DNA of 64,000 nucleotides from the NCBI GenBank assembly GCA_004193285.1, contig SECP01000032.1, forward strand, positions 1 through 64,000, written 5' to 3'. Shown one piece after another: positions 1 through 64,000 of this stretch (position 1 is the stretch's first letter; each line of letters opens with the position of its first letter). This DNA comes from Myxococcales bacterium (lineage in GTDB: Bacteria > Myxococcota_A > Polyangia > Polyangiales > Polyangiaceae). Under the pieces are notes generated by a model. That model worked only from the letters and a program-made list of their open reading frames with translations, had not been told where the DNA came from and did no database searches. The position numbers and the translations under genes were made by a program.

Positions 1-737
1 GTTCGGGGACGCGCGCTGGCTGGCCGCCTTCGGTGACAACGTCTTCGACATCGATATGCTGACGACCGCGGAGCTCGGCGTGGCGGTGCGGCCCAAGCCG
101 AGGCTCGAGGCCCAGCGAACGCGGGGGTGCCGGGCGTCGTCGGGGCGCGAGAGCCGAAGGGCGACGAGCTGCTGCCCATGGGTTTGGCGGGGACGACGGG
201 CGCGGCGGCCGCGGCTTGGGGCGGCACGGGGGTGCTGCCGTAAGCCAGGGTTTGGACGCGCTGGCGTTGAGCCTCCGGCGGCTTGGCGGCGAGCGGCACG
301 GCAACGACGGGCGCCGGCGACGCGAACGGCGCGGGCGCGGGCGCTGCTGCCGGCGCGGGTGCCGGAGCTTGGGCGCCGCGCTTGGCCAGCAGGGTGACCT
401 TGTCGATCATCTGCTGGGTGTCGAACGGCTTGTCCATGAAGTCGTCCGCACCGGCGGCGGCGCCGCGAGCCTTGTCGTAGGGCTGCGCCTTGTTGGAGAG
501 CAGCACCACCACCGTGGAGGGTGACGCTCCCTTGATCTGCTTGCACAGATCATAGCCATTGGTTCCTTCCAGGCCCGCGTCGATCAACGCGACTTGCGGG
601 CGCTCGGCCTGGGCCTTGGAAACCGCGTCCGCGGCATCCGCGGCCACCACGGTCTTGAAACCTTCCCCGGCAAAGGTGATTTCCATCACCTTGCGCATCG
701 TCTTGCTGTCATCGACGGCCAGCAGAGTCGTGGTCAC
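1..737 (-). CDS. Single-domain response regulator with Pro/Ala-rich tail (3' end not reached)
   Basis: Read on the minus strand from a GTG at 737-735, with a GGAGG Shine-Dalgarno at 742-746. The first ~120 residues are a CheY-like receiver: N-terminal LLAVDDSKTMRKVM gives the acidic pair, LIDAG gives the phosphoacceptor Asp, LLSNK the conserved Ser/Thr position and DDFMDKPF the conserved Lys-Pro. After that comes a long Pro/Ala-rich stretch with no output domain visible, typical of myxobacterial stand-alone receivers. The frame has no stop before base 1, and on the minus strand no stop exists in any frame in 1-243. Convincing coding character ends around base 110, where the opposite-strand phosphatase begins. 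The true C-terminus is uncertain. Confidence 0.7.
   Translation of the reverse strand, partial: MTTTLLAVDDSKTMRKVMEITFAGEGFKTVVAADAADAVSKAQAERPQVALIDAGLEGTNGYDLCKQIKGASPSTVVVLLSNKAQPYDKARGAAAGADDFMDKPFDTQQMIDKVTLLAKRGAQAPAPAPAAAPAPAPFASPAPVVAVPLAAKPPEAQRQRVQTLAYGSTPVPPQAAAAAPVVPAKPMGSSSSPFGSRAPTTPGTPAFAGPRASAWAAPPRRAPRSSAYRCRRRCHRRRPASARPR
2..397 (+). CDS. HAD-family phosphatase, C-terminal fragment (5' end outside the window)
   Basis: The first ~38 codons in this frame read like the end of a HAD-IB type hydrolase: GDNVFDIDML carries the conserved Gly-Asp-x-x-x-Asp of HAD motif IV and is followed by VAVRPKPRL, a common tail of this family. Codon third positions are nearly all G/C up to about base 117, after which the frame becomes Arg/Cys-rich and unconvincing although it stays open to 397. 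A one-base shift near 115 would instead lead into another frame containing AGVPGVVGAREPKGDELL and a TAA at 241-243, which looks more like a natural family C-terminus. A frameshift or sequence error is therefore likely. It runs convergently into the response regulator. Substrate unknown. Confidence 0.5.
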   Translation, partial: FGDARWLAAFGDNVFDIDMLTTAELGVAVRPKPRLEAQRTRGCRASSGRESRRATSCCPWVWRGRRARRPRLGAARGCCRKPGFGRAGVEPPAAWRRAARQRRAPATRTARARALLPARVPELGRRAWPAG

Positions 738-969
738 GCGTCCTCCAAATGAGCGGGCACGGGCATGAAACTAGTCCGGATTTTCGCCGGACCGAAATCA
801 TCGGCGCCCGGTCGAAAACTGTCAAGGATTTCGCAGGGCTGCGAAGCCACCGTTTCAGTAAGTGCAAGGGCGCCTCAGCGCAACCCGTGCCTGCGTGAGG
901 GGGCGGAGGGCCTGCTGAGGGCCTGCGCGCGAGATTGACCGAGCTCCGCGCCACGAGCAGATTTGAGGC

Positions 970-2025
970 GTGAGCTCACTCCCCAAGCGTGCCCGATCGG
1001 TCTTGTACGCCGCGGTTACGGAGTTCATCGCCTCCGGGGAGCCGGTCGCGAGCCGCACCCTGACCAAGAAGTACGGGTTCGAGCTCTCGGCCGCGACCAT
1101 CCGCAACGTGCTCGCCGACCTGGAAGAGACCGGCTACCTGACACAACCCCACACGTCGGCCGGCCGCGTACCGACCGCGGCCGCGTACCGACTGTTCGTC
1201 GACGCGCTCATGGAGGAGCGACAGCTCTCGACGGAGGAGCGCGCGGACATCGACGGCTGGTTCTCGGAGCTACCGCCGGGGACGGACTTGCTACGCGAGG
1301 CCGGGCGGCGCCTGTCGCATCTGTCGGGCGCGCCCGCGCTCTTGATCCGCGCCGGTAGCGCGACCCGCACGCTGCTCAAGCTGCGCTTCATCGCGACGCG
1401 GCCCGGTGAGCTGCTCGCGGTGATCGTCTTCTCCGACGGCACGGTGGAGAATCGGTTTTTGCGCATCGAGGAGGCGGTGAGCGAGGCGGAGCTCGAGCGC
1501 ATTCACAACATGCTGGAGGACGCGGTGTCCGGCCGCACGCTGGTGGACGTGCGCGAGCACTTCGTGAGCGGCTTGCGCGAACAGAGCGAAATCGGCGCGC
1601 TATCGCAGAAAGGTTGGGCGCTGGTGCGCGCCGCTGCGGAAGGCGCCGCGCGCGGCTTGACCATCGAAATCGAGGGCCAGGCTCGGCTGCTAGAGAGCCC
1701 GGAGTTCGGGGACGTGGGCAGCGCGCGCGAGCTCATGCGCGTGCTGGAAGATCGGCAGAGGCTGCTGGTTTTGCTGGACTCCGCGCTGTCCTCCGACAAC
1801 GTGCGGGTTTACCTGGGGGAGGAGGCGGCGAAAGCCGTAGGCTGCCCGGTGAGCGTGGTGACGGCGCCGTTTCGCGAGGAGGATGGCGAGAGCGCAGGAG
1901 CCCTCGGCATCATCGGCCCCACGCGCATGGACTTTCCGTTCGTGGTGCCGCGCGTCAGCGCCGCCGCCGACGCCATGAGCGCCGCCCTCGCGAAGGCGCA
2001 GGGCCCGAAGTCGCGCGCAGATTAG
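970..2025 (+). CDS. hrcA: Heat-inducible transcription repressor HrcA
   Basis: The 351-residue product has the HrcA signature: an N-terminal winged helix (residues ~1-75, with YIASGEPV-type and ATIRN-x-x-ADLEE motifs followed by the HTSAGRVPT linker) and a C-terminal GAF-like dimerisation domain. HrcA represses chaperone genes by binding the CIRCE inverted repeat and is kept active by GroEL. Length fits the family (about 340-350). The start is a GTG at 970 with a GAGG at 965-968, which is very close; no better start is visible. No CIRCE-like repeat is seen upstream in 738-969, and grpE, dnaK or groEL are not in the window, so the usual hrcA-grpE-dnaK linkage is broken here. The 738-969 stretch should hold divergent promoters for hrcA and the response regulator. 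Confidence 0.93.
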   Translation: MSSLPKRARSVLYAAVTEFIASGEPVASRTLTKKYGFELSAATIRNVLADLEETGYLTQPHTSAGRVPTAAAYRLFVDALMEERQLSTEERADIDGWFSELPPGTDLLREAGRRLSHLSGAPALLIRAGSATRTLLKLRFIATRPGELLAVIVFSDGTVENRFLRIEEAVSEAELERIHNMLEDAVSGRTLVDVREHFVSGLREQSEIGALSQKGWALVRAAAEGAARGLTIEIEGQARLLESPEFGDVGSARELMRVLEDRQRLLVLLDSALSSDNVRVYLGEEAAKAVGCPVSVVTAPFREEDGESAGALGIIGPTRMDFPFVVPRVSAAADAMSAALAKAQGPKSRAD

Positions 2026-2079
2026 CCTGCAAACGGCTGCCGTCGCGCCGCGCTTGTCTAGGGCCGGGGCGACCGAGCT

Positions 2080-3450
2080 ATGCTGCTCCGAATGGTTCAG
2101 GTGCCCCCGCTCCAAGGTGCTGTGGAAGAGCGCGCCATCGATCGCGCGCTGTCGCTGGCGCTCGGCGACGACAGTGAGGGCGCGCTGCGCATTGCGGCCG
2201 CGCTGCTGGAGGCCGAGCCGCTCTCCGCCTTCGATACCTTCGTGACCGCGTGGCTCCTCGGCAAACAAGGGCGCAAGGACGAGCTGGAGCTCGGGCTGCG
2301 CGCGGCGCTGGATCGCGCGGTGTTCGACGGCAACCTGCCGCTCGCGATCGCCGCGCAATCGCTGCTGCGCGAAGCGGAGCTGCCGGTAGAAGCCGAGCTG
2401 GAGGCGATGGCGTCCGCTTTCGCCAAAGGCTCCGCCCGCCTTTCGGAGAAGCGTGTCGCTCCTCCGCAGCTCGCAGCCGCGCCGGCGAAAGAGCCTCCGC
2501 CGCTGGACGAAGAGCTGGAAGGCGAAGCGCTTTTGGACCGCGCGAGCGAGATCTTGAAGGCGGCCACCGCCGCGCAAGACGAAGCCAGCCTCAGCTCAGC
2601 CGCTGGGCAGGTACCACCTCAGGTGCTGTTCAGCGCGCTGGACGCGCCGAGCTTTCAAGCCACCGTGGCCGCGTTCGAGGTGCGCTTCGTGCCGGACGAG
2701 CACGCGCTCGTCGAAGAGGGCACCGTGGGCAACGAGGCGTTCATCTTGGCGCGCGGCGAGCTGGACGTCTCGAAGAAGTCGATGAAGCCAGGCGGCGCTC
2801 CGCTCGCGCTCGCCCGCCTCGGCAAAGGCGCGCTCTTCGGGGAGATGGCGCTGCTCTCGTCCGCGCCGCGCACCGCGACCGTCACTGCGTGTCGGCCGAG
2901 CGTGGTGCTCGCCGGTAGCAAAGCCGCGCTGGACCGCGTGGCCGCGCAGGCGCCGGAGGTGGGCCGCGTGTTCGCCGAGTTCTGCCGGCGGCGCATGCTG
3001 GACAACCTGATGCGCACGAATTTCATCTTGCGCTCGGCGAGCCCTTCGGAGCGCCCGGCCCTGATCGAGCGCTTCACGGTGCGCCAGTTCGCTCAGGGCG
3101 AGCGGATCATCGCTCAGGGCTCACCGCCAGACGGCCTGCACATCGTCGCGCTCGGCGAGGTCAACGTGCTGCACCACGACGGCGAAGAGCCGACGCTCGT
3201 GGCCAAGCTCGGCCCCGGCGAGGTGGTCGGCGAGGTCGCCCTCATCCTCCGTCGCCCCGCGATCACGGACGTGGTCGCGCACCACCCGACCGTCACCCTC
3301 TTTCTGCAGCGCGATCGCTTCCTGGGCTTGGCGCGCGCCCACCCCAAAATCTTCGTCGAGCTCTACGAGCTGGCCGTGCACCGCGACCAGGAGACGGCCA
3401 TCGCCGCCTCCTCCGAAGCGGCCGAGACGGAAGACTTCGTCTTGGTGTGA
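2080..3450 (+). CDS. Protein with two cyclic nucleotide-binding domains
   Basis: 456 residues. The N-terminal ~180 residues are Ala/Leu/Glu-rich helices, possibly TPR-like. Two cNMP-binding beta-barrels follow at about residues 195-310 and 325-440. The first contains a phosphate-binding-cassette-like stretch GALFGEMALLSSAPRTATV; the second GEVVGEVALILRRPAITDV, where the usual Arg of the cassette is only partly kept. No DNA-binding domain is seen, so it is not a Crp-type regulator. It may bind cAMP/cGMP or only use the fold for protein contacts. ATG 2080 opens the frame; an ATG at 2092 is an equal alternative. It lies 54 bases after hrcA on the same strand. Confidence 0.8.
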   Translation: MLLRMVQVPPLQGAVEERAIDRALSLALGDDSEGALRIAAALLEAEPLSAFDTFVTAWLLGKQGRKDELELGLRAALDRAVFDGNLPLAIAAQSLLREAELPVEAELEAMASAFAKGSARLSEKRVAPPQLAAAPAKEPPPLDEELEGEALLDRASEILKAATAAQDEASLSSAAGQVPPQVLFSALDAPSFQATVAAFEVRFVPDEHALVEEGTVGNEAFILARGELDVSKKSMKPGGAPLALARLGKGALFGEMALLSSAPRTATVTACRPSVVLAGSKAALDRVAAQAPEVGRVFAEFCRRRMLDNLMRTNFILRSASPSERPALIERFTVRQFAQGERIIAQGSPPDGLHIVALGEVNVLHHDGEEPTLVAKLGPGEVVGEVALILRRPAITDVVAHHPTVTLFLQRDRFLGLARAHPKIFVELYELAVHRDQETAIAASSEAAETEDFVLV

Positions 3451-3547
3451 GCCCTCGCCGCGAGCCGGGGCCTGGCTTCTAAGCCATCCCGGCCCGGCCC
3501 CCGGGACTCCCTTGACCGCTCCGCGGTCGGCAGCTAAGTCCCCGGGC

Positions 3548-4180
3548 ATGTTTAGCCGTTCGTTCAGTGTCTTCGGCGCCCTGCTACTGGGCCTCACCGT
3601 CGCCGCGCCCGCCGCCGCCCAGGCCCAAGCCAAAATCGCCGTCGTGGACACCGAGCGCGCCGTCATGGAGACGGAAGACGGCCTGCGCGCCCAGGCAACC
3701 CTGAAGAAGCTCTTCGACTCCAAGCAGCACGAGCTGGACAAGAAGCAGGAAGAGCTCGTCAAGGAGCGCGAGGACATCGAGAAGCAGCGCGACGTGCTCA
3801 GCAAAGGCGCCCTCGCGAAGCGCGCTGACAAGTGGCAGCGCGACATGATGCAGCTTCAGCAGAAGTTCGTGGAGTACAACCAGGACATCCAGAAGAAGCA
3901 GAGCGAGCTCACGCAGCCTGTCTTCCAGAAGACGATGAACATCATCCGTCGCCTGGCCACCCAAGAAGGCATCGACATGGTGGTGGACAAGAAGGCCGTC
4001 CCCTACGTCCGTAGCGACCTGGATTACACGGACCGCGTCATCACCATGTACAACTCGGGTGGTGCCGGCGCTGGCGACGACAAGGCCGCCCCCGGCGCGA
4101 AGGACGCGCCCAAGGCGCCCGCCGCCAAGGCGCCCGCTCCGATGGCGCCGCCCGTCATCGCGCCGCCCAAGACGCCATGA
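3548..4180 (+). CDS. Periplasmic chaperone of the Skp/OmpH family
   Basis: 210 residues from ATG 3548; a TTG at 3512 is in frame but would put 12 residues before a good signal peptide. Residues 1-25 form a Sec signal peptide ending in APAAAQA, followed by KIAVVDTERAV, the typical first beta strand of OmpH, then a long charged coiled coil (about residues 50-115) and the family C-terminal motif with IDMVVDKKAVPYV. A Pro/Ala/Lys-rich tail of about 35 residues is extra. Skp holds unfolded outer-membrane proteins during transit to the BAM complex. Its neighbour downstream is fabZ, as in the conserved bamA-skp-lpxD-fabZ order, but lpxD is missing between them and bamA is not upstream. Confidence 0.88.
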   Translation: MFSRSFSVFGALLLGLTVAAPAAAQAQAKIAVVDTERAVMETEDGLRAQATLKKLFDSKQHELDKKQEELVKEREDIEKQRDVLSKGALAKRADKWQRDMMQLQQKFVEYNQDIQKKQSELTQPVFQKTMNIIRRLATQEGIDMVVDKKAVPYVRSDLDYTDRVITMYNSGGAGAGDDKAAPGAKDAPKAPAAKAPAPMAPPVIAPPKTP

Positions 4181-4193
4181 GGCGAGGGCGAGG

Positions 4194-4655
4194 CTGCTGA
4201 CCAAGAAGCCGCTCAAGATCCAGATCTCCAAAATCTTGGAGATCTTGCCGCACCGCTATCCGTTCGTGATGGTGGACCGCGTGACCGAGATTGTGCCCCA
4301 CAAGAGCATCCGCGGGCACAAGATGGTCAGCTACAACGAGCCGTGGAGCCAGGGACACTTCCCTGGCCGCCCCATCATGCCGGGCGTGCTCATCATCGAG
4401 AGCCTCGCGCAAATCGGCGGAATTCTGGCGTACGCGTCGGACCCGTTCGATCCGCACACCAGCCTCATGTACTTCCTGGGCATCGACAAAGCGAAGTTCC
4501 GCCACATCGTCGTCCCCGGCGACAAGCTGGACCTGATGGTGGAGGTGCTCCACCACCGCTCCAACGTGTGGAAGCTGCGCGGCGAAGCCACCGTAGACGG
4601 CACGCTGTGCGCCTCCGGTGAGCTGCTCGCATCCATCGTCGACCGCGACGGCTGA
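4194..4655 (+). CDS. fabZ: 3-hydroxyacyl-ACP dehydratase FabZ
   Basis: The protein has the FabZ hot-dog fold signature: LPHRYPFVMVDRV with the catalytic His, and HFPGRPIMPGVLIIESLAQ with the catalytic Glu. It removes water from 3-hydroxyacyl-ACP in fatty acid elongation. The start is a problem: no ATG, GTG or TTG lies at a sensible place. GTG 4059 would add ~45 implausible Arg/Pro residues inside the skp gene, and the first TTG falls just before the active site. The best reading is a CTG at 4194 or 4197 (giving a leader before KIQISKILEILPHRYP), translated by coupling to the skp stop at 4178-4180. A hairpin follows the stop. Confidence 0.88.
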   Translation: MLTKKPLKIQISKILEILPHRYPFVMVDRVTEIVPHKSIRGHKMVSYNEPWSQGHFPGRPIMPGVLIIESLAQIGGILAYASDPFDPHTSLMYFLGIDKAKFRHIVVPGDKLDLMVEVLHHRSNVWKLRGEATVDGTLCASGELLASIVDRDG

Positions 4656-4662
4656 GCAAAGG

Positions 4663-4682
4663 GGGCTGCCACTCCGCAGCCC
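4663..4682 (+). terminator. Hairpin after fabZ, likely terminator
   Basis: GGGCTGC at 4663-4669 and GCAGCCC at 4676-4682 are perfect inverted arms around a 6-base loop, starting 7 bases after the fabZ stop. There is no T-run on the plus strand, so it may act as a weak or Rho-assisted terminator, or protect the mRNA end. Confidence 0.5.
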
Positions 4683-4831
4683 GAATTGCAGAAGCTACCG
4701 TGCCGTCCCTCGGCACCCCCGTTCGAGCGCTACTCAGCGGCGCCGGGTGGCCCCGCACAAAGAAAGAGCGACGCGGCCCCCAGCGGTTCCGCATCGCTCT
4801 CGTGGGTACGGCGTCAGCTCGTTGCGGAGCT

Positions 4832-5029
4832 TTACGGAGCCTTCTCTTCCACCTTGTCCGCGGCGGCATCCGCCTTGTCCGCGGCGGCGTCCGCCTTGTC
4901 TTCGGCACGCTCGGCAGCGCGTTCGCTGGAAGCCGCGTCGTCCGCGCTCTTCGCCGTCTCCGAGTCACCGCCGCACGCCACCGCCATCGTCGAGAGGACC
5001 AAAGCACCCAAAATAAACGAATTTCGCAT
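4832..5029 (-). CDS. Small Ala-zipper-like lipoprotein
   Basis: 65 residues from ATG 5029. Residues 1-19 are a lipoprotein signal peptide with the lipobox MAVAC, so mature Cys19 should be lipidated, and the following GGDS lacks an Asp at +2. The rest is an acidic/basic, Ala-rich helix with a repeated DKADAAADKADAAADK, giving heptad-like Ala spacing similar in style to Lpp/OprI lipoproteins. It lacks a C-terminal Lys that would attach to peptidoglycan (it ends KAP). The frame can be extended upstream to 5491, but that part is out of character. Function unknown; a structural outer-membrane lipoprotein is an inference. Confidence 0.72.
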   Translation of the reverse strand: MRNSFILGALVLSTMAVACGGDSETAKSADDAASSERAAERAEDKADAAADKADAAADKVEEKAP

Positions 5030-5262
5030 GGCCTGCGTACGAGCACACATCATGCCAACCGCGCGCCCAACAATGGCGGGGAGACTCGTGTGGCGCGGCA
5101 ATGCGGCCCGCGTCGTAAACGCCCGTCGCGCCAAATTGACTCGGCATGCAGAGTTGCGCCGGCTTAGCTGCTGGCCCAACAGCGCTCGTGTCCTGCCCGT
5201 TCTCGCGCGCCAGCGACTGGCCCCTTTGCCCGCCAATCTCCCCCGCAACGAAAACTCGACCT

Positions 5263-5577
5263 TCACGCCGGAGCTTGGAGCTTGTCCAAGACTTCCGCGG
5301 CATCGATGAGCTGACCGGCGTCCGCTTCGGCAGCAGAGATGTCGAGCTCTCGCAGAAACTCGGCCCGGAGCCATGTCGTCAACCAAGCTGCGGCTCGCGT
5401 ACGCCACCCATTTCAGCGATACCGGGCGCATCGTCTCGACGAGACTAGCAGCGAGCTCCCTGAGGCGAGCCAAGGCCTCGGCGCCGGACAAGGTCGTGTC
5501 GTTGGCAGACTCGATCTCCTCGTAGGCGCCGGAATCAACGAAGCCCTTCGTGCTTCGCCAAGGTTGCCTCAGAGGCT
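5263..5577 (-). pseudogene. Frameshifted remnant of a ~105-residue gene; only content of 5030-5634
   Basis: This fills the otherwise empty 605-base stretch 5030-5634. On the minus strand one frame (about 5577 to 5390) reads FVDSGAYEEIE...LARLRELAASLVE, and a second frame (about 5412 to 5263, stop TGA) reads WLTTWLRAEFLRELDIS...LIDAAEVLDKL. Both have high G/C third positions and continue each other if one base is added or lost near 5390-5400. Neither piece has a convincing start codon alone. No family was recognised; the tail vaguely recalls short antitoxin-like proteins, which is weak. It is either a decayed gene or a sequencing slip. Bases 5030-5262 show nothing beyond the upstream region of the small lipoprotein. 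Confidence 0.42.
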
Positions 5578-5634
5578 AATGCGACCGGGAGAAGGAAGCT
5601 GCCAGCAGATGGAGCGCCAGCGTCTCGAAGCGCG

Positions 5635-7095
<1,461 letters not shown>

Positions 7096-7175
7096 TCTGC
7101 TCAGTCTAGCGGTAAACGCGCTGAAATCTTCAGCCTTCAGTGATACTTCCGCGAGCCAGCACTAGGCGCGCCCGC

Positions 7176-8252
7176 TCACGTGCGCCCACGGCGACTTACC
7201 CTGCGGTACAGCGCGGCACCTGCGAGGAGGAGCGCAAGGCTCGCGCTGCCCGCGCGTTTCGCGTTCGTTACCGCACAGCCGCCATCGGCGCTTGGCGTGG
7301 GTTCAGGCGCCACTCCCGCCTCACCACCCGCCGCCGGCATACCTGCCTCACCTGCTGGCGCTTCACCGCCTTCGCCGCCTTCGCCGCCTTCGCCGCCTTC
7401 GGCCGGCGGAGCCCACGGCGAACCGGCGCCCGCCTCCTCGAAGGCGCGCTCCACGAGGGGGCCGAAGTAGCTCAGATCCGTGTACTTTGGTGCCGCGCTG
7501 GGGCTCGTACAATCGAGAGCGACGCTCGAGAAGATGCCGATCAAATCGCCCTCTGCCGCGATTGCCGGGCCACCGCTGTCGCCTTCGCACGGGCCCGCAC
7601 TCACCGTAAACGTTCTAATCCACTGACCGACCGCAAGGGCCGTCGCGGCGCGTTCGCTTCGCACCGCCTTCTCTTGGGTTGAGTTGAGGCCACTGCCGTA
7701 CCCCACCACGGTCATGGAATCTCCAACCGCGACTCTCACGCCGCGACGGATTCGATAAGTTGGTAGCTCGAGCGGGTGGTCCAAAACGACGAAAGCCAGG
7801 TCGTTCTGGCAAATCGTCGTTGAGCCGGTGGAAATGATGCTGACGCCTTGAGCGAGCGGGGCCCCGGTAGGAGTGGGGCCCGCATAAACACTGACCTTTT
7901 CTGGTGCGACCGGTGCCCCGAGGGAAGCTCCGCTGCTTCCGGACACCACGTCCCCCTTGGCGTCACACGTGAAGGGCACATTCGAAGGATTTTGCGAGAC
8001 CACGTGAAGGGCCGTGGCGAGCAGATTCGGCGCGACGAGCGCGCCGCTTCCGATCTTCGTCACTCGCTGGCCGCCGACGTTTCTGATCTCGGACATCACA
8101 TACAGGACGCCCGCGCGAGACGAACCGGTGGGCTCGCCGCCGAGCACCGCTTGGCGCTCGATTAGGGGGGCGGTGTCAGGAGCCCCACAGGCCGTCAGCA
8201 GCACCCAACCAAGCGTCGCCGCCGCGCTGCGGCTCAGAAGCTGGTGATGCAT
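7176..8252 (-). CDS. Secreted trypsin-like serine protease with MYXO-CTERM-like tail
   Basis: 358 residues. Signal peptide with lipobox-like LLTAC (Cys22). The S1 (chymotrypsin-like) catalytic triad is visible: His in ATALHVVS, Asp in NDLAFVVLD and Ser in CEGDSGGPA. After the protease domain comes a Gly/Glu/Ala-rich linker with four GGE repeats, then GGCAVTNA, a hydrophobic stretch and an Arg-rich end (YRRVSRRGRT), the layout of MYXO-CTERM surface-sorting signals. Having both a lipobox and a sorting tail is odd. The start overlaps the stop of the upstream gene by 19 bases, so the two are probably translationally coupled. Confidence 0.85.
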   Translation of the reverse strand: MHHQLLSRSAAATLGWVLLTACGAPDTAPLIERQAVLGGEPTGSSRAGVLYVMSEIRNVGGQRVTKIGSGALVAPNLLATALHVVSQNPSNVPFTCDAKGDVVSGSSGASLGAPVAPEKVSVYAGPTPTGAPLAQGVSIISTGSTTICQNDLAFVVLDHPLELPTYRIRRGVRVAVGDSMTVVGYGSGLNSTQEKAVRSERAATALAVGQWIRTFTVSAGPCEGDSGGPAIAAEGDLIGIFSSVALDCTSPSAAPKYTDLSYFGPLVERAFEEAGAGSPWAPPAEGGEGGEGGEGGEAPAGEAGMPAAGGEAGVAPEPTPSADGGCAVTNAKRAGSASLALLLAGAALYRRVSRRGRT

Positions 8253-10042
8253 GGCAGAGGCTTGTCCTCGAGCGTGTCCGTCTCCGGGTCATACCGAAGA
8301 GCGTCGGAATTCGGCCCCTTGGGAAACATCGACTCGTATCCAGCCTGCGCGTCGTTCAAGCAGTAGACGCTGCCGACCCCCTTCCGCGTGCCATTGGCCG
8401 TGTTCCAGTCAGGAGGGCCGAGCGTCAGGTTGATTCCGAGGTCTTCGCCGTTGTCGAGAGCGGAGAGTACCTTCGATACCTGCGAAGGTCCCACGTCGTA
8501 GGGGGTTCCTCCGAGCAGTTTCTGCATGCCGATAGCGAGCTGCTTGCCGGTGAGCGCCGGGACTTGCCCGGCAGCGGCGGTTGCGTACACCATCAGGTAG
8601 GTCGCGTCGTACACGCTCTCAGAGCCCAGCAGCACGGTGGGGTCTTGAAGATCGCTGTTGCCGCTGATGAGGCGAGATTCGTAGTTCTCTCGTAGATCTG
8701 GATTCTCTGCGGAGGCGTAAGCCACGCCCACGATGCGATTCATCAAGGTCTTGAATCCGTCTGGGCTCTCGCTCCCGCTATAGAGGGCCCAAGTTTCGGG
8801 AGCCATCGACGAGCCGAGCACGTACATGGGCCGACTCTGCGAGTCACCTTGTCCGCGGCTCCAATTGGTTCCTGACTCGAGAACCGGGAAGATGCCCTCG
8901 ATGAACTCGGACCCGGCGAGCGCGACGATGATGTGAGGTCTGAAGTTGAGCAAGTCGGTCGCGACTGCGCCCACGTCAGGCGCCGCAGTCAGCAGCGCCG
9001 ACTCCACCTCGAATTGTTGAACATCGAACTGATCCCGAATACCAAGGTCCAGGAGGGCGTCCCGCACGTCCGTCTCCCGCGCGATGTTGGCGCTGACCAG
9101 GGCCACCCGCAGTTTCGACTCCAGAGTTTCGAGATTGAGAAAGCCGCCCGTCGGATCCTTGGCGCGAATATAGGCGTCGGTCCGTTTCAAGAGCGCGCGG
9201 AAGGCGGGAGCGAGGTCGCTGGTGGCACCGAGCATGTTCCAGAGTCGTCCCTCGTCGCTGATCGCGGCGAGCTCGCTGTCTTGCTCGAACGGGCTGATCA
9301 CGAACGTGCCCGCGGCGTTCAACCGCTGCGAGAACACCGCCTCCAAGTCCTTGGCGGATAGCGAGGAGATGATACCCGGTACATGGAGCTCGTCCACCAA
9401 GTGCGCCAGGCTGGGCTCGAATGGCTCTATCGTTCCTGGCGCAACGTCCGGAAAGTACGAGTTGCAGATCACGAACGCGAGCGTTCGCTTGCTACCGCCG
9501 GGTCCACCGCGGAGGCCCGTCACCTTGGTCGTGATCTCGGACACGACCAAGTCGATATTGCGAGTCGTGACGGAGCGGCTCACGCCGTCGGGCGCGACCG
9601 TGTACGCGCCGTAGATGATAGGCCCGGGAGCGCGGAGGTTGTCGGCGCCGACGACCAGGGGGCACTCCTCGGTCACGAGCGAAACGCATTTGCCCGCGAT
9701 ACACGTGTAGGGCTGCCCGAAGTTCGCGTCGATGCACTCGCCGTTGCTGACGCACTCGGGGGGAAGCTCGCCATCGCCTCCAGCGCCGGCCTGACCGGCC
9801 TCGACGCTGGAGGTGCCTCCACTGGTGGTGCCCCCGCTGGTAGTACCTCCGCTGCCGCCGTCCTCCACGCAAACGCCGGCGCGGCAGGACAGGTCACTGC
9901 CCAACCGCGCACAATCACCGTCCACCGCGCATTGGTCGGCATCGAGATTGAACACGACAGAACAAGCTGGCGCACCGAGAGCAAGAAGCGCAGGCCAGCA
10001 CATCACGCGCATCCATTCTCGCCACCAAGTCGCGGTCTTCAT
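8234..10042 (-). CDS. Lipoprotein with type 1 periplasmic ligand-binding fold
   Basis: 602 residues. Signal peptide with lipobox LGAPAC; then a short Cys-rich motif (CAVDGDC...CRAGVC) and a Thr/Gly/Ser linker common in myxobacterial lipoproteins. Residues ~120-590 resemble branched-chain amino acid/ANF receptor-type binding proteins: a leading PLVVGADNL strand, repeated Rossmann-like halves, and VYDATYLMVYA near the second-domain hinge, a typical position in LivJ-like proteins. No permease or ATPase genes are adjacent, so a sensory or scavenging role is as likely as transport. It lies upstream of, and overlaps, the serine protease gene. Confidence 0.75.
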   Translation of the reverse strand: MKTATWWREWMRVMCWPALLALGAPACSVVFNLDADQCAVDGDCARLGSDLSCRAGVCVEDGGSGGTTSGGTTSGGTSSVEAGQAGAGGDGELPPECVSNGECIDANFGQPYTCIAGKCVSLVTEECPLVVGADNLRAPGPIIYGAYTVAPDGVSRSVTTRNIDLVVSEITTKVTGLRGGPGGSKRTLAFVICNSYFPDVAPGTIEPFEPSLAHLVDELHVPGIISSLSAKDLEAVFSQRLNAAGTFVISPFEQDSELAAISDEGRLWNMLGATSDLAPAFRALLKRTDAYIRAKDPTGGFLNLETLESKLRVALVSANIARETDVRDALLDLGIRDQFDVQQFEVESALLTAAPDVGAVATDLLNFRPHIIVALAGSEFIEGIFPVLESGTNWSRGQGDSQSRPMYVLGSSMAPETWALYSGSESPDGFKTLMNRIVGVAYASAENPDLRENYESRLISGNSDLQDPTVLLGSESVYDATYLMVYATAAAGQVPALTGKQLAIGMQKLLGGTPYDVGPSQVSKVLSALDNGEDLGINLTLGPPDWNTANGTRKGVGSVYCLNDAQAGYESMFPKGPNSDALRYDPETDTLEDKPLPCITSF

Positions 10043-10073
10043 ATCAGCTCAGAGTGTTAGCACACGAGCACTC

Positions 10074-10790
10074 TCAGCCGTCGAGCGGCCACTTGGGGGG
10101 ACACATGTCGTCATGTGTTGCGGGGTAGTTGGCACACGACAAAGCGGAGAGGAATTGGTTGTAGCAAGTCTCGTTGAAGTCGGCTCCGTAGTCCTCCACA
10201 CACTCCAACCCGCCGCTCGGGTTCCCTTGCTCGAAGGGAGTGATCGCACAATCGAGCACCTTGTCGTACTCGGCCAGACACGGCGCGCACTCGGCGAAGT
10301 TCTGCCGCTCGTCAGTGAGCCCGCTGACGCAATCAGGGCACTCAGCTTGATCCGCACAATTGAGAGAGGCCGCGGCCGAGCAGAATTTATGAACGATGGT
10401 CGTCTGCCCACAGGCGTAGACGACACCCGGGTCCGCGCTGCCACCAGCTCCGCCCTCGCTAACGGCACCAGCCTGGCCGGTGTCGTCGCTGCCACCGACG
10501 CCGCCGAGCCCGCCGTCTCCGGCGCCGCCCTCGCCGCCCTGACCGCCGGCCGCGACTTGGCCGCCTACGGAAGAGCCGGAGACGCCGCTACCTCCCGAAC
10601 CCGAGACGGAGCTACCGCCCGAGCCGGAGACGCCGCTACCGCCCGAGCCGGCTTCGCCCGGGCTACCGCTGCTGCCCGTCTCGCCCGCCTCACCTCCGCC
10701 GGGGATGGCGTCATCATCACCGCAGGCGCCGACGAGCAGGCTGCCCGTAAACGCCGCAAACAAGACCACATAACTGAGTCGATTTGCCAT
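10074..10790 (-). CDS. Gly/Ser-rich lipoprotein with Cys-rich C-terminal domain
   Basis: 238 residues. Signal peptide with lipobox LVGAC, followed by GDDD. Residues ~30-125 are a low-complexity Gly/Ser linker with repeated GGSGVSGS units. The C-terminal ~110 residues hold twelve or so Cys with spacing such as CPDC and CAPC, which suggests a disulfide-stabilised helical domain. No enzyme motif recognised. Similar stalk-plus-head lipoproteins are common in Polyangia. It lies 31 bases upstream of the binding-fold lipoprotein on the same strand, and is set off from the crystallin gene by strong hairpins. Confidence 0.75.
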   Translation of the reverse strand: MANRLSYVVLFAAFTGSLLVGACGDDDAIPGGGEAGETGSSGSPGEAGSGGSGVSGSGGSSVSGSGGSGVSGSSVGGQVAAGGQGGEGGAGDGGLGGVGGSDDTGQAGAVSEGGAGGSADPGVVYACGQTTIVHKFCSAAASLNCADQAECPDCVSGLTDERQNFAECAPCLAEYDKVLDCAITPFEQGNPSGGLECVEDYGADFNETCYNQFLSALSCANYPATHDDMCPPKWPLDG

Positions 10791-10871
10791 GCATGCTCCT
10801 AAGCAACTGCTGCTCGCTCATCCCGAACGAGCCGGAAACGAAGAACGGCTACTCACACGCCCAGCTTAAGG

Positions 10872-10946
10872 GGCGACGCGGCGTCGCCGTCTCCGGCGGG
10901 GACGCCGGAGACGACGCGAGCCGGCGCGGATGATCCGGGCCGGCTC
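10872..10946 (-). terminator. Three consecutive hairpins, likely terminator of the crystallin-type gene
   Basis: Within 75 bases there are three perfect inverted repeats: 7 bp (10872-10878 with 10882-10888), 10 bp CGTCTCCGGC (10888-10897 with 10904-10913, loop 6) and 8 bp GAGCCGGC (10918-10925 with 10939-10946). They begin 31 bases beyond the stop of the minus-strand crystallin-type gene and lie before the next gene start at 10790. No T-run follows, so Rho-independent action is not proven. Confidence 0.55.
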
Positions 10947-10977
10947 GTGCGTGAGCGTTACCTCACCAGGGGTTTAA

Positions 10978-12126
10978 CTAGTTCAGCAGACAGAAGCGGT
11001 AGCTTCCGGAAGACCGAACGATGCCCGGGAAGAAGCTGGTGTGGCCGAACGGCTTCTTCTTGCAGGTGGCGCCGATCGGGAAAATGGCCGGGGCCGGGTC
11101 GTCAGTCGAGCGCCACGTCTCCGCGACCTCCGACTTAACTTGCACGCCGTACGTGGTACCACCGACCTGGCTCGGGGGCACGAAGTCGACGTTGAAGGGG
11201 TCTACGTCGATGGTGTTGTTGGGGACGTCCAGCCGCACGTCCAGGATGTCGTTGCCGCGCATGTAGCCAAGGGTAACCAGCTTGGCGCGGATGTCCGTCC
11301 AGTTGCCGCTCGTCACGTTCACCTTGTAGGTGTCGACCGAGCTGCAAGCAGACGTGTTGGAGGAGACGATGACCGAGCTGGTGCGGTCGTTGAAGGGGCC
11401 GAAGCCGGCCATATCTGCCGTCTGAACGCTGCTCGCGCCGCCGAAGGCGTCGTTCTCGTACACGGTGACCTTCATGCCGGGGCGCACTTTGATCGAAGTG
11501 ACCGTGTTGTCGCCGATCTTCAGGTCCGCCTGGCGGTAGCTGCCGGTGCGCAAGCACTGCGATTGCCCACCGTAGTTGGCCTCGGTATAGAGGGTTACGG
11601 CGCAGTTCGTGAGGGTGATGGTGTGCGGTAAGCCGGTGCGAGTCGGCGAGCGCAGCGTCTTGTACGGGTCGTTCTCTGTGCCGTCCGTGATGTAGCCGAC
11701 GTAGTCCTCGTTCTGCTTCTGTTGCATGAAGCCCTGCACGAGCGCACCACGAATTTGGCCGGGGCTCACGATCAGCTTGTTGCTGCTGAACACGTCCGAC
11801 GTGCCATCTTGCGCGCTGAGGCCGGCGGTGACGGCGGGGCAGCCAGTGCGACCGCGGCTCGCGCACAGCGAGTAGCCGGCCGGCGAGATTTGCAGGCGAT
11901 CGCCGGAGGAGGCAAGCTGCAGGTCGGTCGTGAACTCCCAGCGGCCGAAGTCTTCCGCCGCGTCGTAGGCCAGGTGGGCCACGAACGGCTTCCATTCCAG
12001 GCCGGTTGCGCCGCAAGTAGCGAGGGTTTGCTTCGCTTCCGCGAAATCCTCAGGGGTGCCGGTATCTACGCTGCAACCTGCCAGCGCAGTCAGGGCCAGA
12101 ATCGCTCCAGTCAATTTCTTAAACAT
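10978..12126 (-). CDS. Beta-gamma-crystallin-domain lipoprotein
   Basis: 382 residues. Signal peptide with lipobox LTALAGC. Residues ~175-260 form a beta-gamma-crystallin-like double Greek key: VTLYTEANYGG and VTVYENDAFGG are the two characteristic Tyr/Phe-Gly-Gly strand motifs, each followed by a Ser-rich segment (SVIVSSN) where calcium would bind. The N-terminal ~150 and C-terminal ~110 residues have no recognised family. Myxobacteria use such folds in Protein S of the spore coat. Here it sits at the head of a run of secreted proteins. The start has a GAGGA about 6-8 bases upstream. Confidence 0.78.
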   Translation of the reverse strand: MFKKLTGAILALTALAGCSVDTGTPEDFAEAKQTLATCGATGLEWKPFVAHLAYDAAEDFGRWEFTTDLQLASSGDRLQISPAGYSLCASRGRTGCPAVTAGLSAQDGTSDVFSSNKLIVSPGQIRGALVQGFMQQKQNEDYVGYITDGTENDPYKTLRSPTRTGLPHTITLTNCAVTLYTEANYGGQSQCLRTGSYRQADLKIGDNTVTSIKVRPGMKVTVYENDAFGGASSVQTADMAGFGPFNDRTSSVIVSSNTSACSSVDTYKVNVTSGNWTDIRAKLVTLGYMRGNDILDVRLDVPNNTIDVDPFNVDFVPPSQVGGTTYGVQVKSEVAETWRSTDDPAPAIFPIGATCKKKPFGHTSFFPGIVRSSGSYRFCLLN

Positions 12127-12434
12127 CTAGGTTCCTCGGGGTGAGGCCAGCGGGATTCGCCGGCTCGTTACGCTCGTGAAACCTCATTGCACGCGATATG
12201 CCACGAACCGGTCCCCTCCCATCGAGTTGTAAAAGGTAAATTGGCCGAACGAATCCAGTGTAAGGCGGCGGTGCGAGGAGTAGTGAAGTGAGCTCACCGT
12301 GCGCGAGTTGTGCAATGAGCTGCACAACGTGGATTGCACCACTCGCGCACCTGCACGAGACGCACGAAGCACTCGTTGCGCGCACCTTTCCCGCAAATCC
12401 GCGCGCGTCCGAGCGAACGCGAGACGCGCGAGAC
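12127..12434. promoter_or_regulatory. Gene-free 308-base region with a nested dyad
   Basis: No credible gene. The part near 12225-12250 is A/T-richer than its surroundings and may hold the promoter of the crystallin-type gene. A nested dyad lies at 12299-12350: outer arms GTGCGCGAGT (12299-12308) and ACTCGCGCAC (12341-12350), inner arms TTGTGCA (12308-12314) and TGCACAA (12321-12327) with a 6-base loop. It may be the kinase-gene terminator or an operator. Confidence 0.45.
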
Positions 12435-13904
12435 TCAGCGGCCGAAGAGCTGGGCGAGCAGCGCGAGCGCGATGAGCAACACCAGGAACACGAGCGCAGT
12501 CAGCGCGAGCTGCCGACCACGCGAGCTCCGCTCGGCGGGGGCAAGCTCGACGGCAGCGCTCGGGGGTGCGGGCGGAGCTTTCGAGACGAGTGCGCGGCCT
12601 GGCGGCTGCGCACCTACTGGTACGAAATCAACGAGCGCGGTGGCATCCGAAGGGCGCGCCGCGACTACTGGTGGCAGAACGTGGCGGCGTTTTGCTAGGG
12701 CCGCGGTGGCAGCATCCACCTGGGTGGGCGTCGCTTCCACGAGCTCGTGGTCTTGGAGCTCTCGAATGGGCGCGGGCGCAGCTTTCGTGGGGATCGGCTT
12801 GCCGCGCCAAAGCTCGAGCGGGGCTGGCGTGAGCCCGCTGCCGGCGGTGGGGGTCTCGTTGTCCACGTCCGAATTCAGGCGCGACATCACGAGCTCGGGC
12901 GCCATCCGATTCTGTGAGAGGAGCGCGTCGTTGCGCGCCTTCACCTCGGGGCTGATGCGCTCCTTCACACACTTAGCTACTTCACTCGCGGTCACCAGCT
13001 TTCCGCTGGAAAGTAGCCATTCCTCGAGCGCGATCTGCATGTCCTCCGCGGTTTGAAAGCGCGCGTCCGGCTTGGGCGAGAGCGCCCTTTGGATGATGCT
13101 CTCCAGCGCCTCCGGATAGTCCGGCCTGAGCGCTCGCGGCAGCTTGTACTCGTTGAGGAGGATCTTGCGGAGCGCGTTGGCGCCGTTGCCGAACGGGCGC
13201 AAACCGAGCGTCGCCACGTAGAGCACGCAGCCCATCGCGTACACGTCCGCACGCCGGTCCACCACCCCGCCCGAAATTTGCTCCGGCGGGATGTAGGCGA
13301 ACTTGCCCTTCACTTCCCCCGTCTTCGTGCGCTCGTGGAGCTGGTACCGCGCTTTGGCGATGCCAAAGTCGTTCACCTTCGTCTGCCCTTGCATGGACAC
13401 GAGGATGTTGGGGGGAGAAATGTCCCGATGCACGACCCCGAGCGGAGCGCCGTCCGTACCCAAAGTCTCGTGAGCGGCGTGCATTCCTGCACAGGCGTCC
13501 GCGATGATTCGCGCTGCGATGCGCAGATCCAGCGCTACGAGCGTGTCGCCTTGTCGCAACAGGCCTGCGAGTGAATCGCCAGCGACCCACTCCATGGCCA
13601 TGAACATCCGATCACCATCTTTGCCGAGCTCGTACGTCTCGCACACGTTGGGGTGATGTATGGACGAAGCGACCGTGGCTTCGTCGATGAACATGCGCGC
13701 GTAGTTTTCGTCGTCCGCTACCTCTGCGCGAATGAGCTTGAGCGCCACCGTGCGCGCGAAGCCGCTGCCGACGGGGCGAGCGGTCCACACTTGCCCCATG
13801 CCGCCGCTCGCCAGGAGGGCGGTGAGCTGGTAGCGGCCAATCCTGTCGCCGGGCGCGAGCGTATCGCCAGGATCGGACTGCATGTGCGGACGGGTGTTAC
13901 TCAT
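12435..13904 (-). CDS. Membrane-anchored Ser/Thr protein kinase
   Basis: 489 residues. PknB-type kinase domain at ~24-300: glycine loop ASGGMGQV at 32-39, ATP Lys56, HRD at 159-161, DFG at 179-181, and IPPEQ in place of the usual APE. The domain is followed by ~160 residues of charged and Pro/Ala-rich linker and one membrane helix at ~466-486 right at the C-terminus, leaving almost nothing outside. So this is a cytoplasmic kinase tethered to the membrane, not a receptor with a large sensor. It is divergent from the second kinase, with 137 bases between them. Targets unknown; the FHA regulator at 5635-7095 is a candidate by domain logic only. Confidence 0.93.
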   Translation of the reverse strand: MSNTRPHMQSDPGDTLAPGDRIGRYQLTALLASGGMGQVWTARPVGSGFARTVALKLIRAEVADDENYARMFIDEATVASSIHHPNVCETYELGKDGDRMFMAMEWVAGDSLAGLLRQGDTLVALDLRIAARIIADACAGMHAAHETLGTDGAPLGVVHRDISPPNILVSMQGQTKVNDFGIAKARYQLHERTKTGEVKGKFAYIPPEQISGGVVDRRADVYAMGCVLYVATLGLRPFGNGANALRKILLNEYKLPRALRPDYPEALESIIQRALSPKPDARFQTAEDMQIALEEWLLSSGKLVTASEVAKCVKERISPEVKARNDALLSQNRMAPELVMSRLNSDVDNETPTAGSGLTPAPLELWRGKPIPTKAAPAPIRELQDHELVEATPTQVDAATAALAKRRHVLPPVVAARPSDATALVDFVPVGAQPPGRALVSKAPPAPPSAAVELAPAERSSRGRQLALTALVFLVLLIALALLAQLFGR

Positions 13905-14041
13905 GAGGCGCGGGGTGCGAAAGTTCGAGGTCAGCTCGCCGTAAACAGAGTGGGTACGAAGCTCACGAAGTTATGTCAGTATCGATGGTGTGGCCAATCA
14001 ACCTAACGGTTGCGGCGAATTTTTTATGAGGGCCCAGAGTC
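13905..14041. promoter_or_regulatory. Divergent promoter region between two kinases
   Basis: This 137-base gap must hold start signals for both kinase genes. Its right half is A/T-rich (around 13970-14030, including TTTTTTAT). No exact -35/-10 or sigma-54 motif is certain. Confidence 0.4.
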
Positions 14042-15514
14042 ATGGCTGAACAGACGACGGGCTCCTTGATCGGCCGTTACCAGCTCGTGGCTCCTATTGG
14101 AGTCGGGGGAATGGGGCGCGTCTGGGTTGCGATCGACACCGCTTCCCCGGGCCTGCGGCTCGTGGCGGTGAAAACGACGCTCAGCGGCGCTGACGCGGGC
14201 ATGAACCCGGATTTCTGGGCCGTGCTCGCGGACGAGGCGGGCCTCGCTTCGCGCATCAACCACCCCAACGTGTGCGCCACCCACGAGCTCAGCGAGGAAG
14301 CCGGAACTCACTTCCTCGTGATGGATTGGTCGGACGGCGCGTCCCTCCGGGACGTGTTGAACGCGCTCCCGGGGAAGCATCTGACGCCCGAGCTTGCGGC
14401 CTATGTTTGCGCGGGAGTTGCGGCCGGTCTCCACGCCGCGCACGAGCTTGCGGACGAAGACGGCCACTTGCTGGGCGTGGTCCATCGGGACGTCTCTCCG
14501 CAAAACGTGCTCGTCTCTACCCGCGGCCAGATCCGCCTCGCAGATTTCGGCGTCGCCAAGTCGCGCGGGCAGCTTCACAAGGCGACGGAGACGGGCGAGG
14601 TCAAGGGCAAACTCTCGTACATGGCTCCGGAGCAGGTGACGTCGAAGAACATCGATCGTCGCGCTGACATCTTCGCGCTGGGCTGCGTGCTGTACGAAGC
14701 AGCGCTCGGCGTTCGGCCCTTCCACGGGGCGGACGCGCTCGCCACGATGTACAAGATTCTGGAGGAGCCGCTCCCGCTGCCCAGCGCTCAGGACCCGAGC
14801 TTTCCGCAAGAGCTGGAGCGAGTGATCGTCAAGGCGCTCGCCAAAGATCCGGGCGAGCGCTACCAAACCGCGGAGGAGCTGCGCGAAGCGCTGTTCGAAT
14901 ACCTGTCCTCTACGGGCCGGTTCTTCGGTGACAAGCAAGTGGTGGAGGTGCTGAGCACGACGCTCGGGCCCGAGCTCGCCGAGCGAAACCGTACCATCCG
15001 CGCCAACGCGGAGCGGCTCCGTCGGGGAGAAAAGCTCTCGCCTCGTGAGTCACCTGCGCCGCCGCGCCCGCACGAGACGCTCACGCCCGAGGGCGGCGTC
15101 GAGCGCACCGTCACCGCGCTCCATCAGCAACGTCGTCAGGTTTGGACTCGGGTCGCGTTCATCGCGGTGAGCGCGGTCGCAGTTGCGGCCGTCGCGTGGG
15201 GCTTCTCCAACAAGAGCGCTCCGGGCCCGAGCACGGGCGTCGTTGCGGGCGCGCCGGCCCTCACCGCTCCGCCCGCGGTCGCGCCCCCATCCACAGCGTC
15301 GCCTTCCGCAGCGGTCGGCAGCGAAGCGCCGCCCAGCGCCGCGCCAGAGCCGAGCGCGGCCGCATCGGCGTCGCTCGCGGGGCGCGCTCGGCCCACGGGA
15401 GCGCGCGTGACTCCGCGCGGTCCGTCATCCGCCTCGCCCGCGGCGCAACCGGACAAGACGCCCACCAGACGGCCGCGTCCGATCGACAAAGACAACATCT
15501 TCGAGAACCCCTGA
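14042..15514 (+). CDS. Membrane-anchored Ser/Thr protein kinase
   Basis: 490 residues. Kinase domain at ~10-285: glycine loop GVGGMGRV at 20-27, ATP Lys44, HRD at 148-150, DFG at 168-170, APEQ retained. A membrane helix lies at ~371-390 and is followed by ~100 Pro/Ala/Ser-rich residues, so unlike its divergent neighbour it carries a disordered tail outside the cytoplasm. The two kinases share the NHPNVC/HHPNVC and GVVHRD segments and look like paralogues. The TPR/PEGA gene begins 5 bases after the stop, so the pair is almost certainly co-transcribed. Confidence 0.93.
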   Translation: MAEQTTGSLIGRYQLVAPIGVGGMGRVWVAIDTASPGLRLVAVKTTLSGADAGMNPDFWAVLADEAGLASRINHPNVCATHELSEEAGTHFLVMDWSDGASLRDVLNALPGKHLTPELAAYVCAGVAAGLHAAHELADEDGHLLGVVHRDVSPQNVLVSTRGQIRLADFGVAKSRGQLHKATETGEVKGKLSYMAPEQVTSKNIDRRADIFALGCVLYEAALGVRPFHGADALATMYKILEEPLPLPSAQDPSFPQELERVIVKALAKDPGERYQTAEELREALFEYLSSTGRFFGDKQVVEVLSTTLGPELAERNRTIRANAERLRRGEKLSPRESPAPPRPHETLTPEGGVERTVTALHQQRRQVWTRVAFIAVSAVAVAAVAWGFSNKSAPGPSTGVVAGAPALTAPPAVAPPSTASPSAAVGSEAPPSAAPEPSAAASASLAGRARPTGARVTPRGPSSASPAAQPDKTPTRRPRPIDKDNIFENP

Positions 15515-15519
15515 AAATC

Positions 15520-16542
15520 ATGATCCGCTCTTCCGCCTCGGCTCTCGTCGTCCTGGTTTGCTCGCTTTCACCTGCGCTCGCTCACGCGGAAGAGGCCGCC
15601 CCCGCGCCCGCCGCAGCGGCGAACGCGCCTGACGCTGCCGCCAAGCAAGAGGCCGCGCGGCGCTTCGGCAGCGCGATCAAGCTTTATGAAGACGGCGACT
15701 ACCAGCTCGCGCTCGCCGAGTTCGAGCGCGTGTACGAGCTCGTGCCGGATTACCGAGTGCTGTACAACATCGGTCAGGTGAGCATGCAGCTGGGGCGGTA
15801 CGCGCGCGCGCTTCGCACCCTCCGCGAGTACATGGGCCGCGGAGGCGACGCGGTCCCGAGCGACCGGCGCAGCGCCGTGCGCGCAGACATCGAAGTGCTG
15901 GAGACGCGCACCGCGACCCTCACCCTGGACATTCAGCCCGCGGGGACGGAAGTGTGGATCGACGGCGTACTCATCGGCCAGGCGCCGCTCGCTCAGGCGG
16001 TGGTGGTGGACGTGGGCGAGCGCACCGTGCAAGCCCGGCGAAGGGGCTTCGTGGGGCGCACTCAGGCCATCACGCTCGCCGGCAGCGATCAGCGGCAGCT
16101 CGTCCTAGCGCTGGAGCCGGAGCCGAAAACCGCGCCCAGCGGCGGGCCGGCGCTCGTTGGTCCGTCACCCGCCGGCCCCCGGACGGCCGCGCCGACGCGT
16201 GAAAGCAAGTCGCGCCCCGTGCTCTGGGTAGGCTGGGGCACGACCGCGACGCTCGCCGCTGGCTCGGCCATCGCGGCCGTGCTCGGCGCTTCCGCGGCCT
16301 CGAACCTGAGAGATTTGCGCGACGCTCGCACCGCCACGCGTGACGCCTTGGACCAAGAACACGACCGCGCCGCCGCGCGCTTCTTGGTTGCGGACGTGCT
16401 CGGCGTGGCCGCCGTCGCCGCTGGCGCGACGACGCTCTACTTCCAGCTCTCCGGCTCGCGTGAGCGTGAACGAGCGCCGCAGCAGGCCCGACTCGGCTTC
16501 AGCGTGCTACCGAACGGCGTGTCTTTGCGCGTCGAGCACTGA
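15520..16542 (+). CDS. Secreted TPR and PEGA-domain protein
   Basis: 340 residues from ATG 15520. Signal peptide ending in ALAHAEE; tetratricopeptide repeats at ~45-110 (ALAEFERVYELVPDYRVLYNIGQ); a PEGA domain at ~125-195 (PAGTEVWIDGVLIGQAPL, then VDVGERTVQARRRGF); a Pro-rich linker; and two membrane-like helices at ~225-245 and ~275-295. This architecture is widespread in myxobacteria beside Ser/Thr kinases and probably works in the envelope as a surface or peptidoglycan-facing scaffold. It follows the kinase gene by 5 bases. A longer frame back to 15142 lies inside the kinase gene and is not used. Confidence 0.85.
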   Translation: MIRSSASALVVLVCSLSPALAHAEEAAPAPAAAANAPDAAAKQEAARRFGSAIKLYEDGDYQLALAEFERVYELVPDYRVLYNIGQVSMQLGRYARALRTLREYMGRGGDAVPSDRRSAVRADIEVLETRTATLTLDIQPAGTEVWIDGVLIGQAPLAQAVVVDVGERTVQARRRGFVGRTQAITLAGSDQRQLVLALEPEPKTAPSGGPALVGPSPAGPRTAAPTRESKSRPVLWVGWGTTATLAAGSAIAAVLGASAASNLRDLRDARTATRDALDQEHDRAAARFLVADVLGVAAVAAGATTLYFQLSGSRERERAPQQARLGFSVLPNGVSLRVEH

Positions 16543-16548
16543 GCGCGG

Positions 16549-19254
16549 TTACTTGCTCTCGAACAGGTCGTCGAAGACGCGGTCGAACTCGTCGTCGTTG
16601 ACCGCGCGCGCGCTGCTCGCGGCCGAAGGCAGCGGCTTGGGCGAGAGGTGCTGGATGCGCTCGCTCACGTCCCGGTAGCCCGGGTCGCGGCGCGCGATCT
16701 TTTGGAAGTAGTAAAGGGCGTCCTGGTTCTTGCCCTTCATCTCGTAGACATTGCCGAGGTCGTAGTAGAGGTTCATCTCTTGCTCGACCGTCTTCTGCGC
16801 GGCGGAGAGCGCGCGAACGTAGGCCTCGGCGGCGCGATCCAGCTGCTGCTGCTCCAGGTAGATGAGGCCGATCATCGCGAAGCACATGCACTCGCGCACG
16901 GGGTCGCGAGCCGCGACCTCGAACTCGCCGACCGCGTCCGGCAAGAGGCCCATCTCTTTGTAAGCGACGCCCAGGTCGTAATGCGTGGCGCTGTCGTTGT
17001 CCGCGACCTGCGCTTTCACGCCGGCCTTGAACTTCTCGAACACTTGGTCGACGTCGATGTCCTGCGTCGAGGAGAGCGTTTGCCGACCGGTGGTCGTGAA
17101 GCTCTCCGGCATCGCATCCAGGGCGTCCAGCGCGTTGAGCGACTCGTCCACGTCGAACGCGGGCTGCGGGCTGGCGCGCTCGCTGAGCCGTGAACGCTCT
17201 TTCGTCTGGCTCTCGCTGGAGCTGGGCAGCTGCGCCTCTATCTCGCTCAACTTCTCGAGCACCAGCTTGTGGTTCGGCGTGCGGCCGAGCTGCTCGAGGA
17301 GGATGTTCTTGGCGTCGTCGAACAGGCCGCGCGCGGCGAAGAACTCCGCTTCGTCCAGCACGTCTTCCAGGCCCTCGTAGCTCTGCTCCGGGGCGGAGGC
17401 GGCGGCGGGCGGCGGCGGGATGAAATCCTCGACGCTCGAGATCTCTTCTTCTTCGTCGTACTCGGCGAGCGGCACCACCTGCGGCGGCTCTTCGGTGGGG
17501 ACCCCGAGGTCGTCTTCGTCCGACTGCGAGCCGAGCGGAAAGCTGGGGAGCGGCTCGTCTGGCCCAGGCGAGCCGAACGGGTCGTCCATGGCCGCGAGCG
17601 AGCGCTTGGCGCTGCCGGAGTCGCTCTGCATGGCCTGCTCGGCGCTCACCTCTTCCAGATCGTAGGAGGGGAGCGGCGCGCTCGGATCGTAGGCGTCCGG
17701 CTGCGAGCCGGGCAGGGCGATGTGCGTGCGCCCATCGTCCGCTTCGGCGGTGTAGGGGCTCGAGCCGGTGGCCAGCTCCTCCCACAAGAGCAGCGCGTCG
17801 TGGTTCTCCGGGTCGACCTCCAGCACTCGCGAGAGCAAAGCCTCCGCGTGAGCCGCGTTGCCCGCCTCGAAGTGCAGCTGCGCGACGTTGATGGTCTCCG
17901 CGCGCGCGGACTCTTGGTCGCCGGACTCGAGCAAAACCTCGCGCAGCTTTTCGCGGATCTCCAGCGAGCGCGGGTCGATCTCCAGCGCGATGTGCAGCGC
18001 TTCGATCGCCTTCGGATACAGGCGCAGCTTGCGGAAGGACTCGGCGTCCACCACCGCTTTGCGGGCGTGGGCGTGCCCGTCGAACGAGCTCGGATCGCCG
18101 CGCTCTTCCGCGACCTCGATGTGCTCGTCCACCACCACCACGTCCGGCGTGCTGACCATGCGCGCTCGCGGGTCCGGCTGCGGCGCGGCCTGCGGAGCTG
18201 CTACGTCCAAGCTCTCCGCGTCTTCGATGAGCTCTACCTCTGAATCCAGCAGGGCCGCTGCGCCGGAGCCAGAGTGCGGCGCTTGCGAGGCGTGCGAGGC
18301 CTCCAGCGGCCGCACCGACTGCGCCCCGGGGACGATGCTGTCGAACGCGGCGACTTGGTCGTCGCTCGGCGCGACTTGGCGGAGGTGCCCGAGCAGCTGG
18401 CTATACAGCTCGCCCTTGTTCTGCTCGCGCGCCAGCCGCGCCATCTCTTTGTAGACCTCGACCGCCTTCGCCTCTTGGCCGATGAGCGTGAACGCTTGGG
18501 CCAGAAAGCCGAGCGTCTCCAGATCTTTCGGGTCCGCCTGGAAGCAGATCTGCAGCTTGGCAAGCGCCTGCATGCCGTCCTCCCGCGTACCGCGGCCGAG
18601 GTAGAGCTCGGCGGCCACGCGGGCAAAGCGCGCATCCGGCCGGAAATGCAGGATGCGCTCGACGACTTTCAGGGCGTCGTCCGCCCGCTCCAGATTGAGG
18701 AGCAGCTCGGCCGCGGTCCAGAAGGACTCGATCGCTTCGTCCAGCGACTGCACGCGGCAGCAAGCCTCCGCGAGGCGCAGGTGCGGGAGCGGATTGCCCG
18801 CGTCCAGCTCGACCATCTTGCGGAACACCTCGATGGCGTCTCGGTCGCGACCGGCGCGCTGCAGGCGCGTCGCCACCTCGTCCCACGCGGCCAGGGCGTC
18901 GCTCGTGAGCCCCAGCTGCGTGTAGATGTCCGCCAGCTTGGGCACGATGTGCCCGTAGCGATCCGCCAAATCCGGCGCGTGCTTCTTGATGAGCTCGCGG
19001 ATCTGCTTGTAGACGGCGATGGCTTTGAGCGCGAAGCCTTGCGACGCGTAGTACTGGCCGACGCGATCGTAGGTAGCGATCGCCTCCGGGTACGCGGACA
19101 ACCTGGCCTGCAGGTCGCCAATCTTCAATAGCGTACGAGCGTCGTTCGGGTCCTCCTGAACGATTCGCTGGTATTCCACGATCGCCCGGTCGTACTTCTT
19201 CTTCTCGATGTACTTCTGGGCGGCCTGGAGGATCTTCTCGCGCTCGATGGACAA
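16549..19254 (-). CDS. Large cytoplasmic TPR-repeat protein
   Basis: About 901 residues from a TTG at 19254, chosen because it gives an N-terminus SIEREKILQAAQKYIEKKKYD that directly enters the first repeat; a longer version from 19359 adds 35 Arg-rich residues. Multiple TPR units cover ~5-330 and again ~430-530 and ~770-880, separated by acidic Ser/Pro/Glu-rich linkers (~580-740). No signal peptide, membrane helix or enzyme motif. Such proteins serve as interaction scaffolds, in myxobacteria often linked to gliding or polarity complexes, but nothing here fixes a pathway. It is convergent with the TPR/PEGA gene, 6 bases apart. Confidence 0.8.
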   Translation of the reverse strand: MSIEREKILQAAQKYIEKKKYDRAIVEYQRIVQEDPNDARTLLKIGDLQARLSAYPEAIATYDRVGQYYASQGFALKAIAVYKQIRELIKKHAPDLADRYGHIVPKLADIYTQLGLTSDALAAWDEVATRLQRAGRDRDAIEVFRKMVELDAGNPLPHLRLAEACCRVQSLDEAIESFWTAAELLLNLERADDALKVVERILHFRPDARFARVAAELYLGRGTREDGMQALAKLQICFQADPKDLETLGFLAQAFTLIGQEAKAVEVYKEMARLAREQNKGELYSQLLGHLRQVAPSDDQVAAFDSIVPGAQSVRPLEASHASQAPHSGSGAAALLDSEVELIEDAESLDVAAPQAAPQPDPRARMVSTPDVVVVDEHIEVAEERGDPSSFDGHAHARKAVVDAESFRKLRLYPKAIEALHIALEIDPRSLEIREKLREVLLESGDQESARAETINVAQLHFEAGNAAHAEALLSRVLEVDPENHDALLLWEELATGSSPYTAEADDGRTHIALPGSQPDAYDPSAPLPSYDLEEVSAEQAMQSDSGSAKRSLAAMDDPFGSPGPDEPLPSFPLGSQSDEDDLGVPTEEPPQVVPLAEYDEEEEISSVEDFIPPPPAAASAPEQSYEGLEDVLDEAEFFAARGLFDDAKNILLEQLGRTPNHKLVLEKLSEIEAQLPSSSESQTKERSRLSERASPQPAFDVDESLNALDALDAMPESFTTTGRQTLSSTQDIDVDQVFEKFKAGVKAQVADNDSATHYDLGVAYKEMGLLPDAVGEFEVAARDPVRECMCFAMIGLIYLEQQQLDRAAEAYVRALSAAQKTVEQEMNLYYDLGNVYEMKGKNQDALYYFQKIARRDPGYRDVSERIQHLSPKPLPSAASSARAVNDDEFDRVFDDLFESK

Positions 19255-19444
19255 GACTTCCGCTCGGTGGGTGAGCTCAGCAGCTTGCCGAAACCAACCG
19301 AAGCGCCAAATCCTACGAACTTTCGCGGGGTTGGTCAAGCCGTGTAGGCGCGTTCGCACGGCGTTTTAGACGCACGCGCTCAGCCGCCCGAAGTTCGCCT
19401 GCGTGCTACGTTTTCTTGGAAAGCGCTCGCTTTCGCGCGGCCAC

Positions 19445-20677
19445 ATGTCAGGCGCTGCACTCACCTACGACGACGTCCTCCACGCCCAGGGTCTCATCGC
19501 GGGTCGGGTGCGTCGCACGCCGCTCAGCGAAAGCGCGGCCCTTTCGCGGCTGGCGGGCTGCCAGGTTTTCCTCAAGCTCGAAAATCTGCAGTTTACCGGC
19601 TCCTTCAAGGAGCGTGGCGCGGCCGCACGGTTGCTGGGGCTGAGCGAGGCGGATCGCGCGCGCGGGGTGATCACCGCGAGCGCCGGAAACCATGCCCAGG
19701 CGGTCGCGCTCCACGCGTCACGCCTCGGAGTGGTGGCCACGGTGGTGATGCCGGAAGCCACGCCGCTCGTGAAGGCGCGTGCCACCGAGGGGTACGGCGC
19801 GCGCGTGCTCCTCCACGGCGCCGGCTACGACGCGGCTGCCGACCGCGCCGCCGAGCTCGCGGCGGAGACCGGCGCCGTTTACGTGCACCCGTTCGACGAC
19901 CGCGAGGTGATGGCCGGGCAGGGCACGATTGGGCTCGAGCTGCTGGAGCAGATGCCGGACTTCGATGCCCTGATCGTGCCGGTGGGCGGCGGCGGGCTCA
20001 TCGCGGGCATCGCGACGGCGGTGCGGCCGTCTCGGCCGGACGCGCGCATCATCGGGGTGGAGTCGCGCACGTTTCCCGGCATGCGTCGCGCGCTGGAGTC
20101 GGAAGCGCCGCGTTCTTTGCCGCCGACCGCGCTACCGGGAGGGAAGACGATCGCGGACGGGATCGCGGTGCGGCGCGTGGGCCAGCTCACGCGGCAGGTC
20201 GTGCGCGCGCGAGTCGACGAAATCGTCCTCGTGGACGAAGAGGAGATCGCGGAGGGCATCCTCCTGCTGCTGGAGCGAGAACGAACCGTGGCCGAGGGAG
20301 CGGGCGCGGTGGGCCTCGCCGCTCTTCTTCATCGCGACCTCGGTCTAGCCGACAAGCGCGTGGTGGTCGTCGTGTCGGGCGGGAACATCGACGTCAACCT
20401 GATGGCGAGGGTGATTCAGCGTGGTCTCGTGAAAAGCGGCCGACTGTGCCGCTACTGGATCACCGCCAGCGACGTCGCGGGGACGCTTCATGGCATCACG
20501 GGCGCGGTCGCGGCGGCGCGCGCGAACATTCTCACCATCGAGCACGATCGCGCTTTCTCCGGCCTCGAGCTCGGGCAAACCCGAGTGGAGCTGGTCATCG
20601 AGACGAACGGGCCGGACCACGTGGCGCTCGTGGAGCGCGCGCTCACCGACGCCGGCTTCGAGTTCGGGCGCGACTAA
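19445..20677 (+). CDS. ilvA: Threonine ammonia-lyase (threonine dehydratase)
   Basis: 410 residues from ATG 19445; an upstream ATG at 19403 adds 14 basic residues and is less likely. Fold type II PLP enzyme: SFKERGA with the PLP Lys55, the SAGNHAQ loop and the phosphate-binding VGGGGL. A C-terminal ACT-like regulatory part (~325-405, starting YWITASDVAGTLHGIT) marks the shorter, single-ACT class of threonine dehydratases. It converts threonine to 2-oxobutyrate, either for isoleucine synthesis or for catabolism; without other ilv genes here this cannot be decided. Confidence 0.92.
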   Translation: MSGAALTYDDVLHAQGLIAGRVRRTPLSESAALSRLAGCQVFLKLENLQFTGSFKERGAAARLLGLSEADRARGVITASAGNHAQAVALHASRLGVVATVVMPEATPLVKARATEGYGARVLLHGAGYDAAADRAAELAAETGAVYVHPFDDREVMAGQGTIGLELLEQMPDFDALIVPVGGGGLIAGIATAVRPSRPDARIIGVESRTFPGMRRALESEAPRSLPPTALPGGKTIADGIAVRRVGQLTRQVVRARVDEIVLVDEEEIAEGILLLLERERTVAEGAGAVGLAALLHRDLGLADKRVVVVVSGGNIDVNLMARVIQRGLVKSGRLCRYWITASDVAGTLHGITGAVAAARANILTIEHDRAFSGLELGQTRVELVIETNGPDHVALVERALTDAGFEFGRD

Positions 20678-20697
20678 GCGGCGTCCGGCTGGCGCGC

Positions 20698-21546
20698 TCA
20701 GCGGCCGTACTGAAGGTGGTCGATCTCGATGCCGCCGCCGGGGTTCGAAATGGTGACGCGTTTGACGCCGCCGCTGCTCACGATGCCGAAGAAGCGATCC
20801 TCCGCGGTCTCGCCGTAGTTGCTGCTGTCCCCGATGCCCTGCGCGGTCTCGGAGTAGACGACGGCGTCGCTCGCATCGTAGCCGGTAAAGGTCACGGTCG
20901 CGTCGTAGGCGCCGTCGGTCCACACCATGCCGACGTGCGTCGGCAAGCCTCCCAGCACCTCCGCGTCGAAGGTGAGCTCGAGGCTCCCGGTGGTAGCGAA
21001 GAGCGAGTCGCAACCGGTGCACTTGCCGTCGAGCACGCCGTCGTCGCAATCGACGGAGTCGATGAGCGCAGCTCCTACGGACGAGCTGAACGCCTCGGTC
21101 GACGACGTGAGGCCAGGCAGATCGATGCTCGCGTCGTCGAAGTCGTCCAGGTAAAAGTATTCGTCGAATTGAACGTGGGCGAAGGGGCCCGTCGTCTCGC
21201 AAAGGTAGGGCTCAGCGACAATGGCGCCGTTGGGCAGCACGGCCGGCTCGCCGCCTTCGCCCGCTCCCGAGGCTCCCGCCAAGCTCGGCGTCCCGCCTTC
21301 GCCTGCCGCTCCACCGGCGGTTACGTTCGGGGCGCCTGCGCTGGTCTCGCCGCTTTGGCTGCCGGCAGCAGACGCTCCCGCGCTTTCGCCGGCTGCTCCG
21401 ACGGGCGCGTCGCCTCCGCTGGTGGCGCCTTGCCCGCCGCCGGCTTCGCCCCCGACTCCGCGAATGTCGACCCGGTCGTCGCTACTTCCGCAGTTGTAGA
21501 GCGCGGCCAAGCTCATGAGCAAAACGGCCCCGGGCAGCTTGTTCAT
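20698..21546 (-). CDS. Gly/Ala-rich lipoprotein with beta-rich C-terminal domain
   Basis: 282 residues. Signal peptide with the lipobox LYNC, then ~85 residues of Gly/Ala/Ser linker. Residues ~115-282 form a probable beta-sandwich starting at the Asp/Tyr-rich DEYFYLDDFDD, with a Cys pair (CTGC). The end, with FFGIVSSGGVKRVTIS and IEIDHLQYG, resembles beta-sandwich domains of exported proteins in which a final Asp-His strand closes the fold. A carbohydrate- or surface-binding role is possible but unproven. Convergent with ilvA, divergent from tldD. Confidence 0.72.
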   Translation of the reverse strand: MNKLPGAVLLMSLAALYNCGSSDDRVDIRGVGGEAGGGQGATSGGDAPVGAAGESAGASAAGSQSGETSAGAPNVTAGGAAGEGGTPSLAGASGAGEGGEPAVLPNGAIVAEPYLCETTGPFAHVQFDEYFYLDDFDDASIDLPGLTSSTEAFSSSVGAALIDSVDCDDGVLDGKCTGCDSLFATTGSLELTFDAEVLGGLPTHVGMVWTDGAYDATVTFTGYDASDAVVYSETAQGIGDSSNYGETAEDRFFGIVSSGGVKRVTISNPGGGIEIDHLQYGR

Positions 21547-21623
21547 GCGAGCGACGGTAGCGGATTTCCCGAGGTGCGGGCGCCCCCCTTGATTGATGAG
21601 GGCAGGGGTACAATGCTCTCTGG

Positions 21624-23081
21624 GTGCAATCCGATACGAGCTCTGCTTTGGGCGCCTACCGTGCTCCGTTCGCCGCCGGTGGCCCCGTCGCGATCGACGA
21701 ACGGCTGTGCGAAAGGCTGCTGACCGTCGCGCTCTCCAAAGGTGGCGACTACGCGGACCTGTTCTTCGAGTACCGCGCCGGCGGCGGCTTCAACTTCGAG
21801 GAGGGCATCCTGCGGAGTGCCTCGCGTGGGGTGAGCCTGGGCCTCGGCGTCCGCGTGCAAAAGGGTGACGCGACCGGCTACGCCTACGTGGAGGACATGG
21901 AGTTCGAGGCGATGAAGCGCGCCGCGGAGACGGCGGCTCGCATCGCGGACGGCGGCAAGACCATCGATCCGGTGCGGCTGGAACGCCGGGACGTGGCGGA
22001 CCGCTACCGGCTCGAGCAAACGACGTTGGACGTGCCGGGCGTGGAGAAGCGGGACCTTCTGGAGCGCGCTAGCAAGGCCGTGCTCGCCTTCGACTCTCGC
22101 ATCATCAAAGCCTCGGCCTCCTTCTCGGAAGAGGTGCGTGAAATCCTGATCGCGACCAGTGACGGTCGCTTCGTCCGGGACTTCCAGCCGATGTTGCGCT
22201 TCGGCATCAGCGCGGTCGCGGAGCGTGACGGCAAGCGCGAATCGGGGCGGAGCGGCGGCGGCGGCCGCATGACCCTGAATTATTTTGCCGGCAAATCGCC
22301 GGAGGACCACGCGCGCATCGCGGCCCAGCAGGCGCTGGTTTTGCTGGATGCCAAACCGGCGCCAGCCGGCCAAATGGAGGTGGTGCTGGCTCCGGGGGAC
22401 AGCGGCATCCTCCTGCACGAAGCGGTCGGCCACGGGCTGGAGGCAGACTTCAACCGCAAGAAGACGAGCAATTACACCGACCAAGTCGGCCAGGTGGTCG
22501 CGAGCAAGCTCTGCACGGTGGTGGACGACGCGACCCTGCTGCAGAGCCGGGGCTCCATTAACGTGGACGACGAGGGCCTGACGCCGGAGCGGTCGGTGCT
22601 GATCGAGAACGGGATCTTGCGCGGGTACATGCAAGACCGCCTATCCGCTAAGCATTTCGGCGTGAGCCCCACCGGCAATGGCCGCCGCGAGAGCTTCGCG
22701 GCTTCGCCCATGCCCCGCATGACCAACACCGTGCTCTTGGCCGGCCAGGATGACCCGGAGGAGATGGTTCGCAGCGTGAAGCGAGGGATTTACGCCAAGA
22801 CGTTCGGTGGCGGCCAGGTGGATATCTCGAATGGCGACTTCGTCTTTTCCCTTACCGAGAGCTACCTGATAGAGGACGGTAAACTGACGCAACCTCTGAA
22901 AGGTGTGAATCTTATCGGCAACGGTCCGGAAACACTGCGCGAGGTATCCCAGTTGGGTAACGATGTAGCTCTCTCCGACGGCAATTGGACCTGTGGCAAA
23001 GACGGCCAGAGTGTCCCGGTCGGGGTGGGCTGCCCAACCATCAAAATCTCACGGATAACAGTTGGCGGCACTGAAATCTGA
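21624..23081 (+). CDS. tldD: Metalloprotease TldD
   Basis: 485 residues, GTG start. TldD/PmbA family member with the zinc motif HEAVGH at 265-270 and a conserved Cys470 near the end (VGVGCPTIKI), matching the His/His/Cys zinc ligands known in TldD. TldD and TldE form a heterodimer that degrades unfolded peptides and matures some ribosomal peptides such as microcin B17. The partner TldE (PmbA) is not in the window, and no precursor peptide was seen nearby. The downstream regulator overlaps the last 20 bases, so the two are coupled. Confidence 0.93.
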   Translation: MQSDTSSALGAYRAPFAAGGPVAIDERLCERLLTVALSKGGDYADLFFEYRAGGGFNFEEGILRSASRGVSLGLGVRVQKGDATGYAYVEDMEFEAMKRAAETAARIADGGKTIDPVRLERRDVADRYRLEQTTLDVPGVEKRDLLERASKAVLAFDSRIIKASASFSEEVREILIATSDGRFVRDFQPMLRFGISAVAERDGKRESGRSGGGGRMTLNYFAGKSPEDHARIAAQQALVLLDAKPAPAGQMEVVLAPGDSGILLHEAVGHGLEADFNRKKTSNYTDQVGQVVASKLCTVVDDATLLQSRGSINVDDEGLTPERSVLIENGILRGYMQDRLSAKHFGVSPTGNGRRESFAASPMPRMTNTVLLAGQDDPEEMVRSVKRGIYAKTFGGGQVDISNGDFVFSLTESYLIEDGKLTQPLKGVNLIGNGPETLREVSQLGNDVALSDGNWTCGKDGQSVPVGVGCPTIKISRITVGGTEI

Positions 23082-23856
23082 GCATTCCCGAGCCAAGAGC
23101 TTCGTAGCGGTCATCGGTCACGGGCCGATGCTCGAGCGTGAGGAGGGAGCTTCTTCTACGTTGCGCCAGCTGGGCGCGACGGTAAGGACGCTCGACTTAT
23201 GGGACGACCCAGTCGAGCTCATCCAAGAAGAAGACGACGAGATGGAAGTGCGCCCACGCGCACTGGTTTTCGAGGCGCTCGATCGCCCCGATCTCGCCGT
23301 CGCCGCCCTCCGCGCGGTCCGCAAGGAGCCCTATTTCGACAACGTCGGCGCGATCATTGCCGTAACAGTCGGGCAAATTGCCCGTATCGACCCCTCGACT
23401 GGTTTCGATGATTTCGTCCTTCACCCTTACGTCCCGGAGGAGCTCTACGGGCGCATCCGAGCGCTGGAATGGCGGCGCAGCGAGTTCGCGACAGAAGAGC
23501 GCCACAAGGTCGCTGGAATCGTGGTGGACAAGGCCGGCCACGAGGTTTTCGTGGACGGGCGTCCCATCGCGCTGACCGCCAAGGAGTTCGCGCTTCTCGC
23601 GTACCTTTGCGAGCGGCGCGGCAAGGTTCTCTCGCGCGAGCACCTGCTCGCCCGCGTCTGGGGTAACCGCTACGAGGGCGGCCCGCGGACGGTGGACATC
23701 CACGTGCGGCGCTTGCGCGCCAAGCTGGGTGACGCACTCCCGCTGGAGACCTTGCGCGGCTCCGGCTACAAGCTGCGCGCTCCGGACCACGAGGAGAAGG
23801 CCGCTCGGGAAGCCGAGGACCAGGTCGACGAGGAAGAGGAAATCGAAGAAGCGTGA
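23062..23856 (+). CDS. OmpR-type regulator with atypical receiver domain
   Basis: 264 residues from a TTG at 23062 inside the end of tldD. The C-terminal half (~150-240) is a clear winged-helix output domain (LTAKEFALLAYLCERRGKVLSREHLLARVWG, then RTVDIHVRRLRAKLG). The N-terminal ~120 residues have receiver-like length and order, but the strand that should carry the phosphoacceptor Asp reads ALVFEALD, with Glu at that place, and the usual Lys-Pro is His-Pro in FVLHPY. Classic phosphorylation is therefore unlikely; it may be constitutively active or controlled another way. It ends with an acidic tail. No histidine kinase is adjacent. Confidence 0.85.
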   Translation: MAALKSEHSRAKSFVAVIGHGPMLEREEGASSTLRQLGATVRTLDLWDDPVELIQEEDDEMEVRPRALVFEALDRPDLAVAALRAVRKEPYFDNVGAIIAVTVGQIARIDPSTGFDDFVLHPYVPEELYGRIRALEWRRSEFATEERHKVAGIVVDKAGHEVFVDGRPIALTAKEFALLAYLCERRGKVLSREHLLARVWGNRYEGGPRTVDIHVRRLRAKLGDALPLETLRGSGYKLRAPDHEEKAAREAEDQVDEEEEIEEA

Positions 23857-23877
23857 GCCTTTTGCGGTGCTCTGAGC

Positions 23878-24204
23878 TCAGCTCAAGAGCGCCGCGATCT
23901 GCTCGAGCACGTCTTCTTCCTCATCCGCGATTTCCAGGTCGGAGAGCAAAAGCTCCTTCACCGCTCGCAGCACTTCCGTCCGGCGCTCCTTGAGCACCCC
24001 GAGGTTGGGCGGCGCGAGCGGGGCGCGACCACTCAGCATGTTCGCGAGCCCCTGCAGCTCGTCTTCGGCGAGGCCGCTGCGGCGCCCGAAGCCGAGGAGT
24101 CGGTCGGCCTCGGCCGGTACTACGGCGTGATCGGCCCACGCCACCTGCACGAGGAGCTTCACCAGCTCGAGCGCGAAAGGCTTCGAGGTAGCGCTTGAAG
24201 ACAT
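23878..24204 (-). CDS. TerB-like protein
   Basis: 108 residues. The segment VAWADHAVVPAEADRLLGFG is characteristic of the TerB/DjlA N-terminal helical fold (an acidic metal-binding loop in a helix bundle), and the rest fits an all-helical protein ending in an acidic helix. TerB-like domains are linked to tellurite resistance and membrane-associated stress complexes. The gene is alone, without other ter genes. It is convergent with the OmpR-type regulator and divergent from the hemerythrin gene. Confidence 0.65.
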   Translation of the reverse strand: MSSSATSKPFALELVKLLVQVAWADHAVVPAEADRLLGFGRRSGLAEDELQGLANMLSGRAPLAPPNLGVLKERRTEVLRAVKELLLSDLEIADEEEDVLEQIAALLS

Positions 24205-24331
24205 TCACGCCACGGTAGCGCAGCCGGGCGCCCCGGGACGCGCAGAAATCGCTCAATGAGGCAACGGGCCGCAGGATGCACCCACAAGCGCGCGGGATCG
24301 GAATGGCACAGGCGTTGCACAACCGCTGGTC

Positions 24332-24850
24332 ATGAAAGCCACCGACCTGCTCACCCAACAGCACCAGACCGTATCGCGCCTCTTCAAAGCCATCGAGTCC
24401 GCCAAGTCGGGCGAGGATAAGCAGAAGCTCTTCCGGGAGCTGGCGTCGAACCTGACCGCCCACGACGGCATCGAGCGTGAGACCTTCTACCCGGCGTGCA
24501 AGGAGGTCATGGGGCTGAACGACGACCTGGGAGAGGCTCTCGTCGAGCACGGCGTCATCGAGTTCGCCCTCTACCAGGCCAACGAAGCGGTGGGCGAGGA
24601 TGACTTCGACTTCAAGTGCAAGGTCCTCCAGGAGCTCGTCGAGCACCACGTGAAGGAAGAGGAAGAAGAGTTCTTCCCGAAGGTGGAGAAGGCGATCGAA
24701 GCGAGCACGCTCGAATCACTGGGCGAGGAGATGGAAGAGGACTTCGAGGACAAGCTCGAGGAAGACTTTCAAGAACCGCTTTACGAGAACCTCCGCCAGG
24801 TGCTGGCCGGCCTCCTCGAAACCGAGCCCAAAGCTCGCAAGAGCGCCTGA
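24332..24850 (+). CDS. Hemerythrin HHE-domain protein
   Basis: 172 residues. Four-helix hemerythrin-like domain with the metal ligands in order: His11 (QQHQ), His44 and Glu48 (HDGIE), His73 (VEHGVIEF) and His105 with Glu109/110 (HHVKEEEEEF). The family binds a di-iron centre and senses or stores oxygen or NO, or protects iron-sulfur proteins. The ~50 extra residues after the domain are very acidic. It is a separate plus-strand gene, with the lipase-like gene 38 bases downstream. Confidence 0.85.
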   Translation: MKATDLLTQQHQTVSRLFKAIESAKSGEDKQKLFRELASNLTAHDGIERETFYPACKEVMGLNDDLGEALVEHGVIEFALYQANEAVGEDDFDFKCKVLQELVEHHVKEEEEEFFPKVEKAIEASTLESLGEEMEEDFEDKLEEDFQEPLYENLRQVLAGLLETEPKARKSA

Positions 24851-24888
24851 GCCGCCGTGAGTAGACGCATCGAGCGAGGTCGCAGGAG

Positions 24889-26124
24889 TTGAACGCGATC
24901 CTCGGATTTTGGAAGAAGAGCGGCGCGCGGGCGTCCCACCGTCGGCGGCTGGCGATCGTGCTCGCGCTCGCGCTGCCGCTCCTTGGTGGCCTCGCGTTCT
25001 GGGGTTGGGCGGCGCGTCGCGACGACCCGGCCGCTTACTTTCGGTTGAAGACCGCGGTTCCCGCGTCGGGCGACGCGCTCGCGCTGGCTCTGTATCAATC
25101 CTTGGGAGTGCAGCTTTCGGCCGGGCACACGCTGACGCACGAGCCGAACGGGCGCGTGTTCGACGCGCTCGCGTCGCGCATCGAAGCCGCCAAGGTCTCG
25201 GTCAATATCGTGATGTACATCTGGGAGCGGGGCGCCGCTTCCGAGCGAGTGGTCAGCGCGCTCGTCACGCGCGCCCGAGCCGGCGTCCGCTGCCGGATCC
25301 TGGTGGACGACGTCGGTAGTCCCGATTTTTCGGAGGAGGTGGCGCCGCCACTGCTCGCCGCAGGCTGTGACGTGCGAGTTTTTCGGCCACTCTCGGGAGG
25401 CGAGAAGCTGGCAAGAAATCACCGCAAGCTGGTGATTGTGGATGGCAAGGCTGCGGTGACAGGCGGCTTCGGCATCCGAGACACGTGGCTCGGGGACGGC
25501 GTGCACGCCGAGTCTTGGCGCGACGCGAATGTCTCCTTCACGGGGCCGGCGGTGACCTCTGCTCAACAGGCCTTCGCCGAAAACTGGCAGGAAGCGGGCG
25601 GCAGCTTGCTACCAGCAGCGGAGTTCCCGCCGCCGGAGGCGAGCGGGTCGGTTCGCGCCGCGTTCGTCGGCAGCAGCGCGGGCGTCCTCACCCGAGCGGA
25701 GCGGCTCACGCAGCTGTTGATATCAGCGGCCACGCGGCGGCTGTGGATCGCCAACGCCTACTTCGTTCCTTCACGCGGAGTGCTCGAGCTGGTCAAGCAA
25801 AAGGCGCGCGCCCACGTGGACGTGCGCATCCTGGCGCCGTACAAAAACAGCGACTCCAAGACCGCGTTCGGCGCGCAGCACGTGGAGTACGGGGACCTCG
25901 TGGAGGCAGGCGCGCGCGTTTGGGAATACACCCCCTCGATGATGCACGCCAAGACCATGATCGTAGACGACGAGCTCGCGTCCATCGGCTCCATCAACCT
26001 CGACCCGCTCTCCTTGAACGAGCTGGAAGAGAATGCTCTAGTCGTTCAAGACCGCGCGTTCGCGGACGAGCTCGGCCGCGCGTTCGTTGCCGACTGCGCG
26101 CGCTCCAAGCCCTATTCGGACTGA
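24889..26124 (+). CDS. Phospholipase D-family / cardiolipin synthase-like protein
   Basis: 411 residues, TTG start at 24889 with GAGGT at 24876-24880, 8 bases away. A membrane helix at ~20-41 anchors the N-terminus. Two HKD motifs are complete: HRKLVIVD at ~178-185, followed by GGFGI, and HAKTMIVD at ~355-362, followed by GSINLD. That gives a full PLD active site, as in bacterial cardiolipin synthases (ClsA/B), which join two phosphatidylglycerol molecules. Only one membrane helix instead of the two of ClsA makes the ClsB type or another PLD transferase equally possible. Confidence 0.88.
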   Translation: MNAILGFWKKSGARASHRRRLAIVLALALPLLGGLAFWGWAARRDDPAAYFRLKTAVPASGDALALALYQSLGVQLSAGHTLTHEPNGRVFDALASRIEAAKVSVNIVMYIWERGAASERVVSALVTRARAGVRCRILVDDVGSPDFSEEVAPPLLAAGCDVRVFRPLSGGEKLARNHRKLVIVDGKAAVTGGFGIRDTWLGDGVHAESWRDANVSFTGPAVTSAQQAFAENWQEAGGSLLPAAEFPPPEASGSVRAAFVGSSAGVLTRAERLTQLLISAATRRLWIANAYFVPSRGVLELVKQKARAHVDVRILAPYKNSDSKTAFGAQHVEYGDLVEAGARVWEYTPSMMHAKTMIVDDELASIGSINLDPLSLNELEENALVVQDRAFADELGRAFVADCARSKPYSD

Positions 26125-26180
26125 CCCACTGCTTCGTCGTTAAGCCGCGCTATTTCGGGCCGTTCGCTAGCGTAGCGGCC

Positions 26181-26444
26181 ATGAACGCGACCCATCCGGC
26201 CCCGGCACCCTCGAGTGACGGCTCGGCTTCCAAAAATGAAGAGCTGATCGGACACCTCGAGTGCTTGTCCGGCGTGCTGAGCGAGCTACGGCGGCGCGGC
26301 CTCGAAGGCGTGGTTCCGCCCTGGGTCGCTCAGGGGCTCCGAGAAGCCGATCAGCACCTGAGGTCGGCACAAATCGCGCTGCTCGCGCTCCAGCCGCCGC
26401 TGCACGAACGCGAGCCAGCCGCGCGTTCTGCCGACGCGGAATAG
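26181..26444 (+). CDS. Small hypothetical protein
   Basis: 87 residues from ATG 26181, 56 bases after the PLD gene. Composition is Ala/Leu/Glu/Arg-rich and helical (LECLSGVLSELRRRGLEGV... and LREADQHLRSAQIALLAL), possibly a short coiled coil. No signal peptide and no known family. Preserved G/C third positions support it being a gene. It precedes the polysaccharide locus. Confidence 0.5.
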   Translation: MNATHPAPAPSSDGSASKNEELIGHLECLSGVLSELRRRGLEGVVPPWVAQGLREADQHLRSAQIALLALQPPLHEREPAARSADAE

Positions 26445-26571
26445 GTGCGGAGGCTAGAAAATGCCTGGCGGCTCGCCCGGCCGTCGCTCCGCTACACGAG
26501 CGCGACCTGGTTTGGTATACGGCTGCCGTGGGCCTCCCTTGGATTCGCTTGGCGCCGGAGCTCGTTCGCTC

Positions 26572-27756
26572 ATGACCGAAAAGATTGGTGTCCTGTTCGT
26601 TCACTCCCAAGAGGAGTTCGGAGCGGACGCCGCCGTTCACGCGGACATCATGCGCGGGCTGGATCGCGCCCGGTTCGACGTGCACGTCGCGTGTACGAGC
26701 GGCGAAGGGCCGGAGGAGCCGCTGCCGCTCCGCATCATGCGCAGCATCCCGCAGGTACGCGTCCGCCCCACCCGGTTTTTACCCTGGGCAGGCGGGGACG
26801 CGAGCAAGCTGCTCGGGCTGGCGCCGGCGCTGGCGGCGGTGCCCGGAGACTTCTGGGACCTGCGTCGCTACATCAAGGCCAATCGCATCCGCCTCATCCA
26901 CGCGACGGACAGGCCGCGCAACGCGGCCTACGCGGTCGCGCTGGGCAAGCTCACCGGTGCGAAGTCCATCGTGCACGTTCACGTCAAATGGTCGGACGCG
27001 TACAGTCGCGCGGCGCGCTGGGGCGTCAATCACGCCGACGCGGTCTTCAGCATCTCGCAGTACGTGACCGGCACGGTCGTCGGCATGGGTCGCCCCGCGG
27101 CGGACGTGCACACGGTGCTGAACGCCATCGATTTCAGCCGCTGGGACCCGAGCACGGAGGGCGCTTCGCTCCGACACGAGCTCGGCATCCCGCTGGACGC
27201 TCCGCTCCTCGCTTCCGTATCGCGACTCTTTTCTTGGAAGGGGCAGCGCGAGCTACTGCAAGCTTTTGCGCTCGCGCGTCGCGAGCACCCGAGCCTGCGG
27301 CTCATGATCGTCGGGGAGGACGCGAGCGGGCCGGGGCGCCCCTACCTGAGCGAGCTCAAGGAGCTCGCGGCGCAGCTGAAGGTGGACAGCGCGGTGCTGT
27401 TCACGGGGCCGCGCAAGGACGTGGCGCGTGTCATGGCCGCGTGTGACGTGTTCACGCTGCCGAGCTTCGAGGAGCCATTCGGTTTGGTGTTCCTGGAGGC
27501 GATGGCCATGAAGCGGCCGGTCGTGGCCATCGACAATGGAGGTACGCCCGAGGTCGTGGATCACGGAAAGAGCGGGCTCCTCTCCGCGCCGTGGGACATC
27601 CCCGCGCTGGCGGAGAACATCGGCAAGTTGGTCGCAGACCCGGAGCTGCGCCGGCGCTTCGGAGAGCACGGCCGAGAGCGCGTCGTCTCCTTCTTCAATC
27701 TCGAGCGCATGGCCGCCGACACCGCGCGCGCCTACGAAGCCGTGCTGCGCGCCTGA
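26572..27756 (+). CDS. Glycosyltransferase family 4
   Basis: 394 residues from ATG 26572 (MTEKIGVLFVHSQ). GT-B fold retaining glycosyltransferase: an acceptor-side N-domain, then a C-domain starting at LASVSRLFSWKGQRELLQAF and ending with the donor-binding E-x7-E motif in SFEEPFGLVFLEAMAMKRPVV. Adds a sugar from an NDP donor to a lipid-linked chain at the inner membrane. First gene of the polysaccharide locus on this side. Convergent with the next gene, 7 bases between stops. Sugar specificity cannot be read. Confidence 0.87.
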   Translation: MTEKIGVLFVHSQEEFGADAAVHADIMRGLDRARFDVHVACTSGEGPEEPLPLRIMRSIPQVRVRPTRFLPWAGGDASKLLGLAPALAAVPGDFWDLRRYIKANRIRLIHATDRPRNAAYAVALGKLTGAKSIVHVHVKWSDAYSRAARWGVNHADAVFSISQYVTGTVVGMGRPAADVHTVLNAIDFSRWDPSTEGASLRHELGIPLDAPLLASVSRLFSWKGQRELLQAFALARREHPSLRLMIVGEDASGPGRPYLSELKELAAQLKVDSAVLFTGPRKDVARVMAACDVFTLPSFEEPFGLVFLEAMAMKRPVVAIDNGGTPEVVDHGKSGLLSAPWDIPALAENIGKLVADPELRRRFGEHGRERVVSFFNLERMAADTARAYEAVLRA

Positions 27757-27767
27757 ACGGCGTTCAG
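27753..27767. terminator. Compact hairpin across two convergent stop codons
   Basis: CTGAAC (27753-27758) and GTTCAG (27762-27767) form a 6-bp stem with a 3-base loop. The stem contains the TGA of both convergent glycosyltransferase genes. No T-runs follow, so a terminator role is only possible. Confidence 0.3.
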
Positions 27768-28951
27768 CTCGCTTCGCGCTTCGTGCGCACCCACTCGGAG
27801 GTGGCTCGCGGCGGCTTCTTCAGCTTCAGGGCTAGCTTCCACGCGACGTACACGGGGGCGAGCCCCAGATCTGCCAGGCCGTGCGCGCCGGTGCCGGAGA
27901 GCGACCAGCCGCGCAGCACGTACACGCCGACGCTGCCGAGCGCGCCGCCGAAGGCGACCACGGCCGCCCCGGGCGCCCCGACCAGCACCGCCCCGATGCC
28001 GGCCAGCTCGCCCAGAACCGCGCCCACCGCGATGGTCGAGAGGGGCGGAATGATCAGGTCCAGAGCGAGATCCAGCTGTACGCGATCGCGCTTGGCGAGC
28101 CCCGCCCGGAGCAGGCGCCAGGCATTCTCGCGGACGAGCGCCTTGCGCCCCTCTTCCCAGCGGCGGCGCTGGGTGTCGGCGGCGGCGGCGCTCGTTACCA
28201 TCTCCCCGTAAACGTGCGCTTCGTCCGTGTAAAAGACGCGGTGCCCCGCTTCACCGAGGCGCAGGCCGTACTCCACGTCTTCCACGACGGAGTAGGCGTG
28301 GTGCGGAACCTCGCGCAGCAGCTCGGTGGCGAAGCACATGCCGTTGCCGCGGAGACCGCACGATAGACCGAGCCGCTCCCGCGCGCGCGAGCGCACGACG
28401 TGGAACGCACCGAAGGCGATCGCGACGAGGCGAGTGCGCCAGGCGGCGTTGGGGTTGCGCACGGCGTAGTCCGCCTGCATCGCTTTCGCGCCCAGCTCGC
28501 GTCGAGCCGCGAAGGCGCGCAGCAGGTTGGGGGAGACGAGCGTGTCAGCGTCGATGACCACGACCGAGTCCACTCCTTCCGGCGTGGCCGAGAAGGCATG
28601 GTCCAGCGCGTAGCCTTTGCCGCGCTGAGTGAGGTCAGTGCGCTCCATGACGGTGGCGCCGGCAGCGCGGGCCTTTTCGGCGGTGTCGTCCGTGCAATTG
28701 TCGGCCACGACCACGACCTCGAACAGCTCGCGCGGGTAGTCCACGTTGAGCAAGCTTTGGACCGTCTCCGCGATGCCCGCGCTCTCGTTGTGCGCCGGCA
28801 CGACGAACCGAAAACGGCGGGTGGGCGTCTCCAGCGACGGCACGGGCAGGCGGGCGGAGAGCAGCGTGGCTACGCCCAGGTACCCGGCGGCGGTAAGCAC
28901 GGGCGCCCCCGCGACCACGAGCAGCACATCCAATCCAAGGCCCAAGGTCAC
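27764..28951 (-). CDS. Membrane glycosyltransferase family 2 (processive-type)
   Basis: 395 residues. N-terminal membrane helix (~8-30), a GT2 domain (~45-260) with VVPAHNES, the DXD-equivalent DADT and the QRRRW motif (here TQRRRWEEGR) that marks processive or cellulose-synthase-like enzymes, and two or three C-terminal helices (~285-370). Such proteins polymerise or add sugars while moving the chain through the membrane. Whether it is truly processive or a lone transferase like those of N-acetylglucosamine addition is not certain. It reads away from the deacetylase side, next to a phosphatase-like gene. Confidence 0.85.
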   Translation of the reverse strand: MTLGLGLDVLLVVAGAPVLTAAGYLGVATLLSARLPVPSLETPTRRFRFVVPAHNESAGIAETVQSLLNVDYPRELFEVVVVADNCTDDTAEKARAAGATVMERTDLTQRGKGYALDHAFSATPEGVDSVVVIDADTLVSPNLLRAFAARRELGAKAMQADYAVRNPNAAWRTRLVAIAFGAFHVVRSRARERLGLSCGLRGNGMCFATELLREVPHHAYSVVEDVEYGLRLGEAGHRVFYTDEAHVYGEMVTSAAAADTQRRRWEEGRKALVRENAWRLLRAGLAKRDRVQLDLALDLIIPPLSTIAVGAVLGELAGIGAVLVGAPGAAVVAFGGALGSVGVYVLRGWSLSGTGAHGLADLGLAPVYVAWKLALKLKKPPRATSEWVRTKREAS

Positions 28952-29011
28952 GTCGATCGTTTACGGGACCCACGCGCGCGCGGCAAGCTCGGCGGCAGCC
29001 TCGGCCCGCGC

Positions 29012-30034
29012 TCAGCGCTTGAACAGCTCGGCGACCACGCACAGGTGATCGGAGGTTTCCGGGCAGCCGACCCGAAAAGAAGCGAAACCGAGCTCGGGTC
29101 CGACCATCACTCGATCCAAGCGCAGGAAGGGCCGCTTGGCCGGAAACGTGTAGCCGAAGCCCCAGCTCGCGGAGCGGAAGCCGTCCGCGTAACGCGAGAA
29201 GTACCGGCGGAGCGCCGCGCTCGAGCCGGGCAGGTTGGTATCGCCGGCGAGCAGCACCGGGACCGACTCTCGTTCGGCCATGGCGGCGGCGGCGGCGACC
29301 TGCTTCAGCCTGAGCTCCGAGTTGCGCTCCAGGTCACCTTCCGGGTCACCCTCGAGCACCGCGCCGGTGCGCATTCGGTGAAACATGCCGCGAAAGCTGC
29401 TGATTCCGAGCGCCCCCCGGGGGGAGATGGGGTGCAAGCTGTAGACCGCGAGCTTGCCGAGGGGCGAGTCCACCACGTAGCGCATGAAACGCGGAGAGCG
29501 CATGCGGGCGGCCGTAGGCACCTTCGGCGGCTCGGTTCTATCCACGACTGGGTAGCGGCTGGCGAGCAGGAACTGCGTCGACGAGTCCACGTGCGGGAAG
29601 CGAGCGCGTAGGCCGTCGTGAAGGGGGCCGCCCCAGGGCGACTCCTGAAACAGTACCAAATCCGGCTGCTCTCGATCCACGACCGCCAGTAGGCGGTCCG
29701 ACCCGTAATTCGCGCTGTCGACATTGAAGCTCAGCAGCTTGAGCCGCGGACCGGTCGTGCTGCCGGTCGGCCACGGCAAAACCAGGCCCATCAGCGGAAA
29801 AACCACCACCGCCGCCGCGGCCGCTTGCGTCCACAGCAGACGCCGCTCTTTCAGGAGCCAGAGCGCACCCGCGAGCACGAGCACGGGCGCGCCGTACAGC
29901 ACGCGCGGCACGTAAAGGAGGGCCGCCGTCACCCAGTAGCTTTCGCCCACCGTCGTCAGCAGCGCGCAAAGGGCGAGGAGACACAGCGGATAGGCGTAAG
30001 CGAAAACGACGATGAGCCGTCGCAAAAAACGCAT
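29012..30034 (-). CDS. Membrane protein with endonuclease/exonuclease/phosphatase domain
   Basis: 340 residues from ATG 30034; a frame running on to 30676 crosses the opposite-strand OPX gene and is rejected. Three membrane helices in residues ~5-90, then the EEP fold: KLLSFNVDSAN, LVLFQES (catalytic Glu), AGDTNLP (metal-binding Asp-x-Asn) and the closing TSDHLCVV (catalytic Asp-His). Members include DNase-I-like, sphingomyelinase and phosphoinositide phosphatases; the N-terminal helices place the enzyme at the membrane, so a lipid or polyprenyl-linked substrate is possible but unproven. Divergent from the OPX gene 48 bases away. Confidence 0.82.
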   Translation of the reverse strand: MRFLRRLIVVFAYAYPLCLLALCALLTTVGESYWVTAALLYVPRVLYGAPVLVLAGALWLLKERRLLWTQAAAAAVVVFPLMGLVLPWPTGSTTGPRLKLLSFNVDSANYGSDRLLAVVDREQPDLVLFQESPWGGPLHDGLRARFPHVDSSTQFLLASRYPVVDRTEPPKVPTAARMRSPRFMRYVVDSPLGKLAVYSLHPISPRGALGISSFRGMFHRMRTGAVLEGDPEGDLERNSELRLKQVAAAAAMAERESVPVLLAGDTNLPGSSAALRRYFSRYADGFRSASWGFGYTFPAKRPFLRLDRVMVGPELGFASFRVGCPETSDHLCVVAELFKR

Positions 30035-30082
30035 GATACTTCGCGCTTTGGCGTGTTCCATCTTGGAAAGAGCCGGCCTAAC

Positions 30083-30730
30083 ATGCGCGGTATCTTGTTT
30101 CCCCTCAAGCTCATTTGCGGCTCGCTCCGCTCGCTCGTCTCGGCCGGGCCCCTCTGCGCAGCGCTCGCGCTCGGAACCAGCGGCTGCGCCGGCGCCGGCC
30201 AATACGTTTGGTTCGGAGAGATGCCGCCTACCGAGCGCGCCAACCTCACCGGCGACTACGTCATCGGGGTGGGTGATTCGATCAGCATCCGCGTGTTCGA
30301 GCAAGAAGGCCTCTCCGGCGACGCGAAGATCCGCACCGACGGCAAGATCGCTCTGCCGCTGGTGGGCGAGATCGTCGCCGCGGGAAAGCGGCCGCTGGAG
30401 CTGTCGCGCGAGATCGAGACCGCGCTCAAGCAGTTCATCGTGAACCCGCGCGTCACCATCAACGTGGCCGCTTCTCAACCGATCTCCGTGACCGTCGTGG
30501 GCGAGGTCACGCGCATCGGCGTGCTCACCTTGGAGCCTCCCGCTCGGCTCGTCGAGGCGATGGCGCAGTCCGGCGGGGTAGGCGAGTTCGGGGACAAGGA
30601 CAAGATCTTCGTCTTGCGCCAGTTCCCTTCCTACAAGCGCATTCGCTTCACTTGGGACGCCATCCTTCGCAACCAAGACAACGCCGCGCAGTTCCCGCTT
30701 CGCACGGGCGACGTCATCGTCGTGGAGTGA
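30083..30730 (+). CDS. Short polysaccharide export (OPX/Wza-like) lipoprotein
   Basis: 215 residues. Signal peptide with lipobox SGC (Cys35). Residues ~55-135 are a polysaccharide-export (Poly_export) domain, from DYVIGVGDSISIRVFEQEGLSG to the NPRVTINV stretch; ~136-210 form one SLBB-like domain (VTVVGEVTRIGVLTLEPP). The chain ends at the last SLBB strand, RTGDVIVVE, so the C-terminal amphipathic helix and the extra domains with which E. coli Wza (about 360 residues mature) crosses the outer membrane are missing. It should thus act in the periplasm with a separate pore; a beta-barrel gene lies at 53663-54943. It is convergent with the flippase gene. Confidence 0.9.
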   Translation: MRGILFPLKLICGSLRSLVSAGPLCAALALGTSGCAGAGQYVWFGEMPPTERANLTGDYVIGVGDSISIRVFEQEGLSGDAKIRTDGKIALPLVGEIVAAGKRPLELSREIETALKQFIVNPRVTINVAASQPISVTVVGEVTRIGVLTLEPPARLVEAMAQSGGVGEFGDKDKIFVLRQFPSYKRIRFTWDAILRNQDNAAQFPLRTGDVIVVE

Positions 30731-30734
30731 GCGT

Positions 30735-32288
30735 TCACGCCGCGCGTTTGCGCAGCTTGCGGTTCACGAATCCCTTGACCATGTCGAGGGTGCTCGCCTG
30801 GATGGCGCCGCTGAAGTAGGCGACTACCGCGTAGGTGAGCACCGCCGCCGGCACCGCCAAGAACAAGGAGATCGGCTTGGCCAGCCAGGCGACCCCGGCC
30901 ATCGCCCCGCCGGCGAGCGCAGCCAGCGCGAGCGACTTGAGCAGCTCTCCGTTGAAGATGCCGCGCGGTGCGAGCGCTACGCCGCAGCCCACGACGACCA
31001 GCTCGCTCAGGACCAACGTGATGCACGTGCCGATGGCGCCGTTGCCCATGAGCTTCTGGTAGTAGGGCACCAAAAACGGGTTGCCCGCGACCGCGACGAG
31101 AATGCACATGACCTGCACCAGCGCCCAGACGCGCTGTTTGTTGCACGCCATGATCGCGGTGCCGAGCGGCATGCTGAAGTACACCAGGAAGACGAAGAGG
31201 GACATCACTCGCAGGTGGTCCGCCGCTCCCGCGAACTCCTTGGCGTCGAAGATCATCACGCCGAGCTCGGGGAACATGCCGCAGCCGACCGCGGCCGGAA
31301 CCGCGAGGAGCGCGGTCCCGTAGAGCGAGTTGCGGGTCACCCGACCGAACTCGGTTTGGTCCTCCACGTGCAGGCGGCACAAAGTCGGGTAGAGCGCGCC
31401 GATCAAGGCGGAAGCCGGGAAAATCAGCAGGCCGACCAGCTTCTGTGACACGCCGTACCAGCCGGTTACCTCCGCGGGCACGAGCTTGGAGAGGAAATTT
31501 GCGTTGATGGCGGGGGTGAGCACCATCGCCAGCTCGAAGAAAACGAACGCCGTGCCCATGGCGAACATTTGCTTGAGCATACCGAGCTCGAACGTGAGGC
31601 GCCGCACGCCCAGAGACCGCAGCGCGTAGCGCAGCACCACGACCGCGAGCAGCGCCACGACCAAGGACGCCAGCAGTACCTCGCGCAGCTGACCGCCGAG
31701 GAGCAGCACGGGCACGATGACGATGACGTTCATCACTTGCTGGCCCACGTGGACGAGCGCAGGGATATCGGTCCGCTCGAACCCGCGGATGGTGTCCTTG
31801 AACCCAGTCGACAGCGAGGTCAGAGCCGAGACCGGGAAGGTCAGGGCCACCGCCCACTTTTGCGCGCTCGTGTAGCCGAGCAGCTCGCACGCGAGAGCGA
31901 GGGCGGCCGCGGTGACGAACGCCATCAGAAAGCGCCAGGCGATGCTGGTCCCCAAAATGACGCCGGCGCGCGCTTTGTCGCGCGCCACGAGAGCGGGCAC
32001 GGCTCCCTGCTGCCCCCACTCCAGAGCCAGCACCGCAAAGGCGCACGCCGTGCCGGCGAGGTAAATGTAGCCGAACGCCTCCGCGCCCAGGTAACGGCCC
32101 AAGAGCCCGTTCATGAGCACCGCGATCGGGATCGTCGCTGCCTGCGCCGCCGTGAGATAGACCGTGTTCTTCACCAAGCGGTGCTGGTTGCCAGGCGCCC
32201 CTGGGGTTGGGCCCGCCGCCGCTACGGCTTCCGCCACGGCTGCGCTGGCGGGCTCCACGCCGGTCGGCGAGTCTGGGCTAGCTTGCAT
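30735..32288 (-). CDS. Polysaccharide flippase (Wzx-type MOP transporter)
   Basis: 517 residues from ATG 32288 (MQASPDSPTG); a further ATG at 32312 gives 8 more. After a Pro/Ala-rich ~45-residue N-terminus there are about 12-14 membrane helices, with LVKNTVYLTAAQAATIPIAV as the first and the glycine-rich loop LMNGLLGRYLGAEAFG typical of the polysaccharide biosynthesis (Wzx/RfbX) family. It turns undecaprenyl-linked repeat units to the periplasmic side, where Wzy joins them. This fits the Wzx/Wzy scheme of the whole locus. Confidence 0.9.
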   Translation of the reverse strand: MQASPDSPTGVEPASAAVAEAVAAAGPTPGAPGNQHRLVKNTVYLTAAQAATIPIAVLMNGLLGRYLGAEAFGYIYLAGTACAFAVLALEWGQQGAVPALVARDKARAGVILGTSIAWRFLMAFVTAAALALACELLGYTSAQKWAVALTFPVSALTSLSTGFKDTIRGFERTDIPALVHVGQQVMNVIVIVPVLLLGGQLREVLLASLVVALLAVVVLRYALRSLGVRRLTFELGMLKQMFAMGTAFVFFELAMVLTPAINANFLSKLVPAEVTGWYGVSQKLVGLLIFPASALIGALYPTLCRLHVEDQTEFGRVTRNSLYGTALLAVPAAVGCGMFPELGVMIFDAKEFAGAADHLRVMSLFVFLVYFSMPLGTAIMACNKQRVWALVQVMCILVAVAGNPFLVPYYQKLMGNGAIGTCITLVLSELVVVGCGVALAPRGIFNGELLKSLALAALAGGAMAGVAWLAKPISLFLAVPAAVLTYAVVAYFSGAIQASTLDMVKGFVNRKLRKRAA

Positions 32289-32383
32289 GAGGTCAGCGCG
32301 ACCGTTCCACACCGCTCCCGTGTCGTCTACTCCCCCGAAGCCGCCGTGGTGACGCTCCGGGCGCAGGGTGATAGTTTGCGGCC

Positions 32384-33034
32384 ATGTTGCAGCTAGGACT
32401 CGGCGCTTCCGGCGGACCGCTCAGCGTGCTGTGCATGGGCGCGCACAGCGACGACATCGAGATCGGTTGCGGCGGAACCTTGCTGCGGCTCCTGGAGGAG
32501 CACCCGGGCAGCCACGTCACCTGGGTCGTCTTCTCGGCGACAGGGGTGCGCGTGGAGGAGGCTCGGCGGAGCGCGCACGCCTTCCTGGCTTCCGCGGGCA
32601 AAGCGGACGTTGAGCTGAACGAGTTCCGCGAGAGCTACTTTCCTCACGTAGCGGCGGACATCAAAGACGCCTTCGAACGGTTGAAGGCTCGGACCAAGCC
32701 GGACATCGTCTTCGCCCACCGCAACGACGACATGCACCAAGACCACCGGGTCGTCGCCGACCTGACTTGGAACACCTTTCGGAATCACCTCGTGCTCCAG
32801 TACGAAATCCCCAAATACGAGGGGGACTTGGGCAAGCCGAGCGTCTTCGTACCGCTCTCACTGCGTACGGCCGAGCGCAAGGTGCAGCTGCTGCAAGAGC
32901 ACTTTCCCAGCCAGCACCACCGCACGTGGTTTCATCCGGATACGTTTCACGGGCTCATGACCGTACGCGGCGTCGAGTGCAATGCACCCGAACGCCGCGC
33001 AGAGGCCTTCTACGCCCGCAAGCTCGTGCTTTAA
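32384..33034 (+). CDS. PIG-L-family deacetylase
   Basis: 216 residues. The zinc-site motif AHSDDIEIG (His21, Asp23, Asp24) and the second His pair in DDMHQDH (Met-His-Gln-Asp-His at ~115-120) define the PIG-L/LmbE fold, which removes acetyl groups from N-acetylglucosamine in sugar-linked substrates such as GlcNAc-PI or mycothiol precursors. In a polysaccharide locus the likely substrate is an N-acetylated sugar nucleotide or lipid-linked sugar. Its TAA stop shares bases with the stop of the convergent glycosidase gene. Confidence 0.88.
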   Translation: MLQLGLGASGGPLSVLCMGAHSDDIEIGCGGTLLRLLEEHPGSHVTWVVFSATGVRVEEARRSAHAFLASAGKADVELNEFRESYFPHVAADIKDAFERLKARTKPDIVFAHRNDDMHQDHRVVADLTWNTFRNHLVLQYEIPKYEGDLGKPSVFVPLSLRTAERKVQLLQEHFPSQHHRTWFHPDTFHGLMTVRGVECNAPERRAEAFYARKLVL

Positions 33035-36000
33035 CCGAGGAACGTCGCGAAGAAGGACCACCAGACGTTATCGTGGGTCGCGCTGGGGGAGAAGGTGCCG
33101 GGGAGCGCGCCGTAGGTCGACTGATAGTAGTAGGTCTCGCCCGCGCCGTGGCCGGTGCGCCGCGTTTGCAGTCCGTTGCTGCTCGAGAAGTAGACGAGCC
33201 AGTACTTGCCCGGCTGGAGCGTCACGGACTGCACGACCGGTGCAGTCGCCCAGCCAGCCTGAGTCGGAGTGAGCTCCGCGGTCTCCGCTAGCTTGCGACC
33301 AGGCATCGTGGCGGCGCCGGACGCGTCGTACAGCCCCAGCCTCAAGGAACCGGAAGCGCCCGCCACATAGAAGCTGAGCGATTGAATCGCAGCGGCTTGG
33401 CCGAGCGTGATGGGCTGTGCGATCAGCCAGCCGCCGTTGCCGCTGTCCGAAGTCCCGAGCACGGACGTCTGCCCCACCGAGAACGACTGCGGCTGAGGCG
33501 GCGGAGCGGAGGTGACGGTGACGCTGGCGGTGCCCCGCACCCCTGCGCTAGCCGCCGCGACGGTAAAGGGGCCGCCCGCGGTGCTCCCCGCCGTGAATGT
33601 CCCCGAAGAGCCGATGCTGCCGCCGCCGCTCACCGACCAGGTGTACGCAGGGCTGCTCAACGCGGCCCCGAACTGATCCTTGGCGGCCGCGGTGAAGGCT
33701 TGCGTCGCCCCTGGCGCCACGTTCGCGCTCCCCGGCGAGACGGTGATGCTCGAAAGCTTTTGCGAAACGGAGACGGTCACGCTGCTGGCGGCGGTGAGCC
33801 CCTGAGCGTCGGTCGCGACGACTCGGAAGGCGTAGGAGCCCGCCTTGCTGAAGGTCGCCACCGTATTTTTCGCGGTGTTGCTCCCGTTCGCATTGAAAGC
33901 GACGGCGGCGGGCGGCGTGCCCGTCGTTGACCACGTGTACGTGAGCGCGGCTTCGCCGCCGTCGTCCCCGGCGAGCGCCGCGAGCGCAACGCTGCTCCCG
34001 GTGACGGGGCTCTGGCTCGGAGCCGCCGCGGACGTGAAGCTAGGCGGCGCGTTGGGCGCCTCTGTCGGTGGGACGAAGCCGGCGGTGTCCAGCACGAGCA
34101 CCCAGTCGGTCGCGCCGGAGCCGTTGTTGCCGGGAGGCGTGAACGTCACCACGCCGCTGTTGGTCACGTTGTTGGAGACGAGCGTGTAAGCGCCGGTCGT
34201 CGGATTGAGCCAGCGCGCGCGAAAAGGCGCAGAGAGCACGGTCGCGTCCACGCCGAAGTTGCCTCTCGCCCAGCCGGGCGGCACGTAGCAGCCGGCGAGC
34301 ACCGCTGACGCGGCGCACGCGACGTAGTCCCCCGAGCCCGTGCCGTTGTTGCTGACGACGATCGTCTTTTGCCCATTCAACCCGCTCGGTACGAGCCCCT
34401 GCCAGGGGATGGAGCGCACGAAGCCGTTGAGCAGCGCTTGCTCGCGCGTGCCCGGCGTGTCCATCGCGCTGCGCCATTGAGAGCCTACTGCCCACATCGC
34501 CGTGGCTCCGAAGAACTGACCCGCGGGAGCGCCGAACAGGCTTGCCCACTGCAGCTTTCGCACCGGGCCGCCGGCGTTGGGATTGTCCTCGTACAGGCCT
34601 TCGATGACGATGGCCGGCCGCGCGCCCGCGCGCGTGTAGCCAGTGCGAGCTTGCAGCGCGGCGTCCACGTTCGTGTAGATCGATTCGAGGCCGAACTGCC
34701 CGGAAAATTGAGACAGGTCGCTGCCAAAGGAGGGGCGTGCCCAGTGCGACGTCCACAGCGTGCTCTTCTGATTCGGGACCGACTTCATGCCCGCGATCAG
34801 CTGCGAGACCGCGCTGCTCTCCGCGCTGTCGTAACCGCCGTAGTCTCCGCCGGCGACCCATACGATGTTCGCGTAGTTGGAGTAGTGGTTGGCAAGCCAT
34901 GCTCCGTAGTTCCACGCTCGGGACTTGGACGCGTTGCCGTAAGATTGTCCAGCAACGCCGCCGGCGCCGATGACGGCGTTGTTGGCGACGAGCTCGCGCA
35001 TCCACCCCTCGTCTCCGCCACCCCAGCCCACGTAGGCCGGGAATAGGAACACGACCATGCCGCGCCCCGCGGCGCGGCCGATGTACGAATCCATCTCCGC
35101 CCAGTACGCGCTGCCTGGATACGTGAAGTCGGGCGCCTGGGCGTTGATGTTGCTGTAGGGGTCCGCGCCGAACGTCGGACCTGCCACGATCGTTCCGGAC
35201 CCGCTCGTGCTGTCGGTACCGTTGGGCGAACCGGTGTACGTGGCCGCGTCCAGCCGGCGCGTGAACGGCAGGTTGGAAGCGAAATCCATCGGCGGCTTCT
35301 TGGTCGTGAACTTGTGCTCGATGGCCTCCACGATCAGCGCGTTGAAGCCGCGCGCGGCGCGGTCCGCCAAGTACGTGTCCTGGTCGGCGCGCACCAAGTT
35401 GTGGGCGACCTCCCAACCCGAGTCCCCGAGGATCGGAAAGGGGACGTTATTTTGGTCGACCAGGTAGCGCTGGTTGCCGGACACTTTGAGCGGAAAAGCA
35501 ACGGACCCACCTTGGGGCGCGGTGGGCGGCGGCTCAGTGGGCGGCGGCTCAGTGGGCGGCGGCTCCGTGGGCGGCGGCTCCGCCGTACCGCTCGTCTTCA
35601 CCGTGAAGTGCAGGGTGCTGGTCGCGCCGGGGGTGCCGCTGCCGCTCGGGCCGCTGTACTCGGTCAGGGTCAGCGTGTGGTTGCCAGCGACGTTCAGCTC
35701 CGGGCACGGCGTGAAGGAGGTCGTCGAGTCCCCGCAGAGCGCGTAGGGCGCGGTGCTCTCGATGCGCGTGATGGTTCCACCGTCCAGCACGAGCTTGAGG
35801 CTGCCGACGCTCGTCGTCGCATTGCCGCGGATGCTGAGCTGCGATGTCGAGAGCGCGCTCAGCGTGATCGTCGCGCCTTCCGCGATCGGGTCGAAGCCGG
35901 AGATCGGCTGCGCGTTCGCAGCGGCAACGAGCGTACCCGTCGGCGCGCTGGAAGCGTACAACTCGCTCTCACCCCAAGTCTCGGTTGGGCTCTCGCCGCA

Positions 36001-36099
36001 CGCGCAGCACAACGAAAGAGCGCTGAGCGAGGTGACTAATCTGAGACTAGAAGTATAGTTGGTCACGGCCGCCGCTCTTCGCAGGTTCCGTGCCAGCAA
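33031..36099 (-). CDS. Secreted lipoprotein with DUF4038-type glycosidase and Ig-like domains
   Basis: 1022 residues; GTG at 36066 gives a better signal peptide (then ...LSALSLCCAC lipobox) than ATG 36099. Layout: beta-rich region (~50-170), four PPPTE repeats (173-192), a TIM-barrel like DUF4038/GH140 (~210-640) with NYANIVWVAGGD and VIEGLYED carrying the family acid residues, Ig-like/PKD repeats (~660-850) and a C-terminal beta-sandwich (~870-1020). Family members hydrolyse plant or bacterial polysaccharides. In this locus it probably trims or modifies the exported polymer at the cell surface. A sister gene lies at 44844-46601. Confidence 0.85.
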   Translation of the reverse strand: MLARNLRRAAAVTNYTSSLRLVTSLSALSLCCACGESPTETWGESELYASSAPTGTLVAAANAQPISGFDPIAEGATITLSALSTSQLSIRGNATTSVGSLKLVLDGGTITRIESTAPYALCGDSTTSFTPCPELNVAGNHTLTLTEYSGPSGSGTPGATSTLHFTVKTSGTAEPPPTEPPPTEPPPTEPPPTAPQGGSVAFPLKVSGNQRYLVDQNNVPFPILGDSGWEVAHNLVRADQDTYLADRAARGFNALIVEAIEHKFTTKKPPMDFASNLPFTRRLDAATYTGSPNGTDSTSGSGTIVAGPTFGADPYSNINAQAPDFTYPGSAYWAEMDSYIGRAAGRGMVVFLFPAYVGWGGGDEGWMRELVANNAVIGAGGVAGQSYGNASKSRAWNYGAWLANHYSNYANIVWVAGGDYGGYDSAESSAVSQLIAGMKSVPNQKSTLWTSHWARPSFGSDLSQFSGQFGLESIYTNVDAALQARTGYTRAGARPAIVIEGLYEDNPNAGGPVRKLQWASLFGAPAGQFFGATAMWAVGSQWRSAMDTPGTREQALLNGFVRSIPWQGLVPSGLNGQKTIVVSNNGTGSGDYVACAASAVLAGCYVPPGWARGNFGVDATVLSAPFRARWLNPTTGAYTLVSNNVTNSGVVTFTPPGNNGSGATDWVLVLDTAGFVPPTEAPNAPPSFTSAAAPSQSPVTGSSVALAALAGDDGGEAALTYTWSTTGTPPAAVAFNANGSNTAKNTVATFSKAGSYAFRVVATDAQGLTAASSVTVSVSQKLSSITVSPGSANVAPGATQAFTAAAKDQFGAALSSPAYTWSVSGGGSIGSSGTFTAGSTAGGPFTVAAASAGVRGTASVTVTSAPPPQPQSFSVGQTSVLGTSDSGNGGWLIAQPITLGQAAAIQSLSFYVAGASGSLRLGLYDASGAATMPGRKLAETAELTPTQAGWATAPVVQSVTLQPGKYWLVYFSSSNGLQTRRTGHGAGETYYYQSTYGALPGTFSPSATHDNVWWSFFATFLG
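35522..35581 (-). repeat. Four 15-bp tandem repeats coding for Pro-rich linker
   Basis: Four near-identical copies of a 15-base unit encode (PPPTE)4 between the N-terminal region and the glycosidase domain. The unit is a multiple of three, so slippage would change linker length without breaking the frame. Confidence 0.85.
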
Positions 36100-36328
36100 G
36101 TCTCACGCTGGAGGACGGACGATATCCCAGCGTCAGACGCAATAGCGCCAGAAAACAGCCCAAAGAGCTGGCTCGTCAAAAGATCCCAGTGAGGCAAACT
36201 TTGACGTGCTCCTGGGCTCGGCAATAAGGTAGGAGCATGTGCTCTATCGTGAGCACAGTGCGCCTAGATATTGAATTTCCCAATCGGCACGTGGCGCGTT
36301 TGGCGCCAATCGTTTGACGGAGTGATGA
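36100..36328. promoter_or_regulatory. Intergenic region with a dyad and a palindrome
   Basis: Between the stop of the aminotransferase gene and the start of the glycosidase gene, both minus strand. It is A/T-richer than the surroundings. TGTGCTC (36238-36244) and GAGCACA (36251-36257) are perfect arms around 6 bases, an operator-like dyad. TTGGCGCCAA (36300-36309) is a perfect 10-base palindrome near the operon end. This is the only room for a promoter of the 1022-residue glycosidase. Confidence 0.45.
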
Positions 36329-37636
36329 CTAGTTTCGCTGGCGGATGGCTGGCTTCACGGGGCGACCTACCAGGTACTTATCCAAGCCCTCGGTGAGGGC
36401 CTTCTTGTACACGACCATCGCCTCGTGCATCGCCTCGTTGGTGCGATCGATGTCCGCTTCCGTGTGCGAATAGCCGACTACGAGCGAGGACGCGAGCACG
36501 CCGCGCTTCATGCACTCTTGGATGAAAAGCGTGCGGAAGCCCTGCGACGGCTGCTTGTCCTGATCCTTGGTGCCGTACACCAAGCAGCAAGGCTTGCCGA
36601 ACACGCCGAGCTGATCTTGCAGCCCGAGCTCGGCGACCGACTTGCGGAAGCCGTTCGCGAGGCGCTCGCCACGCGCCCAGATCGTCTCGATCACGGGCTC
36701 ACGGCGGTACGTGTTCATGACCTCACGGGCCGCGGCCAAGGAGTGCGTCTCTGCGCCGTGCGTCGTCGAGTTGAGAAAGACTTTGTCCTTATCCGTACGC
36801 AGCCCGCCAAGCTCCATGAGCTCGCGCTTGCCTACGAGGGCGGAGACGGAGAACCCGTTGCCCAAGCCTTTGCCCCAGCAAGAAAGGTCCGCCGCGATAT
36901 CGTGGTAGCCCTGCCCGCCGCCGATATGCCACCGAAAGCCGGTGATCATCTCGTCCAGAACGAAGACGACGCCGTGCTTGTGGCAGAGGTCGCGCGCCTC
37001 GTGCAAAAAGCGATTCTGCGGCTCCTTGTCTTTCTCCGGCTCGAGGAAGATGGCGGCAATCCGATTCGGGTACTGGTCGAACAGCGCCTGGAGGCTCGCA
37101 AGATCGTTGTACCGGAACTTCACCGTGAGCTCGCGGATGGCTTGCGGGATGCCGGCGTTCATCGCCGTCGTGCCCATGAACCAGTCGTCCACCGAGTAGA
37201 AGGGGTGGTCCCCGCAAACCGCGACCATGTCCCGCCCGGTGTAGGCGCGCGCCAGCTTGAGCGCGGCGTTGTTGGCGTCCGAGCCGTTCTTCGCGAACTT
37301 CACCATGTCCGCGCCCTTCACGAACGAGAGGAGCTGCTCGGCGACCTCCACCTCGATGACGGCTGGGCGGATGAAGTTGCTGCCGAGGAGCATCTGCTGC
37401 GACGCAGCCTTCACGACGGGCTCGAAGGCGTGCCCGAGCGTGACCGCGCGCAAGCCGCTGCCGTACTCGATGTACTCGTTGCCATCCGCGTCCCAAACGT
37501 GCGAGCCGCTGCCGCGCACGATGTACGGGGGCATGAGCTCCGGGAACTGATCGTCCCCCTTGGCGTAAGTGTGGGAGCCGCCGGGGATGACTTCGTGAAA
37601 GCGCGACTGGAGCGCGAGCGATGCGTCGAACTTCAT
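36329..37636 (-). CDS. PLP-dependent class III aminotransferase (GSA-aminomutase-like)
   Basis: 435 residues from ATG 37636. Fold type I PLP enzyme close to glutamate-1-semialdehyde 2,1-aminomutase: GGSHTYAKGDDQFP near the start, FAKNGSDANNAALKLARAYTGRD, the FVLDEMITGFR strand and the PLP Lys256 in SCWGKGLGNG. The gene is not in a haem context; it ends the CDP-sugar operon, and its start overlaps the cytidylyltransferase stop by 4 bases (ATGA). It probably aminates a keto-sugar or an acyl precursor for polysaccharide decoration. It differs from the DegT-type sugar aminotransferases usual in such operons. Confidence 0.82.
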   Translation of the reverse strand: MKFDASLALQSRFHEVIPGGSHTYAKGDDQFPELMPPYIVRGSGSHVWDADGNEYIEYGSGLRAVTLGHAFEPVVKAASQQMLLGSNFIRPAVIEVEVAEQLLSFVKGADMVKFAKNGSDANNAALKLARAYTGRDMVAVCGDHPFYSVDDWFMGTTAMNAGIPQAIRELTVKFRYNDLASLQALFDQYPNRIAAIFLEPEKDKEPQNRFLHEARDLCHKHGVVFVLDEMITGFRWHIGGGQGYHDIAADLSCWGKGLGNGFSVSALVGKRELMELGGLRTDKDKVFLNSTTHGAETHSLAAAREVMNTYRREPVIETIWARGERLANGFRKSVAELGLQDQLGVFGKPCCLVYGTKDQDKQPSQGFRTLFIQECMKRGVLASSLVVGYSHTEADIDRTNEAMHEAMVVYKKALTEGLDKYLVGRPVKPAIRQRN

Positions 37637-38469
37637 GGTTGCTTCCCTGCCCGGACGGAGAGCGCCGCCTCGGCTTCTTCGGCCTCCACCACGTCCTTCT
37701 TCTTCCATACCTCCCAAGGCGCTTGCCCGGAGTTGTAGAGATCCGTCAGCTCTTGCTGCTCTTTGAAGGTGTCCATGGCCCAAAAACCGTCGTGGCGGAA
37801 GCCGAGCAATAGGTCCTTGTCGATGAGCCGTTGGAAGGGCTCCAGCACCAGCTCCTCCCCGAAGTTCATGTAGTCGAAGATCGACTTGCGGAGCACGAAG
37901 TAGCCGCCGTTGACGATGATGTTGGCGTCGCGCACGTACTGAATCTTTTTGACGCTGCGCTTCTCGTCGATCTGTACGACGTGAAAGCTCTGCGAAGGCA
38001 CGGAGCAGACGAACGCGCCTACCTTGTCCGTGGCCTCGAACTCGCTCACCATCTTCCCCAAATCCAAGTTGGTGAGGCCGTCCGAGTAGTTGGCGAGGAA
38101 CATCTCCTCCCCTTCCAGGTACTTCTTGGCGAGGGCCAAGCGGGTGCCGACGTTGGACTTGAGCCCGGTGTCCACGAACGTGATGTTCCAGTCGTGGATG
38201 TCCGTCTGCGCCTGATGGATGTCCTTCTGCCCGGCGGTCAGGGTGAAGTCGTTGGCGAGCGCCTCGTTGTAGTTGAGGAAGTACTCTTTGATCTTGTGGG
38301 CCTTGTAGCCGAGGCACAAGATGAAGTCCTTATGACCGTAGTGCGCGTAATAGCGCATCACGTGCCAGAGGATCGGCCGGTAGCCGATGGGTACGAGGGG
38401 CTTCGGGATGTCCTCCGAGTATTCGCGCAGACGCGTGCCCATACCGCCGCAAAATATGACGACCTTCAT
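37633..38469 (-). CDS. rfbF: Glucose-1-phosphate cytidylyltransferase
   Basis: 278 residues. Nucleotidyltransferase fold with the signature GGMGTRLREYSEDIPKP at residues 8-24 and the family-specific GYRPILWHVMRYYAHYGHKDF. It forms CDP-glucose from CTP and glucose-1-phosphate, the first step to CDP-deoxysugars. Length is about 20 residues over the usual ~257, as an acidic tail. Overlaps the aminotransferase gene by 4 bases and lies 34 bases after the methyltransferase gene. Confidence 0.92.
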   Translation of the reverse strand: MKVVIFCGGMGTRLREYSEDIPKPLVPIGYRPILWHVMRYYAHYGHKDFILCLGYKAHKIKEYFLNYNEALANDFTLTAGQKDIHQAQTDIHDWNITFVDTGLKSNVGTRLALAKKYLEGEEMFLANYSDGLTNLDLGKMVSEFEATDKVGAFVCSVPSQSFHVVQIDEKRSVKKIQYVRDANIIVNGGYFVLRKSIFDYMNFGEELVLEPFQRLIDKDLLLGFRHDGFWAMDTFKEQQELTDLYNSGQAPWEVWKKKDVVEAEEAEAALSVRAGKQP

Positions 38470-38503
38470 GCTGCGCTCCTTGTGCTGCGTAGTAGCAGGC
38501 GGG

Positions 38504-39688
38504 TCATAGGCTTTCGAACTCGGGATTGGCTCCGAGCGCGCGCGCCTGTGCCTTGATTTCTTCCGTGAAAGACGGGTTCGTGATCAGCACCACGTCCGGC
38601 TCGTGCTCGAGGACGAACGTGGGCGGAACCACTCGTTGACCGGTGACGGGCAGGTACTTGCCTTGCCGATTCGGGTTCGTGTCCACCACGTACGGGATGG
38701 AGTCCGTCACGCCGAAAGCGCTGAGGAAGGCGATGGCGCGAGCTCCGGCGCCCCAGCCGATGACGCGTTTGCCGGCGGCGGAGTAGGCAGCGAGCTTGTC
38801 GCCCCAAAGCCGCATCGTCTCCTGGTGCTTTCGTTCGAACGTTTGCACCTTGGAGAGCACGTCCGACACCGCTTGGGGGTCCGCGTCGAAGTGCTCACCG
38901 CGGGGGCTCGGGCGCGCTTCCACCCCGATGTAGTCCTTACCGAAGGTGGACCCAATGTTCAGGAGGTCGAAGCCGGACGCATTGAACAGCGCGCGCGCCC
39001 CTTGCACGGTGAACCACGAGCAGTGCTCGTACACCATGCTCCAGATGACACAGTCCTCCAGCGTGGCGTCGCCGTTCGGGGACTCGAAGTAGAGCACGGT
39101 GTCGGGCCCCAGCGAGCGCGCCAGCATGCGCAAGAACTGCTTGGGGCGATCCAAGATGTCCAGCACGTGCCGGCAGGACACCATGTCTGCGTCGCTGGTG
39201 GCGTACTTTTCCGAGAAGAAGTCGGGCACGATGGTGATGCCCTCGGCGCGCCATGCGTCCCGCAGCTCCGGCGAGACGCTGGGATCGTAGCCGATGCCCT
39301 GGTTCGGGCCGAGCTTGCACAACGTACGCAAGAACAGGCCCTTGCCGACGCCGATCTCCAGGATCTTCTTCTGGTGCAGGTCGTAGCGGCCGACCAAGCG
39401 CTCGGCCAAGCCCTGCAGGTAGTCCCGGAATACCGGCGAGTGCTCGAGCGAGACGTCGTAACCCTCGAAGGTGACGAGGGAGGCGTCGTAGGCGCGATTG
39501 CCGATGTACCCACAGCGCTCACAGACGCTGAGGATGAAGTCGCCCTTTGGCGCGGCGAGCGCCTCCTCCTTCGTCTTCCACAGCACGCCGTCTTGAGTCG
39601 GCACGTCGCGGAGGGAGAGAAAGTCTCGAAGCTGCTCGCCTTCGCAAGCCGTGCAGCGACCTGTGTGCCACAGCGAGTCGTCGCTCAT
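38504..39688 (-). CDS. Deoxysugar C-methyltransferase (zinc-binding, SAM-dependent)
   Basis: 394 residues from ATG 39688, chosen because it overlaps the stop of the preceding gene by 4 bases. An N-terminal zinc-binding domain has Cys pairs in CTACEG and CERCGY; a SAM domain contains ILEIGVGKGLFLRTLC and HVLDILDRP; the C-terminal domain has a Rossmann-like GWGAGARAIAFLSAFG. This three-part architecture is that of NDP-hexose C-3-methyltransferases such as TylC3, which add a methyl group to a 4-keto-6-deoxysugar. It predicts a branched-chain sugar in the polymer. Confidence 0.88.
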   Translation of the reverse strand: MSDDSLWHTGRCTACEGEQLRDFLSLRDVPTQDGVLWKTKEEALAAPKGDFILSVCERCGYIGNRAYDASLVTFEGYDVSLEHSPVFRDYLQGLAERLVGRYDLHQKKILEIGVGKGLFLRTLCKLGPNQGIGYDPSVSPELRDAWRAEGITIVPDFFSEKYATSDADMVSCRHVLDILDRPKQFLRMLARSLGPDTVLYFESPNGDATLEDCVIWSMVYEHCSWFTVQGARALFNASGFDLLNIGSTFGKDYIGVEARPSPRGEHFDADPQAVSDVLSKVQTFERKHQETMRLWGDKLAAYSAAGKRVIGWGAGARAIAFLSAFGVTDSIPYVVDTNPNRQGKYLPVTGQRVVPPTFVLEHEPDVVLITNPSFTEEIKAQARALGANPEFESL

Positions 39689-41019
39689 GGCGACGCCAGC
39701 TGAGCCGAGGCCGCCGATAGGGCCGGACGCGACTTGCCGGCTGGAAACGCGGCCAGCTGCTCCGCGCGCAGCTTGTCGCACAGCCTGCCCGCCGGAAGCT
39801 CCACGTCCGCCAGGCCGATGGCTTGGTCCTTCGGGATGTCGCGGAGCAGCCGCGCGCCCTCCGACAAGCCCATGGACAGCAAATTCTCCGCCTGAAATGC
39901 GTCCGCGTTGTCGATGAGCCCGTAGGTCGCGAAGCCGCCGACGCCGTCCAAGACCTCGCCAGCTTTCAGGTCCCGCTTGGCGACGGTCACGACCTCGGCC
40001 GTGGGCGGGCCGAGCGGCGCCGTCGTCGGATCGTCAATCAGCGCCGCGCGCGCGATGGTCGACGCAATCTGGATGTGGGGCAGGTGGTAGGGCGTGTACA
40101 GCACGTAGAGCGGCCCTTCACCCAGCTTGAGGTAGGCGAGCGTCTTTCGCTTGGCCGGATTCGGTTCGTGGAAGACGATCCACGCGCCGGTGTGGGGGGC
40201 GGCGCCGAGCGCGAAATCCACCAGCCCGCCGTCGAGCAGCTGCTCCAGCGGCAAGCGAGCGGCGATTTCGTTCACGTGGGCACACTTGGGGCCGTGCATG
40301 CCGCGCTTGCCAACGCGGAAGCCGCTGCTGTTCGCCAAGATGACGCCTTCCATGGCCATCTTCGTGCCGTCCGCGAAGGAGCAGACGATCTTCGGCGTTT
40401 GACCGAACTTTTCCGCGAACTCCCGCTGCGTCTCGGGGGTGCGGTAAGGGTCCAACATGCCCTTCAGGTTGCCGGCCGCGACCGGCGTGAGGCCGATGGA
40501 GCGCGCGTAGCGCAGGAGGTTCATCGCCACGCCTGGCTCGTCGCCGTCCATGTTGGAGATGACGACGCCGGCAGCGGTGGCGCGCTGGCGCAAGATGGGC
40601 CCGAGCGTGGAGTCCAACTCGGCGTTGGCGAGCACGACGTGCTTCTTGTTCTCGATCGCGCTGACCGCGACCGCGGCTGCAAACTCGACCGTTCCCGTCG
40701 CTTCCAGCACGACGTCCACCGCGCCGGAGCGAGTGAGCAGCATCGGATCCGTCGTGATGGCGGGCACGCCGGCCGCGATGGCGGCCTCGAGCTCCGCCTC
40801 CGAACCGACCTGACGCGTCGCTTTCGCGCCCGCGTTCTCGAAAACGTTGCCCGCCTTGGCCAGGGTGCGGTTCGCGATGGCGACCAGGCGGATGCCCGGC
40901 GCGGGCGTCAGCAGTTGGTTGGCGATGGTTTGCGCCATGTTGCCGGCGCCGACCATACCGACGCGGATCGGCTTACCACTGGCTTCACGCTCATTCTGCA
41001 GGACATCTACGGCGGGCAT
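39685..41019 (-). CDS. NAD(P)-dependent oxidoreductase with SAF domain (homoserine dehydrogenase-like)
   Basis: 444 residues. Rossmann fold at the N-terminus (RVGMVGAGNMAQTIANQL), a dehydrogenase catalytic middle part, and a C-terminal SAF domain at ~350-420 (VAKRDLKAGEVLDGVGG), the fold of antifreeze-like and sialic acid synthase C-termini. Similar proteins occur in surface polysaccharide operons. The place between the 3,5-epimerase and the C-methyltransferase suggests it acts on a keto-sugar or on a side chain added to it. Exact reaction not known. Confidence 0.75.
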   Translation of the reverse strand: MPAVDVLQNEREASGKPIRVGMVGAGNMAQTIANQLLTPAPGIRLVAIANRTLAKAGNVFENAGAKATRQVGSEAELEAAIAAGVPAITTDPMLLTRSGAVDVVLEATGTVEFAAAVAVSAIENKKHVVLANAELDSTLGPILRQRATAAGVVISNMDGDEPGVAMNLLRYARSIGLTPVAAGNLKGMLDPYRTPETQREFAEKFGQTPKIVCSFADGTKMAMEGVILANSSGFRVGKRGMHGPKCAHVNEIAARLPLEQLLDGGLVDFALGAAPHTGAWIVFHEPNPAKRKTLAYLKLGEGPLYVLYTPYHLPHIQIASTIARAALIDDPTTAPLGPPTAEVVTVAKRDLKAGEVLDGVGGFATYGLIDNADAFQAENLLSMGLSEGARLLRDIPKDQAIGLADVELPAGRLCDKLRAEQLAAFPAGKSRPALSAASAQLASP

Positions 41020-41053
41020 GGCTCGGTACCTTTCACTCGATGAGAAACGAAAA

Positions 41054-41611
41054 TCACAAAGGCGGGGCGGAGGCGAACGGTGACGCTTCGAACTTCTTCC
41101 AGCCCTGGTCGGCGGCAGAAATGATGCTCGGCTCGAGTGGCCACTCGATGCCGAAGGCGGGATCGTTCCACAGCGCGCCCGTCGCGGTACCCCGATCGTA
41201 GGGGTGCGACACTTGGTAGAAGACCTCGGCCGTCTCGGTCAGCGTGATGAAGCCGTGCGCGAACCGACGCGGCACGTACAGCATGCTGTGGTTCTCGTCC
41301 GTGAGCTCGGCGCCGACCCATTGCTTGAAGGTGGGCGACTCCGGACGCAGGTCCACCATGACGTCCCAAATCTTGCCGCGTGTGCAGCGCACCAGCTTGA
41401 CCTCTTCGTGCGGCGAGGTTTGAAAATGCAGGCCGCGCAGGGTGCCTTTTTTGACGTTCAGCGAGACGTTGCTCTGCACCATACGGTCCACCAGACCGTG
41501 GGCGCGGAACTCGTCCTCGCAGAAGCCTCGCGCGAAGAAGCCGCGCTCGTCACGGTGCGGCTCGAGCTCGATGCGGTAGGCGCCGGATAGCTTGGTTTCA
41601 GCGAATTTCAT
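41054..41611 (-). CDS. dTDP-4-dehydrorhamnose 3,5-epimerase-like protein (RmlC fold)
   Basis: 185 residues. Cupin fold with the RmlC motifs DERGFFARGFCEDEF, SLNVKKGTLRGLHFQ (catalytic His) and KLVRCTRGKIWDVMVDLRP, then a Tyr-rich ending region. Because it sits with rfbF and rfbG, its substrate is more likely CDP-4-keto-6-deoxyglucose than the dTDP sugar. Its start overlaps the stop of rfbG by 4 bases. Confidence 0.88.
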   Translation of the reverse strand: MKFAETKLSGAYRIELEPHRDERGFFARGFCEDEFRAHGLVDRMVQSNVSLNVKKGTLRGLHFQTSPHEEVKLVRCTRGKIWDVMVDLRPESPTFKQWVGAELTDENHSMLYVPRRFAHGFITLTETAEVFYQVSHPYDRGTATGALWNDPAFGIEWPLEPSIISAADQGWKKFEASPFASAPPL

Positions 41612-42678
41612 GGTTCCCAGAGGCGGTCGTAGGCCCGAATTTGCTCGATGCTCTTTGCCCGCACGTCTCCACCTTGCGCCCGGTGCTTATACCACTCTAC
41701 GGTCCACTCTAGGGCGGTGTCGACGCGCAGCCGCGGCTCCCAGCCAAGCAGGGAGTGCGCCTTCGAAGAATCCAGCTTCAAGAAGCCGGCCTCGTGGGGG
41801 TGCTTGCCGGTGTCTTGCGACCAGCTGGCGCCTCCGCCCCATAGCTTCGCCAAATTTTCTACCATCCAGCGCACGGGTTTGGCGTCTGCGTCCGCGGGGC
41901 CGAAATTGAAGCCGCCCGCAAGAGCAGGGCCGTCCGTGTACAGCCGCTCGGCCAGCATGAGGTAGCCCTTGAGCGGCTCCAGCACGAACTGCCAGGGCCG
42001 GGTGGCGCCGGGGTTTCGTAACATGACGGGCTCGCCGTGCGCGAACGCGTGAATGACATCCGGCACGAGCTGGTTCGCGGTCCAGTCTCCACCGCCAATC
42101 ACGTTGCCGGCTCGCGCGCTGCCGAGCGAGACGCCGTGCTCGGCGAAGGCCGCCTCCGGGAAGAACGAGTCGCGAAAGGAGCTCGTCACGAGCTCCGAGC
42201 ACGCCTTGCTGTTCGAGTACGGGTCGTGGCCGCCCAGCGTATCCGGCTCGCGGTACCCCCAGAGCCACTCGCGATTTTCGTACACTTTGTCGGTCGTGAC
42301 GTTGACGACCGACCTCACCCCGCCCACCTTCCGCACCGCCTCCAGCACGTTGACCGTGCCCATCACGTTCACGTCGTACGTCTCCCGAGGGTCCGCGTAG
42401 GAGGCCTTCACCACAGACTGCGCCGCCAGGTGCAGCACGAGCTCCGGCTCCGCGTCCGCGATCGCGGCCCGCAGCCGCTCGTAGTCTCGCACGTCGCCGA
42501 TGACCGTCTTGATGGCGCGACCGGCGTCCGCCAGGTCGAAGTGGTTGGGCTGGGTGGGGGGAGGCAGCGCGTAGCCGGTCACCTTTGCGCCATGCGCCTC
42601 GAGCCAGAGGCACAGCCAGCTGCCCTTGAAGCCGGTGTGGCCGGTAACGAAAACGCGCTTGTCCTGCCAAAACTTCAT
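41608..42678 (-). CDS. rfbG: CDP-glucose 4,6-dehydratase
   Basis: 356 residues, extended SDR family. NAD-binding FVTGHTGFKGSWL at ~9-21, the characteristic LPPPTQPNHFDLA of CDP-glucose dehydratases, and catalytic YSNSK. It converts CDP-glucose to CDP-4-keto-6-deoxyglucose, the branch point for CDP-sugars. Downstream RfbH and its reductase, which make 3,6-dideoxysugars, are absent; the C-methyltransferase and epimerase here point to a different branched end product. Confidence 0.94.
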   Translation of the reverse strand: MKFWQDKRVFVTGHTGFKGSWLCLWLEAHGAKVTGYALPPPTQPNHFDLADAGRAIKTVIGDVRDYERLRAAIADAEPELVLHLAAQSVVKASYADPRETYDVNVMGTVNVLEAVRKVGGVRSVVNVTTDKVYENREWLWGYREPDTLGGHDPYSNSKACSELVTSSFRDSFFPEAAFAEHGVSLGSARAGNVIGGGDWTANQLVPDVIHAFAHGEPVMLRNPGATRPWQFVLEPLKGYLMLAERLYTDGPALAGGFNFGPADADAKPVRWMVENLAKLWGGGASWSQDTGKHPHEAGFLKLDSSKAHSLLGWEPRLRVDTALEWTVEWYKHRAQGGDVRAKSIEQIRAYDRLWEP

Positions 42679-42688
42679 GGTCGTTGAT

Positions 42689-43696
42689 TCAGCCCTTCTT
42701 GGTCATGCGCCGCAGGCTCTTCATGGTCGCGATCGGTGACAGGAGGCCCCGCGCGACGACCCGCACGAGCCCGGCGGCGAGGAGCTCGGGCCGAGCTCGC
42801 TCCCCGATGCTGGTGAGACCCTTGTGGTGATACTGCCAAAAGTCGTCGCCTTCGCGGCCCAGCTGCTTGGCGAGGAAGCCCTGGGCCAGCACCGAGTACT
42901 CCCAGCGCGTCGCCTTCTTCAGCGCGAGGTCCTGCTCGTCGCCCGTGAGGTAGCGGGCGCCGAACTGAGCCACCGATAAATAGCGGTCCAGCGCCTCCGG
43001 CACGAAAAAGCGCCTCGAGCCCATCTCCGACTCGGGCTGGGTCCGCGAGAACGTGAGAATCTGATGAACGAAGCCGAAGTCCTCGGTGTACAAAATCTCG
43101 AACGCGGCGTCCGTATCCGGGTGAGGCCGGCCGAGCACGAAAAACGGAGCGCGCTTTCGCACCACGTCCGCCCGGTACAGCACCGTGGTCGGCGAGCCGA
43201 ACACGAACACCCCGTGCAGCAGGTGCAGGCGGCACACGTCACGGCCGGATAGCACATGCACTTGCGGATCGATTCCGCTCCCGTCCACCTCCGCGCCGCG
43301 CATTCGGTACGCGCTCACGATCGCGACGCTCGGGTGCTGAGCTGCGAGCCCGACCATCTCCGTCAGGCAGTTCGGGTAGAGCCAGTCGTCCCCCGCCACC
43401 ATCTTCACGTATGCGGCGTGCGGAGACGCCTGCTCGAGCGCGAAATTGAAGTTCTCGACTTGCGGCAGGAAGCGCGGCGGCTGAATGACGCGCACGCGCG
43501 GGTCGCGCGCCGCCATCTCGCGGGCGATTTCTGAAGCGCCGTCCTGGCTGTGGTTGTCGATGAGCAAGTACTCGAAGTTGCCGTAACTTTGCGCCAGCAC
43601 GCTCTCCGCGCACTCACGCAGGTACTGTGCGCCGTTGTAAAACGGCGTGACCACGCTCACCAGCGGCTGTGCATCGTTCGACATCCGGCTGCTCAT
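42689..43696 (-). CDS. Glycosyltransferase family 2
   Basis: 335 residues from ATG 43696, overlapping the upstream stop by 4 bases. GT-A fold: VSVVTPFYNGAQYLRECAESVLAQSY, YLLIDNHSQDGA and a metal-binding GDDW, about 100 residues after the start. Inverting transferase for a single sugar. The 10-base gap to rfbG indicates the same operon; it could use the CDP-sugar made next to it. Confidence 0.87.
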   Translation of the reverse strand: MSSRMSNDAQPLVSVVTPFYNGAQYLRECAESVLAQSYGNFEYLLIDNHSQDGASEIAREMAARDPRVRVIQPPRFLPQVENFNFALEQASPHAAYVKMVAGDDWLYPNCLTEMVGLAAQHPSVAIVSAYRMRGAEVDGSGIDPQVHVLSGRDVCRLHLLHGVFVFGSPTTVLYRADVVRKRAPFFVLGRPHPDTDAAFEILYTEDFGFVHQILTFSRTQPESEMGSRRFFVPEALDRYLSVAQFGARYLTGDEQDLALKKATRWEYSVLAQGFLAKQLGREGDDFWQYHHKGLTSIGERARPELLAAGLVRVVARGLLSPIATMKSLRRMTKKG

Positions 43697-44619
43697 GCCC
43701 GCGGAGTGTAGGCCCGGCTCTGCTTGTCCACGCCGTACTGCCAAGAATCCAACGAGCCCTGGAGGAAGGAAACCAGGTAACCGAGCCCGGTCGGACGTTG
43801 GCCCTTGATGAGGTTTTCGCACACCCGCTGCACGTTCGCGGCGACGAAGCCTGCGTAGACGCGCGCGGCGTCTACGTCACCCAGGCGGATGTGCTTGAAC
43901 AACGCGGCGCCGGTGCCCTTGCCGTAGCCGCGCATGAGCTTTTGGGACTCCGCGCCGAACGCCCGCACGCCCAAGTGGTCCACCGTGACCTCGGCCGCGT
44001 TCACGATCTTGAGCCCCGCGCGCAGCACCCGGAAGAGCAGATCGGGCTCGCCCCCGGAACGCAGCGGCGCACCTGCCCCGAGCATGGGGTCGAACGGACC
44101 TACTCGCTCCACCACGCTCTTTCGCAGCGAGAGGTTCGCGGTGATGCCCCAGTCGCTACCGAATGGAGGGTAACGGCCCTGCCATTCGCGGACATGCGGC
44201 TCGAAGCTCTCCGTGAACCCCTTCGAGCGCAGATCTTCCGGTACCACCACGCGACCGCAGACCACCGCGACGTCCGGATCTGCTTCGAACACCGCGCTGA
44301 GCGACTCGGTCCAGTTCGGAGGCACGCGGCAGTCATCGTCCGTGAACGCGACGACGTCTCCCCGGCTCAGCTCGATGCCCAAGTTGCGGCTCGCGGTCAC
44401 GCCGCGCGTGTCCGTTTGCACGTAGCGGAGCCGCGGATCGCCCAGCTCTTTCAGTTCATCTCGGGTCTGAGCGCCGTCGCTTTGATCGACGACCAGCAGC
44501 TCGAGAAAATCCCTGTTTTCCAGGATGCTGCGAGCGCATGCGACCGCATGGGCGTTGCGGTTCCGCGTGGGCACGACGACGGAGACGACGGGGCGAGCCA
44601 CGCCTTGCACCCATACCAC
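43693..44619 (-). CDS. Glycosyltransferase family 2, head of the CDP-sugar operon
   Basis: About 308 residues. The frame runs on to 44943, but the extension overlaps the divergent lipoprotein gene and is unconvincing. GTG codons at 44619, 44610 and 44601 are possible starts before RPVVSVVVPTRNRN, the GT2 N-terminus; 44619 is used here. Further motifs: LLVVDQSDGAQT, DVVAFTDDDCRVP with the DXD-type metal site and ITANLSLRKSV. Its family match to the gene at 47754 (VVDQSDN, TDDDCQ) is close. Upstream 44620-44843 must hold the divergent promoters for this 8-gene operon and the glycosidase. Confidence 0.85.
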   Translation of the reverse strand: MVWVQGVARPVVSVVVPTRNRNAHAVACARSILENRDFLELLVVDQSDGAQTRDELKELGDPRLRYVQTDTRGVTASRNLGIELSRGDVVAFTDDDCRVPPNWTESLSAVFEADPDVAVVCGRVVVPEDLRSKGFTESFEPHVREWQGRYPPFGSDWGITANLSLRKSVVERVGPFDPMLGAGAPLRSGGEPDLLFRVLRAGLKIVNAAEVTVDHLGVRAFGAESQKLMRGYGKGTGAALFKHIRLGDVDAARVYAGFVAANVQRVCENLIKGQRPTGLGYLVSFLQGSLDSWQYGVDKQSRAYTPRA

Positions 44620-44843
44620 GGAGCGACCAATAACTGGTGGCGCGCGGCAAGCTGGGCTGGTTGCACCCGGCCGGCGGGCAGCGTCGGCATCGGCGTCTCC
44701 AGCTTCGGCCTGACGCTTCGTCTGGTGCTGGAACCGGTGACAGCGATGGTCGCGAGCGCGGCTTCCGGCTCGTCGTTCGCCCGCCTCCTGACAACGACTC
44801 TCCGCTGAGCTATAGGCTTCCCCTGGGGAATCCAAGTACACCG

Positions 44844-46601
44844 ATGCCACTTTCGGGAGATCGCTCGGTGTGCCGCGCGCTGGCCGCGGCGTCCCTCTTG
44901 CTGCTCGCGCCCGGGTGCGGCAGCGCAGAGAACGCTCGGCCAATCGTCGGGGGCGGAGGCGGCTCGTCGAGCGCCGGCGGAGGTGGAGCCAGCGCTGGGG
45001 GAACCAATATGGGGGCCGGCGCGGCGCCGCTCGGGGGAGCGAGCGCCAACGGCGGGTCGGGAGGTAGCACGGGTGGGCGGCCGAGCGGCTGCGCCGTCGG
45101 GCAGCGTGATTGTGACGGGCGCTGCTCCAACCTGAACGACCGGGACCATTGCGGTAGCTGCGAAAATGCCTGCAAAACCGGGCAAATCTGCGCGGTCACG
45201 GTCTGCGTGGCGGAGGACCAGCCGTGTCCGGAAGGGCTCACGCGCTGCGAGGACGCGTGTGTGAACCTTCAGACGGCGCCCGACACCTGCGGAACCTGCG
45301 ACCGGGCGTGTGCGCCCTCGCAGGGCTGCGCGGCCGGCCAGTGTCTGTGCGAGGCTGGTGACGTGAATTGTGGCGGCGGTCCGTTACTCCTCTCAGTGGG
45401 GCCCACCCGCCATTACCTCGTCAACGGGGTCGGCACGCCTTTTCAGCTGCGGGGTGATTCCCCGTGGACGATGAGCGTGCAGCTCACGCGAGAGCAGGTC
45501 GCCGAGTACCTGGACAATCGCCAAGCGAAGAAATTCAACACGCTCTTGATGGAGGTGGTGGAAACCAAGTTCGGGGACGCCGCCCCCGCCAACGCCTACG
45601 GCGACGAGCCGTTCCGAGGCGCCGACTTCACCCAACCGAACGAAGCCTATTGGCAGCACATCGACTACATCGTGGCGGAGGCGAGCGCGCGGGGCTTCTT
45701 GGTGTTGATGTGCGCGCTCTACCTCGGCTACGGCGGCGGAGACGAAGGTTGGTTCGCCGCTGCAAGCCAAGCAGGCGTCAGCGCGGTCGAGAGCTACGGC
45801 GCGTTCCTTGGCGCGCGTTACGGGGGCGCCGACAACATCATCTGGGTGAACGGCGGAGACTTCCAGCCCCCTAACCTGGACATTCCCAACGCTCTTGCCG
45901 CAGGCATCCTTTCCAAAGACCAGCGGCACCTCTTCTCGACCCATTGGGCGCGAAACAGCAGCGGGACGGACGGCGCTCCGGGGTGGCTCACCCTCGGCTC
46001 CAGCTACACCGAGCAAGGCAACGTTTCGGCGCGGGTACTGGCGGATTACCAGGCGGCGCCCCCGCTCCCGACCTTCCTCATCGAGGCGTATTACGAGGGA
46101 ACCTTCGAAGGGCAGCCGCAAGTGACCACCCAAACCGTTCGTCAGCAGGCCTGGCACGCGCTGCTCAGCGGCGCGGCCGGCGCGCTGTATGGGCACCACA
46201 CGGTGTGGCCGTTCGACGCCGACTGGCAGGCCGCGCTGGATTCGGACGGAGCTCGGTCGATGGCCCACCTCCACGGTTTCTTCGAAGCGCTGCGCTGGTG
46301 GGAGCTCGCGCCGGACGCCTCTTCGAAGCTCGTTACCGCAGGGCGCGGCACCTTGGGCACCGCAGGCTACGTCGCCGCTGCGCTCAGTGCCGACGGCGCT
46401 CTGGCCGTCGTTTACGTGCCGGACGGTCGGGAGATCACCGTGGACCTCAGCCAGCTCAGCGGCCCCGTGACCGCTCGCGTCTTCGACCCCGCCTCGGGGG
46501 TGTTCTCGCCGGTGACGGGCTCGCCTTTCGGAAGCGGCGGCTCGCAGAAGATAGACCCTCCCGGCGGAAGCGACGCCGTGCTTCTCTTCGAAGCCAAGTA
46601 A
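44844..46601 (+). CDS. Secreted lipoprotein with Cys-rich region and DUF4038-type glycosidase
   Basis: 585 residues from ATG 44844. Signal peptide with lipobox APGC, a Gly/Ser linker, then a Cys-rich domain with about 14 Cys (~80-170; repeated C-x-N/T-x-x-x-C units like stigma/EGF-like repeats of myxobacterial lipoproteins). A DUF4038/GH140-like barrel follows (~180-500) with NIIWVNGGD and FLIEAYYEG giving the likely acid residues, and a beta domain with a collagen-binding-like end (~500-585). It shares the barrel with the gene at 33031-36099 but has different accessory domains. Starts a plus-strand run of polysaccharide genes. Confidence 0.85.
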   Translation: MPLSGDRSVCRALAAASLLLLAPGCGSAENARPIVGGGGGSSSAGGGGASAGGTNMGAGAAPLGGASANGGSGGSTGGRPSGCAVGQRDCDGRCSNLNDRDHCGSCENACKTGQICAVTVCVAEDQPCPEGLTRCEDACVNLQTAPDTCGTCDRACAPSQGCAAGQCLCEAGDVNCGGGPLLLSVGPTRHYLVNGVGTPFQLRGDSPWTMSVQLTREQVAEYLDNRQAKKFNTLLMEVVETKFGDAAPANAYGDEPFRGADFTQPNEAYWQHIDYIVAEASARGFLVLMCALYLGYGGGDEGWFAAASQAGVSAVESYGAFLGARYGGADNIIWVNGGDFQPPNLDIPNALAAGILSKDQRHLFSTHWARNSSGTDGAPGWLTLGSSYTEQGNVSARVLADYQAAPPLPTFLIEAYYEGTFEGQPQVTTQTVRQQAWHALLSGAAGALYGHHTVWPFDADWQAALDSDGARSMAHLHGFFEALRWWELAPDASSKLVTAGRGTLGTAGYVAAALSADGALAVVYVPDGREITVDLSQLSGPVTARVFDPASGVFSPVTGSPFGSGGSQKIDPPGGSDAVLLFEAK

Positions 46602-46606
46602 GCCAA

Positions 46607-47647
46607 ATGAGCCAGCGACCAATCGCGTACGTGATGGAGCAGACGCTCGGCAACGTGACTCACTACTTGAATCTGCGTAAGGCGGAGGCCGTCGCGGGCG
46701 CCCCGCTGCCTCGCTGGCTTCCCATCGAGTACCGAGACGGCAGGCTTCCGTGGACAGCGCGCGGCGGCTTGCTCGCTCGCCAGGCGCTGCGAGCGGTTCT
46801 GCCGGAGGTCGACGGAATCTTCATTCACACGACCACGCTGGCGCTCCTCTGCGTGGACCAGTGTCGCCGCAAGCCGAGCGTGTTCTCCACCGACGGAACC
46901 CCGGCGAACAAACGGCACATGCGGGAGGCGTACGGCCTGGCCGCCCAGCCGAGCCTGGTCGAGCGCGGCAAGCGGCAGCTCTACCGAGGCGTGTACGGGA
47001 GCGCCGCGGGGCTCGTCGGATGGTCCAATTGGGTCAAAGGCTCGTTCGTCGAGGACTACGGTTACCGTGAGGCGGACGTAGCGGTCATCCCGCCGGGGGT
47101 GGACTTGGCCGCATTTGGGGCCGGCAACCGCGAGCACGAGCTACCGCGCATCCTGTTCGTCGGCGGAGACTTCGAAAGAAAGGGCGGAACCCTCCTGTTG
47201 GACGTCTTTCGCAAGCGGCTCCGAGGCAAGGCGGAGCTGCTCTTGGTCACCCGCGGCAACGTGGCGGAGGAGCCGGGTGTTCGGGTGCATCGCAACATCG
47301 CGCCGAATAGCGCGGAGCTCCTCGAGCTTTACGCCACGTCAGACATCTTCGTCCTGCCGACCCAGGCTGACTGCTTCTCGCTCGTCCTCATGGAGGCGCT
47401 GGCTTCCTCCTTGCCCGTGGTCGCGACCCGAGTGGGCGGCATTCCGGACATGATCGTGGACGGCCAGACAGGCCATTTGTTGAATTCTGGCGACTCGGCC
47501 GGGCTGGGGGACGCGCTAGAGGCCCTCGTTCACGACCCGGCCAAGCGCCGCGCCATGGGGGACAGAGGCCGCGCCGACGCCGTCGCTCGCTTCGATGCGA
47601 GCGTCAACGCGCGTCTGCTGTTCGAATTCGTTCGCTCTCGATGCTAG
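46607..47647 (+). CDS. Glycosyltransferase family 4
   Basis: 346 residues from ATG 46607, 5 bases after the glycosidase stop, so one transcript is expected. GT-B fold: an N-domain, then RILFVGGDFERKGGTLLLDVF and the donor-binding PTQADCFSLVLMEALASSLPVVAT with the E-x7-E type motif. Retaining transferase. The pairing with a secreted hydrolase suggests both act on the same polymer, but this is inference. Confidence 0.87.
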   Translation: MSQRPIAYVMEQTLGNVTHYLNLRKAEAVAGAPLPRWLPIEYRDGRLPWTARGGLLARQALRAVLPEVDGIFIHTTTLALLCVDQCRRKPSVFSTDGTPANKRHMREAYGLAAQPSLVERGKRQLYRGVYGSAAGLVGWSNWVKGSFVEDYGYREADVAVIPPGVDLAAFGAGNREHELPRILFVGGDFERKGGTLLLDVFRKRLRGKAELLLVTRGNVAEEPGVRVHRNIAPNSAELLELYATSDIFVLPTQADCFSLVLMEALASSLPVVATRVGGIPDMIVDGQTGHLLNSGDSAGLGDALEALVHDPAKRRAMGDRGRADAVARFDASVNARLLFEFVRSRC

Positions 47648-47753
47648 CTTCCCCCTCGCCGTGGGCGTGGGCTCGCGGTTGGTGGATCAAGGCTCGAGGG
47701 GTGGTCACAAAGTTAGCTTCCATGAGTGGTATCACTCCCATTAGAGTCGCCCT

Positions 47754-48668
47754 GTGCTGCCCGTAAGCGCGGTCGTTTGCACCCGGAACCGTCCGGCGCC
47801 CGTTGCCAAGGTCGTGGCGGCGTTGCTCGTAGAGCGCGACGAGGTCATGGAGCTCATCGTCGTCGATCAGAGCGACAACGACGAGACCGAGAAGATCCTG
47901 TTGCCGTTTCAGAGTGACCAGCGGCTGCGCTACGTCCGCTCCAAGCGGCGCGGCAAAGGAGCGGCGCTGAACGAGGGCATCTTGCTCGCTCAAGGTGCGG
48001 TCATCGTCTGCACGGACGACGATTGCCAGCCGCCGCCACGCTGGGCCACCGCAATGGCGTTGGCGCTGCAGTCGCAGCCTACCGCGGTCGTCGGCTTCTG
48101 CAGCGTCGTGCCGGTGCCTCACGACGTGAACGAAGGCTACGTGCCCGCGTACCAGCTGAAGAAGAACCGCCTGCTCCGCTCGGTTCGCTCCGTGTGCAGC
48201 GGGCTCGGGATAGGCGCCGGCATGGCCCTCAAGAGGGATTTCGCGCTGTCGATGGGCGGCTTCGACGAATCGTTCGGTCCCGGCGCGCTCTTCCCATCGG
48301 CGGACGAGTGGGACATCTCGCTGCGCGCGCTGCTCAGCGGCGGGCATGTGTACGAAACCGCGGAGCTTGCGATCGTGCACGACGGGTTTCGCACCTTCGA
48401 GGAGGGCCGCCAGCACGCGCGGCGGGATTGGATCGCGCTCGGCGCGGTATGCGCCAAGCCGCTCCGGGCCGGCCACCTTCACGCGGTCGTAGTTCCGATG
48501 TGGCTGTTCTCCGTCCGCGCGCTCCTACCGCCGATGATCGACCTGCTGCGCTTCCGCAAGCCGCGTGGCGCTCAGCGAATCCTGGCTTTTCTACAGGGCT
48601 TTCGCGTCGGCATGCAAATGAAGGTAGATCCAGTGACACTGCGCTTCTCGGATCCGCCAGAACGCTGA
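47754..48668 (+). CDS. Glycosyltransferase family 2
   Basis: 304 residues, GTG start at 47754. GT-A fold: VSAVVCTRNRPAPVAKVV, LIVVDQSDNDETEKI and VIVCTDDDCQPPP with the metal-binding Asp residues; a MGGFDESFGPGA motif follows as in many GT2 enzymes. A hydrophobic stretch near residues 245-262 may touch the membrane. It lies 106 bases after the GT4 gene, and a weak promoter between them cannot be excluded. Confidence 0.87.
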   Translation: MLPVSAVVCTRNRPAPVAKVVAALLVERDEVMELIVVDQSDNDETEKILLPFQSDQRLRYVRSKRRGKGAALNEGILLAQGAVIVCTDDDCQPPPRWATAMALALQSQPTAVVGFCSVVPVPHDVNEGYVPAYQLKKNRLLRSVRSVCSGLGIGAGMALKRDFALSMGGFDESFGPGALFPSADEWDISLRALLSGGHVYETAELAIVHDGFRTFEEGRQHARRDWIALGAVCAKPLRAGHLHAVVVPMWLFSVRALLPPMIDLLRFRKPRGAQRILAFLQGFRVGMQMKVDPVTLRFSDPPER

Positions 48669-48797
48669 GCCGAAAATTAGATGCAGCCGAAATGTGTCCG
48701 CGGCCGCACGTAGCGCCGCAAAGGCAACGACGTTGACTCTGCGACGTTTCGGGGCCGCGCTTCGCGATCGTCGAGCCCAGGTCGAGGATTCACCGGC

Positions 48798-49529
48798 GTG
48801 CGCTCGGTTGTGCGCTACTTTACCCGGCGATCTTGGATCATCCTTACCTCGCTCGGGTCACTCCTCCAGTTGCACGCACGGCGCGCGCTCACGCTGAGCG
48901 TCGGAGGAGGCCGCTTGGAAAGTAAGCCGCTGCTGGCTCGCCTCTGGCGCGCGGCCGCAGAAGAGGTGACGCCGCTCCTGTCGCGCAAGGCGCTGGCGGA
49001 CGTCGCCAACCACCTGCCTCAGTCTGCCTTCCACAGTACGCGCACGGCCTTATTTCGCGCCGCGGGCGTGACCATCGGAGCTCATTCGCTGATCCAAGGC
49101 GACATGCGGGTGACGGGGGTCAACAACCCGTGCGCGTACCTCACGATTGGCCACCACACGCTCATCACCGGCGGTCTCCATCTGGATCTCGGAGCGCCCG
49201 TGCACATCGGTAACGGCGTTCGCATCGGCCACGACGTCTCGATCTTGACCGTGAGCCACGCGGTCGGAGCGCCACGGCTGCGAGCGGGCACCAGCTTCTT
49301 CGCCGAGGTCGTGATCGAAGACGGCGCCTGGATCGCTTCGCGCGCGGTGATCTTGCCGGGCGTCACGATCGGCGCGGGAGCGATCGTGGCCGCAGGCGCG
49401 GTCGTGTCGCGAAGCGTCCCGAAACACACGCTCGTCGCCGGTGTCCCAGCGCGGGTGGTGCGCGAGCTGCCGGAAAACGAAGACCTGGAAGAGCGCGTGC
49501 CCGAGGGAGTTTGGGCGGTCCGCCACTGA
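48798..49529 (+). CDS. Left-handed beta-helix acyltransferase
   Basis: 243 residues from GTG 48798. A basic N-terminal helix region (~1-85) precedes hexapeptide repeats (~85-235): VTIGAHSLI, VHIGNGVRIG, VTIGAGAIVAAGAVVSRSVP and a closing VAGVPARVV. This is the LbH fold of serine/maltose O-acetyltransferases (CoA-dependent). It probably O-acetylates a sugar or the lipid-linked unit. The gene 1.4 kb downstream is a clear paralogue with about 70% identity over the beta-helix by eye. The 48669-48797 gap upstream is A/T-richer and may hold a promoter. Confidence 0.85.
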   Translation: MRSVVRYFTRRSWIILTSLGSLLQLHARRALTLSVGGGRLESKPLLARLWRAAAEEVTPLLSRKALADVANHLPQSAFHSTRTALFRAAGVTIGAHSLIQGDMRVTGVNNPCAYLTIGHHTLITGGLHLDLGAPVHIGNGVRIGHDVSILTVSHAVGAPRLRAGTSFFAEVVIEDGAWIASRAVILPGVTIGAGAIVAAGAVVSRSVPKHTLVAGVPARVVRELPENEDLEERVPEGVWAVRH

Positions 49530-49629
49530 GCGGCGGCGGATTCCAGCGCCGCTCCGCGGACTGGCGCTCGGGCCGAGATTCTTGGCGAACGCTCGCGTTC
49601 GCGCCTAGGGTTTGGTACGGAGTTTCAGT

Positions 49630-50151
49630 TTGACGAAGCAGCAGACACCCTCGGCCGTCGCCATCCCCCAGCAAACGGCGCTGGCGGAACGGCGGCAGAT
49701 CCAGGCGTGGACCGACCCGGATTGGCAACGCCTCTGGCTGACGCTCGACCACATGCCTTGGCGCACGCTGGCGCTAGTCCCCGGTGGGGTTGGGGGGCCG
49801 CCGGATCTCACCCTCACGCTTGCGGTCACGCTGTCACGCACCGGCATGAGTCATGTGGGAGCTCCCATCTTGGTGGCGGACGGCACGCAGGTGCCGCTCA
49901 ATCAGCTGAACGCATTCCTGGCGGACGTTCGAGCCTGCTGTGAAGGAGGAGAGCGCGTCATCGTCGCGCTCTCCGCCGTGAGCGAAAGTCCAACCACGGC
50001 GGCGATGGCGAAGGCGGCAGACGCCGCAGTGATGTGCATCATGCTGGGCCGCATGCGCTCGAGCGACGCCAAGCACACCGTGAAGGCGATTGGCGCGGCC
50101 AAATTCCTGGGGTCGGTCATCATCCGCCCGGACGGCACGCCCGCCAAGTAA
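49630..50151 (+). CDS. Degenerate P-loop protein related to bacterial tyrosine kinases (CpsD/Wzc C-terminal-like)
   Basis: 173 residues from a TTG at 49630 with GGAG at 49619-49622, 7 bases away; TTG 49612 is possible. The order LALVPGGVGGPPDLTLTLAVTLSRTG, then PILVADGTQVPLNQLN and, later, AADAAVMCIMLGRMRSSDAKHTVKAIGAAKFLGSVI, follows that of the BY-kinase domain (Walker A, Walker A', Walker B region and D-x-V-x-x-x-x-x-x-x strand). The Walker A Gly-Lys-Ser/Thr is gone (GGVGGPP), so ATP binding is unlikely. No Tyr cluster ends the protein. It may be a non-catalytic partner of the separate chain-length protein at 57061-58548. Confidence 0.6.
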   Translation: MTKQQTPSAVAIPQQTALAERRQIQAWTDPDWQRLWLTLDHMPWRTLALVPGGVGGPPDLTLTLAVTLSRTGMSHVGAPILVADGTQVPLNQLNAFLADVRACCEGGERVIVALSAVSESPTTAAMAKAADAAVMCIMLGRMRSSDAKHTVKAIGAAKFLGSVIIRPDGTPAK

Positions 50152-50228
50152 CGCTCCCGAGCGGCTTTGCTCGTTTGCGGTGCGCGCGTCATGGTACATA
50201 GCTAGGCAGCACGTTCGAGGGGGCTCGT

Positions 50229-50876
50229 ATGCGCGAAAGTACCATTCTCACGTCCAACGGTTCTGGCTTGCTGTCGCGCGCTGCACGCGCCCTCGCGGAG
50301 GATTTGGAACCGCTCACTTCGCGGCAAGCGCTGGCGCGCCTGTCCGAGGTGCTGCCCGCCTCCGGCTTCTTTCGAATGCGGACGGCCATGCTGCGCGCTG
50401 CGGGTGTGAAGATCGGGTCGCGCTCGCTCATCCAAGGAAAGCTGCGGCTCACCGGTAGCGGCAACCCCTGCGAGCTCCTCACCATCGGAGAGTTCACGCT
50501 CGTGACCGGCGGTCTGCACGTGGATTTGGGCGCCCCCGTGCGCATCGGGGACTCGGTTCGCATCGGGCACGACGTCTCTTTGCTCACGATCAACCACGTC
50601 GTCGGTCCGCACTACCTGCGCGCCGGCACCAGCTACTGCGGCAAAATCGTGATCGAAGACGGCTCCTGGCTCGCCTCGCGCTGCACCGTCCTGCCGGGGG
50701 TTACCATCGGCGCCGGCGCAGTCGTTGCGGCCGGCTCCGTCGTGACCCGCAGCGTGCCCAAGCACACGCTGGTGGCGGGCGTGCCCGCACGCGTCGTCCG
50801 CGAGCTGTCCGAGGACGGCGAGGACGGTCCGTCGTCGATGCGCTTTCCTTCTACGAAGCCACCGTCGGCGGGCTAG
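50229..50876 (+). CDS. Left-handed beta-helix acyltransferase, paralogue of 48798-49529
   Basis: 215 residues from ATG 50229. Same layout as its paralogue, with hexapeptide repeats from VKIGSRSLI to VTIGAGAVVAAGSVVTRSVPKHTLVAGVPARVV, but a shorter N-terminus (it lacks ~30 residues) and a different Ser/Pro-rich tail. The identical run SVPKHTLVAGVPARVVREL in both supports recent duplication around the degenerate kinase gene. Its 3' end overlaps the convergent glycosyltransferase gene by 26 bases. Confidence 0.85.
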   Translation: MRESTILTSNGSGLLSRAARALAEDLEPLTSRQALARLSEVLPASGFFRMRTAMLRAAGVKIGSRSLIQGKLRLTGSGNPCELLTIGEFTLVTGGLHVDLGAPVRIGDSVRIGHDVSLLTINHVVGPHYLRAGTSYCGKIVIEDGSWLASRCTVLPGVTIGAGAVVAAGSVVTRSVPKHTLVAGVPARVVRELSEDGEDGPSSMRFPSTKPPSAG

Positions 50877-52077
50877 CCAAGAGCTGCTCGTAGAAACGCT
50901 CCAGCCCCGACACCAGTGCGGGCCAGCTGTAGCGCTCCACCGCGAGCTTGCGGGCGGCCTCGCCCACGCGCCGCGCCAGGCTCGCGTCCGCGAGCACGCG
51001 CTCCACGTGGTCTGCGAAGTCTTGCGGGTCGTCCGCCAAGAGCGCGCTCTCGCCGCTCACGACGTCGATGCCCTCGGCTCCGATGCGCGTGGAGATGACC
51101 GGCTTGGCTTTCGCCATCGCTTCCACGATTTTGAGCCGCGTGCCGCCGCCGATGCGCAGCGGTACCACGACCGCGCTGGCGCGATCGATGTACGGCTCCA
51201 CCGCGTCCACGAAGTCCGTGACCTCGATGTTGGGGCCCGCGAGCGCTTTGATGTCATTCGGCGCAGGGCCTACGAGCCACAGCTTCACGCGGGGCCGCTT
51301 GGCCACGATGAGCGGGAACACGTGCTGCACGAAGTAGTGAACGCCGTCGTTGTTCGGGTAATAATTCATGGCCCCGAAGAACAGCAGGTTGTCTGCCTCC
51401 GGCGGCGCGGAGGAGGGACGAAAGTGCTCTACGTCCGCGCCGTTGGGCACGACCGTCACGCGGGCTTTCGGCTCGAGCTCGGACAGCACCGCGCCGTCGC
51501 GCTCCGAGGTCACCGCGACGCCGTCGAACCAGCGCCAAGCCGCGCGCTCTTCGCGCTGCAGCTTCCGCCAGTCTACCGCCGAGTAGAGCCTACGCGCCGC
51601 GCCCACCTCCGCGCTGGCGGTCCGCTTCACGATGTCGAACTCGATGTTGTGCTCGTCCAGCACCGTGCGGTAGCGCCGCTGCTTCTGCAAGCCGAAGCGG
51701 AGCGCCGCCATCTGTACGAACTCCACCTGGACGATGTCGTACTGGCCCTGATCGACCATGACCTGCAGTTGCTCGAGGAACTCCGTGCGCCGCGAGACGA
51801 GCAGGTGCTCGAAGCTATGAGGCGAGGTGAGTGAGCGCAGCTGCAGCGCGCGCTTGCGCCGCTGATCGACGAACTCCAGGTCCGGAGAGGTCACCACCTC
51901 CCGGCAGTACTCCTGGGTGGCGGCGAGAGAGGCCTCTTTGAACTCGTCGGTGGCGGTGAAAGAGAGCACCGAGACTTCGTGGTTCTTCGCCAAGCTACGG
52001 AGCAGGCCGTCTAGCCGGCGCTGGCCACCGAAGCGTGGCGGGCTCGGGAGGAAGGGCGTAACGACGAGGATCTTCAT
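50851..52077 (-). CDS. Glycosyltransferase family 4
   Basis: 408 residues from ATG 52077. GT-B fold: N-terminal KILVVTPFLPSPPRFGGQRRLDGLLRSLAKNHEV, a middle VTSERDGAVLSELEPKARVTVVPNGADVEHF, then LLFFGAMNYYPNNDGVHYF and the donor site GGGTRLKIVEAMAKAKPVIST. This is the sugar transferase-PEP-CTERM/StpA-like branch of GT4. Last gene of a minus-strand run with the GMC oxidoreductase, the barrel and another GT4 upstream. Confidence 0.88.
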   Translation of the reverse strand: MKILVVTPFLPSPPRFGGQRRLDGLLRSLAKNHEVSVLSFTATDEFKEASLAATQEYCREVVTSPDLEFVDQRRKRALQLRSLTSPHSFEHLLVSRRTEFLEQLQVMVDQGQYDIVQVEFVQMAALRFGLQKQRRYRTVLDEHNIEFDIVKRTASAEVGAARRLYSAVDWRKLQREERAAWRWFDGVAVTSERDGAVLSELEPKARVTVVPNGADVEHFRPSSAPPEADNLLFFGAMNYYPNNDGVHYFVQHVFPLIVAKRPRVKLWLVGPAPNDIKALAGPNIEVTDFVDAVEPYIDRASAVVVPLRIGGGTRLKIVEAMAKAKPVISTRIGAEGIDVVSGESALLADDPQDFADHVERVLADASLARRVGEAARKLAVERYSWPALVSGLERFYEQLLASPPTVAS

Positions 52078-52089
52078 GGAGCTAACGAA

Positions 52090-53604
52090 TCACAGGTCGC
52101 CGGATTTGAGCTCTTGCGCCAAGCGGTCCGCGGCGCGCGCGGCCAGGGTCATGGACGTGAGCACCGGGTTCTTCTCGGGGTTGGTCGTGAACACGGAAGA
52201 GTCCGCGACCGCCACGTTGGGCACCGCGTGCAGCCGGCTCCACGCGTTCAGCATCCCGAACTCCGGAGACTCGTGCATGCGACAGCTGCCGGCGTAGTGG
52301 TTGGAGTTGCCTGGCTCCTCCACCTTCCAGACGCTCATCTGCGGCTCGTAGCCGCCTTCGCGGAGGACCGCCACCATGTCGTCCCTCGCCTCCTCCAGCG
52401 CCGGGATTGCCTCCGGGGGGTGGCGGATGTTGAGCTCGAGCCCGTACGCGCCGTCCGGGCCGCGGTAGGTCTCGTCCAGCGTCACGTAGTCGTTCCGGCT
52501 CGGCTTCATCGTCCCGAAGACGCTGAAGCCAATCTGGCGGAGGCGCTTCGGGTGACGTCGCAGCACGCTCTTGGCGAGATCGGTCGTGCTGCACCACTGC
52601 ATGCACGCCGCGGCGTACAGCGGCGGTAGCGCCGCGCGAGACAGCGCCACGCGCGTCAAGTAACTCGCGGGATAGATGGAGATGGGGCGCGTTACGTCGA
52701 TGACGACCTTGCCGAGCGGGTGGTCGTGCAGGTAACGGCCCAGCACGCCGTGAGTGTTGCCGAGCCCGCTCGGGAAATCCGCGCTCTTGGACTGAAGCAA
52801 GATCTGCGGCGTGTTGAGCGCGCCGCCAGCGACGATCACGGCGCGGCACGGCACGCGCCCTTCCACTCCGCTCTGGCGGTCTCGGTACGTGACCGCGGTC
52901 ACGCGCCGCTCGGCCGCGGACCACTCCAGCTGCGACACCCGCGCGCCGAAGCGCACGTCGATGTTGCCGCGCGCGAGCTCCGGCTCCACCAGGCGCACGA
53001 ACGAGTTGAACGGCGTGCCGCTGCGCGTGTAGGTCGTGTCTGCGCCGTACGCGTAAGGCATGGGCACCAGGCTGCGCCCACGGCGCTCGGCGTGCGCGGC
53101 GAGACCGGTCCAATCTTCCGCGAGCTCGCGTTCGAAAAGCGCGCGGGAGGCAGGCAGCTGCGACGTGCTGCGGCTCGGACCCGCGATATGCAGGAGCGGC
53201 TCCACCCGGTCGTACCAAGGGGCGAGGTCGGCGTAGCTCACTGGCCAGGTTTGATCGGCGCCGGCCCGAGCGGCGTCTTCGAAGTCCTCTTCGGAGAAGC
53301 GGGGAACCGCGCAGCTCCAGTGGTTCGACAAGCCGCCCGGCGCGAGCTCTTCGAACAAGAGCGCGTTGGGGTCCCCCGTACGCGTGACGCCCGCGCGCTG
53401 CTGGAGGGGAGACTTTCGCTTGGCGACCGTCACCCCCGCCACCCGGAACGTTAACCCCGGCGCCGCGTCCGCCAGCCCGGCTTCCAGCAGCAAAACGCGA
53501 ACCCCGGCGCGTGCCAGGAACGCAGCAGCCGCGGCTCCGGGCGGACCACTACCGACGACCACGACTCGATTGTCAGATGCGGACACGCTTGCCCCATATA
53601 CCAT
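52090..53604 (-). CDS. GMC-family FAD-dependent oxidoreductase
   Basis: 504 residues from ATG 53604; a longer frame to 53856 crosses the barrel gene region and is rejected. FAD-binding VVVVGSGPPGAAAAAFLARAG at the N-terminus, a GALNTPQIL segment of GMC signature 2, and C-terminal NHYAGSCRM with the active-site His, followed by ADSSVFTTNPEKNP. Such enzymes oxidise alcohol groups of sugars or polyols; here a lipid-linked or nucleotide sugar is likely. No signal peptide, so cytoplasmic. Start lies 58 bases after the barrel gene in one operon. Confidence 0.87.
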   Translation of the reverse strand: MVYGASVSASDNRVVVVGSGPPGAAAAAFLARAGVRVLLLEAGLADAAPGLTFRVAGVTVAKRKSPLQQRAGVTRTGDPNALLFEELAPGGLSNHWSCAVPRFSEEDFEDAARAGADQTWPVSYADLAPWYDRVEPLLHIAGPSRSTSQLPASRALFERELAEDWTGLAAHAERRGRSLVPMPYAYGADTTYTRSGTPFNSFVRLVEPELARGNIDVRFGARVSQLEWSAAERRVTAVTYRDRQSGVEGRVPCRAVIVAGGALNTPQILLQSKSADFPSGLGNTHGVLGRYLHDHPLGKVVIDVTRPISIYPASYLTRVALSRAALPPLYAAACMQWCSTTDLAKSVLRRHPKRLRQIGFSVFGTMKPSRNDYVTLDETYRGPDGAYGLELNIRHPPEAIPALEEARDDMVAVLREGGYEPQMSVWKVEEPGNSNHYAGSCRMHESPEFGMLNAWSRLHAVPNVAVADSSVFTTNPEKNPVLTSMTLAARAADRLAQELKSGDL

Positions 53605-53662
53605 CGCCGGGGCGCTGCGCTTCAGCCCAAACCACCAGCCGGCTACTGGCTTCGCGGCCGAG

Positions 53663-54943
53663 CTAGCGCTTACGACCAGCGATGGGCGCCTCGTAGCCGA
53701 AGGTAACCCCGAGGAACGCCACGTAGCTGAGCGGAATCGTCGTCTGGTCTTGGTAAGCCTGCTCGGCCACCGTGGCGCCCGCGTCCGCCTGTACCCATTT
53801 GGAAAGGCGGTAAGAAATGCCGGCGTTTGCCGACGTGCTGTTGAAAGCGCCCGCATTGTTTCCGGAGTCCGCGATCGACACGGCCACGCTGGCGCCGAGC
53901 CGCGCGGAGAACCGGTCGCGCGCCCAGCCAGTGTTGCCGTAAACGCCGAGCCGGGGATCCACGGTGGCGCGCAGAGGGTCCAGGGACGGCGCGGAATAGC
54001 CGCCGACCGCGATGACCCAGGTCCCGCGCGCCAGCTTGCGAGAGTGGTTGAGAAAAGCGCCCAAAGTCGGAAATACGCTGTAGGCGCTGTAGTCCCCGAA
54101 TGGCGTTCGACTCGCGCTCATACCGGCGCTCAGCGTGCCGAACGTTTGCTTGTCGAAGCGATGATTCCAGCTCTCGGTCGCGAGTAAAGAGGTGACGCGG
54201 GTTCCGAGGGTGGACCATGCGTGCTGCAGCGTCACGTTCGTGCTGAAAGCGTCTCGCGTCGAAAGCAAGTAAAGGTACACACCGTTCAGGCCGACGGTGG
54301 TGCCGCGGATGTAGGGATAGCTCTCGCGCGCGCCTTCATCCAGCCCCCCCGCGATGGTGTGAGTTCCTAGCGCTGCGAGCCGCAGCGGCTTCGTTATCTG
54401 CTGCGCGACCGTGAGCGAGTTGGTCAAGGTGCCGTAGCGCACGGGACCCTCCACGACCGTGCGCTGCAGCTGGCCACCAGGAGTCACCGTCGACATCCCG
54501 GTCGGGTTGGTGGGCGTGGTCGGGTTCGCGGGGGTGGGTGACGGCGCGGTGGGCGTCGCGGGCGTGACGCCTTCACCGGGGCCCGGTGCGGGCGCGCGAG
54601 TCGCAGCCGTTGCCCCAAGCGCCTGAGTGCGGAAGTTCACTTCACCCCAAGCCCCGGAGGTCGTGAGGCTGACGCTCGTGCGCTTGTAGGTGTACGCCTG
54701 GCTCACCGACGCGAGCTGATAAACCAGCAGATCTCGCGGCTTGGATTCCAGTGGGACCAATGTCAGGGTCGCCCCGTAACCGAACGTCACGTTGTAGCGA
54801 GGCCACGCGAGCTGCAGCCGCACCGCAGGACGCGTAGCACCCTCGTAGCGGTAAGGGCTCGGCTCGTAATAGCGAGCCTCCGTGCGGTCGACGACGCCGA
54901 CCGTGACGAGCTGCGCGAGCAGGGGCGCTAAGAGAGCCGACAT
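53663..54943 (-). CDS. Outer-membrane beta-barrel protein of the polysaccharide locus
   Basis: 426 residues from ATG 54943, which directly follows an in-frame stop. The N-terminus (LLAPLLAQLVTVGVVDRTEA) is a short hydrophobic stretch with no positive charge, a weak signal peptide. The rest alternates polar and hydrophobic residues in ~10-residue strands with Tyr/Trp/Phe at the edges (VRLQLAWPRYNVTFGYGATLTLV), breaks at a Pro/Thr-rich loop (~115-145) and ends in a strand VAFLGVTFGYEAPIAGRKR. This matches a barrel of about 16-18 strands. In Myxococcus the WzpX/WzpS/WzpB barrels act with short OPX proteins; by gene context the same is proposed here. Confidence 0.75.
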   Translation of the reverse strand: MSALLAPLLAQLVTVGVVDRTEARYYEPSPYRYEGATRPAVRLQLAWPRYNVTFGYGATLTLVPLESKPRDLLVYQLASVSQAYTYKRTSVSLTTSGAWGEVNFRTQALGATAATRAPAPGPGEGVTPATPTAPSPTPANPTTPTNPTGMSTVTPGGQLQRTVVEGPVRYGTLTNSLTVAQQITKPLRLAALGTHTIAGGLDEGARESYPYIRGTTVGLNGVYLYLLSTRDAFSTNVTLQHAWSTLGTRVTSLLATESWNHRFDKQTFGTLSAGMSASRTPFGDYSAYSVFPTLGAFLNHSRKLARGTWVIAVGGYSAPSLDPLRATVDPRLGVYGNTGWARDRFSARLGASVAVSIADSGNNAGAFNSTSANAGISYRLSKWVQADAGATVAEQAYQDQTTIPLSYVAFLGVTFGYEAPIAGRKR

Positions 54944-54974
54944 CTAAGCCGCCGGCGAGGCTAGCATGGCTCGG

Positions 54975-56036
54975 TCAGCTCCCGACCCGCGCGGCGTGAC
55001 CGACGCGAACGGCAGTGACGATCTTTTCGACGAAGCGATCCAGACCGGCCTGCTCTTCCACGAAACGTCGCGCTGCTCGACCGATTTCCGCCGCCTGCGC
55101 CGGGTTATCCAGCATGCGCCGAATGGCCTGCTTGAGCGCGCCCGGGTCGCTCGGGGGCACGTAGATACCTGTAACGCCGTCCACGATGGTGTCCGTTTGG
55201 CCGTGGGTGCGGGTGGCGATCACGCATTTACCCATCGCCATCATCTCGAGGATGGTGGCGATCCCCGTCTGGTAGTGATTTTGGAGGATGGGCACCACCG
55301 CCAGCGCCGACCGGGCGTAAAGCTGACGGAGGTCGTACCTATCCAGCTTGCCCCACGTGACGTTCGGAGGAAGGACTCGCTGAGGCTGGAGGGGGCGCTC
55401 GATCCAGGGGCTACCGGCCGCGATCTGTACGCGTACGGGCAGGTCCTTCACCGCGTCCACCAAGCAGTCGTAGTCGCGCAGCAGCTGACCCGCGGCGCAC
55501 ACCAAATCCGGCTCTATCTCGGCGAGGCCTGGTTTGAAGAACTGCTCGTCCGCGTGATAGTAGAGGCGCTCTACCGCGCTCGGCGGTAGGCCAAGCTCTC
55601 CGGTTGCGAGCTGCTCTTCGCTCGTGGAATACACGAGCACGCGGTCCAGCTGGCTCTGGACGCGTGCGAGCTTGAAAAACACTCGCTTCTTCGCTGGGAA
55701 CAGCGTGTGCGCGATCATGGTGTGCGAGCGCTTGCCGCGGGTGGCTTTGAGCAGGGCGGCGAGGGGCAAACCGATGTCCTCGCCGGTCGTGAAGAAGGCG
55801 TCGCACTCGTCGCGCCGCAAGAAGCCGAGCAGGGCGAGCGCCGCGGAGGCCCCGGCCTTCTTGGCGAGCAGCTTCACCGCCGGGTTACTCGAGGCCTCCA
55901 CGTCCTTGTAGTCGAGTGAGACCGCGTTCAACTCTCGCTCGAGCTCGAATACGTCCAGGCGCGGCTCGCGTTGCTCTGCGATCCGTTTCTTCATCGCGTC
56001 GTCGAAGCGACCCGCAGCCAAGATCATGCAGCGCAT
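54975..56036 (-). CDS. Glycosyltransferase family 4
   Basis: 353 residues from ATG 56036. GT-B fold; an N-terminal region with TMIAHTLFPAKKRVFFKLAR, a linker with LGLPPSAVERLYYHADEQFF and a C-domain with YARSALAVVPILQNHYQTGIATILEMMAMGKCVIAT, which holds the E-type donor site (LEMMAMGK). Lacks the longer sugar-binding arm of larger GT4. First gene of the minus-strand run that includes the beta-barrel, and divergent from the aldo/keto reductase with 73 bases between. Confidence 0.83.
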   Translation of the reverse strand: MRCMILAAGRFDDAMKKRIAEQREPRLDVFELERELNAVSLDYKDVEASSNPAVKLLAKKAGASAALALLGFLRRDECDAFFTTGEDIGLPLAALLKATRGKRSHTMIAHTLFPAKKRVFFKLARVQSQLDRVLVYSTSEEQLATGELGLPPSAVERLYYHADEQFFKPGLAEIEPDLVCAAGQLLRDYDCLVDAVKDLPVRVQIAAGSPWIERPLQPQRVLPPNVTWGKLDRYDLRQLYARSALAVVPILQNHYQTGIATILEMMAMGKCVIATRTHGQTDTIVDGVTGIYVPPSDPGALKQAIRRMLDNPAQAAEIGRAARRFVEEQAGLDRFVEKIVTAVRVGHAARVGS

Positions 56037-56109
56037 GCTAGTCTCGCCTTCTATCAGCGAATCGGCTCGACCTGCAATCCGAACGCTGACCGTGCCATAC
56101 TGGGCCCCG

Positions 56110-57057
56110 ATGCAGCTTCGGGATTTCGGAAACACTTCACTTCGCGTCTCGGAGTACGGGCTCGGCTGCGCGCGTATTGGCGGTGTTTTCCAGGGAAGCG
56201 CCTCGGGTTTTCTGGATTTGCTCTCGTTCGCGTTCGACCGCGGGATCAATTTTTACGACACCGCGGACATGTACAGCCAGGGCGAGAGCGAGGCGCTGAT
56301 CGGCAAGGCGCTGCGCGGCCGGCGCGATCGCGTCATCATCGCCAGCAAGGTAGGTTACCGCCTCGGCGGTCGCCGGCGGCTCGCGGCGAAGCTGAAGCCG
56401 CTCCTTCGGCCCCTCGTTCAAAAGCTCAAGCTCAAGCGAGACAAGCTGCCGTCCGCCAGCAAGGGCGCTATTTCGCAGGACTTCTCCGCCGCCTACCTGC
56501 GTTCGGCAGTGGAGGGCAGCCTCCGCCGCTTGCGGACGGATCATTTGGACGTGCTGCAGCTGCATAGCCCGCCGCTCGAGGTCATCGAGCGGGGGGAATG
56601 GCTTCCCACTCTGGAGGAGCTGCAGCGCACCGGTAAGGTCCGCTACTACGGCATCGCGGTCGACACGCTGGAGGCGGGGTTGGCGGCTCTGCGTTACGCC
56701 AACATTTCGTCGCTGCAGTTCCGCCTGAGCTTGCTCGAGCCTCAGGCCGCAGAAGAGCTGTTCCCGCGCGCGCGGGAACAAGGCGTAGGCACCATCGCAC
56801 GCGAGTGCTTGGGCAACGGCTTGCTCGCCAAACCTGCAGATCAAGTCGACCTCAAGGCGAACTGCAGCTCGGTGGAAGAAGAAGAGCGCCGCGCCATGCA
56901 GCTCGCGGAGTTGCGCGGCGCCGCGGCGGCCCGCGGCCTCACCCTGCTGCAGACCGCGCTCGCCTACCCTCCGTCCGTTCCGGGCGTCGGCGTAACGCTG
57001 CTCGGTGCTCGCAGCGTGGAGCAGCTGCGCGGCCTGCTCTCGGCCGCGCAGCGCTGA
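56110..57057 (+). CDS. Aldo/keto reductase
   Basis: 315 residues from ATG 56110 (MQLRDFGNTSLRVSEYGLG), 6 bases of upstream frame not used. TIM-barrel with the catalytic set: Asp50 and Tyr55 (FYDTADMY), Lys80 (IIASKVG) and a His near 153 (LQLHSP). Uses NADPH to reduce aldehydes or keto groups of sugars. Lies convergent with the chain-length gene, 3 bases apart. In this setting a keto-sugar reductase is a reasonable but unproven role. Confidence 0.88.
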   Translation: MQLRDFGNTSLRVSEYGLGCARIGGVFQGSASGFLDLLSFAFDRGINFYDTADMYSQGESEALIGKALRGRRDRVIIASKVGYRLGGRRRLAAKLKPLLRPLVQKLKLKRDKLPSASKGAISQDFSAAYLRSAVEGSLRRLRTDHLDVLQLHSPPLEVIERGEWLPTLEELQRTGKVRYYGIAVDTLEAGLAALRYANISSLQFRLSLLEPQAAEELFPRAREQGVGTIARECLGNGLLAKPADQVDLKANCSSVEEEERRAMQLAELRGAAAARGLTLLQTALAYPPSVPGVGVTLLGARSVEQLRGLLSAAQR

Positions 57058-57060
57058 CCG

Positions 57061-58548
57061 TCATTTGTCCGTGCGTTCCGGGAGGCGCAGGTCGGCGAGC
57101 ACCGGCAGCTGAAAGTGCTCCACTTGCCAGCGCTCGACCAGGACCCCGCGCTTGAGCTCGAGCAAAACCGGAATGGCGAAGCCGATCAGGAGCGAGAGCA
57201 CGATGCCTGCGATCGCCAGCACGGGCAGCGCCGGCTTGATGGGCTTGGAGGGCTCTTCTACTGGGATCACGACCTGGTAGCGGTGATTGAACGCCGCCTG
57301 AGCGGTATCCAGCGCGAGCTTGGCGCCGCGCACTTCGTCGCGCAGGGACGCGTAGCGGACGACCGCACCGGACATTTGTGCGGACAGCGCGGGGTCGATC
57401 TCCGAGCTCTCCAGCAAACGCACGAGGTCGGCCGGGAGCATCTCGGTGGTGGGGCCCACGGTGGCGCCGCCGAGGGACCCTCCACGCGAAGGACCGAGGG
57501 GCCCGGTTTTCGCCATCGCGTCGCGCTGCTTGACCTGCACCTCCATATCGCTCACCTCCGAGCGAAGAAGCGCGAGGTCGGAAGACACGTCCTGCGCTGC
57601 GTTCAGGCGCTCCGCTTGCGTGATCACCTGCGGGTGATTCGGGGTCAGGTGCAGCTTCAGCTCGTCCAGCTTGGCGCGCTCTTGGCTGATGCGAGAGCTA
57701 CGCTCGCCCTCGGCGGCGGCAAGCTTCGCCTTGGCGGCGAGCAGCTTCTCGCGTAGCTCCGGCAGCACGCCGTCCGCGGAGGGGGTGGCGGGCCTCGGGC
57801 TGCCACCGAACGACGCCACGGAGCGGAGCGTCGGTGCCCCCGACTTACCGGTCGTTTTCGTCAAATCTGCGGCTTTGGCCTCGAGGGACGCGCGCATTTG
57901 CTGCGCGAGAGCGTCGATCTCTTCGCGCAGCTTTGCGGAGTGAGAGTCCAAGATCCCCATCTTCTCCTGGAACGCGGAGATTTCGGCGCGGTGCCGCAGC
58001 TCGAGGAAGCCGTCTTGCGCGGCCTTGGCGAGCTCCGCCGTAGTTGCGGCGTCGTTCCAATCCACTTTGATCTCGAGGGTGTCGCCCTTCGCGCCGACGG
58101 CGAGGCGGTTCTCGAGCGTGGGCACCAAGATCGCCAGGAGCGTCTTGTCGTCCAGCGGCCCGAAGAGGGCGGCCATGATGCGGTCCTTCGTGCGCAGCAG
58201 AGGAGGGCGACGCGGCTGATACTTGTGCACCAGGTCCGTCTTTTTGACGAGCTGCTCCAGGTTCTCCCGGCGCATCATGAGCCCCTCCGCCCCCACGAGC
58301 GGGCGACCACCGCCATTGCCGTCCAACACCGCATTTTCCACGGTCATCAGGACGGTGGTGCACGAATAGGTGCGCGGAATGAACTTCACGACCAAGCCCG
58401 TGAGGACCAGCCCGAGGAAGACGACCACGCCGATCACGGCCCGGTGCGCGCGAATCGCGTGCTTGGCGAAGATCAAGTAGCTCTTGAGCATCTCCGCGTT
58501 GAAGGAAGGGCCCGAGCTCTCTTCGACCTCTTCGGTTTCGTCTGCCAT
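57061..58548 (-). CDS. Polysaccharide co-polymerase (Wzz-like chain-length protein) without kinase domain
   Basis: 495 residues. Membrane helix 1 at ~37-57 and helix 2 at ~440-462, with a long periplasmic region between them, rich in coiled coil (~190-330; for example LREEIDALAQQMRASLEAKAADL and DELKLHLTPNHPQVI, the latter a known Wzz-family motif). A Pro-rich EEPSKPIKPALPV precedes helix 2, as in PCP proteins. The C-terminus stops ~30 residues later, so the cytoplasmic BY-kinase domain of Wzc is missing. It sets chain length with Wzy and likely contacts the OPX protein. Confidence 0.88.
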   Translation of the reverse strand: MADETEEVEESSGPSFNAEMLKSYLIFAKHAIRAHRAVIGVVVFLGLVLTGLVVKFIPRTYSCTTVLMTVENAVLDGNGGGRPLVGAEGLMMRRENLEQLVKKTDLVHKYQPRRPPLLRTKDRIMAALFGPLDDKTLLAILVPTLENRLAVGAKGDTLEIKVDWNDAATTAELAKAAQDGFLELRHRAEISAFQEKMGILDSHSAKLREEIDALAQQMRASLEAKAADLTKTTGKSGAPTLRSVASFGGSPRPATPSADGVLPELREKLLAAKAKLAAAEGERSSRISQERAKLDELKLHLTPNHPQVITQAERLNAAQDVSSDLALLRSEVSDMEVQVKQRDAMAKTGPLGPSRGGSLGGATVGPTTEMLPADLVRLLESSEIDPALSAQMSGAVVRYASLRDEVRGAKLALDTAQAAFNHRYQVVIPVEEPSKPIKPALPVLAIAGIVLSLLIGFAIPVLLELKRGVLVERWQVEHFQLPVLADLRLPERTDK

Positions 58549-58669
58549 GTGTTGTTTCCCGCCTGCCGAGACCGTCGTCGTACCCGGCGACTTCAGCGCG
58601 ATGAGGCGGCCGGAGGATAGAGCCAGCCCACCCGGCGCGCAAGCAAACGGCCCGCCGCCCCGTAAAACG

Positions 58670-60169
58670 CTACGCGGTCTGCCGCGGGCGAAGAGCGCTC
58701 GGCCAGGCGCCGCTCTTCACGGCGAGCTTGCAGGCGATGGCGAGCGAGGGCGCGATCAGAAACACCCCCGTGAAGGTGCCGAGACCTAGATCACCGAAGC
58801 ACTGCACGTAATAGATGAGGATGGTGCCGAACGAGACCAGCGCCGCTGCCTTGTCGTACGGCTCCTTGCAGTGATGGTACGCGCGCACGCCGAAGTACAC
58901 GCCCGCGACCCACAGCAGGGTCAGGCCGGTGAACCCGACGTAACCGCCGTAGCACCAGATACCCAAGATGCTGTTGTGAGGGATGAATCGCTCCAGGATG
59001 TAGTCCACTTGAGGCAGCGGCCACACCTCCCAAAAGCCGTGCCCATAACCGATGCCGACGAGCGGCTTGGTGCGGATGGTGTAGATGAGGTTGAAGTTCT
59101 CGAGGTCGCGCCAGGCGGTGGACTCGTCTGAATCCGAGTCGACCGCGGAACGAATGATCTGCACCGGCTTGAAGGCGCCGCCCTTCTGATTCCAGCCTAC
59201 CGCTACGTACGCCACTCCGACCGGGACCATGAACAACGCAAACCGCTGGAGCTTGCGTTTGAACGCGTTCGGCTCGGTGATCAAGTAGAGGGCGGCGAAC
59301 ACGAGGATGATCTGCACCCACACCATGCGCCGGTCGTTTGCGACCATACCCCCGAACAGGATTGGTAGCAGGAGCACCGCCAGGCGAAGAGCCTTGGGCC
59401 CCGTGCGCTGGATGATCAGCGCGACGATGAGCACGACCGCGGCGCCGAACAACATCGAGTCGTGGTGAGTCGTCGTGTACGGCAGGTCCGATTCACCGCT
59501 GATTGGATCCACCGTCGCGGGGACGATGGCGCGAACGTACATGGAGATCAGCGCCCGAATCGTCGCGGCGACCAGGATGACCTTGCCCACCGACATGTAG
59601 TCTTTGGGCTGGGTGAACGCGGCCTGGCACAGCAGAAAAACCGCTGGCAAGTACATCACGCGGTCGATCTGCCAGACCGCCATGGAGCTGTCGCCACCTC
59701 CGTTGAGCTTGCCGATCACGAACGTGAACGCGATGGTCGCGTAGCACAGGTGAGCGAGCTTGATCATCGGCTTGGGCGTGGGGATGCCGCGCGAGCGGCC
59801 GCGCAGCTTCACGAACCAGTGGACGCCGGCCGCCGCGAGCATCAAATCCATGCCGCCGAAGAACCAGGGGCCGCCGATCACGGTCTTGAAGTGCGTGAGC
59901 AGCAGCGCGCCCACCATGTAAAACGGCGACTGCCATTGCCCGGCGGCCGGCATCTCGGACGGGTTCTCGAGCGTGAGCGCGAAGAACATCAGCGTCAGCA
60001 TCGTGGAGCGCAGCGGCGCTCGCAGCACGCAGTAGATCCCCAGGACGATGCAGATGGGCGCGACGACCCAGCCCAGGGCTCCAACCCCCAAGAGTGATGT
60101 CAGCGCTGCCAGCGTGATCAGCAGCGCGAACGCGGCCTTGACGTCTCCGCTGACCCTAGGCTCGGCCAT
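58670..60169 (-). CDS. O-antigen polymerase/ligase-type membrane protein (Wzy-like)
   Basis: 499 residues with about 11-13 membrane helices and one long periplasmic loop at ~330-420 holding the short PHNSIL motif (RFIPHNSILGIWCYGG), typical of the O-antigen ligase/polymerase (Wzy_C) family, whose conserved His is needed for activity. It joins repeat units into the chain. The small membrane gene begins exactly where this gene's start ends, and the gap to the chain-length gene is 121 bases. Confidence 0.88.
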   Translation of the reverse strand: MAEPRVSGDVKAAFALLITLAALTSLLGVGALGWVVAPICIVLGIYCVLRAPLRSTMLTLMFFALTLENPSEMPAAGQWQSPFYMVGALLLTHFKTVIGGPWFFGGMDLMLAAAGVHWFVKLRGRSRGIPTPKPMIKLAHLCYATIAFTFVIGKLNGGGDSSMAVWQIDRVMYLPAVFLLCQAAFTQPKDYMSVGKVILVAATIRALISMYVRAIVPATVDPISGESDLPYTTTHHDSMLFGAAVVLIVALIIQRTGPKALRLAVLLLPILFGGMVANDRRMVWVQIILVFAALYLITEPNAFKRKLQRFALFMVPVGVAYVAVGWNQKGGAFKPVQIIRSAVDSDSDESTAWRDLENFNLIYTIRTKPLVGIGYGHGFWEVWPLPQVDYILERFIPHNSILGIWCYGGYVGFTGLTLLWVAGVYFGVRAYHHCKEPYDKAAALVSFGTILIYYVQCFGDLGLGTFTGVFLIAPSLAIACKLAVKSGAWPSALRPRQTA

Positions 60170-60343
60170 TTATGGGTAGAGCTTGAACCAGACCATCGTG
60201 ATCAGGATCAGGTAGATGAGGTTGAAGACGGCCGTGTGGATGATCGTCTTGCGCAAACCTTTACGCGCGTCCTTGGCTCGCGCCGCTCGCGCCGGTAGCG
60301 CGATGGCGGCGATGATGACGGAGAGCAGGATGAGCTTCTTCAC
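60170..60343 (-). CDS. 57-residue two-helix membrane protein
   Basis: From GTG 60343; an ATG 39 bases upstream would add 13 basic residues. Helix 1 (~3-19, LILLSVIIAAIALPARA) could also be a signal peptide; a basic stretch follows (RAAKDARKGLRKT), then helix 2 (~33-52, FNLIYLILITMVWF). The TAA stop abuts the ATG of the polymerase gene directly (ATTTATG), so translation is coupled. No known family; a small helper of Wzy is an inference. Confidence 0.55.
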   Translation of the reverse strand: MKKLILLSVIIAAIALPARAARAKDARKGLRKTIIHTAVFNLIYLILITMVWFKLYP

Positions 60344-60391
60344 CGAACCGGGCCTCCGCGTAGCACGATGGTCAAGCAGCATCCAGCGGCG

Positions 60392-61012
60392 CTAGGCGCC
60401 CGCTCGCGACGCGGCGGCCTCACGGCCTTCGCTCCGCTCGCTCGTTTCCAGCGAGCGAATCACTTTTGCGGGCATGCCCGCGGCCAGGACGTTGGGCGGG
60501 ATGTCGCGGGTGACGACGCTGCCCGCCCCGACGACGCTGTTCTTACCAACCGTTACTCCTGGGAGCACGATGACCCGCGCCGCCAGCCACACGTTGTCCT
60601 CCAGCACCACCGGCTGCGGCTCGGGCTCCTCGTCCCTTCGGTCCGGAGCGATGCCGTGAAAGGAGTTGTCCATCAGGATCACCTGTGAACCGATGTTGCA
60701 GCGCGCGCCGATGCGCAAGAGCTTGGTGGCCGCTAGCGAGGTGCCGTGGTTCACGAGCACGCGGTCGCCGATCTCCAGCGTGCCGTTCGGCCCCACCCCG
60801 ATCTCCAGAGTCGAAACGACCGAGGAAAAGCGCACCCGATCCCCCACGTACAAGCTGCCGAAATTACTAACGAGGGGTGTACCCCAAAGTCGCACTCTGG
60901 GGCCGAGCGTGAGCGCGGAGCGAAAGTAGTAACGTGCTCGCAACACTGCGGCGGCGTCGCTAAAAATGCTCACCATCGACGGAGCTTCGACAGACGGGGT
61001 AGCAGGCGTCAA
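60392..61012 (-). CDS. Left-handed beta-helix acyltransferase (maltose/serine acetyltransferase-like)
   Basis: 206 residues; an ATG at 60976 would remove 12. Hexapeptide repeats from VRLWGTPLVSNFGSLYVGDRVRFSS through LVNHGTSLAA and ARCNIGSQVILMD to WLAARVIVLPGVTVGKNSVVGAGSVVTRDIP, ending with LAAGMPAKVIRSL. DNSFHGI contains the conserved catalytic-type His. Likely O-acetylates a polymer sugar. First gene of the minus-strand run with the small membrane protein, Wzy and the chain-length gene; the ~200-base upstream gap to 61218 should carry its promoter. Distinct from the paralogous pair at 49-51 kb. Confidence 0.85.
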   Translation of the reverse strand: MTPATPSVEAPSMVSIFSDAAAVLRARYYFRSALTLGPRVRLWGTPLVSNFGSLYVGDRVRFSSVVSTLEIGVGPNGTLEIGDRVLVNHGTSLAATKLLRIGARCNIGSQVILMDNSFHGIAPDRRDEEPEPQPVVLEDNVWLAARVIVLPGVTVGKNSVVGAGSVVTRDIPPNVLAAGMPAKVIRSLETSERSEGREAAASRAGA

Positions 61013-61218
61013 GGCAACTTGCGGGTTGTTATAACGATTTTCGCCCTCGAGAACGTAGGAACGGGCCGGCCAGTGGCCTGACCTCCGGAAACGTCTTAAG
61101 CTTGGCCGCGCGTTGGACGCTCACGCCAGGGTGCGTGTGTGTCGACTGTTTCCTCGGGAGGCGCGGGCAACATCAATTGAACCTCGGCATTCGTTCCCCT
61201 AAGCTCTGCGAGTCCTTC

Positions 61219-62634
61219 ATGCATCGATTCGCGCTCGCCCTGCTGCTCGTCGCGTGCGGCGGCGGCCCCAAGCCCGCTGACAACCCGCCCGGCGGCACGG
61301 CAGGCAGCGGTGCAGGCGGCGGGGCAGGAACCAGCGCCACGGAAGATCCCGAGCCGGCGCTCGGCGAGCAGGAGCTCGCGATGCTCCGCTCCTTGTCGCC
61401 GTCTTCCTTACCTGCGCCGCCGGAAGACGCGACGAACAAGTACGCGGAGGACGACGCGGCGGCGCGCTTCGGGCAGGCGCTCTTCTTCGACCCCCGCTTC
61501 TCCGGGCAGCTGCTGGACGGCGACAACGACGCCAGCGAGCACGCGCTCGGCATGAAGGGGGACGTCGGCAAGGTCGCGTGCGCGGGCTGCCACGTGCCGG
61601 AGGACGGTTTTTCGGACACTCGCACCCTGCATCGGCAGGTCTCGCTGGGAGCGGGCTGGGGGCTGCGGCGCGCTCCCTCGCTGCTGGACTCCGCGCAGAG
61701 CCGTCTTCTCATGTGGGACGGGCGTCGTGACTCGTACTTCGCTCAGGCCTTCGGGGTGCTCGAGAACGAGGTGGAGATGAACAGCTCGCGGCTGTTCGCG
61801 GCCCACCAGGTGTTCACGAACCACCGGCAGGAGTACGAGGCCATCTTCGGCCCGCTGCCCCCGCTGGACGACGCGACGCGGTTCCCGCAGCTCTCCGCCT
61901 TGCAGACTGGCTGCCGCAGCCTGGACCGCAACAACAAATGCGTGGGCGTGCGCCGCGGCGCCCCCGGGGACGGCGCGGAGTTCGACGCGCTCCCGCCTGC
62001 GGACCAGGACGCCATCACGCGCGTGTTCGTGAACGTCGGCAAGGCGCTCGGCGCCTACGAGCGTCGGCTCACCTGCGGCGCGGCGCCGTTCGACGCTTGG
62101 ATGCAGGGCAACGAAGAAGCGCTCAGCCGCGCTGCCAAGCGCGGCGCCGGCCTGTTCGTCGGCCGCGCCGGCTGCGTGAAGTGTCACTCCGGTCCTTATT
62201 TCTCCGACGAGAAATTCCACAACGTAGGGCTTCAGCCGGCGCTGGTCGCGGTCGTGTTCATCGACGCCAACGATCAAGGCGCGAGCGCCGGGCTCACTCA
62301 GCTGCTGGAGGATCCGCTGAACTCACACGGTGGGTTCAGCGACGGCATGGACGACAGGCTCGCTCGTCAGCCGGAAGAGATGCCGCTCGGAGCCTTTCGT
62401 ACGCCCCGGCTCCGCTGCGTCTCGAGCCGCCCGTCGTTCATGCACACCGCGCAGCTCCGCTCCCTGCAGGAAGTAACGGCGTTCTTCAATCGTGGGGGCG
62501 ACAAATTCGGCTTTCTCGGCGCCAGCGAGCTCCAGCCCCTGGGACTGAGCGAGCGCGAGCAGGCGGATCTGGTCGCGTTTCTCGAATCGCTTTCTGGACG
62601 GGGGCCCGATGTGGCGCTGCTCGCTCCTCCTTGA
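61219..62634 (+). CDS. Di-haem cytochrome c peroxidase / MauG-like lipoprotein
   Basis: 471 residues from ATG 61219. Lipobox LLLVACG (Cys13), a Gly-rich linker, then two haem-binding CxxCH motifs: CAGCH (~residue 118) and CVKCH (~320). Structure fits the CcpA/MauG fold, with FGQALFFDPRFSG and the distal motif HNVGLQ. It either reduces hydrogen peroxide with electrons from small cytochromes, or like MauG modifies a protein. Family members usually run ~330-400; the extra length is in the linker and insertion at ~225-250. Divergent from the acetyltransferase. Confidence 0.88.
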   Translation: MHRFALALLLVACGGGPKPADNPPGGTAGSGAGGGAGTSATEDPEPALGEQELAMLRSLSPSSLPAPPEDATNKYAEDDAAARFGQALFFDPRFSGQLLDGDNDASEHALGMKGDVGKVACAGCHVPEDGFSDTRTLHRQVSLGAGWGLRRAPSLLDSAQSRLLMWDGRRDSYFAQAFGVLENEVEMNSSRLFAAHQVFTNHRQEYEAIFGPLPPLDDATRFPQLSALQTGCRSLDRNNKCVGVRRGAPGDGAEFDALPPADQDAITRVFVNVGKALGAYERRLTCGAAPFDAWMQGNEEALSRAAKRGAGLFVGRAGCVKCHSGPYFSDEKFHNVGLQPALVAVVFIDANDQGASAGLTQLLEDPLNSHGGFSDGMDDRLARQPEEMPLGAFRTPRLRCVSSRPSFMHTAQLRSLQEVTAFFNRGGDKFGFLGASELQPLGLSEREQADLVAFLESLSGRGPDVALLAPP

Positions 62635-62661
62635 ATCCCGCTCCATCTCCCCGAGGTCGTC

Positions 62662-64000
<1,339 letters not shown>

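Follow-up and report, generated by a model that had tools for sequence, protein, structure and literature searches.

Organization of the eps locus

The window analysed here, a stretch of 64,000 nucleotides from a Polyangiaceae-like genome of 8.66 Mb, contains genes resembling five components of the EPS pathway of M. xanthus, all recognized with NCBIfam models built for that pathway and all matching below the equivalog cut-offs. These are an EpsU-like GT2 glycosyltransferase (27764–28951, minus strand; NF041865, E = 7e-147), an EpsY-like OPX export protein (30071–30730, plus strand; NF041843, E = 9.4e-55), a weak EpsX-like outer-membrane export protein (53663–54943, minus strand; NF041842, E = 8.1e-7, with a score of 28 bits where the cut-off is 550), an EpsV-like PCP-2 co-polymerase of 495 aa (57061–58548, minus strand; NF041864, E = 3.6e-47) and a Wzy_EPS-like repeat-unit polymerase (58670–60169, minus strand; NF041870, E = 1.8e-104). 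Judged from these matches, the window carries a predicted eps locus of the M. xanthus type. AlphaFold2 models the EpsV-like protein with a pair of TM-like helices around a large periplasmic part of coiled-coil structure and with a short cytoplasmic tail, the C-terminal tail being VERWQVEHFQLPVLADLRLPERTDK. Its best PDB matches in Foldseek were the co-polymerases Wzc (E = 5e-10) and WzzE. Transmembrane helices, co-polymerase fold and short tail are those of a PCP-2 without kinase, and both domain models and topology confirm an earlier sequence-only reading, according to which the chain-length protein of the locus lacks a kinase domain.

On the plus strand, an ecpK-like gene runs from a TTG start at 49630 to a stop at 50151 and encodes a protein of 173 aa (P0001), a putative stand-alone BY pseudokinase in which the P-loop is lost and tyrosine is absent; a Shine-Dalgarno-like GGAG lies 7 nt 5' of the start (49619–49622, plus strand). 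A single-sequence search with P0001 detected homologues in 17 of 59 related genomes, and a profile added four more genomes. The closest relative, encoded by a Polyangiaceae MAG (L005), shares 62% identity over residues 1–169, with a dS of 2.19 and a dN of 0.29 between the two genes. These values indicate a functioning gene under purifying selection, and together with the conservation they rule out pseudogene decay. A further match on contig C79 of the same genome (E = 0.003) was discarded, being antisense to a serine-hydrolase-like gene and containing a stop.

The gene is flanked by two hexapeptide acyltransferase genes (48798–49529 and 50229–50876) with 67% identity over 186 residues. In L005, one hexapeptide acyltransferase gene is located 3' of the pseudokinase gene and an epsY-like gene immediately 5' of it, and the comparison suggests a duplication around the pseudokinase gene.

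A stand-alone protein with the predicted fold of BY kinases

Enzymes of the BY-kinase type normally switch bacterial polysaccharide machinery on and off through phosphorylation, and polysaccharide co-polymerases are thought to require cycles of tyrosine phosphorylation. In M. xanthus, deletion, two-hybrid and proteomic evidence has assigned to EcpK (MXAN_7447, WzeX), a stand-alone BY pseudokinase of five strands and five helices, a role in EPS production, for which it is needed, and the binding of a kinase-less EpsV (PMC12004946, 2025); part of the same paper describes orthologues without Walker motifs in other myxobacteria.

The AlphaFold2 model of P0001 (mean pLDDT 90.9, pTM 0.81) shows a Rossmann-like arrangement of five strands and five helices. 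When the model was compared with known structures by VIA-align, the best 19 entries were all BY kinases (Z 14.8–12.6 over 139–149 residues), followed after a gap of two Z units by SRP GTPases and MinD (Z of at most 10.6). The BY kinases matching the fold include Wzc, CapAB, Etk, VpsO and BceF, and in most Wzc rows the match starts at Wzc residue 496. The best six Foldseek matches were BceF, Wzc (four chains) and CapAB, with E-values from 1.8e-3 to 3e-3, so modest that they were counted against an EcpK-type reading of the protein. The same holds for the Pfam and NCBIfam models, which gave only chance-level matches to P0001, and a single-sequence search of the PDB with P0001 returned no match. 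Taken as a set, the family members matched EpsG and XrtA tyrosine-kinase models weakly (E between 0.009 and 0.06), and a PDB profile search with the family reached the BY kinase VpsO at no better than an E-value of 0.48. Since the sequence and PDB profile searches are weak, the kinship rests on the structure and on the profile-profile comparison, in which hhalign aligned the family with five BY-kinase-like proteins of the same and related genomes at an E-value of 2e-8 and a probability of 95%, whereas the controls, 20 profiles with shuffled columns and one that was reversed, reached at most 0.4%.

On the strength of the model, P0001 is predicted to have the BY-kinase fold in a stand-alone protein, as EcpK does. 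The sequence-only reading had proposed just such a fold for a 173-residue protein encoded at 49630–50151 and had expected CapB, Wzc and MinD-type proteins among the top fold matches; coordinates, gene conservation, structure ranking and profile match bear it out, with BY kinases such as Wzc and CapAB heading the ranking and MinD further down.

Loss of the active site

At the position of the Walker A motif, P0001 carries the loop VPGGVGGPPDLTL. In an alignment of 20 family members this loop, which follows the first strand, is variable in length and sequence (GGVGGPPDL, AGAGAPEDF, SSKRDPDG, SSQRLPEG and ASKGVGT are among the variants), and a P-loop Lys-Ser/Thr was found at the Walker A site in none of them. 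The profile alignment places the P-loop Lys of BY kinases opposite Thr61 of P0001 and the Walker B Asp opposite Ala113. The Walker A' motif is only partly lost, its Asp being retained as D84 in all 20 members. About 50 residues that separate Walker A' from the next helix in BY kinases are absent from P0001, leaving a compact core. P0001 has no tyrosine at all; the other 19 members carry between zero and two, and none has a tyrosine cluster. Both the Walker A Lys-Ser/Thr and the C-terminal tyrosine cluster of active BY kinases of the CapB/Wzc type are thus missing, and the nonfunctional Walker A/B and the lack of a Tyr-rich C-terminal tail are shared with EcpK. These observations uphold what had been read from the sequence, namely that GGVGGPP stands in place of Walker A without Lys-Ser/Thr and that there is no tyrosine cluster; the comparison of orthologues, which had been suggested as a check, showed that the P-loop Lys, the Walker B Asp and the tyrosine cluster are missing throughout the family.

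The loops of two members, ASKGVGTL in L014 and ASKGVATL in L040, look like eroded versions of a deviant Walker A of the KGGVGKT kind and may be a vestige of a P-loop enzyme from which the family descended. Both proteins had also been flagged by a P-loop regular expression, but the GKT string responsible is located elsewhere in the protein.

Since D84 is invariant, some form of ligand binding is conceivable, and this was counted against the EcpK-type reading. P0001 could accordingly be a scaffold of BY-kinase fold that still binds a nucleotide or another ligand through the rebuilt loop and D84, the state of the ligand controlling the assembly of EpsV, and the degenerate loop GASKGVGTL of L014, which recalls a deviant Walker A, would fit such a function. 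We consider it improbable, however, as the loop is constant neither in length nor in sequence, the P-loop Lys is gone in all members, the Walker B Asp is aligned with Ala and D84 may be structural.

Intact BY kinases of the genome

The presence of an intact kinase in the eps locus of the window is ruled out, TIGR01007 giving zero matches on its contig (C55). Across the genome, the BY-kinase model matched best to two fused Wzc-type proteins on contigs C88 and C104, each with an intact P-loop and a co-polymerase part of its own. The fused kinase L023 (G000, contig C104) has the P-loop NEGDGKTT and no Tyr-rich C-terminal tail. The existence of these two enzymes raises the idea that P0001 is a partner of one of them and modulates it in trans. 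Yet both are fused to a co-polymerase of their own and encoded on contigs other than that of the window, and in M. xanthus EPS changes little when the active BY kinases are lost (PMC12004946), so that a partnership of this kind appears very unlikely.

Genomic association of the pseudokinase with EpsV

The family, Wzy_EPS and EpsV were searched in a phylum sample of 377 genomes. Twelve genomes gave a strong family match, and exactly the same 12 gave a Wzy_EPS match with E below 1e-30; EpsV was matched with E below 1e-20 in 11 of them. None of the genomes in the searched phylum sample scored above the EpsV or Wzy_EPS equivalog cut-offs, and the EpsV model NF041864 also gave matches in Caulobacter, among the control genomes. 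Follow-up revealed EpsV in the twelfth genome (in pieces) and in nine further family-bearing genomes. EpsV therefore accompanies the family in 21 of 21 Polyangiales genomes, one of them with EpsV in pieces, these genomes being related and not representing 21 independent events. Among five relatives without the family, two of which are incomplete genomes, EpsV was found in none.

The distance between the two genes differs from genome to genome. They are immediate neighbours on one strand in L079 and L082, with the pseudokinase gene 3' of epsV, and lie within 2 kb of each other in L077, L078 and L081. In the window the two are 6.9 kb apart on opposite strands, which was counted against the EcpK-type reading. 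P0001, like EcpK, is encoded alongside an EpsV-type PCP-2 without kinase domain. Its putative link to EpsV draws support from the complete co-occurrence of the two and from the genomes in which their genes are adjacent. The acyltransferase neighbours are inconstant between genomes. This bears on the idea that P0001 has another ancestry, being a Rossmann/P-loop-like protein present in the locus by chance or having another job, for instance with the flanking acyltransferases. That P0001 has no significant single-sequence match in Pfam or NCBIfam and lies between two paralogous hexapeptide acyltransferases would be in agreement with it, but the lead of the BY kinases in the structure ranking, the profile match to them and the constancy of EpsV beside inconstant acyltransferases leave it hardly any probability.

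The alignment of 19 EpsV tails showed that they are conserved, the commonest motif being E-x-W-Q-V-x-x-x-LPVLA shortly before the C-terminus. A like segment, ARSFVDGLPVFASVPYR, precedes the kinase domain in the fused Wzc-type protein on C104. Because of this resemblance, EpsV and the pseudokinase look like one dead kinase domain split in two, in which EpsV seems to retain the first helix and strand and the pseudokinase the remainder. For M. xanthus, the C-terminus of EpsV has been described as occupying a groove of EcpK, where it takes the place that the first helix and strand have in the Wzc kinase (PMC12004946).

Proposed function and comparison with known systems

Taken together, we propose that P0001 is very probably a catalytically dead stand-alone BY-kinase domain, a pseudokinase of the EcpK type serving the Wzx/Wzy pathway of EPS. 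By analogy with EcpK and EpsV of M. xanthus (PMC12004946), it most likely acts as a docking partner of the neighbouring chain-length protein EpsV. The cytoplasmic tail of EpsV, WQVEHFQLPVLADLRLP, would dock on the pseudokinase as its missing helix and strand, and the two proteins would jointly rebuild a base shaped like a BY kinase beneath the co-polymerase oligomer. Binding and release would replace tyrosine phosphorylation and support the assembly cycle needed for polymerization and export. For EcpK also, such a binding and release cycle has been put forward as a proposal (PMC12004946).

The pseudokinase interpretation made from the sequence is therefore supported as essentially right, and it is not new in kind, the arrangement having been published in 2025. 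P0001, compared here with EcpK by its published description, is best classed as a new and divergent Polyangiaceae member of the same kind. Both are stand-alone proteins of five strands and five helices with the BY fold, without working Walker A/B or tyrosine tail, in a system whose eps locus encodes a PCP-2 EpsV with no kinase domain. The gene positions differ, ecpK belonging to a second cluster whereas the window gene stands among acyltransferases near epsV and its counterpart in L005 next to epsY. In addition, the P0001 model ends eight residues past the last strand, without the Lys/Arg-rich C-terminal helix of EcpK. The predicted absence of this basic helix was counted against the EcpK-type reading, although the helix occurs in EcpK and several, not all, orthologues and is not a defining feature (PMC12004946). 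In EcpK, Glu pockets including the conserved E59 receive Arg residues of the EpsV tail (PMC12004946). It is conceivable, if rather unlikely, that the Polyangiales pseudokinases arose separately, or constitute a branch of their own, among the kinase-dead partners of PCP-2 proteins, with a split domain whose first helix and strand come from the EpsV tail, a shortened core without the membrane-facing basic helix of EcpK and perhaps a new ligand at D84.

According to the description in PMC12004946, HfsB of Caulobacter crescentus is likewise a BY pseudokinase, paired with the kinase-less PCP-2 HfsA in holdfast synthesis, a different polysaccharide pathway in a different lineage. CapB of S. aureus, Wzc, Etk, VpsO and BceF share with P0001 the fold (Z 12.6–14.8) and the co-polymerase tail or segment beside the kinase domain; unlike P0001, they have retained P-loop Lys, Walker B and tyrosine cluster and autophosphorylate. 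In another Myxococcota family (G118), two minus-strand genes of L042 (1486–2115 and 2112–3191) form a pair in which a stand-alone BY-kinase-like gene comes after that of a co-polymerase. The BY-kinase-like protein has the Walker A GSVAGEGVTT (Lys replaced by Val), keeps A' and B and has no tyrosine tail, and the two probably form an independent pseudokinase pair.

The adjacent gene pairs of L079 and L082 offer compact pairs for structural work. In every genome examined the kinase is dead and is accompanied by the co-polymerase, which supports the class of phosphorylation-independent PCP-2 proteins proposed in 2025, and the family described here extends this class within the Polyangiales.
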